The notes under the pieces were generated by a model that saw only the letters and a program-made list of their open reading frames with translations, was not told the origin of the DNA and did not search any database. Shown piece after piece: positions 1 through 64,000 of a DNA stretch of 64,000 bases. Source of the DNA: Streptomyces hundungensis. Lineage in GTDB: Bacteria > Actinomycetota > Actinomycetes > Streptomycetales > Streptomycetaceae. The stretch spans positions 6,262,001 through 6,326,000 of the forward strand of contig NZ_CP032698.1 in NCBI RefSeq assembly GCF_003627815.1, given 5' to 3'. The translations under genes and the position numbers were made by a program. How positions within the stretch are numbered: position 1 is the stretch's first letter; each line of letters begins with the position of its first letter.

Positions 1-47
1 CCTCAGCCCGGCCGGCGATTGAGGACGGGGGGCTGGGGCGGAGCCGG
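1..47. repeat. Partial copy of the dispersed mosaic intergenic repeat
   Basis: The first bases hold, in reverse orientation, a piece of the motif CCGGCGATTGAGGACG followed by a GGGGCGGAGCC hairpin arm. The same two modules recur at about 20.5-21.1, 32.7-33.1 and 57.1-57.7 kb. It lies directly behind the stop codon of the first minus-strand gene, as the other copies lie behind genes. Its function is unknown; it may act as a transcript end. Confidence 0.6.
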
Positions 48-49
48 GT

Positions 50-652
50 TTAGACGACCGCGCCTCGGCCGGGGTCGTCGTCGTCCTCGTCCGGCTGCAT
101 CCGGGCGAACAACGTCGCGATCCCACCCAGGAATCCGCCCACGCCCAGCGTGGTGAGCCACCACGTCATGTCCCACCCGAAGATCGCGGCGAGGATCAGC
201 AGGAGCGGCCCGCCGATCACCCCGAGCCACGCGAACTTCGCCGCGGCGTCGGCCTCCGGCAGCGGGGGCGGCTCCGGCGGTACGAAGTGCCCCTCGTCCG
301 AGGGGTCCGAGGGGTCCGAGGGGTCGGACGGATCCGGGGCGCCCGCGCCGTCGCCCGCCGGATCCGCCGGCGTGAAGTCCCGGGGCCCGCCGACCCCCGG
401 CGCGAACACCACCGAGCTGCCGAGAGCGGGCTTGTCCAGGCCCTTGCCGGGTCCCTTCGTCTTGACCGCCGGGTCGGGCCCTTCGCCCTCCTCGGCCGTC
501 TCGTCCTCGATCAGGGCGAGATCCTCCACGGATCTGAAGGGTCTGGTGCCGGGCGGGTCGGCCGGTTCCTCGCCGTACCCCGCCACGATCGCCGCCCAGG
601 CAGCCTCTTCGTCGATCGGCTGCGGCTCGCGGTCCGCGTCGTGTTCAGCCAC
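50..652 (-). CDS. Small acidic, proline-rich membrane protein, function unknown
   Basis: A 200-residue protein. I chose the GTG at 652 because it overlaps the stop codon of the upstream esterase gene by eight bases (GTGGCTGA), which implies co-translation. The first half is acidic and low-complexity. Near the middle is a DPS repeat (DPSDPSDPSDPSDEG) encoded by tandem 9-base units around 296-335. The C-terminal part has two hydrophobic segments (AWLGVIGGPLLLILAAIFGW and LTTLGVGGFLGGIATLFA) with a short linker, then a strongly acidic tail. I do not recognise a named family. It is probably a two-helix inner-membrane protein with a disordered cytoplasmic N-terminus, made together with the esterase. 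Confidence 0.75.
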   Translation of the reverse strand: MAEHDADREPQPIDEEAAWAAIVAGYGEEPADPPGTRPFRSVEDLALIEDETAEEGEGPDPAVKTKGPGKGLDKPALGSSVVFAPGVGGPRDFTPADPAGDGAGAPDPSDPSDPSDPSDEGHFVPPEPPPLPEADAAAKFAWLGVIGGPLLLILAAIFGWDMTWWLTTLGVGGFLGGIATLFARMQPDEDDDDPGRGAVV

Positions 653-1442
653 CGGTCGTGCTCCCCTTCTTCCCGAGGCTCGGAGCGAGGCGGCCGATGA
701 ACGAGTAGCTCTCCTCGAAGATCCGCTCCGCGTCGTGGTCCAACGTCGCCACGTGGTAGCTCTGTTCCAGCAGGATCTCCTCGACATCGGTGGAGGAGAC
801 CCGGCTGAGGATCCGCGCCGAGTCGGCGGGCGGCACGACGTGGTCCTGCGGGCTGTGCAGGACCATCAACGGCTGGGTCACCTGCGGCAGTTCACCGTCG
901 ACGATCCTGAAGAAGGTGCGCAGCGAGTGCGCCGCGTGCAGCGGCACCCGGTCGTAGCCGACCTCCTGGGAGCCCTCCAGCGCGATGTCGCTGGCGATGC
1001 CCTTGGTGGACGGCACGAAGTGGCGCACCACCGGAAGGGCGCGGGCGGCCACGCCGTGCACCTTGTTGCCGGGGTTGACGAGCACGAGCCCGCTGACCGC
1101 GTCCCCGTGCTTGGCGGCGAGCCGCAGCGCCAGCGCGCCGCCCATCGACAGCCCGAAGACGAACACCTGGGTGCAGCGCTCCAGGAGCTCGCACAGGGCG
1201 CGGTCCACCTCCGCGTACCAGTCCTGCCAGCCCGTGAGCTGCATGTCCTGCCAGCGGGTGCCGTGACCGGGAAGGAGCGGCAGCGAGACCGTGAGGCCGC
1301 GCTCGGCGAGGTGGTCGGCCCAGGGCCGCAGCGACTGCGGGGAACCGGTGAAACCGTGACAGAGGAGGACGCCGACCTCTCCGCCCTCGTGGCGGAACGG
1401 CTCGGCTCCAGGGAGGACCGGCACCAGGGGTCTCCTGTTCAT
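645..1442 (-). CDS. Alpha/beta hydrolase, carboxylesterase or monoacylglycerol lipase type
   Basis: A 265-residue cytoplasmic esterase-like hydrolase. The oxyanion motif HGFTG is at residues 29-33 and the nucleophile elbow GLSMG at 97-101, with Ser99. Asp201 (in SPQDHVVPP) and His231 (in SYHVATLD) complete the triad. Length and motif order fit the Est30/monoglyceride lipase group. The ATG at 1442 is preferred over a start 96 bases upstream because homology-like sequence begins there. Neighbours are a co-translated membrane protein downstream and a divergent PlsC acyltransferase, which suggests lipid or acyl ester turnover. The substrate cannot be read from sequence. Confidence 0.88.
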   Translation of the reverse strand: MNRRPLVPVLPGAEPFRHEGGEVGVLLCHGFTGSPQSLRPWADHLAERGLTVSLPLLPGHGTRWQDMQLTGWQDWYAEVDRALCELLERCTQVFVFGLSMGGALALRLAAKHGDAVSGLVLVNPGNKVHGVAARALPVVRHFVPSTKGIASDIALEGSQEVGYDRVPLHAAHSLRTFFRIVDGELPQVTQPLMVLHSPQDHVVPPADSARILSRVSSTDVEEILLEQSYHVATLDHDAERIFEESYSFIGRLAPSLGKKGSTTGG

Positions 1443-1578
1443 CAGCGGGGCGGGGTGTGTGCGGGGGAGTCGTACTTCACGGTACGCGACCGGACCGACA
1501 CCGACCAGGGCCGTCGCGCCGGAGGCCGGGTCCGGCACGGGTTAAGGTCTGTTCGACAAGCACAGGAAGGCATCCGAG

Positions 1579-2358
1579 TTGATCTACGGCGCTATGAAGT
1601 TCTCCATCGGCGGCTCGCTGAAGCTCGCCTTCAGGCCGTGGGTGGAGGGCCTGGAGAACATCCCCGCCGAGGGTCCCGCGATCCTCGCGAGCAACCATCT
1701 CTCCTTCTCGGACTCCTTCTTCCTGCCGGCCGTCCTCGACCGCAAGGTGACGTTCATCGCCAAGGCCGAGTACTTCACCTCCCCGGGGGTCAAGGGCAAG
1801 CTGACGGCCGCCTTCTTCAAGGGCGTCGGCCAGCTCCCGGTGGACCGCTCCGGCGCCCGAGGGGCCGGCGACGCGGCGATCAAGGCCGGCATCGACGTCA
1901 TCAAGGCCGGTGGCCTGTTCGGCATCTACCCGGAGGGCACCCGCTCGCCCGACGGCCGCCTCTACCGCGGCAAGCCGGGCGGCCTCCCGAGGGTCGCCCT
2001 GGCCACCGGCGCTCCCGTCATCCCGGTCGCCATGATCGACACCGAGAAGATCCAGCCGCCGGGCAAGGTCGTCCCGAAGCTGATGCGGCCCGGCATCCGG
2101 ATCGGCAAGCCGCTCGACTTCAGCCGGTACCAGGGCATGGAGAACGACCGGTTCATCCTGCGCTCGGTGACCGACGAGGTCATGTACGAGATCATGAAGC
2201 TCTCCGGCCAGGAGTACGTCGACATCTACGCGACGGCCGCCAAGCGGCAGATCGCCGACGAGGCCAAGCGCGTCGCCGACGAGCACAGGGCCGCCGAGCG
2301 GGCGGAGAAGGCCCGCGAGATCGAGCAGGCCAAGCGGGCGGAACGGCCCGGCGACTAG
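1579..2358 (+). CDS. 1-acyl-sn-glycerol-3-phosphate acyltransferase (PlsC family)
   Basis: A membrane-associated acyltransferase of 259 residues, expected to move a fatty acyl chain onto lysophosphatidic acid or a related acceptor in phospholipid synthesis. The catalytic NHLSFSD motif (HX4D, His40 and Asp45) and the phosphate-binding EGTR at 119-122 are both present. A charged Ala/Glu/Lys/Arg tail after about residue 225 is probably a helix. The TTG at 1579 is chosen because an AGGAAGG ribosome site ends eight bases before it; the ATG at 1594 is a less well-spaced alternative. It lies 50 bases before macS, so the two may share a transcript. Confidence 0.92.
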   Translation: MIYGAMKFSIGGSLKLAFRPWVEGLENIPAEGPAILASNHLSFSDSFFLPAVLDRKVTFIAKAEYFTSPGVKGKLTAAFFKGVGQLPVDRSGARGAGDAAIKAGIDVIKAGGLFGIYPEGTRSPDGRLYRGKPGGLPRVALATGAPVIPVAMIDTEKIQPPGKVVPKLMRPGIRIGKPLDFSRYQGMENDRFILRSVTDEVMYEIMKLSGQEYVDIYATAAKRQIADEAKRVADEHRAAERAEKAREIEQAKRAERPGD

Positions 2359-2408
2359 CCGCGTCCCTCCGGGGGCGGCGGCCGGGGTGTTGGCCAGGGG
2401 GTGGGGAG

Positions 2409-3614
2409 ATGGCGAAGCGCGAACGAGTCGTCCGGATGTCGGTGGAGCTGCCCCTGTGGCGGGCGCTGACCGGCTACCGGGTGCTCACCACGCTGTACGC
2501 GCTGGCGATCTTCGCCAGCGGCTACGAGAAGTTCGAACGGCCCTGGGTCGGCATCGGCTACCTCGCGGTGCTCACCGTGTGGACCTTCGCGACCCTGCCG
2601 AGGGTGGCGAACGCGGCCGCCTGCACCAGACCCTTCCTCGCCGTCGACCTGGCCGTGATGCTGACCGGCATCCTGCTGACCCCGCTCGCGGACCTGGACG
2701 CCCAGCACGTCGACGGCCCCACCCTGCCGACCATAGCGACGGCCGGGGCGGTCCTCGCGTACGCGATCAAGGGCGGTTGGCGCTGGGCCGGGTTCGCCTC
2801 CTCGCTGGTGGCCGTCGCCAACATCGTGGAGCGCGCCCACCCCACCCGGGACACCTTCCACAACGTGGCTCTGGTGTGGATCGCCTCGATCGCGATCGGC
2901 TACATCGTCGAGGTGGCCCGGGCCAGTGAGGCCACACTCGCCCGCGCCCTGGAGATCGAGGCGGCCACCCGCGAGCGCGAGCGCCTGGCCCGCGACATCC
3001 ACGACAGCGTGCTCCAGGTGCTTGCCATGGTGCAGCGCCGCGGCACCGCCCTGGGCGGGGAGGCCGCGGAGCTGGGCCGGCTCGCCGGAGAGCAGGAGGT
3101 CGCCCTGCGCACCCTGGTCTCCAGCGGTCTGGTGGCGCCGACCCGCGCCTCCGAGGACGTCGCCAACGGCGCCGTCGTGCGGGCGGTGGAGGTCGACGAC
3201 GACCCCGCCGACGTGGACCTGCGCTCGCTGCTCGCGCGGCACGCCGGATCGAGGATCTCCTTCGCGGAGCCGGGCGCCCCGGTGCTCCTCGCGGCCCCCG
3301 CGGCACGGGAGCTCGCGGCGGCTGTCAGTGCCGCCCTGGACAATGTGCGTATGCACGCGGGGGAGTCGGCCCAGGCCTGGATCCTCGTCGAGGACTGGGG
3401 GGACGACGTGATTGTGACGGTACGGGATGACGGGCCCGGCATCCCGGCGGGCCGGCTGGAGAAGGCCGAGGGGGAGGGACGCATGGGCGTCGCCCTCTCG
3501 ATCCGCGGCCGGCTGCGCGACCTGGGCGGCACGGCGGAGCTGATCTCCGTGCCGGGCCAGGGCACAGAAGTAGAACTGAAGGTCCCACGGGGGAAGGCAG
3601 GACGGAACGGATGA
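2409..3614 (+). CDS. macS: MacS-type sensor histidine kinase
   Basis: A 401-residue histidine kinase. Residues 1-170 hold five or six hydrophobic segments (the DUF5931-type sensor part). They are followed by a coiled segment rich in Glu/Arg and the HisKA_3 box [13 protein letters not shown] with phosphoacceptor His198. The C-terminal ATPase domain shows an N-box near LDNVRMH and the DDGPGIP G1 box near residue 341. The ATG at 2409 follows a GGGGAG run. The gene overlaps macR by four bases (ATGA). Known from the family: MacRS of S. coelicolor controls actinorhodin production and morphological development. The signal sensed is not evident here. Confidence 0.93.
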
Positions 3615-4300
3615 CGCAGCAGCACACGCCGCGGGCGGACGCGACGGTGAGGGTGATGGTGGTCGACGACCACCCGATGTGGCGCGACGCGGTCGCCCGC
3701 GATCTCGCCGCCGCCGGGTTCGAGGTGGTCGCCACGGCAGGTGACGGCCCCCAGGCGGTGCGCCGGGCCCGGGCCGCGGCGCCCGACGTCCTGGTCCTCG
3801 ACCTCAATCTGCCGGGCATGCCGGGCGCCCAGGTCTGCAAGGAACTGGTCGCCGCCAACCCGGCGTTGAGGGTGCTGGTCCTGTCGGCCTCGGGCGAGCA
3901 CGCGGACGTGCTGGAGGCGGTCAAGTCGGGCGCGCTCGGCTATCTCCTCAAGTCGGCCAGCACCGAGGAGCTGATCGACGCGGTGCGCCGCACGGCCGTC
4001 GGCGACCCGGTGTTCACCCCCGGCCTGGCCGGCCTCGTCCTCGGGGAGTACCGCAGGCTCGCCCGCGATCCCGCACCCGCGGCCGCCGACGAACCGAACG
4101 CGCCCCGGCTCACCGAGCGCGAGACCGAGGTGCTGCGCCTGGTCGCCAAGGGCCTGAGCTACAAGCAGATAGCCGAGCGCCTGGTCATCTCGCACCGCAC
4201 CGTGCAGAACCACGTCCAGAACACCCTGGGCAAGCTCCAGTTGCACAACAGGGTGGAGCTGGTGCGGTACGCGATCGAGGCCGGTCTCGACGACGCCTGA
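3611..4300 (+). CDS. macR: MacR-type LuxR-family response regulator
   Basis: A response regulator of 229 residues. The receiver domain has the acidic pair DD at 19-20, phosphoacceptor Asp64 in VLDLNLPG, and Lys114 in YLLKSAS. A linker around 140-160 leads into a LuxR/GerE helix-turn-helix ([22 protein letters not shown]...[15 protein letters not shown]). It starts inside the macS stop codon, so the pair is translationally coupled. It presumably acts as the dimeric transcription factor phosphorylated by MacS. The published MacR operator is an inverted repeat of TGAGTAC and GTACTCA; no good copy lies just upstream of macS. Confidence 0.93.
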
Positions 4301-4380
4301 GCGCATCCCCCGTACGAGTGATCGACGGTTCGTCAACTCCCGTACCGATCAAGGGAATTGACCTTCCGCCCCATCCCGGA

Positions 4381-4394
4381 GTGACGTACGTCAC
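4381..4394 (+). promoter_or_regulatory. Crp-like operator in the pfkA promoter region
   Basis: The perfect 14-base palindrome GTGACGTACGTCAC sits 48-61 bases before the pfkA start. It fits the Streptomyces Crp consensus GTG-N6-GNCAC exactly. A second half-copy, GTACGTCAC, follows at 4411-4419, 25 bases downstream in the same orientation. A TAGCGT hexamer lies between them at 4398-4403 and could be the -10 box. That cAMP-Crp acts here is inference from motif match and from the glycolytic target. Confidence 0.6.
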
Positions 4395-4441
4395 CACTAG
4401 CGTGGACGGCGTACGTCACTCCCAGGTGAAGGGACCATTCC

Positions 4442-5470
4442 ATGCGGGTCGGAGTACTGACCGGAGGCGGTGACTGCCCCGGGCTCAACGCCGTCATCCG
4501 GGGCATCGTCCGCAAGGGTGTGCAGGAGTACGGATACGAGTTCACCGGGTTCAAGGACGGCTGGCGCGGGCCCCTGGAGGGCGCCACCGTGAAGCTGGAC
4601 ATCCCGGCGGTGCGCGGCATCCTGCCGCGCGGCGGCACCATCCTCGGCTCCTCGCGCACCAACCCCCTCAAGGCGGAGAACGGGGTCCGCCGCATCAAGG
4701 AGAACCTCACCAAGTACGAGATCGACGCCGTGATCGCGATCGGCGGCGAGGACACCCTGGGTGTCGCGGCCCGCCTCAGCGACGAGTACGGCATCCCCTG
4801 CGTCGGCGTCCCCAAGACGATCGACAACGACCTGTCCGCCACCGACTACACCTTCGGGTTCAACACCGCCGTCGGCATCGCGACGGAGGCCATCGACCGG
4901 CTGCACACCACGGCCGAGTCCCACATGCGGGTCCTCGTCGTCGAGGTCATGGGGCGGCACGCGGGCTGGATCGCGCTGCACTCCGGTCTGGCCGGCGGCG
5001 CCAACGTCATCCTCATCCCCGAGCAGCGCTTCGACGTCGACCAGGTCTGCGCGTGGGTCACCTCCCGCTTCAAGGCCTCCTACGCCCCGATCGTCTGCAT
5101 CGCCGAGGGCGCCATGCCCAAGGACGGCGAGATGATCCTCAAGGACGGCACCCTCGACTCCTTCGGGCACGTACGCCTCTCCGGCGTCGGCGAATGGCTC
5201 GCCAAGGAGATCGAGAAGCGCACCGGCAAGGAGGCCAGGACCACCGTCCTCGGCCATGTGCAGCGCGGCGGCACCCCGAGCGCGTTCGACCGGTGGCTGG
5301 CGACCCGCTTCGGACTGCACGCCATCGAGGCGGTGCGCGACGGCGCCTTCGGCACGATGGTCGCGCTGCGCGGCACCGACATCGTGCGGGTGCCGATCTC
5401 GGAGGCGACCGCCAAGCTGAAGACCGTCGACCCCGCGCTCTACGCCGAGGTGGGTGTCTTCTTCGGCTGA
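4442..5470 (+). CDS. pfkA: 6-phosphofructokinase
   Basis: Phosphorylates fructose 6-phosphate to the 1,6-bisphosphate, the committed step of glycolysis. The protein has 342 residues, with GGGDCPGLNAVIR at the N-terminus, GGEDTLG for the phosphoryl donor, PKTIDNDL with the catalytic Asp, and MGRHAGWIA and RGGTPSAFDR for substrate. The Asp in GGEDT and the Lys in PKTIDND are residues usual for pyrophosphate-dependent enzymes, where the E. coli ATP enzyme has Gly. Known from the family: streptomycete enzymes of this sequence type have been reported as ATP-dependent. So the donor should not be assigned from these residues alone. The ATG at 4442 follows GGTGAAGGGA. Confidence 0.95.
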   Translation: MRVGVLTGGGDCPGLNAVIRGIVRKGVQEYGYEFTGFKDGWRGPLEGATVKLDIPAVRGILPRGGTILGSSRTNPLKAENGVRRIKENLTKYEIDAVIAIGGEDTLGVAARLSDEYGIPCVGVPKTIDNDLSATDYTFGFNTAVGIATEAIDRLHTTAESHMRVLVVEVMGRHAGWIALHSGLAGGANVILIPEQRFDVDQVCAWVTSRFKASYAPIVCIAEGAMPKDGEMILKDGTLDSFGHVRLSGVGEWLAKEIEKRTGKEARTTVLGHVQRGGTPSAFDRWLATRFGLHAIEAVRDGAFGTMVALRGTDIVRVPISEATAKLKTVDPALYAEVGVFFG

Positions 5471-5490
5471 TCCGGCCGGGCGGGGCGAGG

Positions 5491-5525
5491 CTGTGGGCCG
5501 TATATTCGCGCTATCCGGCCCATAG
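5491..5525 (+). terminator. Stem-loop between pfkA and the hydroxyacid dehydrogenase
   Basis: CTGTGGGCCG at 5491-5500 pairs with CGGCCCATAG at 5516-5525 (ten base pairs, one G-U) around an A/T-rich 15-base loop. No U-run follows, so it could be a terminator, an RNA stability element, or part of the promoter of the next gene. Confidence 0.4.
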
Positions 5526-5581
5526 CCCTCACCACGGTCGATGGGGTGGGAAAGCGCCCCTTCGCCCCTTCAGGGAGAGTC

Positions 5582-6580
5582 GTGGACATCCTCGCGTTCG
5601 GCGTGCAGGCCGACGAGAAGCCGCTGATCGAGCGCGCCTTCGCGGGCCGCCACCCGGTGCGCTGCCTGGACGTCTTCCTCAGCGAGGACACCGCCCCGAT
5701 CGCCGCCGGGTACGAGGCGATCTCCACCAGCGTCAACGCCCGTCTGGACGCCCGCGTGCTCCAGAGCCTCGCCGCGGGCGGCACGCGGATGATCGCCCAG
5801 CGCTCCACCGGCTTCAACAACATCGACCTGGAGACGGCCGCCCGCCTCGGCCTCACCATCGCGCGGGTCTCCAGCTACTCCCCGTACTCGGTCGCCGAAT
5901 TCGCCTGGACCCTGGCGATGGCCGTCAACCGGCGCATCGTGCGGGCCTCCAACCGCACCCGCGACTTCGACTTCCGCCTCGACGGGCTGCTCGGGCGCGA
6001 CCTTCGGGGCCGCACCGTCGGGGTGCTCGGCACCGGGAAGATCGGCGAGGCGTTCACCCGGATCGCGCACGGCTTCGGCATGTACCTGCTCGGCTGGGAC
6101 GTGGCCCACAACCCGTCCTGCGTCGAGCTCGGCATGAACTACGTCGACAAGGACGAACTCTTCGCACGCGCCGACGTGATCAGCCTGCATGTGCCGCTGC
6201 TGCCCTCCACCCAGCACATCGTGGGGCGCGCGGAACTCGCCTCGATGAAGGACGACGCGATCCTGGTCAACTCCAGCCGCGGCGGTCTCATCGACACCGA
6301 CGCGCTGGTGGGCGAGTTGCGCAAGGGCCGCTTCGCCGGGGTGGGCCTGGACGTGTACGAGGCCGAGGCGGGCCTGTTCTTCCTCGACAAGTCCCTGGAG
6401 GCCGTCGAGGACGACACGCTGGCCCGGCTCGTGACCTTCCCCAACGTGGTGGTCACCTCGCACCAGGCGTACTTCACCCAGGAGGCGGTGGGCCAGATCG
6501 TCGCGGCCACGGCTGAGAACGTGACGGCCTACGTCGAAGGCCGTCACACCGAGAACGTGCTGGTCCCCGCCCCCTGGTGA
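5582..6580 (+). CDS. D-isomer-specific 2-hydroxyacid dehydrogenase (D-lactate dehydrogenase-like)
   Basis: A 332-residue NAD-dependent dehydrogenase that interconverts a 2-keto acid and its D-2-hydroxy acid, most like D-lactate dehydrogenase. It shows QRSTGFNNIDL in the catalytic domain, the Rossmann motif GVLGTGKIG, the conserved VNSSRGGLIDTDAL, and the catalytic His in TSHQAYFTQEA. The GTG at 5582 is chosen over an ATG at 5546 because GGGAGA lies four bases before it and family proteins begin at this point. It follows pfkA in the same direction and may reduce pyruvate made by glycolysis. It converges on trpEG with only 23 bases between the stops. Confidence 0.88.
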   Translation: MDILAFGVQADEKPLIERAFAGRHPVRCLDVFLSEDTAPIAAGYEAISTSVNARLDARVLQSLAAGGTRMIAQRSTGFNNIDLETAARLGLTIARVSSYSPYSVAEFAWTLAMAVNRRIVRASNRTRDFDFRLDGLLGRDLRGRTVGVLGTGKIGEAFTRIAHGFGMYLLGWDVAHNPSCVELGMNYVDKDELFARADVISLHVPLLPSTQHIVGRAELASMKDDAILVNSSRGGLIDTDALVGELRKGRFAGVGLDVYEAEAGLFFLDKSLEAVEDDTLARLVTFPNVVVTSHQAYFTQEAVGQIVAATAENVTAYVEGRHTENVLVPAPW

Positions 6581-6603
6581 GGCGGCGGTGAGGCGGCGCG
6601 GGT

Positions 6604-8454
6604 TCAGCGCGCCGCCGCCACCCCCGCGAGGAGTTCGTGGACGAGCTCGGGTCCGCGCAGGGTCAGTACCGACTCCGGGTGGAACTGGACGCCCGCGTAG
6701 CCGGGGCCGCGCAGCGCGTGCACCTCGTGCGTCACCGGGTCCCGCGCGATCTCCACGCCGGGCAGCTCGCCCTCGTACCGCGCCGCGAAGCTGTTGTAGA
6801 ACCCGACCGTCTCGGCCTGCCCGAACAGGTCGATCCGCAGCTGCGCGCCCTGGTGGGGCTCCCGCTTGCGCACGATGTCCAGGCCGAGCTCGGCGGCGAT
6901 CAGCTCATGGCCCAGGCACACGCCGAGCAGCCCGTGCCGGTGCGAGCCCAGCAACTCCGCGGCCAGCGGACGCAGCAGCGCCATCTTCGGGTCGGCCGCG
7001 TCCGAGGGGTCGCCGGGTCCCGGGCCGAGGACCACCGGGCCCCGATGGGCGAGCGCCCGCTCCCGCAGCCCGGGGGTGTCGTGGCGCAGCACCGAGACGT
7101 CGAGGCCCGCCGAGCGCAGCACATGCGCGAGCATCGCCGTGAACGTGTCCTCCGCGTCCACCACGAGCGCCGAACCGCTCGGCGCGGCCGGCCGCTCCCG
7201 CATCCGCAGCCAGAACGGCGCGAGGTCGGCCCGCCGGGCGTCCAGGGCGGCCCGCACCCGGGGGTCGTCGGCGAGCCGGGGGCGTACCGCGTCGGTGGCC
7301 GGGCGGCCGGGCCGCACACCGAGCGCCGCGAGGACACCGGCGGCCTTCGCATGGGTCTCGGCGACCTCGCCCGCCGGGTCGGAGTGGCGCACGAGGGTGG
7401 CGCCGACCGGAACCCTGAGGTGCCCCTCGGGGGAGATGTCCGCGGTGCGGATCAGGATCGGGGAGTCGAGCGTCTGGGCGCCGCCCGCGTCCCGGCCGAG
7501 CAGGGCGAGCGCGCCCGCGTAGTAGCCGCGCCCGCCGTCCTCGTACCGTTCGATGACACGGCAGGCGTTCTGCACGGGCGAGCCGGTGACCGTCGCCGCG
7601 AACATCGTCTCCTTCAGGACCTCGCGCACGTCCAGGGAGGAGCGTCCCCTCAACTCGTACTCGGTGTGGGCGAGATGGGCCATCTCCTTGAGGCGGGGGC
7701 CGATCACCACGCCGCCCATGTCGCCGACGGTGCACATCATCTTGAGTTCCTCGTCGACGACCATCGACAGCTCGTCGGTCTCCTTGGGGTCGGCGAGGAA
7801 GCCGAGCAGGTCCTCGGGGGTGGGGCCGGAGGCCGGGTAGCGGTAGGTCCCGCTGATCGGGTTCATGACGACCGTGCCGCCGGACATCCGCACATGCACC
7901 TCGGGACTCGCCCCCACCAGGGTGCGGTCACCGGTACGCACCACATACGTCCAGTACGCGCCCCGCTCGCCCGCGAGGAGCCGGCGGAACAGGGCGAGCG
8001 CGTCGGCCCGGCCGAAGCCGGGGATCTCGCCGGTGAAGGTGCGCCGGATGACGAAGTTGGCGCCCTCGCCGCGGCCGATCTCGTCGTCGATCACCCGCCG
8101 TACGATCCCCGCGTACTCCTCGTCGCCGACGTCGAAGCCGCCGCCCTCGACCCGCACCTCGTGTGCGGGCAGCTCGGCGAGCGCGTCGGCGAGCGGCAGC
8201 TCGTGCCGTTCGTCGGCGACCAGCACCGCGAGCGGGGTCTTGTCGTCGCGGACGTCGAAACCGCGCTCCCTGATCTGCCGGAACGGCACCAGGGCGAGCG
8301 CGGGCCGGTCCCCGACGGGCAGGTCGGCGAGGCGCTCCACCTCGTGGACCTCGCCGATCAACAGCTCGACGGTGTCGTGGTCGTGGCCCGGGGTGCGCCG
8401 GCGCAGCAGCGCGAACGGCGGGCAGTTCTCGTCCAACAGCCTCTGGATGAACAT
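6604..8454 (-). CDS. trpEG: Fused anthranilate synthase (TrpE-TrpG in one chain)
   Basis: Converts chorismate and glutamine to anthranilate, the first step of tryptophan synthesis. A single 616-residue chain. The chorismate-binding TrpE part covers about residues 90-390 (GANFVIRRTF, NPISGTYRYP, DELSMVVDEELKMM, ATVTGSPVQNACRVIERYE). The class I glutamine amidotransferase part covers about 425-616, with the nucleophile Cys in LLGVCLGHEL and the His-Glu pair in FHPESVL. The fused layout resembles PhzE-like and streptomycete TrpE(G) enzymes. The ATG at 8454 follows GGAAGGA. Expression is controlled by the Trp-codon leader and attenuator just upstream, so a primary-metabolism role is more likely than phenazine synthesis. 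Confidence 0.93.
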   Translation of the reverse strand: MFIQRLLDENCPPFALLRRRTPGHDHDTVELLIGEVHEVERLADLPVGDRPALALVPFRQIRERGFDVRDDKTPLAVLVADERHELPLADALAELPAHEVRVEGGGFDVGDEEYAGIVRRVIDDEIGRGEGANFVIRRTFTGEIPGFGRADALALFRRLLAGERGAYWTYVVRTGDRTLVGASPEVHVRMSGGTVVMNPISGTYRYPASGPTPEDLLGFLADPKETDELSMVVDEELKMMCTVGDMGGVVIGPRLKEMAHLAHTEYELRGRSSLDVREVLKETMFAATVTGSPVQNACRVIERYEDGGRGYYAGALALLGRDAGGAQTLDSPILIRTADISPEGHLRVPVGATLVRHSDPAGEVAETHAKAAGVLAALGVRPGRPATDAVRPRLADDPRVRAALDARRADLAPFWLRMRERPAAPSGSALVVDAEDTFTAMLAHVLRSAGLDVSVLRHDTPGLRERALAHRGPVVLGPGPGDPSDAADPKMALLRPLAAELLGSHRHGLLGVCLGHELIAAELGLDIVRKREPHQGAQLRIDLFGQAETVGFYNSFAARYEGELPGVEIARDPVTHEVHALRGPGYAGVQFHPESVLTLRGPELVHELLAGVAAAR

Positions 8455-8508
8455 GAGTTGGGGGTTCCTTCCGGTGGTGCGAGGGAGGAACGGCCCCGGG
8501 AAAACGCG

Positions 8509-8534
8509 GAAGGCCGCCCCTCGGGGCGGCCTTC
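8509..8534 (-). terminator. trp attenuator terminator hairpin
   Basis: GAAGGCCGCCCC at 8509-8520 pairs perfectly with GGGGCGGCCTTC at 8523-8534. On the minus strand the hairpin is followed by CGCGTTTT, an intrinsic terminator. It lies between the leader peptide stop (8558) and the trpEG start (8454), the expected place for a tryptophan attenuator. Confidence 0.85.
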
Positions 8535-8557
8535 GCGAGTCTGTGTACGCGCAGAGA

Positions 8558-8614
8558 TCAGCGGGCCGCCGGATGAGCGGTCCACCACCAGTTCTGGGTC
8601 GAGTGCGCGAACAT
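8558..8614 (-). CDS. trpL: trp leader peptide with three tandem Trp codons
   Basis: An 18-codon reading frame, MFAHSTQNWWWTAHPAAR, with three consecutive TGG codons. When charged tryptophanyl-tRNA is scarce, ribosomes stall at the Trp codons and the downstream hairpin at 8509-8534 should not form, so trpEG is read through. Published streptomycete trpE leader peptides have the same NWWWTAHPAA core. There is no ribosome site before the ATG. A TAGAGT hexamer at 8627-8622 lies seven bases upstream of it, so the transcript probably starts at the ATG itself. Confidence 0.9.
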   Translation of the reverse strand: MFAHSTQNWWWTAHPAAR

Positions 8615-8621
8615 GGCGGGC

Positions 8622-8627
8622 ACTCTA
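8622..8627 (-). promoter_or_regulatory. -10 box of the trp leader transcript
   Basis: TAGAGT on the minus strand ends seven bases before the leader peptide ATG (8614), which places the start of transcription at or next to that ATG. No clear -35 box is seen because the sequence upstream is the hairpin at 8631-8658. Confidence 0.55.
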
Positions 8628-8630
8628 CCC

Positions 8631-8658
8631 GACGGCGCCACCGGGTGGCGGCGCCGTC
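8631..8658 (-). terminator. Stem-loop after the amidase gene
   Basis: GACGGCGCC at 8631-8639 pairs with GGCGCCGTC at 8650-8658, ten bases after the amidase stop codon. It probably ends the amidase transcript and insulates the trp promoter, which begins right next to it. Confidence 0.55.
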
Positions 8659-8667
8659 GGCAGGGGC

Positions 8668-10665
8668 CTAGCCGGCCGGGCTGATCTGCTGGACGTCGGC
8701 GGCCCGCACCCAGGCGATCCGGTGGTTGTACCGGATCGGGTAGAAGCTCTGGGCCCCCTTGACCAGGGTGCCGAGCGTGGTCCCGCCGTAGTAGTAGTCA
8801 CCCGCGACCGGGCCGCCCGCGGCCACATAGGCCTGGCCGGCCGGGATGGCGTACTTGGTCAGGGGCGCGGAGTTGTTGCCCTGCACCGGCACCCCGGTGC
8901 CCGCGTAGGCCGCGTCCTCGGGGTAGGAGCGCCCGTACACCTGGACCGTGTCGGAGCCCTTGGCCTTCAGGACGACCGGGGCCGACGAGTCCGGCACGCG
9001 GGAGGTGAAGCGGCCGCCCGGGTTGTGGAACCAGGCCTTCTGTCCGCCGTACCAGACGGCCGTCCACTCGCCCTGCCGGTCCGCGACGACATAGCGGCCG
9101 CCCGCGACGAGCTTGTTGGCCCAGTTCGGGCCCTCGGTCGCGATCTGCGTCCCCAGGTAGGGGTCGGCGAGCGGGGCGGCGTCGGTGGACGGGGCGGCGT
9201 ACAGATACGTGAAGTTGACGGGCTGGTCGAAGGTGGTGCGGACCTTGGTGGCCGGGTCGTAGTACGTCGTCGTGCGGGGCGTGAACGACGGGACGACCTT
9301 CACGACCTGCCCGGCCTCGGGCATCCCCCGGCCCGTGCAGTCGCGGGAGCCCAGCAGCGTCATGTAGTGGTTCCAGTCCCAGAACGGGCCCGGGTCCCAG
9401 TGCTGCCCGGCCACATAGCCGTCGAGCGGGCCCGGCACCTCGTCGTGGCCGAGGATGTGCTCGCGGTCCAGCGGGATGGAGAACCGGTCGGCCAGGTACG
9501 ACACGAGCCGGGCGGACGCGTCGTAGAGCGGCTCGCCGTACCAGCTGCCCTGCTTCATCGCGAAGCCCACGTGCTCGACGCCGAGCGCGTGCATGTTCAC
9601 CGACTTGTTGCCCGCGTGGTACGCCTCGTCCTTGGTGGCCACCACCTGGGTGACCAGACTGCCGTCGTCCTTGACGACGTAGTGCGTGCTGGCGGAGCTC
9701 TTGGGGTCCTGGAAGGTCTTGATCGTGCTGTCGTAGGAGGCCTCGGTGTCGTGGAGCACGATCTGGCGGATGGCGAAGCCGCCTTCGGGCCGATTCGCCA
9801 CGTTGTAGTTGTTCGGGTCGGCGGGCTTCACGTCGCAGTTGAGTCCGGCCGGGCACTCCGGGGCCGCCGACTGGGCCGAGGGCGTGGTGGCGGGCGCGGC
9901 CGGCTTCACCCCGGGGTCGGCGGGCAGCGCGAGGGACTGGCCGTCCTCGGTGACCCGGCGTTCGCCGGTGCGTACCGAGTCGAAGACGCGCTCGGCGAAG
10001 GCATCGGCGCCCCGGGCGTCGGGCGCCTGGCTGTAGCGCGCCACCGCCGGGTACCAGGCGCCGGGGTCGGCCGGCAGCGTGCCGGTGGCCGCGCGCTGGT
10101 AGCGGGCGAGCAGGGCGGCGCCCGCCAGGATGCTCTGCCCGGCGTCGTCGCGGACCGCGTCCACCGGCTTGCCGATCAGCCGCGCGGCCTCGTCCAGGGT
10201 GTGCAGACGCGGGTCGTCGGTGTCGACGGAGGCGGAGGGCGTGGCGAGCGGCGCCCGCCGGGCGTCGAACCTCTTCATGGCGGCCGGGTCGCCGCTCAGA
10301 TCGAGATGGGCGAGCCGCTCCTGGGCGCCGGGCCGCACCACATCGCCGGGCAGGACCCGGGTCAGGCCCATGACGTTGTACGCGCCCGAGGTGCTGGGCC
10401 GCCCGTCGTGGTCCTCCCAGCGCGTCTGACGGTAGGAGACCGCCATCAGAACGCTCTGCGGAACCTTGAACTCCTCGGCTGCGCGGGCGAATTGGGCCTG
10501 TCGGGCCGAGGGGGCCGACCCGTTGTCGCGGGTGGCCACGCCCGGCGCGGCGAGCGCCTGGGGACCGAGCGCCGTGAGGGCCAGCGCCCCGGCCAGCCCG
10601 TACCCCAGCAGCTTCCTGTTCGTGTGTATTCGCTGGATTCCGACCCTGCTTCGGCTCACGCCCAC
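8668..10665 (-). CDS. Secreted N-acetylmuramoyl-L-alanine amidase (Ami_2 type)
   Basis: A 665-residue exported protein expected to cleave the MurNAc-L-Ala bond of peptidoglycan. A Sec-type signal region covers about residues 1-42 (basic start, then LLGYGLAGALALTALGPQALA). Residues 50-240 look like an all-helical lysozyme/transglycosylase-like region. The amidase_2 domain covers about 290-430, with the zinc-binding candidates in IVLHDTEAS, YHAGN and HWDPGPFW. The C-terminal 230 residues hold Tyr/Trp-rich SH3-like segments, probably for wall binding. The GTG at 10665 has AGGTGA 8-13 bases upstream. It sits between two aromatic amino acid genes without an obvious functional link. Confidence 0.88.
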   Translation of the reverse strand: MGVSRSRVGIQRIHTNRKLLGYGLAGALALTALGPQALAAPGVATRDNGSAPSARQAQFARAAEEFKVPQSVLMAVSYRQTRWEDHDGRPSTSGAYNVMGLTRVLPGDVVRPGAQERLAHLDLSGDPAAMKRFDARRAPLATPSASVDTDDPRLHTLDEAARLIGKPVDAVRDDAGQSILAGAALLARYQRAATGTLPADPGAWYPAVARYSQAPDARGADAFAERVFDSVRTGERRVTEDGQSLALPADPGVKPAAPATTPSAQSAAPECPAGLNCDVKPADPNNYNVANRPEGGFAIRQIVLHDTEASYDSTIKTFQDPKSSASTHYVVKDDGSLVTQVVATKDEAYHAGNKSVNMHALGVEHVGFAMKQGSWYGEPLYDASARLVSYLADRFSIPLDREHILGHDEVPGPLDGYVAGQHWDPGPFWDWNHYMTLLGSRDCTGRGMPEAGQVVKVVPSFTPRTTTYYDPATKVRTTFDQPVNFTYLYAAPSTDAAPLADPYLGTQIATEGPNWANKLVAGGRYVVADRQGEWTAVWYGGQKAWFHNPGGRFTSRVPDSSAPVVLKAKGSDTVQVYGRSYPEDAAYAGTGVPVQGNNSAPLTKYAIPAGQAYVAAGGPVAGDYYYGGTTLGTLVKGAQSFYPIRYNHRIAWVRAADVQQISPAG

Positions 10666-10738
10666 CCCTGGTCACCTTTGTCCGGATTGCATGACGGCGG
10701 TGAGATTACCGGGGATGATCATGAACAGGTGCGGCTGA

Positions 10739-12178
<1,440 letters not shown>

Positions 12179-12211
12179 GCCCGGCGGCCGGCAGACGGCG
12201 TACGCACAGCG

Positions 12212-12244
12212 GTGGGGCGCGGATCCATGTGATCCGCGCCCCAC
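12212..12244 (+). terminator. Intrinsic-type terminator of DAHP synthase
   Basis: GTGGGGCGCGGATC at 12212-12225 and GATCCGCGCCCCAC at 12231-12244 form a perfect 14-base-pair stem with a CATGT loop, 33 bases after the stop codon. There is no U-run, which is usual for Streptomyces terminators. Confidence 0.75.
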
Positions 12245-12281
12245 TGGCGTATCCGGTCTTCTCCGTACCCGGGCCGACAGG

Positions 12282-12300
12282 TAAGGTTAGGGTTGCCTCA
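12282..12300 (+). promoter_or_regulatory. Iron box (DmdR/IdeR-type operator) before the ferredoxin gene
   Basis: TAAGGTTAGGGTTGCCTCA matches the 19-base actinobacterial iron box TWAGGTTAGSCTNNCCTWA at all but two or three defined positions. The left arm is perfect. It lies 75 bases before the GTG of the bacterioferritin-associated ferredoxin gene. An iron-loaded DmdR/IdeR repressor would turn the gene off in iron-rich cells, which fits a role in releasing stored iron. Confidence 0.65.
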
Positions 12301-12374
12301 CCGACGGAGCGGGACACGGCCGATCGGGAAGGGCCTCATTCGACCCCCGTCGTTCCCCCCGGGAGGTGAACCGC

Positions 12375-12623
12375 GTGTACGTATGCAACTGCTTCGGTGT
12401 CACCGAGGAGCAGGTCAAGAAGCACGCGGAGGGCGGTGCCTGCACCCCCCGCCAGATAGCTTCCGCCTCCAAGGCCGGCACCGACTGCGGTTCGTGCGTG
12501 CGCCGCATCCAGTCGCTGCTCGGACGCGGCGCCTGCCCCCGGCGCGAGCTGGTGGAACAGGGCCGGCCCGCGCTCACCGCCGTGGCCCCCGAGTTCGCGC
12601 CCGTCCTCGACGACGCCGCCTGA
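12375..12623 (+). CDS. bfd: Bacterioferritin-associated [2Fe-2S] ferredoxin
   Basis: A small protein (82 residues) expected to donate electrons to bacterioferritin so that stored ferric iron is reduced and released. The BFD-like [2Fe-2S] ligand pattern is visible: Cys-Asn-Cys in VYVCNCFGVTE and the Cys pair in TDCGSC, about 30 residues later. The GTG at 12375 is used because GGGAGGTGA ends five bases before it; an earlier GTG at 12366 falls within that ribosome site. It is convergent with bfr with 19 bases between the stops, and is preceded by an iron box. Confidence 0.9.
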   Translation: MYVCNCFGVTEEQVKKHAEGGACTPRQIASASKAGTDCGSCVRRIQSLLGRGACPRRELVEQGRPALTAVAPEFAPVLDDAA

Positions 12624-12642
12624 GGCCGCGGCCCCGCCGTCC

Positions 12643-13122
12643 CTAGCTCTCGGGCTGCTCGATGAGCTGCGCGATGTAGAGCGGCTCCCCGAGCTTCTCG
12701 ACCAGCTCCAGCTGGGTGTCGAGGTAGTCGATGTGGTGCTCCTCGTCGGCCAGGATCGACTCGAAGATGTTCGCCGACGTGATGTCGCCCTTGGCCCGCA
12801 TCACCTCGATGCCCCGCTTGAGGCGGTCGATCGCCTCGACCTCGATCTGCCGGTCCGCCTGGAACATCTCGGTGACCGTCTGCCCGATGCGCACGTGGAA
12901 GAGGCGCTGGAAGTTCGGCAGACCGTCCAGGAACAGGATCCGGTCGGTCAGCACCTCCGCGTGCTTCATCTCGTCGATCGACTCATGACGCGTGTACTTG
13001 GCCAGCTTCGTCCAGCCGAAGTTGGCCTGCATCGCGCTGTGCAGCCAGTACTGGTTGATCGCCGTCAGCTCGGCACTCAGCTGCTCATTCAGGAATTCGA
13101 TGACCTCGGGGTCGCCCTGCAT
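12643..13122 (-). CDS. bfr: Bacterioferritin
   Basis: A 159-residue haem-binding ferritin that oxidises and stores iron in a 24-subunit shell. All ferroxidase ligands are present at the usual numbers: Glu18, Glu51, His54, Glu94, Glu127 and His130. Met52, the haem ligand shared by two subunits, is also present. The ATG at 13122 has GGAAGGAG at the right spacing and is preferred over an in-frame ATG at 13140, which overlaps that site. It pairs functionally with the convergent ferredoxin gene. Confidence 0.97.
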   Translation of the reverse strand: MQGDPEVIEFLNEQLSAELTAINQYWLHSAMQANFGWTKLAKYTRHESIDEMKHAEVLTDRILFLDGLPNFQRLFHVRIGQTVTEMFQADRQIEVEAIDRLKRGIEVMRAKGDITSANIFESILADEEHHIDYLDTQLELVEKLGEPLYIAQLIEQPES

Positions 13123-13275
13123 CGCAGAGGCTCCTTCCAAGCGGTAACTGGGCAGGTTTCGCGCATCCTCGCACCGTGATCAGGGACCGTCCAGTAAGTG
13201 CATGCTTAGTAGGAGTTGCCCGAATCGGGACGTCCCTGGTCAACACCACCCCCCGGGGTCTGTCACCATGGAGTC

Positions 13276-13908
13276 ATGGGTCAGCCGGAGAGCCGGGAGC
13301 GGCAGGGAGCAGCGCAGTCGGAGCTTCCGCCGGGTCAGCGCCTCCAGCGCGGGTGGCCGGTGACCCACTACGGCCCGGTGCCCAAGTTCAAGCCGGAGCG
13401 CTGGGAGTTCCGGGTCTTCGGGGCCACCGCCGACGGCGACAAGCACTGCTGGAACCACGAGGAGTTCTCGGCGCTGCCGTTCGAGACCGTCGTCGCCGAC
13501 CTGCACTGCGTCACCAAGTTCTCGATGCTCGGGGCCGAATGGGGCGGGGTCGCCACCCGCACGATCGTCGAACTCGCGCCGCCCGCACCCGAGGTCACCC
13601 ATGTGATGGTGTGGGCCGAATACGGCTTCAGCTCCAATCTGCGCCTGGCCGACTTCCTCTCCGACCAGACCCTGTTCGCCACCCACAACGGCGGCGAACT
13701 CCTCACCGCCGAACACGGCTTCCCGCTGCGCCTGGTGGTGCCGCACCTCTACGCCTGGAAGGGCCCCAAGTGGGTCCGCGGCATCGAGTACATGACCGCC
13801 GACCGCCGTGGCTTCTGGGAGGAGCGGGGTTACCACAACATCGGTGACCCCTGGCGCGAGCAGCGCTACTCCTACCAGGAGGAGCCCGGGGACGGCCCCG
13901 AGCTCTGA
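13276..13908 (+). CDS. Molybdopterin-dependent sulfite-oxidase-like oxidoreductase
   Basis: A 210-residue oxidoreductase consisting of a single molybdopterin-binding domain of the sulfite oxidase type. The Cys in LHCVTKFSMLGAEWGG (about residue 77) is the expected molybdenum ligand. Conserved GGELLTAEHGFPLRLVVPHLYAWKGPKWVRGI follows. There is no signal peptide, haem domain or dimerisation domain, so it is a cytoplasmic short form like those annotated as sulfite oxidase-like in actinobacteria. The substrate and partner are unknown. The ATG at 13276 fits family proteins, although no well-spaced ribosome site is seen. Confidence 0.85.
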   Translation: MGQPESRERQGAAQSELPPGQRLQRGWPVTHYGPVPKFKPERWEFRVFGATADGDKHCWNHEEFSALPFETVVADLHCVTKFSMLGAEWGGVATRTIVELAPPAPEVTHVMVWAEYGFSSNLRLADFLSDQTLFATHNGGELLTAEHGFPLRLVVPHLYAWKGPKWVRGIEYMTADRRGFWEERGYHNIGDPWREQRYSYQEEPGDGPEL

Positions 13909-13926
13909 GTCCGTCGGCGGGACGAC

Positions 13927-14778
13927 CTACGGCCGCAGGGACTTGAGCCGGGCCACGTCCGCCGCGTTGCCCTCCTTGCCGCCGGGCGTCTCGATGACCA
14001 GCGGTACGCCCTCGGTCGCCGGATGCCCGAGCAGCTCACGGAACGGCTCCTGGCCGATGTGTCCCGAGCCAATGTTCTCGTGACGGTCCTTGTGTGCGCC
14101 GGCCACATCCTTGGAGTCATTGGCGTGGATCAGCTTCAGCCGGCCCTCGCCGACCGTCTCCACCAGGAGGTCCAGGGTCTGCTTCATCCCGCCGGGCCCC
14201 GCCACATCGTGGCCGGCCGCGTAGATGTGACAGGTGTCGAGACAGATCCCCAGCTTGGGGTGGGCGTCCAGGGCCTCGAAGTAGGGGCCGAAGTCCCAGG
14301 TGCGCGAGCACAGGGACGAACCCTGCCCGGCGGTCGACTCCAGGAGCAGGAACGGGTCGTCGTCGTGGGTGAGTTCGTCCAGGAGCGGCAGCAGACGCGC
14401 CCGCACCTGGGCGAGTGCCTCCTTGCGGGTGCGTCCGCCGGTCGCCGAGCCGGTGTGCACGACCACGCCGAGCGCGCCGATCGCACGGCCCCGGCGCAGT
14501 GAGTGCCGCAGCGACTCCACCGACCGCTCCACCGTCGCCTCCGTGCCGGAGCCGAAGTTGATCAGGTACGGGGCGTGGACGTACGCCGGGATCGAGGCCT
14601 CGGCACACTCGGCCCGGAACCGTTCGTCCTGGGCCGGGTTGCCGGCGGGGGTGGCCCAGCCGCGCGGATTGGCCACGAAGACCTGGACGGTCTCGGCGCC
14701 GATGTCGCGCGCGAAGGCGAGCCCGGTCGTGGCGAGGCCGCCGGCCACGGGGACATGGCCGCCGATGGGGTTGCGCAT
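13927..14778 (-). CDS. nfo: Deoxyribonuclease IV (AP endonuclease)
   Basis: A 283-residue TIM-barrel endonuclease of the AP2Ec family that cuts DNA at abasic sites. Expected zinc-binding segments are visible: VYVHAPYLINFGSG-like text near residue 65, GVVVHTGSA, LLLESTAGQG, LDTCHIYAAGHD, LIHANDSKD with HKDRHENIG, and a final VIETPG. The ATG at 14778 lies 11 bases after the kinase stop codon, so it is likely read from the kinase transcript. It converges on the sulfite-oxidase-like gene, leaving 18 bases between stops. Confidence 0.92.
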   Translation of the reverse strand: MRNPIGGHVPVAGGLATTGLAFARDIGAETVQVFVANPRGWATPAGNPAQDERFRAECAEASIPAYVHAPYLINFGSGTEATVERSVESLRHSLRRGRAIGALGVVVHTGSATGGRTRKEALAQVRARLLPLLDELTHDDDPFLLLESTAGQGSSLCSRTWDFGPYFEALDAHPKLGICLDTCHIYAAGHDVAGPGGMKQTLDLLVETVGEGRLKLIHANDSKDVAGAHKDRHENIGSGHIGQEPFRELLGHPATEGVPLVIETPGGKEGNAADVARLKSLRP

Positions 14779-14789
14779 GGGGTGGCTAC

Positions 14790-16796
14790 CTACAGTCCCT
14801 TGGTGGTGATGGTGATGGTGGAGCCCTCGGGGGCCTGCGCACCGGCGGCCACGGACTGACTGGACACCTCGTCGCTCAGGAACGGGAAGCTGCGGTCGAC
14901 CTTCACCTTGAAGCCGGCCGCCTCCAGCGCCTTCTGGGCGTCGGACGCCTTCTGCCCGGTCACCTTGGGCACGGTCACCGGCCGGGGCCCCTTGGACACG
15001 GTCAGGGTGACGCTGTCGCCCTTGGCCAGGCGCGCGTGCTCGGCGGCCGACTGGGCCGCGACCTTGCCCGCGTCCTGGGGCGAGTTGACCTGTTCGGGCG
15101 CGACGGTGACCTTGAGGCCCGCGTCCTGGAGGGCGGCCGTGGCGTCGGCCACCGAGTCGCCGACGACCCCGGGCACCTCGACGGGGGCGCCCTTGCTGAG
15201 GACGAGCGCGACGGCGGTGTCCGTGTGGCGCTTGACGCCGGCGGGCGGGTCGGTGCGGATCACCGCGCCCTGCTCGACGTCGTCGCTGAACTCGCTGGAG
15301 GTGTCGCCGGGCGCGAAGCCCGCCTTGCGCAGCTCGTCCCTGGCCTTCTCCAGCGCCATTCCGTTCAGTTGGGGCACCTGTGCGGTCTCGGGGCCGCGCG
15401 AGACGACCAGCGTCACCGAGCCGTTGCCGCGGATGCGGGCGCCGGTGGCCGGGTCGGTCGAGACGACCTGGCCCCGCTCGACGGTGTCGCTGAACTGCCG
15501 GTCGACCTTCTCGACGCCGAGGCCCGCGTCGAGAAGCTTCTTCTTCGCCGCGTCCTCGCTCTGCCCGATGAGGGCCGGAACGTGGGTGAACTGCCCGGAG
15601 TTGATGTACCAGACGCCCGCGCCGACGCCGAAGACGAGCAGCAGCGCGGTCACCAGGGCGATGAGGCCGCGCCGGTTGTTCAGGCGGCTTCGCACCGCGC
15701 GCCGCGGCGGCTCGGGCTCGTCCTCGATGCGCTGCGGCATGATCAGCCGGCTGGTGTGCTGGACGGGCCCGTCGCTCCTCAGCCGGGTCGTGCGGTGGGC
15801 GCCGGTCTCGGGCACGGCGTCCTGCGGCAGCCGCACGGCGGCGGCCCCGGCCGGGGTGGGCAGGGCGCGCGGGATCACGCTCGTACGGTCCTCGGCGCCG
15901 GCCCGGCCGGAGCCGGAGCGGGCGCCCGGCGGGACGGCGTCCAGCTGTTCCTCGTCCAGGGCCGCGCGGGCCACGAGGGTCTGCGCGAGCAGGGCCACCG
16001 CGTCGTCGGGGCGGACGTCGGGGTTGCGGGCGGTCGCCGAGGCGACCAGCTCGTCCAGCTCCAGGGCGAGCCCGGGCACGGCCGCGGACGGCGCGGGCAC
16101 CCCCTCGTGGAGGTGGGCGTAGAGGATCTGGGCGGGGGTGTCCCCGCCGTGCGGCTTGGCGCCGGTGAGCATCTCGTACAGGACGACCCCGCACGCGTAC
16201 ACGTCGGCGCGGGTGTCCGCGGTGCCGTGCTCGATCTGCTCGGGCGCGAGGTAGGAGACCGTGCCGAGGACCGAGCCGGTGCTGCTCGTCACCGAGTCCA
16301 CGGCCCTGACCAGGCCGAAGTCGGCGACCTTGACCCGGCCGTCGTCGCCGATCAGGACGTTCTCGGGCTTCATGTCCCGGTGGACGAAGCCGGCCCGGTG
16401 GGCCGCGCCGAGCGCCGCGAGCACCGGCTCCAGGATGTCGAGGGCCGCGCGCGGCTGGAGCGCTCCGCGCTCGCGCAGCACATCACGCAGGGTGCACCCC
16501 GCGACGTACTCCATCGCGAGATAGACGTACTGGTCCTGGGCGCCCTGGTCGAAGACGCCGACCACATTGGGGTGCGCGAGCCGGGCGACCGACTTGGCCT
16601 CCCGGATGAAACGCTCCACGAAGGAGGCGTCGGCGGCGAGCGCCGGATGCATCACCTTGAGGGCGAGGACGCGGTCGAGACGGGTGTCGACGGCCCGGTA
16701 GACCGTGGCCATACCGCCGACGGCGATGCGCGCGTCGACGCGGTAGCGGCCGTCGAGCACCTGCCCGACGAGGGGGTCATGAAGGGTCGTATCCAC
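14790..16796 (-). CDS. PASTA-domain Ser/Thr protein kinase (PknB type)
   Basis: A 668-residue membrane kinase that senses peptidoglycan and phosphorylates cytoplasmic targets. The kinase domain covers about residues 17-275, with IAVGGMATVYRA, the catalytic Lys in LALKVMH, HRDMKPENVL, and DFG then SYLAPEQ. A linker is followed by one membrane helix (GLIALVTALLLVFGVGAGVWYI, about 375-397) and four extracellular PASTA repeats ending in KGPxxxxVPxVxG-type junctions. The GTG at 16796 lacks a ribosome site but has TAAACT seven bases upstream, so the mRNA is probably leaderless. It may correspond to PkaF of S. coelicolor; that name is from memory. The Rv2175c-like protein at 21.2 kb belongs to a family with a known kinase substrate. 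Confidence 0.94.
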   Translation of the reverse strand: MDTTLHDPLVGQVLDGRYRVDARIAVGGMATVYRAVDTRLDRVLALKVMHPALAADASFVERFIREAKSVARLAHPNVVGVFDQGAQDQYVYLAMEYVAGCTLRDVLRERGALQPRAALDILEPVLAALGAAHRAGFVHRDMKPENVLIGDDGRVKVADFGLVRAVDSVTSSTGSVLGTVSYLAPEQIEHGTADTRADVYACGVVLYEMLTGAKPHGGDTPAQILYAHLHEGVPAPSAAVPGLALELDELVASATARNPDVRPDDAVALLAQTLVARAALDEEQLDAVPPGARSGSGRAGAEDRTSVIPRALPTPAGAAAVRLPQDAVPETGAHRTTRLRSDGPVQHTSRLIMPQRIEDEPEPPRRAVRSRLNNRRGLIALVTALLLVFGVGAGVWYINSGQFTHVPALIGQSEDAAKKKLLDAGLGVEKVDRQFSDTVERGQVVSTDPATGARIRGNGSVTLVVSRGPETAQVPQLNGMALEKARDELRKAGFAPGDTSSEFSDDVEQGAVIRTDPPAGVKRHTDTAVALVLSKGAPVEVPGVVGDSVADATAALQDAGLKVTVAPEQVNSPQDAGKVAAQSAAEHARLAKGDSVTLTVSKGPRPVTVPKVTGQKASDAQKALEAAGFKVKVDRSFPFLSDEVSSQSVAAGAQAPEGSTITITTKGL

Positions 16797-16803
16797 GCAG
16801 GAG

Positions 16804-16809
16804 AGTTTA
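16804..16809 (-). promoter_or_regulatory. -10 box of the PASTA kinase gene
   Basis: TAAACT on the minus strand ends seven bases before the GTG start at 16796. GTGAAG, 18 bases further upstream, could be the -35 box. The arrangement predicts a leaderless transcript. Confidence 0.5.
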
Positions 16810-16884
16810 CGAGCGCCGTCCGGCCCCCTTCACGCCGCGGGCGCGGTGGGGGCCGGACTGAAGCCGAGCTGTGACGCGGACCCG

Positions 16885-19060
<2,176 letters not shown>

Positions 19061-19067
19061 GGGCGTC

Positions 19068-19172
19068 CAGCCCCTCCCTTCGCCGGCATGACCCGGATCA
19101 GGTTCGTACGGTCGGAGGCCGCCCAGCCTCCCTCTCAGCCCGGTGCGTCCGGGCTCCCGCGAGTGCTTTACG
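19068..19172 (-). ncRNA. TPP riboswitch (THI element) of the thi operon
   Basis: On the minus strand the leader contains GGGCTGAGAGGGAGG and, about 30 bases later, ACCTGATCCGGGTCATGCCG and GGCGAAGGGAGGGG. These are the conserved core of the thiamine pyrophosphate riboswitch. P1-forming arms lie around 19160 and 19075. The GGGAGGGG at the 3' end overlaps the ribosome site region of thiO, which suggests translational control, as is usual in actinobacteria. TATGGT at 19184-19179 is a plausible -10 box for the transcript. Confidence 0.93.
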
Positions 19173-19255
19173 CCAGCCACCATAGCCCGAGCCGTCGGCC
19201 CGCAGTAAGGGAGCGTCCGGGTGGCCGGGGGGCGGGCGCGCGGCCCCCGGCCCTT

Positions 19256-19274
19256 ACCTGACGATCAGTCAGGT
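19256..19274 (+). promoter_or_regulatory. TetR-type palindromic operator before the flavoprotein gene
   Basis: ACCTGACGATCAGTCAGGT is a perfect inverted repeat: seven-base arms with a five-base centre. It occupies the place of the -35 box of a promoter whose -10 box would be TATGGT at 19278-19283. That hexamer ends six bases before the GTG at 19290. Palindromes with CTGAC/GTCAG arms are typical of TetR-family operators. No regulator gene lies beside it, so the repressor must be encoded elsewhere. Confidence 0.6.
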
Positions 19275-19289
19275 GCTTATGGTGACCGG

Positions 19290-20513
19290 GTGAGCGAACA
19301 GCAGACGCATTCCGAAACGCGGCACGTGGTCGTCGTCGGCGCGGGCATGGCCGGCGTCCAGACCGCGGTGGCCCTGCGCGAACAGGGCTTCACCGGAGCC
19401 ATCACCCTCATCGGCGCCGAGCCCCACCAGCCCTACGACCGGCCGCCGCTGTCCAAAGCGGTGCTGCTCGGCACGTCCGAGGGCTCGGCCTTCGAGGTGG
19501 ACTTCGAAGCGCTCGGCGTGGAGCTGCGCCTGGGCCTCGAGGTCACCGGGGTGCGGCCGGCCGAGCACCGCGTGGTGACCGAGGCGGGCGAGGTCGGCTA
19601 CGACACCCTCGTCATCGCCACCGGAGCCGAACCGCTCACGCTGCCCGGCAGCGGGGGAGTGCCCGGCGTCCATCTGCTGCGCACCCTGGACGACGCCCGG
19701 CGCCTGCGCCCGGTCCTCGACCAGCGGCACCGGATCGTGGTGGTGGGGGCCGGGTGGATCGGCGCGGAGTTCGCCACCGCCGCGCGCGACGCGGGCTGCG
19801 AGGTCACCGTCGTGGAGGCCGCCGACCGCCCGCTGGCCGGGGTGCTCCCCGCCGAGGTCTCGGCCCCCATGGCCACCTGGTACGCCGAGTGCGGCGCCGA
19901 ACTGATCACCGGGGCCCGGGTCCGGGCGGTCGAGCCGGGCGAGGTGCTGCTCGCCGACGACCGCCGGCTGCCCGCCGACGCGGTGGTCATCGGCATCGGC
20001 GCCCGCCCCGCGACGGGGTGGCTGGCCGGCTCGGACATCGCGCTCGGCCCCGAGGGCGCGATCACGGCCGACGCCCGCCTGCGCACCTCGCTGCCCGACG
20101 TGTACGCGGTGGGCGACTGCGCCTCCTTCCCCTCGGCCCGCTTCGGCGAACGGCTGCTGGTCCACCACTGGGACAACGCCTTGCAGGGGCCGCGCACGGT
20201 CGCCGCGGACATCGTGGGCGAGGCGCCCACCGACTATGACCCGGTCCCGTACTTCTGGTCCGAGCAGTTCGGGCGCTTCGTCCAGTACGCGGGCCACCAC
20301 ACGGACGCCGACGAGCTGATCCACCGCGGTGATCCCTCCTCGACCCCCTGGTCCGTCTGCTGGCTCAGGGACGGCGCGCTGGTCGCGATCCTCGCGGTGG
20401 GCCGTCCCCGAGACCTGGCCCAGGCCCGCAAACTGATCGCATCCGCGGCGCCGATGGCCCCCGCGAAGGTGGCGGACCCGGGAACCCCTCTGAAGTCAGC
20501 GACCCTGCCGTAG
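19290..20513 (+). CDS. FAD-dependent oxidoreductase, ferredoxin reductase type
   Basis: A 407-residue flavoprotein of the Rieske-type ferredoxin reductase group (BphA4/PdR-like). The FAD motif VVVVGAGMAGVQTAVALRE is at about residues 13-31, PYDRPPLSK at about 51-59, and the NAD motif VVVGAGWIGAEFATAARDAG at about 151-170. The second FAD motif VYAVGDCASF and the WSEQFGRFVQYAG segment follow. It would pass electrons from NAD(P)H to a ferredoxin, perhaps for a cytochrome P450, but no such partner is adjacent. The GTG start has no ribosome site and TATGGT lies six bases before it, so it is probably leaderless and controlled by the palindrome at 19256-19274. Confidence 0.9.
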   Translation: MSEQQTHSETRHVVVVGAGMAGVQTAVALREQGFTGAITLIGAEPHQPYDRPPLSKAVLLGTSEGSAFEVDFEALGVELRLGLEVTGVRPAEHRVVTEAGEVGYDTLVIATGAEPLTLPGSGGVPGVHLLRTLDDARRLRPVLDQRHRIVVVGAGWIGAEFATAARDAGCEVTVVEAADRPLAGVLPAEVSAPMATWYAECGAELITGARVRAVEPGEVLLADDRRLPADAVVIGIGARPATGWLAGSDIALGPEGAITADARLRTSLPDVYAVGDCASFPSARFGERLLVHHWDNALQGPRTVAADIVGEAPTDYDPVPYFWSEQFGRFVQYAGHHTDADELIHRGDPSSTPWSVCWLRDGALVAILAVGRPRDLAQARKLIASAAPMAPAKVADPGTPLKSATLP

Positions 20514-20524
20514 GTGCAAGTCCC

Positions 20525-21160
20525 CCAGCCCCCTTGCCCACCCGCCCACCCGTGCAGCGGGTTGGACGGTTCGGCCCCCGGGGCTCCGCCCCAGACCCCG
20601 AGCCCCTTTGCCCACCCACCCGCCCGTAGGCGCAGGGTTGGAGGGTTCCGGGCCCCTGGGGCTGCGCCCCAGACCCCGGGCGGGGGCTCCGCCCCCTGCA
20701 CCCCCGTTCGCGCCTGAACGGCGCTCGTCCTCAATCGCCGGACGGGCTGGGGTGCTGGCCAGCACCGAGTAGTTAGGGGCGCGGGGAACTGCGCGAGACG
20801 CGGGCACGGTCCGCAGGTGAAGGCCCTGGGGCTCCGCCCCAGACCCCGTTCGCGCCTGAAGGGCGCTCGTCCTCAATCGCCGGACAGGCTGAGGTGCGGG
20901 CCAGCACCGGTGCCGCTCAGGGGCGCGGGGAACTGCGCGAGACGCGGGCACGGTCCGCAGGCGAAAGCGGGCTCAGGGGCGCGGGGAACTGCGCGAGACG
21001 CGGCCGCGGTCCGCAGGCAAAAGGGGGTTAGGGGCGCGGGGAACTGCGCGATCAGCCCAGCACGGTCCGCAGGCGAAAAGTAGCCCCTCCGGCGGTTGAG
21101 GAGCGGGGGCCGGGGGGCAGCGCCCCCAGTGCGGGGGGGGGCGGGGGCGGAGCCTCCGAA
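20525..21160. repeat. Mosaic intergenic repeat array (first large copy)
   Basis: The 694 bases between the flavoprotein gene and the DNA-binding protein gene hold no gene. They contain four kinds of short module. A, containing CTGGGGCTCCGCCCCAGACC (a 7-base-pair hairpin), occurs at about 20579, 20655 and 20825. B, containing CGCTCGTCCTCAATCGCCGG, is at 20709-20749 and 20851-20892. C, AGGGGCGCGGGGAACTGCGC, is at 20775, 20919, 20975 and 21030. D, related to CCCACCCGCCCGTGCAGCGG, is near 20540 and 20610. Degraded B and A pieces end the block at about 21090-21150. Similar arrays are at 32.7-33.2 and 57.1-57.7 kb. The function is unknown. Confidence 0.85.
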
Positions 21161-21207
21161 AGGCCACCCCGGTACCGACCGCCCCCGCGAGATGGCACGC
21201 TTGGACC

Positions 21208-21573
21208 GTGACCGAGATTGACGCAAAGATTGATGCTCTCGTCCCCGCCTGGCTCTACCTGCCCGACATCGCGGAGATGCTGGACGTGGAGGTGACCCGG
21301 GTACGGCAGCTGGTCAAGGAGGGCCAGCTCATCGCCGTACGACGCGGTGAGAACAGGGCACTCCAGGTGCCGGCCGCCTTCATCGACACCGACAAGGTGG
21401 TGAAGGGCCTGGTGGGAACGCTGACGCTCCTGAGGGACGACGGCTTCTCCGACGAGGAGATGCTGGAGTGGCTCTTCACCCCCGACCCGAGCCTGCCCGG
21501 CACCCCCGCCGAGGCCCTCAGTGAGAATCGCGGCACGGAGGTGAAGCGCCGCGCCCAGGCGCTCGCCCTCTGA
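21208..21573 (+). CDS. Rv2175c-family DNA-binding protein
   Basis: A 121-residue protein with a winged-helix type helix-turn-helix near the N-terminus ([33 protein letters not shown]). This is followed by a second small domain with [33 protein letters not shown]. Known from the family: Rv2175c of Mycobacterium tuberculosis binds DNA and is phosphorylated by the Ser/Thr kinase PknL, which abolishes binding. A Ser/Thr kinase gene lies 4.4 kb away, but a link is only inference. The GTG at 21208 follows the repeat array. Confidence 0.85.
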
Positions 21574-21688
21574 GCCGAACGTCGAAAGAGCCCACCCGAC
21601 CGTGCCACGACGGCGCGGTGTACGGTCCGGTCCACCCGGCCCGTACACCGCGCGGCCCGGCCGAAGACGAACCGACGGGGGACCTTCC

Positions 21689-22339
21689 ATGCCCACGGCC
21701 CGTGAGCAGCTCGCCGACGCCCGGCTCTATCTGTGCACCGACGCGCGCAAGCGCCAGGGCGACCTGCCCGCGTTCCTGGACGCCGTCCTGACGTCGGGCG
21801 TGGACATCGTGCAGCTGCGCGACAAGGGCATGGAGGCCGCCGAGGAGCTGGAGCACCTGGCCGTGCTCGCGGACGCCTGCCGGCGCCACGGCAAGCTCCT
21901 CGCCGTCAACGACCGGGCCGACGTGGCGCACGCCATCGGCGCCGATGTGCTGCACCTGGGCCAGGGTGACCTGCCGGTCCCCGCCGCCCGCGCCATCCTG
22001 GGCCCGGACGTGCTGATCGGCCGCTCCACCCACGCGCCGACGGAGGCCGCCGCGGCCGCCGTCGAGCCCGGCGTCGACTACTTCTGCACCGGCCCCTGCT
22101 GGCCCACCCCCACCAAGCCGGGCCGGTACGCGCCGGGCCTGGACCTGGTGCGCCACACCGCCGCGCTCGCCACCGACCGGCCCTGGTTCGCGATCGGCGG
22201 GATCGACGCGGGCAACCTGGACGAGGTCCTGGACGCCGGCGCGGACCGCGTCGTCGTCGTACGGGCGATCACCGAGGCCGACGACCCGGCCGCGGCCGCC
22301 GCCGACCTCGCCCAGCGGGTCCGCGAGCGGCTCGGCTAG
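21689..22339 (+). CDS. thiE: Thiamine-phosphate synthase
   Basis: Joins the thiazole and pyrimidine phosphates to form thiamine phosphate. A 216-residue TIM barrel with [50 protein letters not shown] and [28 protein letters not shown], all expected for ThiE. The ATG at 21689 is chosen over an upstream in-frame start at 21602, which lacks family sequence. It is transcribed away from thiO-thiS-thiG, and I see no TPP riboswitch in front of it. It is therefore either unregulated or controlled differently from that operon. Confidence 0.95.
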
Positions 22340-22370
22340 TCCCGGGTCGGGCGCGGGTCCCGCTGTCCGA

Positions 22371-22444
22371 GGGGTGGACAGAAGTCCGGCAATCGAGACA
22401 ATCCACCCCGTTTGCTTGGGGTGCCGACGCCCCGTGGCTAACCT
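22371..22444 (+). promoter_or_regulatory. metF upstream region: overlapping hairpins and a leaderless-type promoter
   Basis: GGGGTGGA (22371-22378) can pair with TCCACCCC (22402-22409). The same CACCCC can instead pair with GGGGTG (22418-22423), so the two stems exclude each other. TTGGGG at 22416-22421 and TAACCT at 22439-22444 are spaced 17 bases apart. The latter ends six bases before the metF ATG, predicting a leaderless mRNA. If that promoter is used, the hairpins lie in DNA upstream rather than in the transcript. If a more distal promoter is used, they form a leader. Confidence 0.4.
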
Positions 22445-22450
22445 GCCAGT

Positions 22451-23368
22451 ATGGCCCTTGGCACTGCTTCCACCAGGACTGATCGCGCACGAACCGTGCG
22501 CGACATGCTCGCGACCGGCGAGACCACGTACTCCTTCGAGTTCTACGCCCCCAAGACCGAGAAGGGCGAACGGAACCTCTGGAACGCGCTGCGCCGGGTC
22601 GAAGCGGTCGCCCCCGACTTCGTCTCCGTGACGTACGGCGCCGGCGGCACCACCCGTACCGGCACCGTCGAGGCCACCCAGCAGATCACCGAGGACACCA
22701 CCCTCACCCCGGTCGCCCACCTCACCGCCGTCGGGCACTCGGTCGCCGAACTGCGCCACACGGTGGGCCAGTACGCCGATGCCGGGATCCGCAACATCCT
22801 CGCGGTGCGCGGCGACCCGAAGGGCGACCCGATGGGGGAGTGGGTCAAGCACCCCCAGGGCGTGACCTACGCGGCCGAACTGGTCTCGCTCATCCGGGAG
22901 TCGGGCGACTTCTGCGTGGGCGTCGCGGCCTTCCCCGAGATGCATCCCCGCTCCACCGACTGGGATTCCGACATCCGGAACTTCGTGGACAAGTGCCGCG
23001 CGGGCGCCGATTACGCCATCACGCAGATGTTCTTCGAGCCCGAGAACTATTTGCGGCTGCGCGACCGGGTCGCGGCGGCCGGCTGCGAAACCCCCATCAT
23101 CCCCGAGGTCATGCCCGTGACCAGCGTGAAGCAGTTGGAGCGCCTGCCCCAACTCAGCACCGCGGTCTTCCCGGAGGAGCTTCGGGCCAGGATGCTTGCG
23201 GTCAAGGACGATCCGGCCGCTGTACGCTCCATTGGCATCGAGTTCGCCACCGAGTTCTGCTCACGGCTGCTCGCCGATGGCGTTCCCGGGTTGCACTTCA
23301 TTACCCTCAACAACTCCACGGCGACGCTCGAAATCTACGAGAATCTCGGTCTGCACCAGCAGGCGTAG
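22451..23368 (+). CDS. metF: 5,10-methylenetetrahydrofolate reductase
   Basis: Reduces methylenetetrahydrofolate to the methyl donor for methionine synthesis. A 305-residue FAD TIM barrel. It has [20 protein letters not shown] with the catalytic Glu, [40 protein letters not shown] and the CxxQMFF-like [15 protein letters not shown], then [11 protein letters not shown] near the end. The ATG at 22451 has no ribosome site, and TAACCT lies six bases upstream. It is followed 62 bases later by a membrane protein gene in the same direction. Confidence 0.96.
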
Positions 23369-23430
23369 CCGGAGACCGGTACCCGGGTCAGGGGACAGCT
23401 GTACCCGGGACAGGAGAATGAGGGGCGTAC

Positions 23431-24276
23431 ATGGGCTGGACGGTCCTCTACATCGCGTTCGGAGTCGTCGCACTGTGGCTGCTCGGCGAAGTGCTGTTGC
23501 AGTACAAGGCGCGACTGCGCTGGAGGCTGCTGGCCTTCACCGGATTCCTCGGTGTGGTCCTCGGCGTCCTCATCCCGTCCGTCCTCGTGATCATCGTGGG
23601 TGCGATCGCCTTCGCGGTCGGCCAGGTGTATGTCACCCTCTCCTTCCGGCGCGGCTTCTCCACCGGCTGGGCGCTGGGCGGCAGGCCCGGCGCGAGCCGC
23701 CGCCGCAAGGCGGGCCGCAGGGGCGCCGCCGCGCCGGAGCCGGTCCTGGAAGTCTCCGACCTCCAGTACGGGGAGCCCGCCGAGGCCGACCCCTTCGACC
23801 CCAACGGGTCCGCGGCACCGGCCGATTCGGTCTACGAGCCGCTGCCGATGCCCGACGAGACCGGCCAGTACGGCATCTACCGCCCCGCCCAGCAGAGCGA
23901 GGGCGAGGGCCCCGCCCAGTACGGCGCGTACGACCCGCACCAGCCCTACGCCGACCCCTACGCCCCGCCGTACGACGAGACGGGCACGGGACAGCAGCAG
24001 TACGCCGCCTACTCGGATCCGTACATCGGCAACGGGGGCCAGGCGTACGGCACCTACAGCGCCTACGACAGCTTCGGCGGCCAGCACTCCTATCCCGATC
24101 CGCTCGCCGCGCAGTACGGCACGGACACCCCGCCCGGAGGTGTCTGGGTGCCCCAGCAGCGCGACGGTGAGTACGCCCCTTATGAGCAGCAGCAGGCCCA
24201 GCCGCCCTACGACCCGAACCACCCGAACCACACAGACCTGCCGCACCACCCCGAGCAGCAGCCCTACCGCTACTGA
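23431..24276 (+). CDS. Membrane protein with a long Tyr/Gln/Pro-rich tail
   Basis: A 281-residue protein I cannot assign to a named family. Two hydrophobic stretches at about residues 3-20 and 32-64 form a small N-terminal membrane domain. An Arg/Lys-rich segment (RRRKAGRRG) follows near residue 92. The last 170 residues are low-complexity and acidic, with many Tyr in contexts such as QYGAYDPH, YADPYAPPYDE and QQQYAAYSDPY. The tail is probably disordered and cytoplasmic and offers many possible phosphorylation sites. A ribosome site AGGAGAATGAGGGG precedes the ATG. It lies after metF and converges on the CrtI-like gene. Confidence 0.8.
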   Translation: MGWTVLYIAFGVVALWLLGEVLLQYKARLRWRLLAFTGFLGVVLGVLIPSVLVIIVGAIAFAVGQVYVTLSFRRGFSTGWALGGRPGASRRRKAGRRGAAAPEPVLEVSDLQYGEPAEADPFDPNGSAAPADSVYEPLPMPDETGQYGIYRPAQQSEGEGPAQYGAYDPHQPYADPYAPPYDETGTGQQQYAAYSDPYIGNGGQAYGTYSAYDSFGGQHSYPDPLAAQYGTDTPPGGVWVPQQRDGEYAPYEQQQAQPPYDPNHPNHTDLPHHPEQQPYRY

Positions 24277-24306
24277 CGCGCCGCTGTCGACGGGCCCGGG
24301 CCGGGC

Positions 24307-25818
24307 TCACTGCGAGCCGCGGAAGTCGTCCCCCTCCACGATCAGACCGGCCACCAGCGCGCCCGACATCCCGGCGTGCGCGAGCCCGCCCCCGGGGTGC
24401 GCCCAGCCGCCCGCCGTGTAGAGCCCCGGCAGCGCCGTCGTGTTCGCCGGGTGCAGGAACGCGGCTCCGGCCCCGGCGAGGGAGGGCGCGGGCACTGAAC
24501 CGCCCTCGGCGCCGGTCGCCCGCGCGAGATCGACCGGGGTGCGCGTCTCGTGCCACAGCAGCCGCTCCCGAAGGTCGGGCACGGCCGGCTCGGCGGCCGC
24601 GATCAGCTCCTCCGTGTACCGCAGGACAAGGCGCTCGTCCGTCCAGTCCACCGGGCCGTGCGGGGCGACCGTCGCCGTCAGCGTCACCGCCTCGTGGTCC
24701 TCGTCCGGGCGCACCGCCGGGTCGTCGGGGCGCAGCACCGTGACCGTGGGCCGTTCGGTGCCCGGGCCCGCGAAGGCCGTGCGGGCCTCGGCGGCGGCGT
24801 CCGGGGAGTGCACCACCGTGCGGTGCGCGGCGGTCGAGGGGCGCCCACCGCGCAGCGCGAGCAGCACGGTGAAGCGGCTCGGCCCGAGCGCGGCCGCGGG
24901 CCGCACCCGGTCCGCACCCCACAACTCCCGCTCCACAAGCATCCGTTGGAGGCCGCGCGGATCCGCGCCGCACACCACGTGGTCCGCCTCGATGACGGCG
25001 CCGTCGGCCAGCTCGACACCGGCGGCCCGGCCGTCCTTCTCGCGGACCAGCCGCACATCGGCGCCGAAGACGAACTCCACCTTCCTGGCCAGGCAGCGCT
25101 CGTACACCGCCCGCGCCAACTCCCGCATGCCGCCGCGCACATACCAGCTGCCGAAGGTCTGCTCCATGTACGGCAGCACGGCCGCGGAGGCGGGGGCCGT
25201 GCTCGGGTCCAGGCCGTACTCCAGGGCGTAGCTCTCCAGGAGCGCGCCGAGCCGGCCGCCGCCCAGCTCCCACGCGGCGACCTCGCCGAGCGTGGCCGCC
25301 TGGCGGGGCGCGCGCAGCAGCCGGCGCTGCTTGAGCGCGGGGTAGGGCTCGCGGGCCAGCACCTCCCAGTTGGGCCACAGCGGCTCCTCGAGGAGCGGCC
25401 TGCGGGTGCGGTCCCAGGCCTCGCGGGCCCGGACCAGGAAGGCCCCCCAGCGCTCGCCCGCCCCCGCGCCCAGGGCGTCGTCCAGCGCGGACATCACGCC
25501 CGCGCGCGAGGCGTTGGGCAGCGCGACCTCGGTGCCGTCGGCGAACACATGGCGCACGGCCGGATCCACCGGGGCCGGCTCCACGACGCTCTCCAGCGGC
25601 TCCTTGCCGGTCTTCACGAACAGGTCGCGGTAGACGGCGGGCAGCCGCAGCAGACCGGGGCCGGTGTCGAAGACGAACCCGTCCCGCTCGAACCGTCCCA
25701 GAGCGCCGCCGTAGGTCGCCGAGCGCTCGTACACCGTCACCCGGTGGCCTGCTACGGCCAGCCGGGCGGCAGCCGCCATGGCGCCCATGCCGGCGCCGAT
25801 CACCACAATCCGTGCCAT
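24307..25818 (-). CDS. FAD-dependent oxidoreductase, phytoene desaturase (CrtI) family
   Basis: A 503-residue flavoprotein. The N-terminal FAD motif ARIVVIGAGMGAMAAAARLAVAGH is followed by VYERSATYGGALGRFERDGFVFDTGP, the hallmark of the CrtI/CrtN group. The C-terminal ALPGLYTAGGWAHPGGGLAHAGMSGALVAG is the matching FAD site. There are no neighbouring carotenoid genes (no crtB or crtE), so a role in carotenoid synthesis should not be assumed; it may act on another polyprenoid or hydrophobic substrate. The ATG at 25818 is preceded by TAAAGT seven bases upstream and no ribosome site, so the mRNA is likely leaderless. Confidence 0.85.
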   Translation of the reverse strand: MARIVVIGAGMGAMAAAARLAVAGHRVTVYERSATYGGALGRFERDGFVFDTGPGLLRLPAVYRDLFVKTGKEPLESVVEPAPVDPAVRHVFADGTEVALPNASRAGVMSALDDALGAGAGERWGAFLVRAREAWDRTRRPLLEEPLWPNWEVLAREPYPALKQRRLLRAPRQAATLGEVAAWELGGGRLGALLESYALEYGLDPSTAPASAAVLPYMEQTFGSWYVRGGMRELARAVYERCLARKVEFVFGADVRLVREKDGRAAGVELADGAVIEADHVVCGADPRGLQRMLVERELWGADRVRPAAALGPSRFTVLLALRGGRPSTAAHRTVVHSPDAAAEARTAFAGPGTERPTVTVLRPDDPAVRPDEDHEAVTLTATVAPHGPVDWTDERLVLRYTEELIAAAEPAVPDLRERLLWHETRTPVDLARATGAEGGSVPAPSLAGAGAAFLHPANTTALPGLYTAGGWAHPGGGLAHAGMSGALVAGLIVEGDDFRGSQ

Positions 25819-25825
25819 GCCGGCG

Positions 25826-25831
25826 ACTTTA
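25826..25831 (-). promoter_or_regulatory. -10 box of the CrtI-like gene
   Basis: TAAAGT on the minus strand ends seven bases before the ATG at 25818. GTGAGC, 16 bases further upstream, could be its -35 box. It overlaps the stop-codon region of the DUF4126 gene, which is transcribed in the same direction. Confidence 0.5.
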
Positions 25832-25849
25832 TCCGCCGCCACTGACAGC

Positions 25850-26467
25850 TCACTCCGGAGGCCGGACGACCCCCGCCGCGGCCAGCCGCTTCTCCTCCCG
25901 GCGCTGCGCCCTGCGCCGCCGAAACCGGCGGATCTTCCGCCACAGCACGACCAGTATCACGACGCCCAGGAGCAGCAGGACGCCCGCGATCACGGCCGCC
26001 GCGAGCGGATGGAAGATCGCGAAACTGATGATCCCGGCGACCCCGAGGTCCTCCGCCGTGCTCAGCGCGATGTTGCTGAACGGCTCGGGCGAGGTGTTCA
26101 CCGCCATCCGCGTCCCGGCTTTGACCAGATGGCTCAGCAGCGCCGTCGAACCGCCCACCGCGCCGGCCGCGAGATCGGGCAGCGAACCGTTCTGCCCGGC
26201 GAGCAGCGCGCCGACGACCGCGCCCGCGATCGGCCGGATCACCGTGTGCACGGAGTCCCAGACCGAGTCCACGTACGGGATCTTGTCCGCGACCGCCTCA
26301 CAGAGGAAGAGAACGCCGGCCACGATCAGCACATCGGGCCGCTGGAGCGCCTCGGGCACCTCGTCGGTGAGTCCGGTGGCGCCGAAGATGCCGAGCAGCA
26401 GGACCACCGCGTACGCGTTGATTCCGCTCGCCCAGCCGCTGGTGAACACGAGGGGGAGTACGGACAC
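25850..26467 (-). CDS. DUF4126 membrane protein
   Basis: A 205-residue integral membrane protein of the DUF4126 family. It has the conserved start LVFTSGWASGINAYAVVLLLGIFG, then CEAVADKIPYVDSVWDSVHTVIRPIAGAVVGALL, and about five hydrophobic helices. A basic tail (WRKIRRFRRRRAQRREEKR) should face the cytoplasm. The GTG at 26467 is favoured over a start at 26602 because family sequence begins there and a TACGAT hexamer lies seven bases before it. The biochemical function of the family is not known. Confidence 0.85.
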   Translation of the reverse strand: MSVLPLVFTSGWASGINAYAVVLLLGIFGATGLTDEVPEALQRPDVLIVAGVLFLCEAVADKIPYVDSVWDSVHTVIRPIAGAVVGALLAGQNGSLPDLAAGAVGGSTALLSHLVKAGTRMAVNTSPEPFSNIALSTAEDLGVAGIISFAIFHPLAAAVIAGVLLLLGVVILVVLWRKIRRFRRRRAQRREEKRLAAAGVVRPPE

Positions 26468-26474
26468 GGACGTG

Positions 26475-26480
26475 ATCGTA
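26475..26480 (-). promoter_or_regulatory. -10 box of the DUF4126 gene
   Basis: TACGAT on the minus strand ends seven bases before the GTG at 26467 and predicts a leaderless transcript. It supports the shorter start for this gene. Confidence 0.45.
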
Positions 26481-26522
26481 GTCAGTCGCGCGGGGCCGGG
26501 TCCGGGGTTGTGCGCGGACCTC

Positions 26523-26538
26523 TGAGTATCCGTACCTA
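26523..26538. promoter_or_regulatory. Weak MacR-like inverted repeat upstream of the DUF4126 gene
   Basis: TGAGTATCCGTACCTA agrees with 11 of the 14 defined bases of the published MacR operator (TGAGTAC, two bases, GTACTCA). A second related copy, TGAGTACCCGCACGGA, starts 26 bases later at 26549. The pair is 56 bases upstream of the DUF4126 start. The MacS/MacR genes are in this window. The remaining part of 26468-26706 holds no gene that I can support. Confidence 0.3.
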
Positions 26539-26706
26539 GAGGGCGAGATGAGTACCCGCACGGATGGGCTCCCACCTGCGCAGAAGGGAAGGTGGAGGCC
26601 ACGGAAGGGGCGCGGCGCCGGCACCGCCGACACGGGGCGGCGGAACCGGCGCGGCTCCCCGGACGTGACGGGGGTGGGGGAGACCCGGGGGGACGTACGG
26701 GGGAAG

Positions 26707-26754
26707 CGCCGGGCCGGTGTGGTTCAAGGGGGATTGAACCGCACCGGCCCGGCG
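26707..26754 (-). terminator. Long terminator hairpin after the TetR gene
   Basis: The arms at 26707-26727 and 26734-26754 pair over 21 positions with a single G-U (outer part CGCCGGGCCGGTG, inner part GGTTCAA). The loop is six bases. It begins 24 bases after the TetR stop codon on the minus strand. Confidence 0.8.
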
Positions 26755-26777
26755 TCCGCGCGTTGCGGGGCGTTCGG

Positions 26778-27386
26778 CTAGCGCCCGCCGACCCGGCCGT
26801 GCAGCAGCCGGGAGAGCGCCGCGTGGACGTCGTCCAGGGAGCGCTCGCTCTGGAAGGCCTGCCAGTCGAGCGCGGCCACCAGGACCATGCCGACCAGGGC
26901 CGCCGCCGTGAGCGGGATGTCGATCTCCTCGCTCAGCTCGCCCTCGGCGACCGCGTCCCGAAGGACCGTCTCCACCACGGCCACCGCCTCGCGGCGCACC
27001 ACCAGGAGCGTCGACTGCCAGGCCCGGTTGGTGCGCCACAGCTCGGCGACGTAGAGCTGGGTGAAGGCCGGGTAGCGGTGGATGAAGCCCAGGCCGGCCC
27101 GGATCATCGCGTCCAGGGCCTCGACCTTGGTGCCGCCCCGCTCGTCGGTCTCGTCCGCGGCCGCCTGCAAGGACGCGGTCAGCAGACCCACGCCGTGGCG
27201 CAGCAGCTCCTCGAAGAGCTCGGTCTTGCTCTTGAAGTTGTAGTAGACCGTGCCCTTGGCGACGCCGGCCCGCTCGGCGATCTCGTCGACGGTGGTGGCC
27301 GAGAAGCCCTGCTCGGCGATGAGCGTCACGGCGGCTTCGTACAGCTTCTGCCGGGTCGCCTGCCGTCTGGTGCTGCTGCTGTCCAT
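26778..27386 (-). CDS. TetR-family transcriptional regulator
   Basis: A 202-residue repressor-type regulator. The TetR helix-turn-helix is clear at residues 9-55 (ATRQKLYEAAVTLIAEQGFSATTVDEIAERAGVAKGTVYYNFKSKTELFEELL). The C-terminal 140 residues form the ligand-binding part. The ATG at 27386 lies 11 bases after the YhgE-like stop codon, so the gene is the last of a three-gene unit. It probably controls that unit through the palindrome at 30314-30327. The long hairpin at 26707-26754 ends the transcript. The inducer is unknown. Confidence 0.92.
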   Translation of the reverse strand: MDSSSTRRQATRQKLYEAAVTLIAEQGFSATTVDEIAERAGVAKGTVYYNFKSKTELFEELLRHGVGLLTASLQAAADETDERGGTKVEALDAMIRAGLGFIHRYPAFTQLYVAELWRTNRAWQSTLLVVRREAVAVVETVLRDAVAEGELSEEIDIPLTAAALVGMVLVAALDWQAFQSERSLDDVHAALSRLLHGRVGGR

Positions 27387-27397
27387 GGCGTCGATTC

Positions 27398-29482
27398 TCA
27401 CAGGCTCAGCTCCGGATGCAGGCGGTCGAGCGACCAGACCTGCTTGTGCCGGGCGGAGAGCGCGGTGAGGGCGAGGGCGCCCGCGGTGAAGGCCGCGAGG
27501 ACCGCGCAACCCTGCCAGACCACGCCCAGATCGCCGCCGGTGATCAGCCGGCGAAGCCCGTCCACGACGTAACTCATCGGCAGATAGGGGTGGATGGCGT
27601 TGAAGAAGGCCGGGCTGGTCTGGACGGGGTAGGTGCCGCCCGCCGAGGTCAGCTGGAGCATCAGCAGGGCGAGCACCAGGATGCGTCCGGCCGCGCCGAA
27701 CTTGGCGTTCAGCCACTGCACGATCGCGGTGAAGCAGCAGGAGGCCAGCGCCAGATAGCCCAGCGTCCCCGCGGTCCGCTCCATTTCGAGGCCGAGCCCG
27801 AAGTGCAGCACCGACATCAGCGCGGCGATCTGGAGCAGCCCGATGGCCGCCACCGGCAGCCAGCCCGCGAGGGCGATCCGCCAGGCCGAGGCCCCGGCGG
27901 CCAGGGCGCGCCGGTTGAGCGGCGCGATCAGCATGTACGCGACCATCGCGCCCACCCACAGGGAGAGCGGGATGAAGTACGGGGCGAAGCCGGTGCCGTA
28001 GTTGGGCGCCTTGTGCATCGCCTGGGAGGCCAGCTTGACCGGGTCGGCCATCACCTCGGTGCGCTGGTCGCGCTGCTGCTTGTCGTAGTCGGGGATCTTC
28101 CCGACGCCGTCGTGCAGGCCGTTGGACAGCTGGACCGAGCCGTCGGAGAGCTTGACGATCCCGCCGTCGAGCGCGCCCGCACCCTTCTTCAGCTTGCCCA
28201 CACCCGTGTCGAGGTCGGTGGCGCCGGTCTTGGCCTTGCCGAGGCCGGTGTGGATGTCGCGCGCGCCCTTGGCGACGTCGTGCGCGCCCTTGTTGAGCTT
28301 GTTGACGTCGGCGATCTTCTGGTCCAGGTCGCCGGCGAGGTGCGGTGCCTTCGCGGCCAGGGCACGGGCCTGGGTCTGGAGGTCTTCGAGGCTCTTGTCG
28401 AGCTTCTTGAAGTCACCGCCCTGGTCCTTGACGAGGTTGTTGACGTCCGCGGTAAGGGTTGCCCCGGTGGCCATCGCCTTCTTGGCCTTGCTCAGCACCG
28501 GACAGACCTTGCCGTCGGCGGGCTGGTCCACGCAGAGCTGCTGGTGGAGTGCGTTGACGTCCTGCGAGGCCTTACGGGTGCCGGCCGCCGCCTCGGGGGC
28601 CAGCTCGATGATCCTCTTGAGGTTGTCCCGCACGGGCTGGATCGAGTCGGCGAGCAGCTTCGCCGCGTCCCCGACCGTCTTGCCGTTGTCCTTGAGGTAC
28701 GGACGCGCCTGCCCGGCCGCCGCGTTGGCCTGGTCCGCGAGGCGCTGGGTGCCGTCGGCGACCTGCTGGGCGCCGCCGGCGAGGGTGCCCGCGCCGGTGT
28801 CGAGCAGGGTGATGCCGCCCGCCAGCTTGCCGCTGCCGTCCTTGGCGTCCTTGAGGCCGTCGGCGAGCTGCTTGGAGCCGTCCTTGGCCTTGCCGAGCCC
28901 GTCCTTGAGGTCGCCCGCGCCCTTGGCCGCCTTCTCGGTCTGGTCGTGGAGGTCGCCGAACGAGATGAAGATCTTGTCGAGGAAGGAGCGCGAGGCCTTG
29001 GTGGAGGCGGCGGCGCGCACCTCGGCGAAGACCGTGCGGGAGATCGAGCCCACGATGTAGTTGTTCGCGTCGTTGGTGTGCACCTGGAGCGCGCCCGTCT
29101 CGGGAGACTCCCCGGAGCTGGACGCGATCCTCTGGCTGAAGTCCGACGGCACCGTCAACGACAGGAAGTACGTGCCCTTTTCGAGCCCCTCGCGCGCCGC
29201 GGCGTCACTGACCTCGTGCCATTCGAAGGTCTTGCTGTCGCGGAGCTTCTTGCTGAGCTCGTCGCCCACCTGGAGCTTCTGCCCGGCGGCCTCGGCCCCC
29301 TTGTCGTCGTTGACCAGGGCCACCGGTATGCGGTCGAGCCGGCTGTAGGGGTCCCAGAACGAGCACAGGTAGAGAGCGCCGTACAGCAGCGGCAGCAGGA
29401 GCAGCGCCACCAGAGCGGCCCGCGGCAGCTTCCCCCTGCCGAACCGCTTCAGCTCAAGCGCTGCCAGTCGTGGCGAACGCAT
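27398..29482 (-). CDS. YhgE/Pip-domain membrane protein (ABC-2-like)
   Basis: A 694-residue membrane protein. A first membrane helix (ALVALLLLPLLYGALYLCSF, about residues 23-42) is followed by a roughly 450-residue extracytoplasmic part rich in heptad-like KDG/ADG repeats (KDGLGKAKDGSKQLADGLKDAKDG). This part probably forms a long coiled coil. Five or six helices at the C-terminus (from about residue 510) resemble ABC-2 permeases. This is the YhgE/Pip (phage infection protein) architecture; such proteins are linked to phage adsorption in Gram-positives and to export. Its start overlaps the upstream ATPase gene by 29 bases. Whether it works with that ATPase is inferred from coupling. Confidence 0.88.
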   Translation of the reverse strand: MRSPRLAALELKRFGRGKLPRAALVALLLLPLLYGALYLCSFWDPYSRLDRIPVALVNDDKGAEAAGQKLQVGDELSKKLRDSKTFEWHEVSDAAAREGLEKGTYFLSLTVPSDFSQRIASSSGESPETGALQVHTNDANNYIVGSISRTVFAEVRAAASTKASRSFLDKIFISFGDLHDQTEKAAKGAGDLKDGLGKAKDGSKQLADGLKDAKDGSGKLAGGITLLDTGAGTLAGGAQQVADGTQRLADQANAAAGQARPYLKDNGKTVGDAAKLLADSIQPVRDNLKRIIELAPEAAAGTRKASQDVNALHQQLCVDQPADGKVCPVLSKAKKAMATGATLTADVNNLVKDQGGDFKKLDKSLEDLQTQARALAAKAPHLAGDLDQKIADVNKLNKGAHDVAKGARDIHTGLGKAKTGATDLDTGVGKLKKGAGALDGGIVKLSDGSVQLSNGLHDGVGKIPDYDKQQRDQRTEVMADPVKLASQAMHKAPNYGTGFAPYFIPLSLWVGAMVAYMLIAPLNRRALAAGASAWRIALAGWLPVAAIGLLQIAALMSVLHFGLGLEMERTAGTLGYLALASCCFTAIVQWLNAKFGAAGRILVLALLMLQLTSAGGTYPVQTSPAFFNAIHPYLPMSYVVDGLRRLITGGDLGVVWQGCAVLAAFTAGALALTALSARHKQVWSLDRLHPELSL

Positions 29483-30257
29483 CCGCCGCCCCCTCCTCGT
29501 CCGTGGCCCCGTCCCCGGCGCCGGATCCTGTCGTGCGTACGGTGGTGTCGGCCTCGGCGGGCGACTCGCTGCACACCGCGAGGACGGTGATGCCCGAGTC
29601 GGCGACCGAGCGCAGCAGCGCCCAGGCGGCGGCCCGTTCCTCGTCCGAGAGCTTCATGTCGGTGTCGTCGACCGCGAGCAGCCGCGGCTCCTGGATCAGC
29701 GCGAGCGCCACCGTGAGCCGCAGCGCCTCCAGGCGTTCGAGGTCGCGTACGGCGGTGGCCCCGCGCTTGGGCAGCGAGGCGAGGTCGAGTCCGGCCGCGG
29801 CGAGCGCGTCGTCGATCAACGCGCGGGACTCGGCCCGGCGGGTGGCGGGGGAGCGCAGCAGCGCCCGCACCGAACCGCCGTAGCGACGCTTGAGCATCAC
29901 GCGCTCGCGCAGGTGCTCGGCGACCGTGAAGGCCGGGTCGAGCTCGCTGACACCGGGCACGTGGGCGAGCGCGCTGATCCGCCGCACGGCCGCCATCTTG
30001 CGGGGCAGCGGCTGGTCGGCCACCCGGGCCCGGCCCTCGGCGGGCTTCATGCGGCCGGTGAGGGCGAGCAGCAGACAGGTGCGGCCGGAGCCGGAGGGGC
30101 CCGTGACCGCGACCAGCGAACCGGGCTCGGCGTCGACGCCGACCCCTCTGAAGGCCCAGCCGCGCGGCCCCTTGAGCCCGAAGCCCTCGGCATGGATCGC
30201 GGCGCCGGTCACGTCCGCGTGCGAACTCTCCACATTCCCCCCTGCTCTGCGCGCCAC
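29454..30257 (-). CDS. Degenerate ABC-transporter ATP-binding protein
   Basis: A 267-residue ABC-type nucleotide-binding protein by overall fold, but with eroded catalytic motifs. The Walker A is GPSGSGRT, with Arg in place of the invariant Lys. The Walker B is LLAVDD, with Asp in place of Glu. No LSGGQ signature is seen (ERLEALRLTVALAL stands there), and there is no switch His. It may bind nucleotide without normal hydrolysis. Two GTG starts (30257 and 30233) each follow a copy of a 24-base duplicated stretch holding a G-rich ribosome site, so the true start is uncertain. It is first in the unit with the YhgE protein and TetR. Confidence 0.82.
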   Translation of the reverse strand: MARRAGGNVESSHADVTGAAIHAEGFGLKGPRGWAFRGVGVDAEPGSLVAVTGPSGSGRTCLLLALTGRMKPAEGRARVADQPLPRKMAAVRRISALAHVPGVSELDPAFTVAEHLRERVMLKRRYGGSVRALLRSPATRRAESRALIDDALAAAGLDLASLPKRGATAVRDLERLEALRLTVALALIQEPRLLAVDDTDMKLSDEERAAAWALLRSVADSGITVLAVCSESPAEADTTVRTTGSGAGDGATDEEGAADAFATTGSA

Positions 30258-30277
30258 GTCTCCCCCTGCTCTGCGCG
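30238..30277 (-). repeat. 24-base tandem duplication across the ABC protein start
   Basis: CCCCCTGCTCTGCGCG occurs at 30238-30253 and again at 30262-30277 (plus-strand reading), a period of 24 bases. Each copy carries, on the minus strand, a G-rich ribosome site followed by a GTG, giving two equivalent in-frame starts eight codons apart. Confidence 0.6.
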
Positions 30278-30313
30278 TCCCCGGGCCGGAGAACCCGACC
30301 CGGCCCTTTTTGA

Positions 30314-30327
30314 ACTGACTGGTCAGT
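30314..30327. promoter_or_regulatory. TetR-type operator before the ABC-YhgE-TetR unit
   Basis: ACTGACTGGTCAGT has perfect six-base arms around a two-base centre. It lies between a TATCTT hexamer (30337-30332, minus strand) and the ATPase gene, so a bound repressor would cover the transcription start. The TetR gene at the end of the same unit is the natural candidate for autoregulation. Confidence 0.65.
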
Positions 30328-30460
30328 ACAAAAGATAGCCCGAACCCCTATGCGAGGCAAAGCAGCAGGTCAGCCACGTATCCCGGCCGATTGTCAGTGG
30401 TGCCCCTCACGATGGACACATACGGCCACAGTGCCGTCACACGACGACAGGAGGTTCGTC

Positions 30461-31000
30461 ATGGCCAGCTCCCACGCAGCAGCTGTACCCCGGCGCCGCG
30501 CAAGCAGCCCTGCCCCCTCACTGAACGGTGCCGCAACCGACGTCCACCCCGTGCTGCGCCGGGCCGGCGCACCCCCCGCCGCCCTGGACCTGCTCGCCCA
30601 GGCCCGCGGCGGCCTCGACGAGGCGGCCGTCCTGGACGCCCCCAACGAGCGGTACGCCACGGCCCATCTGGCCGCCCTGCGCACCGCCGCCGCGGTGCTG
30701 GCCGCCCGCGGCCGGCCCGAGACCACCCCGCGCCGGCGCCGGCGCATCCGCAGCGCCTGGGAAGTGCTGCCGGAGATAGCGCCCGAACTGGCCGAGTGGA
30801 GCGCCCTGTTCGCCTCGGGGGCGGACCGGCGGGCCCGCGCCGAGGCCGGCATCCCGGGCGCGGCCACCACCCGGGACGCCGACGACCTGCTCCGCGACGC
30901 GGCGATGTTCCTGCGCCTCGTCGAGCGCCTGCTCGTCCTCCAGCCCGTGCTGCCCCAGGCGAGGCCGGGCGAGCCGGAGGCGGAAAGGAGGAAGGGCTGA
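30461..31000 (+). CDS. SAV_6107-family HEPN-domain protein
   Basis: A 179-residue, mostly helical protein of the SAV_6107 HEPN family. After a Ser/Ala/Pro-rich start it shows LDLLAQARGGLDEAAVLDAPNERYATAHLAALRTAAAVLAARGRP. Within this, RYATAH matches the Rx4H pattern of HEPN nucleases. The central WEVLPEIAPELAEWSALFASGADRRARAEAG and the final RDAAMFLRLVERLL helix are also conserved. Known from the superfamily: many HEPN proteins are RNases or nucleotide-binding partners in defence and stress systems. No activity is shown for this family. The ATG at 30461 follows ACAGGAGG. It is divergent from the ABC-YhgE unit. Confidence 0.85.
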   Translation: MASSHAAAVPRRRASSPAPSLNGAATDVHPVLRRAGAPPAALDLLAQARGGLDEAAVLDAPNERYATAHLAALRTAAAVLAARGRPETTPRRRRRIRSAWEVLPEIAPELAEWSALFASGADRRARAEAGIPGAATTRDADDLLRDAAMFLRLVERLLVLQPVLPQARPGEPEAERRKG

Positions 31001-31008
31001 CGGCGCCC

Positions 31009-31028
31009 CGGCGCGGCGGCCCGCGCCG
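31009..31028 (+). terminator. Short GC-rich hairpin after the HEPN gene
   Basis: CGGCGCGG (31009-31016) pairs with CCGCGCCG (31021-31028) around a four-base loop, eight bases after the stop codon. No U-run follows. Confidence 0.4.
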
Positions 31029-31161
31029 ACCGGATGCTTCGGATGCTGGTCGGGGAGGTACAAGGGATGACGGGCCGTTCACCACATCCCATTAGGGTGG
31101 ACGGGTCTTCACCCTTCCCACGCCGCGTCCGCGGCGGCACCGCGCCGAGGAGTCAACTGCC

Positions 31162-31920
31162 GTGTCGGACCCCATGCGCCCCCGCGCCTCCCTCCGTACC
31201 GCCGTGGTCTGGGAGGTCCTGAAGGAAGCGCTCGACCGCCGGGTCCAGGCGACCGGGCGCGCGGCCCTGGACGTCTTGGACACCGGGGGCGGCTCCGGCA
31301 ACTTCGCGGTCCCGCTGGCCGCCCTCGGCCACCGCGTCACCGTGGTCGACCCCAGCCCCAACGCGCTGTTCGCGCTGGAGCGCAGGGCCGCCGAGGCCGG
31401 GGTGGCCGAGCGGGTCCAGGGCGTCCAGGGCGACGTGCTCGGCCTCTTCGACGTGGTCGAGCGCGGTGGCTACGACGCGGTGCTGTGCCACGGCGTCCTG
31501 GAGTACGTCGAGGACCCGGCGGAAGGCGTGCGCAACGCGGTGGACGCGCTGCGGCCCGAGGGCGCGCTCAGCCTGCTCGCCGCAGGGCTCGGCGGCGCGG
31601 TGATCTCCCGCGCGCTCGCCGGGCACTTCACCGAGGCCCAGCACGCGCTCTCCGACCCGGCCGGCCGCTGGGGCGCCGGCGACCCCGTGCCGCACCGGTT
31701 CACCGCCGAGCGCCTCACCGAGCTCGTCGCCGCGGCCGGGGCGAGTGCCGGGGCCGTCCACGGCGTACGGGTCTTCGCCGACCTGGTCCCGGGCGTCCTC
31801 GTGGACACCGAGCCGGGCGCCCTCGACGCGCTCCTCAAGCTGGAGGCGGCCGCCGCCGAACTCCCCGCCTTCCACGCCATCGCCACCCAGCTGCACGTCC
31901 TCGGCGAGAAGCGCGGCTGA
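31162..31920 (+). CDS. SAM-dependent class I methyltransferase
   Basis: A 252-residue methyltransferase with a Rossmann core. Motif I is VLDTGGGSGNFAVPLAALGHRVTVVDPSPNAL (about residues 38-69), a later acidic motif is GVQGDVLGLFD, and the substrate-side motif is YDAVLCHGVLEYVEDP. The final ELPAFHAIATQLHVLGEK is typical of the actinobacterial group annotated only as methyltransferase; the substrate is unknown. The GTG at 31162 follows GAGGAG with good spacing, and TAGGGT at 31093-31098 is a candidate -10 box. It lies between the HEPN and DUF3040 genes. Confidence 0.85.
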   Translation: MSDPMRPRASLRTAVVWEVLKEALDRRVQATGRAALDVLDTGGGSGNFAVPLAALGHRVTVVDPSPNALFALERRAAEAGVAERVQGVQGDVLGLFDVVERGGYDAVLCHGVLEYVEDPAEGVRNAVDALRPEGALSLLAAGLGGAVISRALAGHFTEAQHALSDPAGRWGAGDPVPHRFTAERLTELVAAAGASAGAVHGVRVFADLVPGVLVDTEPGALDALLKLEAAAAELPAFHAIATQLHVLGEKRG

Positions 31921-32227
31921 CCTCCGCCCCGCGGCCGCTCCCGCGTCCCTGTTCCGCTCGGCCGGCCTCCGGCGGGCTGATCAGCGACGCTGTGCCGCAT
32001 GGAGTACGCCACAGGCCCCCCGATCGGCGACTTCGCCCCGTATGATCGGGGGACACCGTCCGGCATGACGGATCGACTCTTGGGGAATTGAATCTCCACA
32101 GCCGATTCGCTGTGGCGGCCGGGTTGGTGATTTGGCGTAGAGGGCGGGTTTCACGGGGGCGATTCCCTGCCTATCCTGAAGGGGCCGCATCCGGTCGCCC
32201 CCCGCGACCGACGAGTAGGAGGACTCC
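31921..32227 (+). other. Intergenic stretch before the DUF3040 gene
   Basis: No gene is supported in these 307 bases. A small hairpin (CCACAG at 32096-32101 with CTGTGG at 32110-32115) is followed by a possible promoter for the DUF3040 gene: TTTCAC at 32149-32154 and TATCCT at 32172-32177, spaced 17 bases. A strong AGGAGGA ribosome site ends at 32223. The relatively A/T-rich stretch around 32080-32150 stands out from the flanking coding sequence. Confidence 0.4.
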
Positions 32228-32617
32228 GTGCCGCTCTCGGAGCACGAGCAGCGCATGCTCGAGCAGATGGAGCGAGCGCTGTACGCCGAAGATCCCAAGT
32301 TCGCGACAGCGCTTGAGGGAAGCGGGCTGCGTACGTACACCCGGCGACGGGTCTACCAGGCGGTCGCCGGCTTCCTGGTGGGTATCGCGCTCCTCATGGC
32401 AGGAATGGTCGCGCAGCAGATCTGGATCAGCGTGGTGGGTTTCCTCGTCATGCTCGGATGTGCGGTGCTCGCGGTGACCGGTTGGCGCAAGGCGCCTCGG
32501 CCGGGGGAACAGGTGCGGCCGGGTGGTGCCGCGGGGCCTCGGCAGGTGCGGCAGCGGCGTTCTGTGATGGACCGGATCGAGCAGCGGTGGCAGCGGCGCC
32601 GCGATGAGGGGCGCTAG
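32228..32617 (+). CDS. DUF3040 small membrane protein
   Basis: A 129-residue protein that starts with the DUF3040 signature PLSEHEQRMLEQMERALYAEDPKFA. Two closely spaced membrane helices follow (AVAGFLVGIALLMAGMVAQQ and ISVVGFLVMLGCAVLAVTGW) and then a basic, disordered tail. The family is typical of actinobacteria and is often found near division or DNA-repair genes; its role is unknown. The GTG at 32228 has AGGAGGA four bases upstream. A hairpin at 32643-32678 follows. Confidence 0.88.
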   Translation: MPLSEHEQRMLEQMERALYAEDPKFATALEGSGLRTYTRRRVYQAVAGFLVGIALLMAGMVAQQIWISVVGFLVMLGCAVLAVTGWRKAPRPGEQVRPGGAAGPRQVRQRRSVMDRIEQRWQRRRDEGR

Positions 32618-32642
32618 CCCCGCCCCGTTCTGACCTGCACCA

Positions 32643-32678
32643 AAGGGGCGGCCCACCTAACCAAGGTGCCCGCCCCTT
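32643..32678 (+). terminator. Terminator after the DUF3040 gene
   Basis: AAGGGGCGG (32643-32651) pairs with CCGCCCCTT (32670-32678). Inside, CACCT and AGGTG extend the stem across a small bulge. It starts 26 bases after the stop codon. Confidence 0.7.
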
Positions 32679-32692
32679 AGCTATCCCCCCTC

Positions 32693-33175
32693 CCTGGGGC
32701 TCCGCCCCAGACCCCGAGCCCTTTTGCCCACCCACCCGCCCGTGCAGCGGGTTGGTTGGTTCCGGCCCCCTGGGGCTCCGCCCCAGACCCCGTTCGCGCC
32801 TTAAGGGCGCTCGTCCTCAATCGCCGGACGGGCTGAGGTGGCCGATGCTGGCCAGCACCGAGTAGCTAGGGGCGCGGGGAACTGCGCGAGAAGCGACCAC
32901 GGTCCGCAGCCGAACATCGGGGTTCCTGGGGCTCCGCCCCAGACCCCGTATCGCGCCTGAACGGCGCTCGTCCTCAATCGCCGGACGGGCTGTAGGTGCC
33001 CCAGCACCGAGTAGTTAGGGGCGCGGGGAACTGCGCGACCAGCCACCCGCGACCCGCACTCGAAAACGGGTTTTCAGGGGCGCGAGGAACTGCGCGAGAA
33101 GCGACCACGGTCCGCAGGGTCGAGAGGGTTAAGGGGCGCGGGGAACTGCGCGACCAGCGCCGCACGGGCCGCACC
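32693..33175. repeat. Mosaic intergenic repeat array (second large copy)
   Basis: This block fills the convergent gap between the DUF3040 and transglutaminase genes and holds no gene. Module A hairpins (CTGGGGCTCCGCCCCAGACC) are at 32693, 32769 and 32925. Module B (CGCTCGTCCTCAATCGCCGG core) is at 32795-32835 and 32952-32992. Module C (AGGGGCGCGGGGAACTGCGC) is at 32868, 33017, 33076 (one mismatch) and 33132. Module D is at about 32727. The order and the spacing of C units (one alone, then three at 56-59 bases) nearly repeat the array at 20.5-21.1 kb. Confidence 0.85.
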
Positions 33176-33256
33176 CGAAAGCCAACGCAACCCCGAACCA
33201 CCCGCACCCGGGGGCAGGGGGCCCCGCCCGCCCCGGGCCGAGGGCGAGGGGGGGGT

Positions 33257-35665
33257 CTAGCCTCTCGGGGAGCCGGGGCGTAGGCGCGTGCCCGTGGTTC
33301 GGGCGAAGCCTGAGAGTGCCCCCCGCACCCGCCCCCAGCGGAGCGCCCCCGCCCAGATCACCCGCACGGCTGAGCGCGGCGCGAGAATCGCCCGGAGGGT
33401 TTGGCGGCGGGTCGCCCGGGCGCGTAGGCCGGACGTCACGCGGGCCACGTCGTCGACCAGGCCGGGGGTGGGCTGGGGGACCGGGGCGTACAGGACCTGC
33501 TCCACCGCGCTCGCCGCCCGGTGCGCGGACTCGGCCGCCGCGCCGTCCAGGCCGCCCAGACGCACCACCCGGGCCGCCGCCTTGCGGGGCGTCTGCGACT
33601 CGTCCGGCAGGATGCCGTGGTCCCAGGCCGTGTCGGTGATCTCCTGCCAGGCGGCGAGCGTCCGGGCCACCGCGTCGGCCGGGGTGCGCCCGCCGGAGCC
33701 GAGCCGTCGGGCCCGTATCCGCGTGCGCCACAGCAGGGGCAGCAGCGGCAGGGCGAGGAGTACCACCGCGCCCAGGGCCACCCCGAGCAGGGCCGAGGCC
33801 GAGGGGCCGCCGTCCGTCGGGGCCGCGACGCCCGCCGCGGCGGAGGGGCCGCAGTCGCCCAGACGGCGTGCGGCCGGCGGGCAGGAGTCGGCGACGGAGG
33901 GCGCCGCCGAGGGCTCGGCGGAGGCCCGCTTGGACGGCTCGGCCGGGCTGCTCGGGCTGCCCGCGGGGGCCTGCTGGCGGGTGTAGTCGGGGGCCGTGCC
34001 CCGGGTCGGCGTCGGTTCGAAGCGCGTCCAGCCCACGCCCTGGAAGTACAGCTCGGGCCAGGCGTGCGCGTCGCGCAGGCCCACCGACATCGTGCCGTCC
34101 GCGCGCGGGGTGCCGGGCGTGAAGCCCACCGCGACCCGGGCCGGGATGCCCAGGGTGCGGGCCATCGCGGCCATCGAGAAGGAGAAGTGGACGCAGAAGC
34201 CCTCCTTCTCCTGAAGGAAGTTGGCGATCGCCTCGGTGCCGCTGCCCGACTGGACGCGCGTGTTGTAGGTGAAGCCGCCGTTGGTGGAGAACCAGTCCTG
34301 GAGCTTGACGGCCTTCTCGTAGTTGTTCGAGGCGCCGCCGGTGACCTGGCGCGCGGTGGCGCTCACCACCGAGGGCAGCGAGTCCGGAACGCGCGTGTAC
34401 TCCTTCAGCAGCTCCGCCGGCGGGGCCGCGGCGTTCGCCAACTGGGCGGCCGTGGGCCGGATCAGGAGACTGCCGACCGTGTACTGCGCGCCGCGGGTCG
34501 TCTGTTTGCGGTCGCCGACCAGGGTCCGCCCGACCGGCTCGAACCGCCAGTCGCCCTTGATCTTCACCTGGGTCGCGGGGAACGGCATCGGCAGCCAGCT
34601 CTGCGCGTACCAGCCGGCCGCCGAGACGCTGGTCTGCACCTCGGTGGTGGCGACCACCGGGCTCAGCCCGTCGGGCCGCGGCAGCGGATCGGGCACGTCC
34701 TTGATGTGCCGCTCCGAGGACTTCCAGGAGGCCCCGTCGAACTCGTCGAGCGCGACGATGCGCAGATACAGCTCCTTGGTGTCCTCGGCGTTGGTGTTGT
34801 ACCGCAGCACCTCGCGGTCCTCGGGCTGGTTCAGGCTGTTCTGGAGCGACACCAGCGGGTTGACCGCCGAGATCGTCCCGCCGCTGCCGTCGCCGCCCCC
34901 ACCGCCGCCGGCCGCGCCGAGCAGGCCGCCGTCGAGCGCGGGCAGCAGCGCCGGGATCACCAGCGCGATGCCGAGCGCGAGCACCCCGATGCGCCGTCCG
35001 GTACGGACCGGGGCGAGCGGCGCCGCGTTGTCGAACACGCCCTGCTGGGCGCGGCCCGGAGCGCGGGCCGCGCCGCCGAAGACCCGCCCCCACTGCGAGA
35101 GCCGGTCGCGGCCCTCGGCGAGCAGGAGCAGCAGATAGCCCGCGGCCGCGAGCACGAACCAGAGCCAGCTCGCGCCGCCCGAGGAGAGCCCGGCGGCCAC
35201 CGAGTACAGCGCGAGCAGCGGCAGACCCGCCGGGGCCGCGCTGCGGAACGTCACCGCGAGCGCGTCCACCGCGAGGCCGATGATCAGCACCCCGCCGACC
35301 ATCATGAGCCGGATGCCCGGGGTGGCGGGCGCCGGGATCGCGTACTGCCCGACGTCCGAAGTGCCTTGCTGGAGAAGGGAGTTGAGCCGCTCCACGGCGT
35401 CGGGGCCCGGCAGTACCCCGCCGAGTGCCTGATGCCGCGCGAAGACCAGGGTCAGCAGCAGAAGGGCCACGACCAACTGGGCGAGCACGGTCAGCGGCCG
35501 GGCCAGCGGCACCCGCCGGGCCAGCGCGCCGACCCCGGCCACGAGCGCGAGCAGGAAGGCCGCTTGCAGGATCCAGCTCGCCGGGTCGACCAGCGGCAGC
35601 ATCGAGCAGGCCGCCAGCACCGTGGCGAGATAGGCGCACAGCGCCAGACGTCCGCGCCCGCTCAT
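33257..35665 (-). CDS. Transglutaminase-domain membrane protein (TgpA/DUF3488 type)
   Basis: An 802-residue membrane protein. Several helices in residues 1-265 form the DUF3488-like part. A large extracellular region of about 320-610 holds the transglutaminase core, with the nucleophile Cys in EKEGFCVHFSFSMAAMARTLGIPARVAVGF, the His in RDAHAWPELYF and the Asp-equivalent region after it. A Pro/Ser/Ala linker is followed by a further helix (about 645-668) and a cytoplasmic DUF4129-like tail. The ATG at 35665 overlaps the DUF58 stop codon (ATGA) and has GGGGGA seven bases upstream. It is the third gene of a MoxR-DUF58-transglutaminase operon; its substrate in the envelope is unknown. Confidence 0.88.
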   Translation of the reverse strand: MSGRGRLALCAYLATVLAACSMLPLVDPASWILQAAFLLALVAGVGALARRVPLARPLTVLAQLVVALLLLTLVFARHQALGGVLPGPDAVERLNSLLQQGTSDVGQYAIPAPATPGIRLMMVGGVLIIGLAVDALAVTFRSAAPAGLPLLALYSVAAGLSSGGASWLWFVLAAAGYLLLLLAEGRDRLSQWGRVFGGAARAPGRAQQGVFDNAAPLAPVRTGRRIGVLALGIALVIPALLPALDGGLLGAAGGGGGGDGSGGTISAVNPLVSLQNSLNQPEDREVLRYNTNAEDTKELYLRIVALDEFDGASWKSSERHIKDVPDPLPRPDGLSPVVATTEVQTSVSAAGWYAQSWLPMPFPATQVKIKGDWRFEPVGRTLVGDRKQTTRGAQYTVGSLLIRPTAAQLANAAAPPAELLKEYTRVPDSLPSVVSATARQVTGGASNNYEKAVKLQDWFSTNGGFTYNTRVQSGSGTEAIANFLQEKEGFCVHFSFSMAAMARTLGIPARVAVGFTPGTPRADGTMSVGLRDAHAWPELYFQGVGWTRFEPTPTRGTAPDYTRQQAPAGSPSSPAEPSKRASAEPSAAPSVADSCPPAARRLGDCGPSAAAGVAAPTDGGPSASALLGVALGAVVLLALPLLPLLWRTRIRARRLGSGGRTPADAVARTLAAWQEITDTAWDHGILPDESQTPRKAAARVVRLGGLDGAAAESAHRAASAVEQVLYAPVPQPTPGLVDDVARVTSGLRARATRRQTLRAILAPRSAVRVIWAGALRWGRVRGALSGFARTTGTRLRPGSPRG

Positions 35666-37028
35666 GACCATCCCCCTGCCGTGCCGACCGCGCCACCGGA
35701 CGCCGCCCCCGTGACGCCGCGTTCCCGTCCTGCCTGGCGCCACAGCTCGGGCAGCGAGGCGCCCGGGCTCACCTGGAGCGCGGTCCATCCCGCCTCGCGC
35801 AGCAGCCGCAGCCGTTCCTCGACCGGGCCGCGCTCGGGGGAGCCGTGCGTCCACAGACCGCTGTCGAGCACGAAGGCGACCGCGGCGCCGCTGCGCCGCC
35901 GCATCTTCGCCGCGACCGCCGCCTGCTCCTCGTCGAGGTCCCCGAAGAAGCCGATGAGCAGCCCCTCGTTGCCGCCGCGCAGCACGTCGTACGCGCGGGA
36001 GAGGCCGCCGCCGTCGGAGTGGTCGACGACGGCGAGGGTGTCCATCATCAGCCCGGCCGAGTCCGAGGAGTCCTGGGTCGAACCGGCGAACCCGCCCGCG
36101 CCGTCACCCGGCACGGAACTGCCGGTGTCGGTCAACAGGCGTACGGAGAAGCCCCGTTCCAGCATGTGCGTGAGGGCCGAGGCCGCGCCCGACACCGCCC
36201 ATTCGAAGGCCGAGTCGGGGCCGGCTCCCGCGTACGCGATGTCCCGGGTGTCGAGCAGCACCGTGCAGCGGGCCCGCTGCGGCTGCTCCTCGCGGCGCAC
36301 CATCAGTTCGCCGTAGCGCGCGGTCGAGCGCCAGTGCACCCGGCGCAGATCGTCCCCGTGCCGGTAGCCGCGCGGAATCACGTCGTCCTCACCGGCGAGC
36401 GCGAGCGAGCGGTGCCGCCCGTCGCCGTACCCGGCGGCCTCGCCCGAGAGCCGTACCGGCGGCAGCGGCTCGGTCCTGGGGATGACGGTCAACGTGTCGT
36501 ACGCACTGAAGGCGCGGGTCAGCTCGCACATCCCGAACGGGTCGGTGAGGCGCAGTTGCAGCGGGCCGAGCGGATAGCGTCCGCGCAGGTCGGAGCGGAC
36601 CCGGTAGGACACTTCGCGCTTGCCGCCCGCCTCGACCCGGTCGAGCACGAAACGCGGGCGCGGGCCGAGGACGTAGGGCACCCGGTCCTGGAGCATGAGC
36701 AGGCCGGTGGGCAGCCGCGAGACGTTGTCGAGCCGCAGATGGACCCGCGCCTCGGAGCCGGCCGGGACCCGGCCGGGGGCCAGGCGGCGGCTGCCCGCGA
36801 CCCGGTAGCGGGTGCGGTAGAGCACCACCGTGCAGACCAGCGGCAGCACGGCGAGCAGCAGACCGACCCGCAGCAGGTCCTCCTGGCCGAGGACGAAGGC
36901 ACAGATCGCGGCGGCGACGCCGGCGGCCAGGAAGGAGCGGCCCCGGGTGGTGAGGCCGGCCAGGGCGGCCCAGAGGCCGCCGCGCGCCTGTTCGTCGGCG
37001 GACTCGGCGGGGAGCCCCCCGGCCTCCA

Positions 37029-37032
<4 letters not shown>
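35662..37032 (-). CDS. DUF58 domain protein
   Basis: A 456-residue protein. Two hydrophobic segments near residues 30-72 anchor it. The DUF58 signature is at about 220-255: GDDLRRVHWRSTARYGELMVRREEQ. A von Willebrand factor A-like fold follows, with TVLLDTRD standing for the metal-site strand. Known from the family: DUF58 proteins occur with MoxR ATPases and transglutaminase-like proteins and may act as chaperone or assembly partners. The GTG at 37032 overlaps the moxR stop codon (GTGA), and the gene overlaps the next start in turn. Confidence 0.9.
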
Positions 37033-38039
<1,007 letters not shown>

Positions 38040-38181
38040 CCGGCCCTCCTCGGCCCTTGCATACGGGCCGACGCACTGCGCACGGCACGGCCCACCCCGA
38101 AGTACGGACAGCGCGGCCGAACGGTTCGGCCCTCTGTCACATCCGCATTCTTGTTGCCGTTGCCGCGTCGTGTCACTCGCC

Positions 38182-38190
38182 TGTGGACAA
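38182..38190 (-). promoter_or_regulatory. Single perfect DnaA box
   Basis: TGTGGACAA on the plus strand is TTGTCCACA on the minus strand, the Streptomyces DnaA-box consensus. It lies 143 bases upstream of the MoxR start, inside one arm of the stem-loop at 38185-38217. No second box is seen nearby, so it is not an origin. Confidence 0.4.
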
Positions 38191-38217
38191 CTGGGGGGTC
38201 TTCATGGTGAGTTGTCC
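38185..38217 (-). terminator. Stem-loop between carbonic anhydrase and MoxR genes
   Basis: GGACAACT (38185-38192) pairs with AGTTGTCC (38210-38217) around a 17-base loop, with extra G/C pairing possible inside. It is 39 bases past the carbonic anhydrase stop codon on the minus strand, so it may end that transcript. Confidence 0.45.
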
Positions 38218-38256
38218 CCCTATTTCCGTTCCTGAGCTCTCAGCCGGCCTGAGCGG

Positions 38257-38823
38257 TCAGGCCACCGGGTCGATCTCGCGCAGCAGACCCGTCGTCACAT
38301 CGAAGACGAAGCCGCGGACGTCGTCGACGTGCGGCAGGAACGGCGAGGTCCGCACCCGCTGCATCGACTGGCGTACGTCCTGGTCGGCGTCGCGGAACGA
38401 CTCGACGGCCCACGCCGGGCGCTGGCCCACCTCCTGCTCCAGCGCGTGCCGGAAGTCCTCGGTCAGGGTCTCCATGCCGCAGCCCGTGTGGTGCACCAGC
38501 ATGACGCTGGTGGTGCCGAGCGCGCGCTGGCTGATGGTGAGGGAGCGGATCACGTCGTCGGTGACCACGCCGCCCGCGTTGCGGATGGTGTGGCAGTCGC
38601 CGAGTTCGAGGCCGAGCGCGGCGTGCAGGTCGAGGCGCGCGTCCATGCAGGCCACGACGGCGACGTGCAGGACGGGGCGGGCGTCCATGCCGGGGTCGGT
38701 GAAGGCGGCGGCGTACTGGCGGTTCGCCTCGACCAGCCGGTCCGTCACCGTCCCTCCGCTGCGGACGGTCAGACGGGGCCTGCGAGCGGGAGGCTCTGCG
38801 GGTATGTGCGCAGGAGTCGACAT
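38257..38823 (-). CDS. Beta-class carbonic anhydrase
   Basis: A 188-residue zinc enzyme for hydration of carbon dioxide. The ligand motif CMDARLD (Cys with its Asp-Arg dyad) and the second HHTGCG (His and Cys) are both present, with IRNAGGVVTDDVIRSL between them. The ATG at 38823 has no ribosome site but has TACCGT seven bases upstream, predicting a leaderless mRNA. An alternative GTG at 38748 has a good GGAGGGAC site and would remove a 25-residue Pro/Arg-rich start. Both are compatible with the fold. Confidence 0.88.
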   Translation of the reverse strand: MSTPAHIPAEPPARRPRLTVRSGGTVTDRLVEANRQYAAAFTDPGMDARPVLHVAVVACMDARLDLHAALGLELGDCHTIRNAGGVVTDDVIRSLTISQRALGTTSVMLVHHTGCGMETLTEDFRHALEQEVGQRPAWAVESFRDADQDVRQSMQRVRTSPFLPHVDDVRGFVFDVTTGLLREIDPVA

Positions 38824-38830
38824 ATGTATG

Positions 38831-38836
38831 ACGGTA
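38831..38836 (-). promoter_or_regulatory. -10 box of the carbonic anhydrase gene
   Basis: TACCGT on the minus strand ends seven bases before the ATG at 38823. It supports the longer protein and a leaderless transcript. Confidence 0.4.
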
Positions 38837-38974
38837 GCCGCCGCTGATCTCGGAGTCTTGTCGTGGAGTCGGAAAAAGAGCGTCAACTCGGGCGCCTGTG
38901 AGGTAACCCACAGACCTCACCGGTGTTCACCCGAACGAGTGATTAAAGTGCCTCGCGGCGCGCTGGAGGGTTGA

Positions 38975-39002
38975 TTGACCCGCAGGACCGGTGGACTAAA
39001 GT
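38975..39002 (+). promoter_or_regulatory. Main promoter of the division and cell wall operon
   Basis: TTGACC (38975-38980) and TAAAGT (38997-39002) are 16 bases apart, a near-consensus vegetative promoter. It would start transcription near 39009, about 230 bases before rsmH. A second TAAAGT at 38944-38949 in similar context could mark another start. The leader 39009-39237 contains a 73-codon frame, but its third positions are less G/C-rich than in real genes here. Confidence 0.65.
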
Positions 39003-39237
39003 GACGCGAAGCGGGAGCAGTGACAGCTGGTCTCCCCTGTGCGGAACCCCAGGCCTCCGGGAAGCACGTCCTCCCGGACCATACGTTTACCCGCGTGCCC
39101 GGCGCGCGTACGGCTCGGCCCCCTCCCGCCCTCCGGTCGGCTGACGCCCCTTCCCCGGCGCCAGCCGTTCGCCTCCGGGCAGAGAGCGGGAACCGGCCCG
39201 TATGCGCGGCGGTGCGCCGGACCTTGAGAGGGCGGCT

Positions 39238-40188
39238 TTGAGCCAGCGACACGTCCCGGTGATGCTCCAGCGATGCTTGGACATGTTGGCCCCGGCCCTG
39301 ACCGAGCCGGGTGCGGTCGTCGTCGACTGCACCCTCGGCCTCGGCGGCCACAGCGAAGCCCTGCTCACCCGGTTCCCCGAGGCGCGCCTGATCGCCCTCG
39401 ACCGCGACAAGGAAGCACTGCGCCTGTCCGCTGAGCGCCTGGCCCCCTTCGGGGAGCGCGCCACCTTGGTGCACGCCGTCTACGACGAGCTCCCCGACGT
39501 GCTGGAACGTCTCGGCACGCCCCGCGTCCAGGGCGTCCTGTTCGACCTCGGCGTCTCCTCGATGCAGCTCGACGAGGCCGACCGAGGGTTCGCCTACGCC
39601 CAGGACGCGCCCCTGGACATGCGTATGGACCAGTCGACGGGCATGAGCGCCGCCGAGGTGCTCAACACCTACCCGCCCGGTGAACTCGTGCGGATCCTGC
39701 GGGCGTACGGCGAGGAGAAGCAGGCCAAGCGGATCGTCTCGGCGATCGTGCGCGAGCGCGAGAAGGAGCCGTTCAGCAACAGTGCCCGGCTCGTGGAGCT
39801 GATCCGCGACGCGCTGCCGCAGGCCGCCAAGCGCACCGGAGGCAACCCCTCCAAGCGCACCTTCCAGGCGCTGCGCATCGAGGTCAACGGCGAACTCGCC
39901 AGCGTGGAGCGGGCGATCCCCGCCGCGGTCGACGCCATCGCGCTCGGCGGCCGGGTCGCGGTGCTCTCCTACCAGTCCCTCGAAGACCGCATCGTCAAGC
40001 AGGTGTTCGCGGCCGGCGCCGCCAACACCGCGCCGCCCGGGCTCCCGGTGGTGCCCGAGCGCTACCAGCCGCGGCTCAAGCTCCTCACCCGCGGCGCCGA
40101 ACTCCCCACGGAGGAGGAGGTCGCCGAGAACCGCCGCGCGGCCCCGGCCCGGCTCCGCGGGGTCCAGCGGATCAGGGAGGACGTGTGA
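39238..40188 (+). CDS. rsmH: 16S rRNA (cytosine(1402)-N(4))-methyltransferase
   Basis: Methylates C1402 in the ribosomal decoding centre; the gene heads division clusters in most bacteria. The protein has 316 residues from the TTG at 39238. [14 protein letters not shown], the SAM motif [46 protein letters not shown] and the final RPLxP-like [22 protein letters not shown] are family-typical. The TTG has GAGAGGG six bases upstream. An ATG at 39202 would add 12 residues. Its stop codon overlaps the ftsL GTG. Confidence 0.93.
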
Positions 40189-40704
40189 GCAAACCGGCCA
40201 TGCAGTTGCGCGGCACCGCCGCGCGGCTCGGCAGGCTGATGCCGTCGCAGGGGGCCAACAGCGCCGCCCGCACCCCCTTCGTGCTCCTCGTCGTCGCCCT
40301 GCTCGGCGGCGGGCTCATCACGCTCCTGGTCCTGAACTCGGCACTCAACGAGGGCTCGTTCAAGCTCAGCGAGTACCGCAGGCAGACCACCGAACTCACC
40401 GACGAACAGCAGGCCCTCCAGCGCGACGTGGACGACCTGTCCGCCCCCGACGCACTCTCCCGCCGGGCCGGTGACCTCGGCATGGTCCCCGGCGGCAACC
40501 CCGTCTTCCTCGGCCCCGACGGCACCGTCAAGGGCGTCCCCGGCACCGCGGGCGACCCTTCGCCCGCCGAGGCCGCCGAGCCCGCGCCGCTGCCCGGGGC
40601 GCCGAGCCAGGCCCCCGCACCGCGCCCCAAGCAGCGCCACACCCCGGCCCCCAGCCCGGCCGGCCGGCGAAGACCTCCCCGACCCCCGGCAGGTGACGCA
40701 GTGA
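40185..40704 (+). CDS. ftsL: FtsL-like septum formation protein, reading frame disturbed at its 3' end
   Basis: A bitopic division protein: a short cytoplasmic part, one membrane helix (about residues 31-52) and a leucine-zipper-like coil ([24 protein letters not shown]). It is followed by [19 protein letters not shown] and a Pro-rich tail. The GTG at 40185 overlaps the rsmH stop. The frame then continues without a stop into ftsI. CCGG is repeated three times at 40656-40667. With only two copies the protein would end ...[15 protein letters not shown] at the TGA at 40702-40704, which overlaps the ftsI GTG in the normal way. So this copy is either fused to ftsI or carries a four-base insertion or sequencing error. 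Confidence 0.8.
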
Positions 40705-42620
40705 GCCCCAAGGAACCCCCGCGCCGCCGGGTGCCCCCGCCCGCGCGCTCCCGCCCGCCGGCCCGCCGCCCCCCGGCCGCCAAGAAGCTCAAGCTCGGCA
40801 GCCACCGGCCCCGCCTGCGCCTGGTCAGCCTCGGGCTCACCCTGGTCATGCTGGCCTTCGTGGTGCGGCTCCTCCAGGTGCAGGCCGTCGACGCCAGTGC
40901 GTACGCCGCCAAGGCCGACAAGAACCGGTACGCCAGCTACGCGCTGCCCGCCGAACGCGGCAGGATCACCGACCGGGCCGGCATCGCGCTCGCCACCAGC
41001 GTCGACGCGTACGACATCACCGCCGACCCCACCCTGTTCACCCCCGAGAGCGCCAAGATCCCGGACGCCGCGGAGCAGGCGGCCGCGCTGCTCGCGCCGT
41101 TGATCGGCAAGGGCCAGGCAGAGCTCGCCAAGAAGCTCAAGACGCCCAGGACCCGCTATGTGGTGCTCGCCCGCAGACAGACCCCGCAGGTCTGGAACCA
41201 GATCAAGGACCTCAAGAAGGTCCTCGGCGAGAAGGCGGCCGCCGACCGCGCCAAGGGCGGCCCCGGCGCCAATGTGCTGGCTGGCGTCCTGAACGAGTCC
41301 AGCACCAAGCGGGTGTACCCCAACGGCGATCTCGCCGCCGGGATACTGGGTTACGTCAACGCCGAGGGCAAGGGCGGCGGCGGCCTGGAGTCGTCCCTGA
41401 ACAAGGAGCTGGCCGGCACCGACGGCAAGATCTCCTACGCCCAGTCCGGCGGCCGGCGGGTGCCCACCGCCGGTACCCGCGAGACCCCGGCCGTGCCCGG
41501 CTCCGACGTCGAGCTGACCATCGACCGCGACATCCAGTGGATGGCGCAGAAGGCCATCGCCGACCAGGTCGCCGAGTCCCGCGCCGACCGTGGCTACGTC
41601 ATAGTGCAGCGGTCCGACACCGGCGAGGTGCTCGCGATGGCCAACGCGCCCGGCTTCGACCCGAACAACATCGCCCAGGCCAACGCCGCGGCGATGGGCA
41701 ACGCGGCGCTCCAGGACGCCTTCGAGCCCGGCTCCACCGCCAAGGTCATGTCCATGGCCGCGGTCCTGGAGGAGGGCGTCGCCACCCCCGACACCCATGT
41801 GGTGGTGCCCAACCGGCTCCAGCGCGGCGACCGGCTCTTCAAGGACGACGTCGATCACGCCACCTGGAACCTGACCCTCAACGGCGTGCTCGCCAAGTCC
41901 AGCAACATCGGCACCATCCTCGCCGTCGAGCAGCTGGGCAAGACCGACGCCCAGGCCGACGGCGTCCTGTACTCCTACCTGCGCAAGTTCGGCATCGGCT
42001 CGCCCAGCGGCCTCGGCTTCCCCGGCGAGACACCCGGCATCCTCGCCCCGGCGAACAAGTGGTCCACCTCGCAGCAGTACACGGTCCGCTTCGGCCAGGG
42101 CCTCTCGCTCAACGCCATGCAGGCCGCCTCCGTGTACTCGACCATCGCCAACGGCGGGGTCCGCATCGAACCGACCCTGGTGCGCGGCACCAAGGGGCCG
42201 GACGGGCGGTTCACCCCGGCGCCGCCGCCCCGGCAGACCCGGGTGGTCAGCGAGAAGACCGCCAAGACGCTGGCCCAGATGCTCGAATCGGTCGTCGGCG
42301 ACGCCGAGGGCACCGGCACCAAGGCGGCCATCCCCGGCTACCGGGTCGCGGGCAAGACCGGCACCGCCAACCGGGTCGACCCCAAGACCGGCACCTACAA
42401 GGGCTACACCGCCTCCTTCGCGGGCTTCGCGCCCGCCGACAACCCCAAGATCACCGTCTATTGCGCCATCCAGAACCCCACCAGGGGCAGCTACTTCGGC
42501 GGTCAGATCTGCGGACCCATCTACAAGCAGGTCATGGAGTTCGCCCTCAAGACCCTCCAGATCCCGCCCAGCGGAGCCCAGCCTCCCAACCTGCCCGTCA
42601 CCTTCGGCGGCAACGACTGA
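40701..42620 (+). CDS. ftsI: Division-specific penicillin-binding protein (transpeptidase)
   Basis: Cross-links septal peptidoglycan. 639 residues from the GTG at 40701, which has AGGTGA at 40691-40696. A basic Pro-rich cytoplasmic start, one membrane helix (about residues 41-62) and a dimerisation domain with RGRITDRAGIALATS come first. The transpeptidase domain has Ser345 in STAK, Ser400-Ser-Asn402 in SSN, and Lys552-Thr-Gly in KTG. Because of the CCGG triplication upstream, the frame is also open back to the ftsL start, giving a possible 811-residue FtsL-FtsI fusion. Confidence 0.93.
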   Translation: MSPKEPPRRRVPPPARSRPPARRPPAAKKLKLGSHRPRLRLVSLGLTLVMLAFVVRLLQVQAVDASAYAAKADKNRYASYALPAERGRITDRAGIALATSVDAYDITADPTLFTPESAKIPDAAEQAAALLAPLIGKGQAELAKKLKTPRTRYVVLARRQTPQVWNQIKDLKKVLGEKAAADRAKGGPGANVLAGVLNESSTKRVYPNGDLAAGILGYVNAEGKGGGGLESSLNKELAGTDGKISYAQSGGRRVPTAGTRETPAVPGSDVELTIDRDIQWMAQKAIADQVAESRADRGYVIVQRSDTGEVLAMANAPGFDPNNIAQANAAAMGNAALQDAFEPGSTAKVMSMAAVLEEGVATPDTHVVVPNRLQRGDRLFKDDVDHATWNLTLNGVLAKSSNIGTILAVEQLGKTDAQADGVLYSYLRKFGIGSPSGLGFPGETPGILAPANKWSTSQQYTVRFGQGLSLNAMQAASVYSTIANGGVRIEPTLVRGTKGPDGRFTPAPPPRQTRVVSEKTAKTLAQMLESVVGDAEGTGTKAAIPGYRVAGKTGTANRVDPKTGTYKGYTASFAGFAPADNPKITVYCAIQNPTRGSYFGGQICGPIYKQVMEFALKTLQIPPSGAQPPNLPVTFGGND

Positions 42621-42635
42621 AATCCGGAAGCCTCA

Positions 42636-44303
42636 GTGACAACCATCACCCGCGGCCCTGGGAACCAGGACGGGACCCAGGACGCCGTGCCCCCCTCTTT
42701 TGGCGACCCGACGGGTGCGCCCGGTACGCTCACCGCCGTGCCACACGCTGATCAGTACCGAACCGCCCAGCAGGACGCCCCCGCGAAACAGCCGGGAGCG
42801 CCCCGACCGGAACAGGCCCGTCCGACCCCGCTCGGCGAGCTGGCCGAGCGCCTGGGGACGAACAGTCCCGGATCGGGAGAGGTCACCGGCATCACCCACG
42901 ACTCCCGGGCGGTACGCCCCGGAGACCTGTACGCCGCGCTGCCGGGCGCCAACACCCATGGCGCCGACTTCGCCGCCCAGGCCGCGAGCCTCGGCGCGGT
43001 CGCCGTGCTGACCGACCCGGCCGGCCGCGAGCGGGCCGCCGCGACCGGCCTGCCCGTCCTGGTCGCCGGGGACCCGCGCGGCCGCATGGGCGAACTCGCC
43101 GCCGAGATCTACGGCCACCCCGGGCGTGACCTCCTCCAGCTCGGCATCACCGGAACCTCCGGCAAGACCACGACCGCCTACCTCGTCGAGGGCGGGCTGC
43201 GCGGCGCCGGGCACGCGACCGGCCTGATCGGCACGGTCGAGATGCGCATCGGCGACGAGCGCATCAAGTCCGAGCGCACCACGCCCGAAGCCACCGACCT
43301 CCAGGCGCTGTTCGCGGTGATGCGCGAGCGCGGCGTCGACTCGGTCGCCATGGAGGTCTCCAGCCACGCCCTGGTGCTGGGCCGGGTCGACGGCTGCGTC
43401 TTCGACGTCGCCGTCTTCAACAACCTCAGCCCGGAGCACATGGAGTTCCACTCCGACATGGAGGACTACTTCCAGGCCAAGGCGCAGCTGTTCACGCCCC
43501 GGCGGGCCAAGCGAGGCGTCGTCAACTTCGACGACGAGTACGGCCGCAGGCTGGTGAAGGAGGCCGGCATCGAGATCACCACCTTCTCCGCCGAGGGCCA
43601 CCCCGACGCCGACTGGCGGGCCGAGGACGTCCAGGTCCGCCAGGACAGCAGCACCTTCACCGTGGTGACGCCGCAGGGCGAGCGGATCTCCGCCACCGCC
43701 CCGCTGCCGGGCCCGTTCAACGTGGCGAACACCCTCGCCGCCGTCGTCACGCTCGCCGTCGCCGGCCTCGACCCGCAGACCGCCGCCGACGGAGTGGCCG
43801 CCGTACCCGGCGTGCCGGGCCGTCTTGAGCGGGTGGACGCGGGCCAGCCCTACCTCGCCGTCGTCGACTACGCGCACAAGACGGACGCCGTCGAGTCGGT
43901 CCTGCGCTCGCTGCGCAAGGTCACCGAGGGCAAGCTGCACATCGTGCTCGGCTGCGGCGGCGACCGCGACAAGACCAAGCGGGCCCCGATGGGCGCCGCC
44001 GCCGCCCGGCTCGCCGACACCGCCGTACTGACCTCCGACAACCCCCGCTCCGAGGACCCCCTCGCGATCCTCGCCGCGATGCTGGCGGGCGCCGCCGAGG
44101 TGCCGGCCCACGAGCGCGGTGAGGTCCAGGTCTTCGAGGACCGCGCCGCCGCCATCGCCTCCGCGGTCGCCCGCGCCGAACCCGGTGACACCGTGCTCGT
44201 CGCGGGCAAGGGCCATGAACAGGGCCAGGACATCCACGGAGTGGTACGCCCCTTCGACGACCGCCTCGTCCTCCGCGCCGCCATCCAGAAAAGTCAGGGA
44301 TGA
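42636..44303 (+). CDS. murE: UDP-MurNAc-L-Ala-D-Glu : diaminopimelate ligase
   Basis: Adds the third residue (diaminopimelate) to the peptidoglycan precursor. A 555-residue Mur ligase with the ATP loop GITGTSGKTTTAYL, the substrate motifs ERTTPEATDLQ and MEVSSHAL, and the C-terminal DNPRSEDP box that selects diaminopimelate over lysine. The first 60 residues are a variable Pro/Ala/Gln-rich extension. The GTG at 42636 has GGAAG five bases upstream. It lies 15 bases after ftsI. Confidence 0.96.
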   Translation: MTTITRGPGNQDGTQDAVPPSFGDPTGAPGTLTAVPHADQYRTAQQDAPAKQPGAPRPEQARPTPLGELAERLGTNSPGSGEVTGITHDSRAVRPGDLYAALPGANTHGADFAAQAASLGAVAVLTDPAGRERAAATGLPVLVAGDPRGRMGELAAEIYGHPGRDLLQLGITGTSGKTTTAYLVEGGLRGAGHATGLIGTVEMRIGDERIKSERTTPEATDLQALFAVMRERGVDSVAMEVSSHALVLGRVDGCVFDVAVFNNLSPEHMEFHSDMEDYFQAKAQLFTPRRAKRGVVNFDDEYGRRLVKEAGIEITTFSAEGHPDADWRAEDVQVRQDSSTFTVVTPQGERISATAPLPGPFNVANTLAAVVTLAVAGLDPQTAADGVAAVPGVPGRLERVDAGQPYLAVVDYAHKTDAVESVLRSLRKVTEGKLHIVLGCGGDRDKTKRAPMGAAAARLADTAVLTSDNPRSEDPLAILAAMLAGAAEVPAHERGEVQVFEDRAAAIASAVARAEPGDTVLVAGKGHEQGQDIHGVVRPFDDRLVLRAAIQKSQG

Positions 44304-44307
44304 AGTA

Positions 44308-45714
44308 GTGATCGCCCTCTCCCTCGCCGAGATCGCCGCAATCGTCGGCGGGCAGCCGCACGACATACCGGATCCGTCCGTCACGGTCACCGGACCCGTC
44401 GTCATCGACTCCCGCCAGGTGGCGGCCGGTTCGCTCTTCGTGGCCTTCGCCGGCGAACACGTCGACGGCCACGACTACGCGCAGCGCGCCTTCGAGGCGG
44501 GCGCGGTGGCGGTCCTGGCGGCCCGCCCGGTCGGCGTGCCCGCGATCGTCGTCGACGACGTGCAGGGCGCCCTCGGGGCGCTGGCCCGCGATGTCGTACG
44601 CCGGCTCGGCACCGATGTCGTCGCGCTGACCGGCTCGTCCGGCAAGACGTCCACCAAGGACCTGATCGCGCAGGTGCTCCAGCGCCACGCGCCCACCGTC
44701 TTCACGCCGGGCTCCCTCAACAACGAGATCGGGCTGCCGCTGACCGCGCTCACGGCCGGCCCGGAAACCCGGCACCTGGTCCTGGAGATGGGCGCGCGTG
44801 GCGTCGGCCACATCCGCTATCTGACGGGTCTGACCCCGCCGACCATCGGTCTCGTCCTGAACGTCGGGAGCGCCCACATCGGCGAGTTCGGCGGCCGGGA
44901 GCAAATCGCCCTCGCCAAGGGCGAGTTGGTGGAGTCCCTGCCCGAGGGCGGATGCGCCGTCCTGAACGCGGACGACCCGCTGGTACGCGCCATGGCGTCC
45001 CGCACCAAGGCGCGGGTGCTGCTCTTCGGCGAGGCCGAGGACGCCGACGTACGGGCCGAGAACGTGCGGCTCACAGCGGCCGGACAGCCCTCCTTCAGCC
45101 TTCACACACCCTCCGGGTGCGGCGATGTGACGTTGCGCCTGTACGGTGAGCACCACGTGTCGAACGCGCTCGCCGCGGCCGCCGTCGCCCATGAGCTGGG
45201 CATGTCCGCAGACGAGATCGCCCGCGCGCTCTCCGAGGCGGGCACCCTCTCCCGCTGGCGTATGGAGGTCACCGAGCGTCCGGACGGTGTGACGGTCGTC
45301 AACGACGCCTACAACGCGAACCCCGAATCCATGCGAGCCGCTCTTCGCGCGCTCGTGGCCATGGGCAAGGGGCGCCGGACGTGGGCGGTGCTCGGTCCGA
45401 TGGCCGAGCTCGGCGACGAGTCGCTCACCGAGCACGACGCGGTCGGACGGCTCGCCGTCCGGCTCAACGTCAGCAAGCTCGTGGCAGTCGGGGGCCGGGA
45501 GGCGTCCTGGCTGCAACTGGGCGCATATAACGAGGGTTCGTGGGGTGAGGAGTCGGTGCACGTGTCCGACGCACAGGCGGCCGTCGACCTGCTGCGCAGT
45601 GAACTGCGCCCGGGTGACGTCGTGCTGGTGAAGGCATCCAGGTCGATCGGTCTGGAGCGGGTGGCGTTCGCGCTGCTCGATGGCGCCGCCGAGGGTGAGG
45701 TCGCCGCCCGATGA
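44308..45714 (+). CDS. murF: UDP-MurNAc-tripeptide : D-Ala-D-Ala ligase
   Basis: Completes the UDP-MurNAc-pentapeptide. 468 residues, with the N-terminal [16 protein letters not shown], the ATP loop [14 protein letters not shown], the NNEIGLPLT motif, [10 protein letters not shown] and [12 protein letters not shown]. The GTG at 44308 follows GGGATGAAGTA, four bases after the murE stop. It overlaps mraY by four bases (ATGA). Confidence 0.96.
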
Positions 45715-46781
45715 GGCAGATCCTCTTCGCGGGAGCCATCGGTCTGTTCCTGACCCTGGTCGGTACCCCGCTGCTCATCAAGCTCCTCGCCCGCAAGGGC
45801 TACGGCCAGTTCATCCGGGACGACGGTCCGCGCGGCCACGCCGGGAAGAAGGGCACACCCACCATGGGTGGCATCGCCTTCATCCTGGCCACGCTGATCG
45901 CGTACGCCCTGACCAAGGTGATCACCAGTGAGGACCCGACCTTCTCGGGTCTGCTGGTGCTGTTCCTCACCGCGGGCATGGGTCTGGTCGGCTTCCTCGA
46001 CGACTACATCAAGATCGTCAAGCAGCGTTCGCTGGGCCTGCGGGCCAAGGCGAAGATGGCCGGACAGCTGATCGTGGGCATCGCCTTCGCGGTGCTCGCC
46101 CTCCAGTTCGCGGACGCCCGGGGCAACACGCCCGCCTCCACCAAGCTGTCGTTCATCAACGACTTCGGCTGGTCGGTCGGGCCGGTCATCTTCGTGGTGT
46201 GGGCGCTGTTCATGATCCTCGCCATGTCGAACGGCGTGAACCTGACGGACGGTCTGGACGGCCTGGCCACCGGCGCCTCCGTGATGGTCTTCGGCGCGTA
46301 CACCTTCATCGGCCTGTGGCAGTTCCAGGAGTCCTGCGCCAACGCGCAGACCCTGACCAACCCCAACGCCTGTTTCGAGGTGCGCGATCCGCTCGACCTC
46401 GCGGTCGTCGCCTCGGCCCTGATGGGCTCCTGCTTCGGCTTCCTGTGGTGGAACACCTCGCCCGCCAAGATCTTCATGGGCGACACCGGCTCGCTCGCCC
46501 TCGGCGGCGCGCTCGCCGGTCTGGCGATCTGCTCCCGCACGGAGTTCCTGATCGCGCTGCTCGGCGGCCTGTTCGTGCTGATCACGATGTCGGTGGTCAT
46601 CCAGGTCGGCTCGTTCAAGATGACCGGCAAGCGGGTCTTCAGGATGGCGCCGCTCCAGCACCACTTCGAACTCAAGGGGTGGTCCGAAGTCCTCGTCGTG
46701 GTCCGGTTCTGGATCATCCAGGGCATGTGCGTGATCGTGGGACTCGGACTCTTCTACGCGGGATGGGCAGCCGACAAGTGA
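45711..46781 (+). CDS. mraY: Phospho-MurNAc-pentapeptide translocase
   Basis: Transfers phospho-MurNAc-pentapeptide to undecaprenyl phosphate, forming lipid I. A 356-residue protein with about ten membrane helices. It has KKGTPTMGG, the Asp-rich [30 protein letters not shown] and the C-terminal [15 protein letters not shown], all signature segments of MraY. Both ends overlap neighbouring genes (ATGA with murF, GTGA with murD). Confidence 0.97.
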
Positions 46782-48202
46782 GCACCACCTGGCAGGGCAA
46801 GCGCGTGACGGTGGCCGGGCTCGGCGTCTCCGGAATGCCGGTGGCCAAGGTCCTGGCCGGGCTCGGCGCCGTCGTCACCGCCGTCAACGAGGGCGCCGAC
46901 GAGCGCTCCCGCGCGCAGGCCGCGGAGCTCGAGGCGCAGGGCGTCACCGTGCGCCTCGGCGACGGGGCCACCCTGCCCGAGTCCACCGAGCTCATCGTCA
47001 CCACGCCCGGCTGGCGCCCCGACAAGCCGCTGTTCGCGGCGGCGGCGAAGGCGGGCGTGCCCGTCTGGGGAGACGTCGAGCTGGCCTGGCGCCTGCGCGA
47101 CCTGGACGGCCGCACCCCGGCCCCCTGGCTCGCGGTCACCGGCACCAACGGCAAGACCACCACCACCCGCATGCTCGCCTCCATCCTGGAGGCGGCGGGT
47201 CTGCGCACCGCGGCCGTCGGCAACATCGGCGTCTCGCTGCTCGACGTGGTCCTCGGCGAGACGCAGTACGACGTCCTCGCCGTCGAGCTCTCCAGCTACC
47301 AGCTGCACTGGGCGCCCTCGCTGCGCGCCCACTCGGCCGCCGTGCTCAACCTGGCGCCCGACCACCTCGACTGGCACGGCTCCATGGAGGCGTACGCCGC
47401 CGACAAGGGCCGGATCTACGAGGGCAACACCGTCGCCTGCGTCTACAACGCCGAGGACAAGGCGACCGAACACCTGGTGCGTGAGGCCGATGTGGAGGAG
47501 GGCTGCCGGGCGATCGGCTTCACCCTCGCCACCCCCGGCCCCTCCCAGCTCGGCGTGGTCGACGGCATCCTCGTCGACCGGGCCTTCGTGCAGAACCGGC
47601 AGAAGAACGCCCAGGAGCTCGCCGAGGTCGCGGACGTCAACCCGCCCGCCCCGCACAACATCGCCAACGCCCTCGCGGCCGCCGCGCTCGCGCGCGCCTT
47701 CGGCGTCGAGCCCAAGGCCGTACGCGACGGACTGCGCGCCTTCCGCCCCGACGCGCACCGCATCGAGCACGTCGCGGACGTCGCCGAGGTCGCCTACGTC
47801 GACGACTCCAAGGCCACCAACACCCATGCCGCCGAGGCCTCCTTGGCGGCGTACGACCCGATCGTCTGGATCGCCGGGGGACTTGCCAAGGGCGCCTCCT
47901 TCGACGAGCTCGTCCAGCGCTCCGCGAAGCGGCTGCGGGGCGTGGTCCTGATCGGCGCCGAGCGCCACCTCATCGCCGAAGCCCTGGCGCGACACGCCCC
48001 CGAGGTCCCGGTGGTCGACCTCGACCGGACCGACACTGGGGCGATGTCGGCGGCGGTCCGCGAGGCGGCGGGGCTCGCCCGGCCGGGGGACACCGTCCTG
48101 TTGGCCCCGGCCTGCGCCTCGATGGACATGTACGCGAACTACAACAAGCGCGGCGAGGCCTTCGCGGAAGCGGTCCGCGGACTCACCGCAGGGCGCGCCT
48201 AG
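46778..48202 (+). CDS. murD: UDP-MurNAc-L-Ala : D-Glu ligase
   Basis: Adds D-glutamate to UDP-MurNAc-L-Ala. 474 residues, with an N-terminal Rossmann-like [17 protein letters not shown], the ATP loop [40 protein letters not shown] and [17 protein letters not shown]. The GTG at 46778 overlaps the mraY stop, which excludes the much longer frame that begins inside mraY. Confidence 0.96.
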
Positions 48203-48261
48203 CCGGACCACCCGTTCCACGGACCGGCCGGCGCCGGGCACGACTGGAGGGGACTGCACAC

Positions 48262-49644
48262 ATGGCGGCCGATGTTCTTGGCGGCTCCGGGGACGGCGCG
48301 CGCGGGGTGCCCGCACTCGCCGGTCTCCTGCTGCGCAGCCGCACCGCGGGACCCGTGCGCGGCCCGGCCGTCCGCGGCCGCTCCACCGGCGTTCCCCGCA
48401 GCTCCGGCCCACGGGGCCCCAGGCGTCTGGTGGAGCAGGCCAGGAGGGCCTGGGACCGGCCGCTGACGGCGTACTACCTGATCCTCGGCAGCGCCCTGCT
48501 CATCACCGTGCTCGGCCTCGTGATGGTCTACTCCGCCTCGGTGATCAAGGCGCTCGAACTGTCGCTCCCGGGCTCGTACTTCTTCCGCAAGCAGTTCCTC
48601 GCGGCGCTGATCGGCGGAGCCCTGATGATCGTCGCGGCCCGGATGCCCGCCAAGCTCCACCGGGCGCTCGCCTACCCGATACTGGCCGGCACGGTCTTCC
48701 TGCTGATCCTGGTGCAGGTCCCCGGGATAGGGAAATCGGTCAACGGCAACCAGAACTGGATCTATCTGGGCGGCCCCTTCCAGCTCCAGCCCAGCGAATT
48801 CGCCAAGCTGGCGCTGCTGTTGTGGGGCGCGGACCTGCTCGCCCGCAAGCAGGACAGGCGGCTGCTCACCGAGTGGAAGCACATGCTGGTGCCGCTCGTG
48901 CCGATGGCGTTCGTGCTGCTCGGGCTGATCATGCTCGGCGGTGACATGGGCACCACGATCATCCTGACCGCCATCCTGTTCGGCCTGCTCTGGCTGGCCG
49001 GGGCCCCCACCCGGCTCTTCGCGGGGGTGCTCGCGATCGCGGGCACGCTCGCCGCCCTCTTCATCAAGATCAGCCCGCACCGGATGGGCCGGCTCAACTG
49101 CATCGGCGCCACCGACCCGGGCCCGCAGGACCAGTGCTGGCAGGCCGTGCACGGAATCTACGCGCTCGCCTCGGGCGGCTGGTTCGGATCCGGCCTGGGT
49201 GCGAGTGTGGAGAAATGGGGTCAACTCCCCGAGCCCCACACCGACTTCATCTTCGCCGTCACCGGCGAGGAACTGGGGTTGGCGGGGACGCTGTCGGTCG
49301 TCGCCCTCTTCGCGGCTCTAGGCTATGCGGGTATCCGCGTGGCCGGACGCACGGAGGACCCCTTCGTGAGGTACGCCGCGGGAGGTGTGACCACCTGGAT
49401 CGTGGCCCAGGCCGTGATCAACATCGGTGCGGTGCTCGGCCTGTTGCCGATCGCCGGTGTCCCTCTCCCGCTGTTCTCCTACGGAGGGTCCGCGCTGCTG
49501 CCGACCATGTTCGCGGTGGGGTTGTTGATCGCGTTCGCGCGCGACGACCCCGCGGCGCGGGCGGCGCTGGCCATGCGGCAGCCTCGGGTGAGTTGGAAGT
49601 CGATGAGACGGCGCGTCAAGAAGCGTCCGTCCGGAGAGCGGTGA
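48262..49644 (+). CDS. ftsW: Septal peptidoglycan glycosyltransferase (SEDS family)
   Basis: Polymerises lipid II at the septum together with FtsI. A 460-residue SEDS protein with about ten membrane helices. Residues 1-65 are a basic, Pro-rich cytoplasmic start. GNQNWIYLGGPFQLQPSEFAKLALLLWGADLLARK, GGDMGTTII, EPHTDFIFAVTGEELGLAG and PIAGVPLPLFSYGGSALL mark the family; the Asp within HTDFIF is in the expected active-site area. The ATG at 48262 lies 59 bases after murD and follows GGAGGGGA. Confidence 0.95.
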   Translation: MAADVLGGSGDGARGVPALAGLLLRSRTAGPVRGPAVRGRSTGVPRSSGPRGPRRLVEQARRAWDRPLTAYYLILGSALLITVLGLVMVYSASVIKALELSLPGSYFFRKQFLAALIGGALMIVAARMPAKLHRALAYPILAGTVFLLILVQVPGIGKSVNGNQNWIYLGGPFQLQPSEFAKLALLLWGADLLARKQDRRLLTEWKHMLVPLVPMAFVLLGLIMLGGDMGTTIILTAILFGLLWLAGAPTRLFAGVLAIAGTLAALFIKISPHRMGRLNCIGATDPGPQDQCWQAVHGIYALASGGWFGSGLGASVEKWGQLPEPHTDFIFAVTGEELGLAGTLSVVALFAALGYAGIRVAGRTEDPFVRYAAGGVTTWIVAQAVINIGAVLGLLPIAGVPLPLFSYGGSALLPTMFAVGLLIAFARDDPAARAALAMRQPRVSWKSMRRRVKKRPSGER

Positions 49645-49650
49645 ATTTCG

Positions 49651-50736
49651 GTGCATGTCGTACTCGCCGGTGGGGGGACCGCCGGCCACATCGAGCCCGC
49701 GCTCGCCCTCGCGGATGCCCTGCGCAGGCAGGACCCCACCGTGGGGATCACGGCACTGGGCACGGAGAAGGGTCTGGAGACCCGGCTCGTGCCCGAGCGC
49801 GGCTATGAGCTCGCGCTCATCCCGGCCGTCCCGCTGCCCCGCAGGCCCACCCCCGAACTGATCACCGTCCCCGGGCGGCTGCGCGGCACCATCAAGGCCG
49901 CCGAGCAGATCCTGGAGCGCACCAAGGCGGACTGCGTGGTCGGCTTCGGCGGCTATGTGGCCCTGCCCGGTTACCTCGCCGCCAAGCGGCTCGGGGTGCC
50001 GATCGTGGTCCACGAGGCCAACGCCCGCCCCGGCCTCGCCAACAAGATCGGCTCGCGGTACGCGGCCTCGGTGGCCGTGGCCACCCCGGACAGCAAACTG
50101 CGCAACTCCCGCTACATCGGGATCCCGTTGCGCTACTCGATCGCGACGCTCGACCGGGCCCGGGTCCGCCCCGAGGCGCGTGCCGCGTTCGGCCTCGACC
50201 CCGGCCTGCCGACGCTGCTCGTCTCCGGCGGCTCGCAGGGCGCCCGCCGCCTCAACGAGGTGATCCAGCAGATCGCTCCGGTGCTCCAGCGCTCCGGCAT
50301 CCAGATCCTGCACGCGGTCGGCCCGAAGAACGAAGTGCCGCGTGTCGACAACATGCCGGGAATGCCGCCGTATGTCCCGGTACCGTACGTGGACCGGATG
50401 GACCTCGCGTACGCCGCGGCCGACATGATGCTCTGCCGCGCGGGTGCGATGACCGTCGCCGAACTCTCCGCCGTCGGGCTGCCCGCCGCCTACGTACCGC
50501 TGCCGATCGGCAACGGCGAACAGCGGCTGAACGCCCAGCCGGTGGTCAAGGCGGGCGGCGGACTCCTCGTCGACGACGCCGAACTCACTCCCGAGTGGGT
50601 GCAGGGCAACGTCCTGCCGGTACTGGCCGACCCGCACCGGCTGTACGAGATGTCGCGCTCCGCCGCCGAGTTCGGGCGGCGCGACGCCGACCAACTCCTC
50701 GTCCAGATGGTGTACGAGGCCGTCGCAGGACGCTGA
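49651..50736 (+). CDS. murG: UDP-GlcNAc : lipid I N-acetylglucosaminyltransferase
   Basis: Adds GlcNAc to lipid I to give lipid II. A GT28 enzyme of 361 residues. The N-terminal VVLAGGGTAGHIEPALALADAL and GFGGYVALPGYLAAKRLGVPIVVHEANARPGLANK come first. The donor-site segment LLVSGGSQGARRLNE and the C-terminal MLCRAGAMTVAELSAVGLPAAYVPLPIGNGEQRLNAQPVV follow. The GTG at 49651 starts six bases after ftsW. No murC lies between murG and ftsQ, the usual place in many bacteria. Confidence 0.96.
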   Translation: MHVVLAGGGTAGHIEPALALADALRRQDPTVGITALGTEKGLETRLVPERGYELALIPAVPLPRRPTPELITVPGRLRGTIKAAEQILERTKADCVVGFGGYVALPGYLAAKRLGVPIVVHEANARPGLANKIGSRYAASVAVATPDSKLRNSRYIGIPLRYSIATLDRARVRPEARAAFGLDPGLPTLLVSGGSQGARRLNEVIQQIAPVLQRSGIQILHAVGPKNEVPRVDNMPGMPPYVPVPYVDRMDLAYAAADMMLCRAGAMTVAELSAVGLPAAYVPLPIGNGEQRLNAQPVVKAGGGLLVDDAELTPEWVQGNVLPVLADPHRLYEMSRSAAEFGRRDADQLLVQMVYEAVAGR

Positions 50737-50760
50737 TCAACCGACGGAAGGGTAGGGACC

Positions 50761-51576
50761 GTGGCCGGACAGGCGACCGCTCAGCGCGGTGGCGGACAGG
50801 CGGAGAAGTCGGCGAAATCCGCGAAGTCCGGCCGGCCCGGCCCCCGTCCTTCGCGCGTTCGCCGCTTCCGGCTGCCCCGCCGCCGCGGTCTGCTCGTCCT
50901 CGCCGTCACCGCGGTCGTGCTCGGCGCCGGCGTCATCTGGCTGTTGTACGGCTCCACCTGGCTGCGCGCCGAGCACGTGAAGACCACGGGGACGCGGGTT
51001 CTGACGACCGGTGAGGTCGAGGCGGTCGCCGCGGTGCCGATCGGTTCGCCGTTGATTTCCGTCGACACGGACGCGATCGAGGCCCGGTTGCGTCAGAAAC
51101 TGCCGCGCATCGACTCGGCCGAGGTCGTTCGTTCATGGCCGCACGGAATCGGTCTGAAAGTGACCGAACGCAGGCCCGTGCTGGTCATGAAGAACGGTGC
51201 GAAGTTCGACGAAGTGGACGTGAAGGGTGTGCGTTTCGCCACGGTCGCCCAGCCGTCGAAGGGCGTCCCGCAGCTCGAATTGACGGTCTCGCAGTCACCG
51301 AGTCTGCGCCGCTTCGGCACCGAGCGTCTGGTCCTGGAAGCGGTGCGCATCACGGGCGAACTCCCGCCCGCCGTCGCCAAGGAGACGCACTCCGTCAGGA
51401 TTTCCTCGTACGACTCCGTCACGCTGGAGTTGACCGGCGGCCGAGCCGTCCGATGGGGAAGTGACGAGGAGGGTGAGCTGAAGGGACGTACCCTCAGTGC
51501 ACTGATGAAAGCGCGGCCGAAGGCGGTCCGCTTCGATGTGAGCGCCCCCACCGCCCCTGCGGCATCGGGTAGTTGA
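50761..51576 (+). CDS. ftsQ: Divisome protein FtsQ
   Basis: A 271-residue bitopic division protein. A basic cytoplasmic region of about 43 residues is followed by one membrane helix (GLLVLAVTAVVLGAGVIWLLYG, about 44-65). The extracellular POTRA domain (STWLRAEHVKTTGTRVLTTGEVEAVAAVPIGSPL...LRQKLPRIDSAEVVRSWPHGIGLKVTERRPV) and the FtsQ/DivIB beta region complete it. The GTG at 50761 is 24 bases after murG. It is the last gene before the ftsZ promoter region. Confidence 0.93.
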   Translation: MAGQATAQRGGGQAEKSAKSAKSGRPGPRPSRVRRFRLPRRRGLLVLAVTAVVLGAGVIWLLYGSTWLRAEHVKTTGTRVLTTGEVEAVAAVPIGSPLISVDTDAIEARLRQKLPRIDSAEVVRSWPHGIGLKVTERRPVLVMKNGAKFDEVDVKGVRFATVAQPSKGVPQLELTVSQSPSLRRFGTERLVLEAVRITGELPPAVAKETHSVRISSYDSVTLELTGGRAVRWGSDEEGELKGRTLSALMKARPKAVRFDVSAPTAPAASGS

Positions 51577-51604
51577 CGGACATATGCGCTGGCCAGCACC
51601 CTGG

Positions 51605-51635
51605 TTGGTCAGCGACACGGGTGATCACATAGGGT
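51605..51635 (+). promoter_or_regulatory. Candidate upstream ftsZ promoter
   Basis: TTGGTC (51605-51610) and TAGGGT (51630-51635) are 19 bases apart. A GACAC motif of the kind bound by WhiA lies between them at 51613-51617. Known: streptomycete ftsZ has several promoters, one of them developmental. Assigning this one is inference. Confidence 0.4.
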
Positions 51636-51666
51636 GAAAAGAAAAACGGGAGGTTCGGCGTGTTCG

Positions 51667-51696
51667 TTGAACGCGCGCCACTTGTCGACTTAGTGT
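51667..51696 (+). promoter_or_regulatory. Candidate main ftsZ promoter
   Basis: TTGAAC (51667-51672) and TAGTGT (51691-51696) are 18 bases apart, giving a start near 51703 and an untranslated leader of about 150 bases. A second GACAC motif is at 51722-51726. Confidence 0.5.
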
Positions 51697-51732
51697 CCTG
51701 TTCGGAAGAGTCCAGCGAACAGACACACTGGT

Positions 51733-51757
51733 AACCCTAAACTTCAACGTTAGGGTT
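51733..51757 (+). repeat. Inverted repeat in the ftsZ leader or promoter region
   Basis: AACCCTAA (51733-51740) and TTAGGGTT (51750-51757) form perfect eight-base arms around nine bases. The arms are unusually A/T-rich for this genome and could be a regulator site or a hairpin. TAAACT at 51738-51743 within it could itself be a -10 box. Confidence 0.5.
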
Positions 51758-51792
51758 CGGGTCGGCGATACGGACCGTCCCAATCGGCATTC

Positions 51793-51825
51793 GTCGTCAC
51801 CTTGCGGCAACCGCTAAGTGACGAC
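51793..51825 (+). repeat. Inverted repeat just before the ftsZ ribosome site
   Basis: GTCGTCAC (51793-51800) and GTGACGAC (51818-51825) pair perfectly around a 17-base loop, ending 13 bases before the GAGAGG ribosome site at 51839-51844. In RNA it would form a hairpin next to the ribosome site. In DNA it could be an operator. Confidence 0.5.
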
Positions 51826-51853
51826 CCGTAACTCGAGGCGAGAGGCCTTCGAC

Positions 51854-53062
51854 GTGGCAGCACCGCAGAACTACCTCGCAGTCATCAAGGTCATCGGTGT
51901 CGGCGGCGGTGGTGTCAATGCCATCAACCGAATGATCGAGGTCGGTCTCAAGGGCGTCGAGTTCATCGCGATCAACACTGACGCACAAGCACTGTTGATG
52001 AGCGACGCCGACGTCAAGCTCGACGTCGGCCGTGAACTCACCCGCGGCCTCGGGGCCGGAGCCAACCCGGCGGTCGGACGCAAGGCGGCAGAGGACCACC
52101 GTGAGGAGATCGAGGAGGTCCTCAAGGGGGCCGACATGGTCTTCGTCACCGCAGGCGAAGGCGGCGGCACCGGCACCGGCGGCGCGCCCGTCGTCGCCAA
52201 CATCGCGCGCTCGCTCGGCGCTCTGACGATCGGTGTGGTCACCCGCCCGTTCACCTTCGAGGGCCGGCGCCGGGCGAACCAGGCGGAGGACGGCATCGCC
52301 GAGCTCCGCGAAGAGGTCGACACCCTCATCGTCATCCCCAACGACCGGCTGCTCTCCATCTCGGACCGCCAGGTCAGCGTCCTGGACGCGTTCAAGTCCG
52401 CGGACCAGGTGCTGCTCAGCGGTGTCCAGGGCATCACGGACCTGATCACCACCCCGGGCCTCATCAACCTCGACTTCGCCGACGTCAAGTCGGTGATGTC
52501 CGAGGCCGGTTCGGCGCTCATGGGTATCGGCTCGGCCCGCGGCGACGACCGCGCGGTGGCCGCCGCCGAGATGGCGATCTCCTCGCCGCTCCTGGAGGCG
52601 TCCATCGACGGCGCCCGCGGTGTGCTGCTCTCGATCTCCGGCGGTTCGGACCTCGGTCTCTTCGAGATCAACGAGGCGGCCCAGCTGGTCAGCGAGGCCG
52701 CCCACCCCGAGGCGAACATCATCTTCGGCGCGGTCATCGACGACGCCCTCGGCGACGAGGTGCGCGTCACGGTCATCGCGGCCGGCTTCGACGGCGGCCA
52801 GCCGCCGGCCCGCCGGGACACCGTGCTCGGCGCCGCCTCCACCAAGCGTGACGAGCCCGCCCCTTCGCGTGCCTCCGAGACCGCCCGTCCGCTCGGCGGA
52901 CTCGGCACGGTCGGCACCCGCGAGGAGGCGCCCGCCCCGGCCCCGGCTCCGGTCGAGCCCGCGCCGGTCAACGAGGCCCCGGCCCCCTCGGCCATCCCGA
53001 CGGCCCGCCCCTACCCGGACAGCCAGGCCGAGGAGCTGGACGTTCCGGACTTCCTCAAGTGA
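51854..53062 (+). CDS. ftsZ: Cell division GTPase FtsZ
   Basis: The tubulin-like protein that forms the division ring; in Streptomyces it is needed for vegetative cross-walls and sporulation septa. 402 residues. It has [15 protein letters not shown], the tubulin signature GGGTGTG at 103-109, and the T7 loop NLDFAD at 205-210. A Pro/Ala-rich linker (about 320-385) leads to the C-terminal peptide ELDVPDFLK. The GTG at 51854 follows GAGAGG; a GTG at 51818 lies inside the inverted repeat and is unlikely. FtsA is absent; SepF is encoded downstream. Confidence 0.98.
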
Positions 53063-53093
53063 GCGAAGTGACCTTCCGAAGCGGTCTCTTGAA

Positions 53094-53822
53094 GTGATAC
53101 GAGAGCAGGGCACTGTGAGCGGCGCGCACTTCGCCTTCACCGACCGGTGGGGCGGGGTGAGCGCCGTTCCGTACGAGCAGCTCAACCTCGGCGGGGCGGT
53201 CGGCGACGACCCCGGCTCGGTCCGCGCCAACCGGGAGCGTGCCGCCGGGAAGCTGGGGCTCGACCCGGCCCGGGTGGTCTGGATGAACCAGGTGCACGGG
53301 CGCGAGGTCGCCGTCGTCGACGGCCCCTTCGCCCCGGGCGACCCGGCCGCGGTGGACGCGGTGGTGACGAGCCGCCGCAGGACCGCGCTCGCCGTACTGA
53401 CCGCCGACTGCACCCCGGTCCTTCTCGCCGATCCGGTGGCGGGGGTCGCGGGCGCCGCGCACGCGGGCCGGCCCGGGATGGTGGCGGGCGTGGTGCCGGC
53501 CGCCGTCGAGGCGATGGTCTCGCTCGGCGCCGACCCGGCCCGGATCGTGGCCCGTACCGGACCCGCCGTCTGCGGCCGGTGTTACGAAGTCCCCGAGGCG
53601 ATGCGCGCCGAGGTCGCCGGGGTCGAGCCCGCCGCCTGGTCCGAGACCAGTTGGGGCACGCCCGCGGTGGACGTCACGGCCGGGGTGCACGCCCAGCTCA
53701 CCGCCCTCGGCGTCACCGACCTCGAGGCCTCCCCGGTCTGCACGCTCGAATCGCTCGACCACTTCTCGTACCGCCGCGACCGCACCACTGGGCGGCTCGC
53801 CGGATATGTCTGGCTGGACTGA
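53094..53822 (+). CDS. pgeF: Peptidoglycan editing factor / laccase-domain protein (PgeF, YfiH type)
   Basis: A 242-residue member of the DUF152/laccase-like family. Known from family work: E. coli PgeF removes wrongly incorporated L-Ser from peptidoglycan precursors, and other members have been called polyphenol oxidases. Conserved residues are the His in QVHGREV, the Cys in LTADCTPVLLADP, and AHAGRPGM, where most families have AHAGWRG. VCGRCYEVPEAM and a final CTLESLDHFSYRRD follow. The start is unsure: GTG at 53094 (used here, matching relatives) or GTG at 53115, which has AGGG upstream. It follows ftsZ by 31 bases. Confidence 0.88.
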   Translation: MIREQGTVSGAHFAFTDRWGGVSAVPYEQLNLGGAVGDDPGSVRANRERAAGKLGLDPARVVWMNQVHGREVAVVDGPFAPGDPAAVDAVVTSRRRTALAVLTADCTPVLLADPVAGVAGAAHAGRPGMVAGVVPAAVEAMVSLGADPARIVARTGPAVCGRCYEVPEAMRAEVAGVEPAAWSETSWGTPAVDVTAGVHAQLTALGVTDLEASPVCTLESLDHFSYRRDRTTGRLAGYVWLD

Positions 53823-53828
53823 CGACTC

Positions 53829-54548
53829 ATGACGGATCGCAAGACCGAACTCGCCGCGAACCTCGCACAGGTGGAGGAACGTATCGCCTCCGCCTGCGCC
53901 GCGGCCGGGCGCGAGCGGAGCGACGTGACCCTGATCGTGGTCACCAAGACCTACCCCGCGAGCGATGTCCGGCTCCTGCACGAACTGGGCGTACGCCATG
54001 TCGCGGAGAACCGGGACCAGGACGCGGCCCCCAAGGCCGCCGCCTGCGCCGACCTCGATCTGAGCTGGCACTTCGTGGGCCAGTTGCAGACGAACAAGGT
54101 TCGTTCCGTGGCGAGTTATGCCGATACGGTGCAGTCGGTCGACCGGGCCAGACTGATCGCCTCGCTCTCCACCGCGGCCGTCCGGGCCGAACGCGAACTG
54201 GGCTGTCTGATCCAGGTCGCCCTCGACGCGGAGTCCGGCGAGCGGGGAGAGCGCGGAGGCGTCGCCCCGGGCGGCATCGGGGAGTTGGCCGCACTGCTCG
54301 AGAAGGCGCCCGGGCTCCGGCTCGACGGTCTGATGACGGTGGCGCCGCTGGCCGGTGGTTACGCCGGCCGGCAACGGGCCGCCTTCGAGCGGCTGCTGGA
54401 ATTGTCATCCCGCCTGCGCGCGGACCATCCGGCTGCGAACATGGTGTCAGCAGGGATGAGTGCGGACCTCGAGGAGGCCGTCGCGGCCGGAGCGACACAT
54501 GTACGCGTCGGAACGGCGGTACTCGGAGACCGACCCCGGCTCGGGTAA
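53829..54548 (+). CDS. Pyridoxal-phosphate homeostasis protein (YggS/PLPBP family)
   Basis: A 239-residue PLP-binding TIM barrel without known enzyme activity, thought to buffer PLP and amino acid pools. The PLP Lys is in [49 protein letters not shown] and [24 protein letters not shown] are family segments. In the usual E-N-x-Q motif this copy has ENRDQDA. The ATG lies six bases after pgeF, a pairing (ylmD-ylmE) conserved in Gram-positives before sepF. Confidence 0.93.
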
Positions 54549-54687
54549 CGTCGCGAAGAAGTCGGACCACAGCAGAAAATATGGTCATTCCCACTCTTCG
54601 GTGGGCAGACCGCGTGGATCGTGGGCCCTTGGTGACGCTGCCACTTGGCGACAGGAGCGATCCACCACAGAGCGGAGGAATCTGAGC

Positions 54688-55305
54688 ATGGCCGGCGCGA
54701 TGCGCAAGATGGCGGTCTACCTCGGCCTCGTGGAGGACGATGGGTACGACGGCCGGGGGTTCGACCCCGACGACGATTTCGAACCCGAGCCCGAACCGGA
54801 GCGCGACCGTCGGCGGCATCAGCCCCCGCACCAGTCCTCGCTCCAGGACGAACGGGACGAACCGGTGCGGATCACACAGCCTCCGGCGCCAAGAGAACCG
54901 GTTCAGCTATCGGTTGAAAGCGGACGACCGGCGCGAATCGCACCCGTGGCGTCCATCACACCTGAACGTCCGAGCCTGGAGAAGAACGCACCGGTGATCA
55001 TGCCCAAGGTCGTGTCCGAGCGGGAGCCGTACCGCATCACCACGCTGCACCCGCGGACCTACAACGAGGCCCGTACCATCGGGGAACACTTCCGCGAGGG
55101 CACTCCGGTGATCATGAATCTCACCGAGATGGACGACACCGACGCGAAGCGACTTGTCGACTTTGCCGCCGGTCTCGTCTTCGGCCTGCACGGCAGCATT
55201 GAACGCGTGACGCAGAAGGTGTTCCTGCTGTCTCCTGCTAACGTCGATGTCACGGCGGAGGACAAGGCCCGCATCGCAGAGGGCGGATTCTTCAACCAGA
55301 GCTGA
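54688..55305 (+). CDS. sepF: Cell division protein SepF
   Basis: A 205-residue FtsZ membrane anchor. The amphipathic N-terminus ([18 protein letters not shown]) should bind membrane. An acidic disordered linker ([19 protein letters not shown]) follows. The C-terminal DUF552 domain (about 110-205) contains [66 protein letters not shown]. The ATG at 54688 has GGAGGAA seven bases upstream. It replaces FtsA, which is absent from this cluster. Confidence 0.96.
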
Positions 55306-55376
55306 GACACGACACCGGGAACGAACCGGCCGAGACCAGGCCGGAGCTTTGAAGCAAGGGGAGAGGGAAGCGCGGG

Positions 55377-55661
55377 ATGAGCGTCGCACTACAGGTGGTC
55401 TACATCGCGCTGATGTGCTTCCTCATCGTGCTGATCTTCCGGCTCGTCATGGACTACGTCTTCCAGTTCGCCCGTTCATGGCAACCCGGTAAGGCGATGG
55501 TGGTCGTTCTTGAGGCCACCTACACTGTCACCGATCCACCGCTCAAGCTTCTGCGGCGGTTCATTCCGCCGCTGCGTCTCGGGGGCGTGGCACTCGACCT
55601 GTCCTTCTTCGTTCTGATGATCATCGTCTACATCCTGATCAGCATCGTGGTCAGGTTGTGA
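55377..55661 (+). CDS. YggT-family membrane protein
   Basis: A 94-residue protein with two membrane helices (about residues 6-26 and 73-92) and the signature YTVTDPPLKLLRRFIPPLRLGGVALDLSFFVLMI between them. Members are encoded between sepF and divIVA in many Gram-positives (as YlmG) and influence division or envelope organisation. The mechanism is not known. A GGGGAGAGGGAAG ribosome site precedes the ATG. Confidence 0.93.
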   Translation: MSVALQVVYIALMCFLIVLIFRLVMDYVFQFARSWQPGKAMVVVLEATYTVTDPPLKLLRRFIPPLRLGGVALDLSFFVLMIIVYILISIVVRL

Positions 55662-55710
55662 ACGATTCGGTCCTGCCGACTGCCGACGACTACGTAGAGG
55701 TGAAGAAGAG

Positions 55711-56928
55711 ATGCCGCTGACCCCCGAGGACGTGCGGAACAAGCAGTTCACGACCGTCCGCCTCCGAGAAGGCTATGACGAGGACGAGGTCGATGCCTTC
55801 CTCGACGAGGTCGAGTCGGAGCTGACGCGACTGCTGCGCGAGAACGAGGATCTGCGCGCCAAGCTGGCCGCCGCGACCCGTGCCGCCGCACAGAACCAGC
55901 AGCAGCAGGGCATGCGCAAGCCGGAGCCGCAGGACGGCCGAGGCCCGGGCGCGCCCGTACCCGCCGCCATATCAGGTCCGCCGCAGGTCCAGCAGCAGCA
56001 GCAGATGGGCGGCCCGCCCCAGCTGCCCAGCGGCGCGCCGCAGCTGCCCGCGGGCCCCGGCGGCCACGGCCCGCAGGGCCAGCACGGCCAGGGTCCGATG
56101 GGCCAGGGCCCCATGGGTCAGGGTCCGATGGGCCAGAACCCCATGGGCCAGAACCCCATGGGCCAGAACCCCATGGGTCAGAACCAGATGGGCCAGAACC
56201 AGCTGGGTCAGGGCCCCATGGGCCAGAACCAGCTCGGTCAGGGCCCCATGGGCCAGCAGATGGGCGGCCCCATGGGCGGCCACCAGCAGATGGGCCAGCC
56301 GGCCCAGGCTCCCGGTGGCGACAGCGCCGCCCGGGTGCTCTCCCTCGCGCAGCAGACCGCCGACCAGGCGATCGCGGAGGCCCGTTCCGAGGCCAACAAG
56401 ATCGTCGGCGAGGCTCGGTCCCGCGCCGAGGGCCTGGAGCGCGACGCCCGTGCCAAGGCGGACGCCCTGGAGCGGGACGCGCAGGAGAAGCACCGTGTCG
56501 CGATGGGCTCCCTGGAGTCCGCCCGCGCCACGCTCGAGCGCAAGGTCGAGGACCTGCGGGGCTTCGAGCGCGAGTACCGCACGCGTCTGAAGTCCTACCT
56601 GGAGTCGCAGCTGCGCCAGCTGGAGACCCAGGCCGACGACTCGCTCGCGCCGCCGCGCACCCCGGCGACCGCCTCGCTGCCGCCGGCTCCGCAGATGAGC
56701 GGATCCATGGCGTCGGCCGGTGCCGGTGCGATGGGGCACCCCATGGGTGGCCAGCAGTCGATGGGCGGCCAGCAGTCCATGCCGAGCGGACCGTCCTACG
56801 GCGGTCAGCAGCAGATGTCGCCGGCCATGACCCAGCCGATGGCGCCGGTGCGGCCGCAGGGGCCGTCGCCGATGCAGCAGGCACCGTCGCCCATGCGGGG
56901 CTTTCTGATCGACGAGGACGACAACTGA
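55711..56928 (+). CDS. divIVA: Polar growth protein DivIVA
   Basis: Directs tip growth and branching in Streptomyces by binding curved membrane at poles. 405 residues. The conserved N-terminal membrane-binding domain LTPEDVRNKQFTTVRLREGYDEDEVDAFLDEVESELTRLLREN (residues 3-45) comes first. A long linker rich in Gln, Pro, Met and Gly, with near-perfect GPMGQ and NPMGQ units encoded at about 56089-56270, follows. Next is a second coiled coil (about 205-310) and a Gln/Met/Pro-rich tail ending MRGFLIDEDDN. It is 49 bases after the YggT-family gene and ends at a strong terminator. Confidence 0.96.
   Translation: MPLTPEDVRNKQFTTVRLREGYDEDEVDAFLDEVESELTRLLRENEDLRAKLAAATRAAAQNQQQQGMRKPEPQDGRGPGAPVPAAISGPPQVQQQQQMGGPPQLPSGAPQLPAGPGGHGPQGQHGQGPMGQGPMGQGPMGQNPMGQNPMGQNPMGQNQMGQNQLGQGPMGQNQLGQGPMGQQMGGPMGGHQQMGQPAQAPGGDSAARVLSLAQQTADQAIAEARSEANKIVGEARSRAEGLERDARAKADALERDAQEKHRVAMGSLESARATLERKVEDLRGFEREYRTRLKSYLESQLRQLETQADDSLAPPRTPATASLPPAPQMSGSMASAGAGAMGHPMGGQQSMGGQQSMPSGPSYGGQQQMSPAMTQPMAPVRPQGPSPMQQAPSPMRGFLIDEDDN
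56089..56270 (+). repeat. Coding tandem repeats in the DivIVA linker
   Basis: About twelve 15-base units of the form ATGGGCCAGAACCCC encode Met-Gly-Gln-(Asn/Gly)-(Pro/Gln/Leu) repeats. Neighbouring units are nearly identical at DNA level, so unit number could change by slippage. This is protein-coding repetition and not a CRISPR array, since there are no unique spacers. Confidence 0.8.
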
Positions 56929-56973
56929 CGGGGTCTACGCGCGTGACGCGTGCGTAGCCGTCGGCAGGCGGCG

Positions 56974-57009
56974 GGGCCGGTGTTGGGGGGCAACCCCCAG
57001 CACCGGCCC
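56974..57009 (+). terminator. Terminator of the division cluster
   Basis: GGGCCGGTGTTGGGGG (56974-56989) pairs with CCCCCAGCACCGGCCC (56994-57009): sixteen pairs, one G-U, with a GCAA tetraloop, followed by TTTGCC. It ends the divIVA transcript. Confidence 0.85.
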
Positions 57010-57104
57010 TTTGCCATGCGGGGCCCTTACGTCCCTGACCCCGCGCGCTGGCTGCCCTGGGTCTCGCCCCCGCCCCTGAGCTGCCCGGGGGCTCGCCCCA
57101 CCCC

Positions 57105-57747
57105 CGCCGCCCTGGGGCTTCGCCCCCGGCCCGGTTGTGCTGGGGCCGGGTGTCGCCTGCGGGTGGTGGTCGTTTTTGCGCAGTTCCCCGCGCCCCTGAA
57201 CGGGGCTGCGCCCCGTCGCGCAGTTCCCCGCGCCCCTGGAAACCCGTTTTCGTCTGCGGGCTTCAGGTGGCTGGTCGCGCAGTTCCCCGCGCCCCTAAAG
57301 GCCCTTCGGTCTGCGGACCGTGCCCGCTTCTCGCGCAGTTCCTCGCGCCCCTTAAGTGCTCGGGGCCGGTCAGTGCAGGCCACCTCAGCCTGTCCGGCGA
57401 TTGAGGACGAGCGCCCTTCAGGCGCGATACGGGGTCTGGGGCGGAGCCCCAGGAAGGGCCGGGGCCATCCAACCCTGCGCTTACGGGCGGGTGGGCGGGC
57501 AAAGGTGCTCGGGTCTGGGGCGGAGCCCCAGGAGGCCCGGGGCCATCTAACCCCCGTCACGGGCGGGTGGGTGGGCGAGGTGCCTCGGGGTCTGGGGCGG
57601 AGCCCCAGGGGGCCGGAACCCACCCACCCGCTGCACGGGCGGGTGGGTGGGTAAACGCGTTGGGGTTTGGGGCGGAGCCCCAGGGCCCGGGGCCATCCAA
57701 CCCCCGTCACGGGTGGGTGGGCGGATGGGCTGGGGCGGAGCCCCAAG
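57105..57747. repeat. Mosaic intergenic repeat array (third large copy, inverted)
   Basis: The convergent gap between divIVA and ileS holds no gene. In reverse orientation it has four C modules (57177-57197, 57216-57237, 57275-57296 and 57331-57352) and one B module (57385-57426). Then come five A modules starting at about 57430, 57510, 57586, 57662 and 57731, with D-type CGGGCGGGTGGG pieces between the A units. Relative to the arrays at 20.5 and 32.7 kb, the A-D part is expanded and the B part reduced. Confidence 0.85.
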
Positions 57748-57748
57748 G

Positions 57749-57777
57749 GCCCGCCCCCGGGGTGGTTGGGGGCGGGC
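57749..57777 (-). terminator. Terminator of ileS
   Basis: GCCCGCCCCC (57749-57758) pairs with GGGGGCGGGC (57768-57777), ten bases after the ileS stop codon on the minus strand. Confidence 0.65.
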
Positions 57778-57787
57778 AGGGGGGCGG

Positions 57788-60928
<3,141 letters not shown>

Positions 60929-61214
60929 CCGGTCATCCTCCGGCGGATCGTCGTGCGGTTCCGTCGGAGGGACGAGAGCCCTGTGCGCGCTCCCGCGGTA
61001 CCACCCTCCTTGGCGGTGGTGCTCGCGCACACCGCCCCCTCATTGGGGTCGCGAAGCCGGTTCTACTGGACCCCGGGACACGGGGTCGTTCTTCCGGCGG
61101 CTCGGGGGTGATCTTCGCCGCGCGCTCGCCTCCGGGCTCCCACCGTCCCCGGATCGCTCTGGGCTGCGTACGCCGCTACTCGTCCCGTCCACGCCTCTCG
61201 CTGCGGCCAGTGTA
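60929..61214 (-). ncRNA. Translational T-box riboswitch of ileS
   Basis: The T-box core AGGGTGGTACCGCGG is at 61007-60993 (minus strand), preceded by a long stem I region. CGAAGATCACC at about 61117-61107 offers ATC, an isoleucine codon, as specifier (61112-61110). Downstream, CCTCCG (60970-60965) can pair with CGGAGG (60942-60937), the ileS ribosome site. So uncharged tRNA-Ile would free the site, which is translational rather than transcriptional control. TACACT at 61214-61209 is a plausible -10 box, giving a leader of about 270 bases. Confidence 0.9.
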
Positions 61215-61490
61215 CGGGGCCCGGCGAACGGTGGCCGACCGGTTTTCGGCGGGCCGCGGGCCGGGGGTGCGCATGACCCGAATGGCCACACGGGGCGCGG
61301 CGGACCGCGGCGCCGCGCCGTCCGGCGGATTACCGGGGCGGGAGCTGGGCACAACCGAGGCAGGTTCGTCCTTCCGCGGGTCCCGGGCGGGGCGAACCGG
61401 CGGCGTGCCCCGTTGCCGCGGGCCTGGGGTCGATTTATCGTCCCAGCACGATTCGCGAGCAAGATCACAATATGTGAAGGGGCCGCGGCC
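61215..61490. other. Divergent intergenic region between ileS and the DksA-like gene
   Basis: No gene is supported. The ileS promoter lies at its low end. For the plus-strand gene, the A/T-richer stretch at 61430-61475 contains TATCGT (61436-61441) as a possible -10 box. AAGGGG at 61477-61482 is the likely ribosome site, eight bases before the ATG. Confidence 0.35.
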
Positions 61491-62558
61491 ATGGTGGCGA
61501 AGAAGACCGCCGTAGAGACCACAACGGCGTCCAGGACACCCAGTGCCACCCGTGCTGTCGCAGGTGCCACCACGGGCTCGGCGGCCGAGGACACGACCGG
61601 CCACTCCGGCGACCCCGGCGACACCGGGAACTCTGGTGACAAGAGCGCCGCCAAGAAGACCTCCGCCAAGAAGACCTCCGCCAAGAAGACCTCCGCCAAG
61701 AAGACCTCCGCCAAGAAGACGGCCGCCGGGAAAGCGACTGCCGAGAAGACCACCGCCAAAAGGGCCGCCCCTCGGAAGGCGTCCACCGGGAAGGCCGCCG
61801 CCAAGGACGCGGACCCGGGCAGCGCGACGGCTGAGGGCGCCGGGGCAGTGGGCTCCAAGAAGGCTGCCGGGGCGAAGAAGGCGACGGCGAAGAAGGCCGC
61901 CGCCAAGAAGACCGCGTCCGGCGAGGCAACCGGGACGGCCCGGACCGCGTCCGACAGGGCGACCGGCAAGACGGCTCCGGCGAGGTCTGCCGGAGCGGGC
62001 GCCAAGAAGGCCGCGACCGCGGCCCAGGGGGCGGCTGCGGCCGCGGAACAGACGGGAGCCGACAAGGTGGTTGCGAAGAAGACTGCGGGTGGGGCGACGG
62101 CGGCCGAGACCGCCGAGGCGTCGGCGGTGCCGACGGCCCGTGCCGTCGCCACGGCCGCCCCGGGGGAGCTTCCCGTCCGGCCGGGCGAGGATCCCTGGAC
62201 CCCGGCGGAGGTCGCCGAGGCCCGCAACGAGCTGTCCAGCGAGGTGCTGCGGCTGCGCAGCGAGATCGAGGCCTCGGAGGCGGCGCTGGCCGGCCTGATG
62301 CGGGACTCCGGCGACGGCGCCGGTGACGACGACGCCGACACCGGCACCAAGAACATCACCCGCGAGCACGAGATGGCGCTGGCCGCCAACGCCCGCGAGA
62401 CCCTGGAGCAGACCGAACACGCCCTGGAGCGGCTCGACGCCGGGACGTACGGGTACTGCGAGGTCTGCGGGAAGCCGATCGGCAAGGCCAGAATGCAGGC
62501 CTTCCCGCGAGCCACTCTGTGCGTGGAGGACAAGCAGAAGCAGGAACGGCGGGGCTGA
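61491..62558 (+). CDS. DksA/TraR-type zinc-finger protein with a histone H1-like Lys/Ala N-terminus
   Basis: A 355-residue protein in two unlike parts. Residues 1-225 are Lys/Ala/Thr-rich, like the tails of bacterial histone H1-like proteins, with four exact AKKTS units encoded at 61650-61709. Residues 240-355 resemble DksA/TraR: a coiled-coil hairpin ([34 protein letters not shown]), then [26 protein letters not shown]. Finger cysteines are Cys323, Cys326 and Cys344; the expected fourth is Asp347 (LCVED). The tail probably binds DNA non-specifically, while the DksA-like part may act on RNA polymerase. Both are inference. Confidence 0.88.
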
Positions 62559-62619
62559 GCCCCGCACAGGTGTGCCGTACCCTCGTGCTCAGTCAGGAAC
62601 CTAGTCGCGAGGGACTCAC

Positions 62620-63186
62620 GTGGCAGAGGCGGAGCGCATCATCGGTACGCCGGATGTGGAAGGGGCCGACGGGCAGGCGGCCCCTGCCGAGCGGCCGAAG
62701 GGCAAGCGGAAGATCGCCGTGCTGTTCGCGGTGGCGGTCGTCGCCTACCTTCTCGACCTCGGCAGCAAGATGCTCGTGGTGGCCCGGCTGGAGGACCACG
62801 AGCCGATCGAGGTGATCGGTGACCTGCTCCAGCTGAACGCGATCCGCAACGCGGGCGCCGCCTTCGGGATCGGCGAGGCGTTCACGGTGATCTTCACGAT
62901 CATCGCGGCGACCGTGATCGTGGTGATCGCCCGGCTGGCGCGCAAGCTCTACAGCCTGCCCTGGGCGATCGCCCTCGGGCTGCTGCTCGGCGGCGCGCTC
63001 GGCAACCTCACGGACCGCATCTTCCGCTCGCCCGGCATCTTCAAGGGCGAGGTCGTCGACTTCATCGCCCCCAAGGGCTTCGCCGTCTTCAATCTGGCGG
63101 ACTCGGCGATCGTCTGCGGCGGCATCCTCATCGTGATCCTCTCCTTCCGCGGCCTCGACCCGGACGGCACCCTGCACAAGGACTGA
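62620..63186 (+). CDS. lspA: Lipoprotein signal peptidase (signal peptidase II)
   Basis: Cleaves the signal peptide of lipid-modified prolipoproteins in the membrane. 188 residues and four helices. Conserved [10 protein letters not shown], the first catalytic Asp in [14 protein letters not shown], and the second in [12 protein letters not shown] are all present. The GTG at 62620 has GAGGGA six bases upstream. A charged cytoplasmic extension of about 30 residues precedes the first helix. The next gene is the RluD-type synthase, a pairing common in bacteria. Confidence 0.95.
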
Positions 63187-63254
63187 GCCGGTCCGGGGGC
63201 CCGCCCACCGGACGCGCGGCGGGCGGGAACGGTGCGGCAAGGCATACTCGACGG

Positions 63255-64000
63255 GTGAGTACGATTCCCGAGATCCGCACCCTGCCCGTTCCCGACGGCC
63301 TCGAAGGCGAGCGCGTCGACGCCGCCATCTCCCGCATGTTCGGGTTTTCCCGCACCAAGGCGGCCGAGCTCGCCGCGACGGGGAAGGTCCAGGTCGACGG
63401 CGCCGTGGTCGGCAAGTCCGAGCGGGTGCACGGCGGGGCCTGGATGGAGGTCGAGATGCCGCAGGCACCGGCCCCCGTGCAGATCGTCGCGGAGCCCGTC
63501 GAGGGGATGGAGATCGTCCACGACGACGACGACATCGTCGTGATCATGAAGCCGGTCGGTGTCGCAGCCCACCCCAGCCCCGGCTGGACCGGCACCACGG
63601 TCATCGGCGGCCTCGCCGCCGCCGGATACCGCATCTCCACCTCCGGCGCCGCCGAGCGCCAGGGCATCGTGCACCGCCTCGACGTCGGGACCTCGGGCCT
63701 GATGGCCGTCGCGAAGTCCGAGCGGGCCTACACCTCGCTCAAGGCGCAGTTCCGAGAGCGGGTCGTCGACAAGCGCTACCACGCGCTGGTCCAGGGCCAC
63801 CCGGACCCGATGAGCGGCACCATCGACGCCCCGATCGGGCGCCACCCCACCCACGACTACAAGTGGGCCGTGACCGCCGAGGGCAAGCCGTCGGTCACGC
63901 ACTACGACCTGATCGAGGCGTTCCGCGCGGCCTCGCTGCTCGACATCAAGCTGGAGACCGGGCGCACCCACCAGATCCGCGTCCACATGTCGGCCCACCG
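63255..64000 (+). CDS. RluD-family 23S rRNA pseudouridine synthase (3' end outside the window)
   Basis: The first 248 residues of a pseudouridine synthase. An S4 RNA-binding domain ([35 protein letters not shown], about residues 16-50) is followed by the catalytic domain. The catalytic Asp is in [19 protein letters not shown] (about 139), and [11 protein letters not shown] and [16 protein letters not shown] are also present. The GTG at 63255 has no close ribosome site; CATACT lies six bases before it, so it may be leaderless. It is cut by the window end. Confidence 0.93.

Follow-up and report, generated by a model that had tools for sequence, protein, structure and literature searches.

In the 64,000-nt stretch of Streptomyces hundungensis DNA analysed here (the window), which occupies positions 6262001-6326000 of a contig of 8,393,044 bases, the division genes ftsL and ftsI occupy a single open reading frame. 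This arrangement very probably results from the loss or miscounting of one C near the 3' end of ftsL, through either an assembly error or a very recent mutation, and is unlikely to represent a working tether between the two proteins. The fused frame is absent from the closest relatives, as judged from their aligned sequences.

The fused frame and the C run

As the first-pass annotation had reported, the ORF list and the translation give an 811-residue frame without a stop on the + strand (40185..42620), running from a GTG at 40185 to the TGA at 42618-42620 and spanning both FtsL and FtsI. The ftsL reading frame (40185..40655, +, GTG start) encodes a membrane helix near residues 32-50, a conserved part and a variable Pro/Ala-rich tail, and has no stop of its own ahead of ftsI, continuing to 42620. 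Its ten best matches (P0122-P0131) share 84-90% identity with the 156-residue query, covering 88-100% of its length, and have PGR at the C-terminal end. PF04977 (DivIC/septum formation initiator) has no match in the 811-residue protein at E 0.001; precomputed matches to this family are absent from the ten best FtsL matches and present in more distant ones.

The FtsI part of the fused frame is intact. The ftsI gene proper (40701..42620, +) starts with a GTG and encodes 639 residues, the length of the relatives' P0004 and P0005, including a membrane helix and the dimerisation and transpeptidase domains (PF03717 at 254-424, E 3.9e-15; PF00905 at 470-785, E 4.3e-74). These domains are shared with class B PBPs such as PbpB (6kgh) and FtsI (8bh1), and residues 254-801 of the window protein match 14-555 of the 562-residue PbpB chain; translated from 40185, the window protein would differ by 172 extra residues, made up of FtsL and its shifted tail. 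The ftsI GTG overlaps a TGA at 40702-40704 and is preceded by the Shine-Dalgarno-like AGGTGA (40691..40696, +), both of which had been correctly recognised.

The cause of the fusion is best seen against the closest relative compared, Streptomyces sp. ASQP_92 (locus L012), which is 99% identical in FtsL and 98% in FtsI and has separate genes. A run of six Cs in ASQP_92 has only five in the window (40648..40652, +), and from the last C of this run onward the two sequences are identical over 97 nt (40652-40748), a triplicated CCGG included. The ftsL tail in the window is therefore one C shorter, which puts the FtsL stop out of frame. The comparison shows that the lost or miscounted C brings the last part of the FtsL tail into the frame of ftsI; as a result the normal FtsL stop is skipped and the frame continues through ftsI. 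In 78 of 113 sequences, window included, the frame of ftsI contains no stop as far upstream as beyond the conserved FtsL part, so that a shift of suitable sign within the variable tail fuses the genes without selection.

The normal end of FtsL is well defined. When L009-L014, L017 and the window are aligned, the stop that follows ...PGR in FtsL is seen to be a TGA four bases ahead of the ftsI GTG; in the window this TGA (40694..40696, +) lies inside the ftsI AGGTGA and is out of frame. FtsL is 168-201 residues long in L009-L014 and L017, indicating a variable tail. A survey of 127 relative loci gave 116 with an FtsL match, of which 112 have an FtsL frame that ends before FtsI, two run off the contig and two are fused. 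The stop is the TGA of GG[C/A]AGGTGA in 104 of the 116 and lies elsewhere in eight. Most of the 112 frames that end do so with PGR (75), and others with SGR (22), TGR (4) or AGR (3). The proposal that FtsL normally ends at the TGA of 40702-40704 is not upheld, as QVTQ or a similar ending was found in none of the 112 ending frames. The position of the FtsL stop inside the ftsI binding site in those 104 loci suggests that translation of the two genes is coupled.

Relatives and other fused frames

The window and the separate ftsL-ftsI pair of other Streptomyces have the same neighbours in the same order and the same GGCAGGTGA overlap between FtsL stop and ftsI binding site, and the ftsI GTG start is that of L009, L010, L012 and L013. 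A scan of named genomes, from which the best 80 of 407 relatives were kept as loci, gave 69 with both genes (67 separate and two fused, L015 and L021); the 11 without an FtsL match were short loci in which the match starts near a contig end. A further 53 loci came from two sources: a sampling of the genus, which matched 120 of 121 genomes and gave 29 new loci apart from the window's own, and a search for relatives, which matched 38 of 41 and gave another 24. Among the resulting 134 sequences, window included, ftsL and ftsI could be placed as neighbours in 113 and not in 21; these counts include duplicates, with three locus pairs sharing identical ftsL matches. The genes are separate in 110 of the 113 and fused in three, namely the window, L015 and L021. 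The idea that a small indel has joined normally separate genes thus stands, although the indel is a single C and not a CCGG. In L018, L020, L044, L059, L067 and L079, between 114 and 702 nt separate the FtsL stop from the downstream FtsI match start, which may itself fall a few residues into FtsI; these gaps resemble a long extra N-terminal region of FtsI or an insert.

In the comparison of ftsL-ftsI junctions that had been suggested, the two genes are separate in all six of the top-ranked related loci (L009-L014), where FtsL terminates in PGR*, and conservation of the fusion within the lineage was accordingly not found (0/6 of these loci, 3/113 overall with the window); L015 and L021 are fused. 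In L015 (3001-5541, Streptomyces sp. RKAG290) the fused frame is free of gaps, but it too looks like the product of an indel, as a second frame of that locus terminates in SPGR* at the usual position. The fused frame of L021 (CoH27) is unreliable because there are Ns inside ftsL. Three fused proteins (P0002, P0003 and P0006) occur among the 120 listed of 985 matches. Frame changes break up P0006, and neither the junction nor the N-terminus of FtsI is present in P0002, so both may be errors; P0003 looks clean but comes from a 5.4-kb contig. In all five cases the FtsL frame enters FtsI as it does in the window, but the junctions differ. In P0024, FtsL is joined to an aldo/keto reductase family domain (PF00248); the joined proteins P0002, P0006 and P0024 look like assembly faults. 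A phrase search of the literature found no published natural FtsL-FtsI fusion, and among the matches listed by a looser search none contained the phrase 'natural fusion'.

L015, P0002, P0003 and P0006 nevertheless count against a purely private event, and with them comes the possibility that the strain truly makes an FtsL-FtsI fusion and that such fusions recur in Streptomyces (the window, L015, P0002, P0003), being tolerated or altering sporulation septation, given that division genes are dispensable for growth and that the FtsL tail is often free of stops in the ftsI frame. This is unlikely. According to PMC8748795, loss of ftsL and ftsI is tolerated for growth in Streptomyces, so that the two genes are not essential there, contrary to what had been assumed. 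Mutants in ftsL and divIC have sporulation-septation defects, as described in PMC4255298, which also cites Bennett et al. 2007, a paper whose title describes ftsL and divIC as dispensable for colony formation. If the mutation is real, the strain would be a natural experiment on the extent to which FtsL tolerates being joined to FtsI where growth needs no division.

Topology, the CCGG triplication and recoding

The first-pass annotation had further suggested that a real fusion would tether FtsL to its partner transpeptidase. The open frame in the window and the open fused frames in L015, P0002 and P0003 are in keeping with this, as is the interaction of E. coli FtsL with FtsWI noted in PMC7733951. 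However, a genuine, functional and lineage-fixed fusion of this kind is very unlikely. Hydropathy places helices near residues 32-50 and 213-231 of the fused frame, and residues 157-210, ahead of the second helix, contain 17 K/R and two D/E, as expected of a cytoplasmic segment. By hydropathy and charge, FtsI thus has a single N-terminal helix (about 213-231) after a basic cytoplasmic segment, and the fused protein would have two like-oriented helices in series, judging by charge and hydropathy only. For bacteria other than Streptomyces, PMC8998562 describes FtsL and FtsI as bitopic, and PMC7733951 describes FtsQLB as having a short part in the cytoplasm and a larger one in the periplasm. The tether is unlikely because two single-helix proteins joined head to tail would not be expected both to keep a large part outside; on this topology the 811-residue product would be an off-design membrane protein.

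The genomic comparison is also unfavourable to a tether, as the genes are separate in nearly all of the sequences compared, ftsI retains its start and its binding site unimpaired, and the identity to ASQP_92 from the C run onward gives no sign of an old event. Neither the comparison of 113 two-gene sequences nor the hydropathy and charge profiles provided evidence for a functional tether. If the mutation is real, free FtsI would probably still be translated from the GTG at 40701 with its binding site, though perhaps in smaller amounts, as ribosomes would no longer stop at the coupled TGA.

The fusion had been attributed to a four-base slippage from two to three copies of CCGG, which could be reversible. 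Three tandem copies are indeed present at 40656..40667 (+), the single such site in the window, and the triplication is uncommon: 0.17 sites are expected in the window, at least one occurs in 17 of 100 shuffles, and, of the 116 relatives in which FtsL was matched, ASQP_92 alone carries it within 900 nt counted from the start of that match. However, the triplication is not the cause, because ASQP_92 shares it and yet keeps its genes separate (provided that its assembly is correct at the C run). Removal of one CCGG would moreover put FtsL into the frame of the ending that none of the 112 relatives uses. CCGG slippage was therefore rejected, and as an explanation it is extremely unlikely, although slippage and assembly error were rightly offered as the alternatives. 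Programmed recoding, in which ribosomal frameshifting would make normal FtsL, is barely credible: the C run sits exactly at the frame change, but five Cs are short for recoding, and relatives need none because their zero frame already ends normally, mostly at the shared motif.

Assembly error or recent mutation

The fused frame is probably due to a slip in sequencing or a very recent mutation rather than being a purpose-built fusion protein. Its main importance lies in annotation, where ftsL and ftsI should be given as separate genes and ftsL marked as possibly carrying a one-base indel. As to how the single C came to be missing, assembly error and very recent mutation would seem to have about even odds, leaning slightly towards error. 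The evidence comes from a comparison of 464 kb of the window's genome with the matching stretch of ASQP_92, in which counterparts were found for 301 of 337 ORFs of the relative and 304 of 329 of the window's genome, covering about 354 kb each way. Frames split between the two genomes gave 20 rows in both directions; 17 were inspected, and the other three coincide in position with one of these, at about 458-461 kb of the joined stretch. Shifts close to the ends of genes are poorly detected by this method, which missed ftsL itself in the relative-to-own direction.

Among the 17 inspected breaks, only ftsL-ftsI has a coding signature on both sides, its pieces having third-position GC of 0.95 and 0.96 and substitutions against ASQP_92 of 3/3/10 and 7/6/43 by codon position. 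In the other 16, the minor piece has a third-position GC of 0.53-0.80 and is an upstream or antisense extension. A generally error-ridden assembly was considered and is unsupported, as no second two-sided coding break appeared among those inspected, with about 300 orthologous ORFs compared. The assembly is good overall in the compared stretch, and a single isolated error would fit, as would a single recent mutation.

Of the homopolymer runs that differ, 16 are shorter and 12 longer in the window's genome than in ASQP_92, with no strong overall bias towards shortening. Among 45 runs of six inside ORFs, three are shorter, one of them in ftsL and the other two in ORF start regions, and none is longer. 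This 3-to-0 shortening points towards error, while the lack of another two-sided break and of strong homopolymer shortening points against it. A literature search on indel errors in Streptomyces assemblies found no papers.

Fourteen homopolymer differences inside chosen ORFs were checked, that in ftsL among them. One at 325938 alters about the last 18 residues of one ORF, those at 153727 and 182545 split matches and both fall within the 17 inspected rows, and the remainder either fall close to the start of an ORF or have a single frame running across them. Between the window and ASQP_92 there are 11 indels not divisible by three inside or beside ORF matches, including that in ftsL; the others are at gene edges, upstream of starts or mutually compensating. 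At 23908-23916, neighbouring insertions of four and two bases relative to ASQP_92 lie inside an ORF and are jointly in frame.
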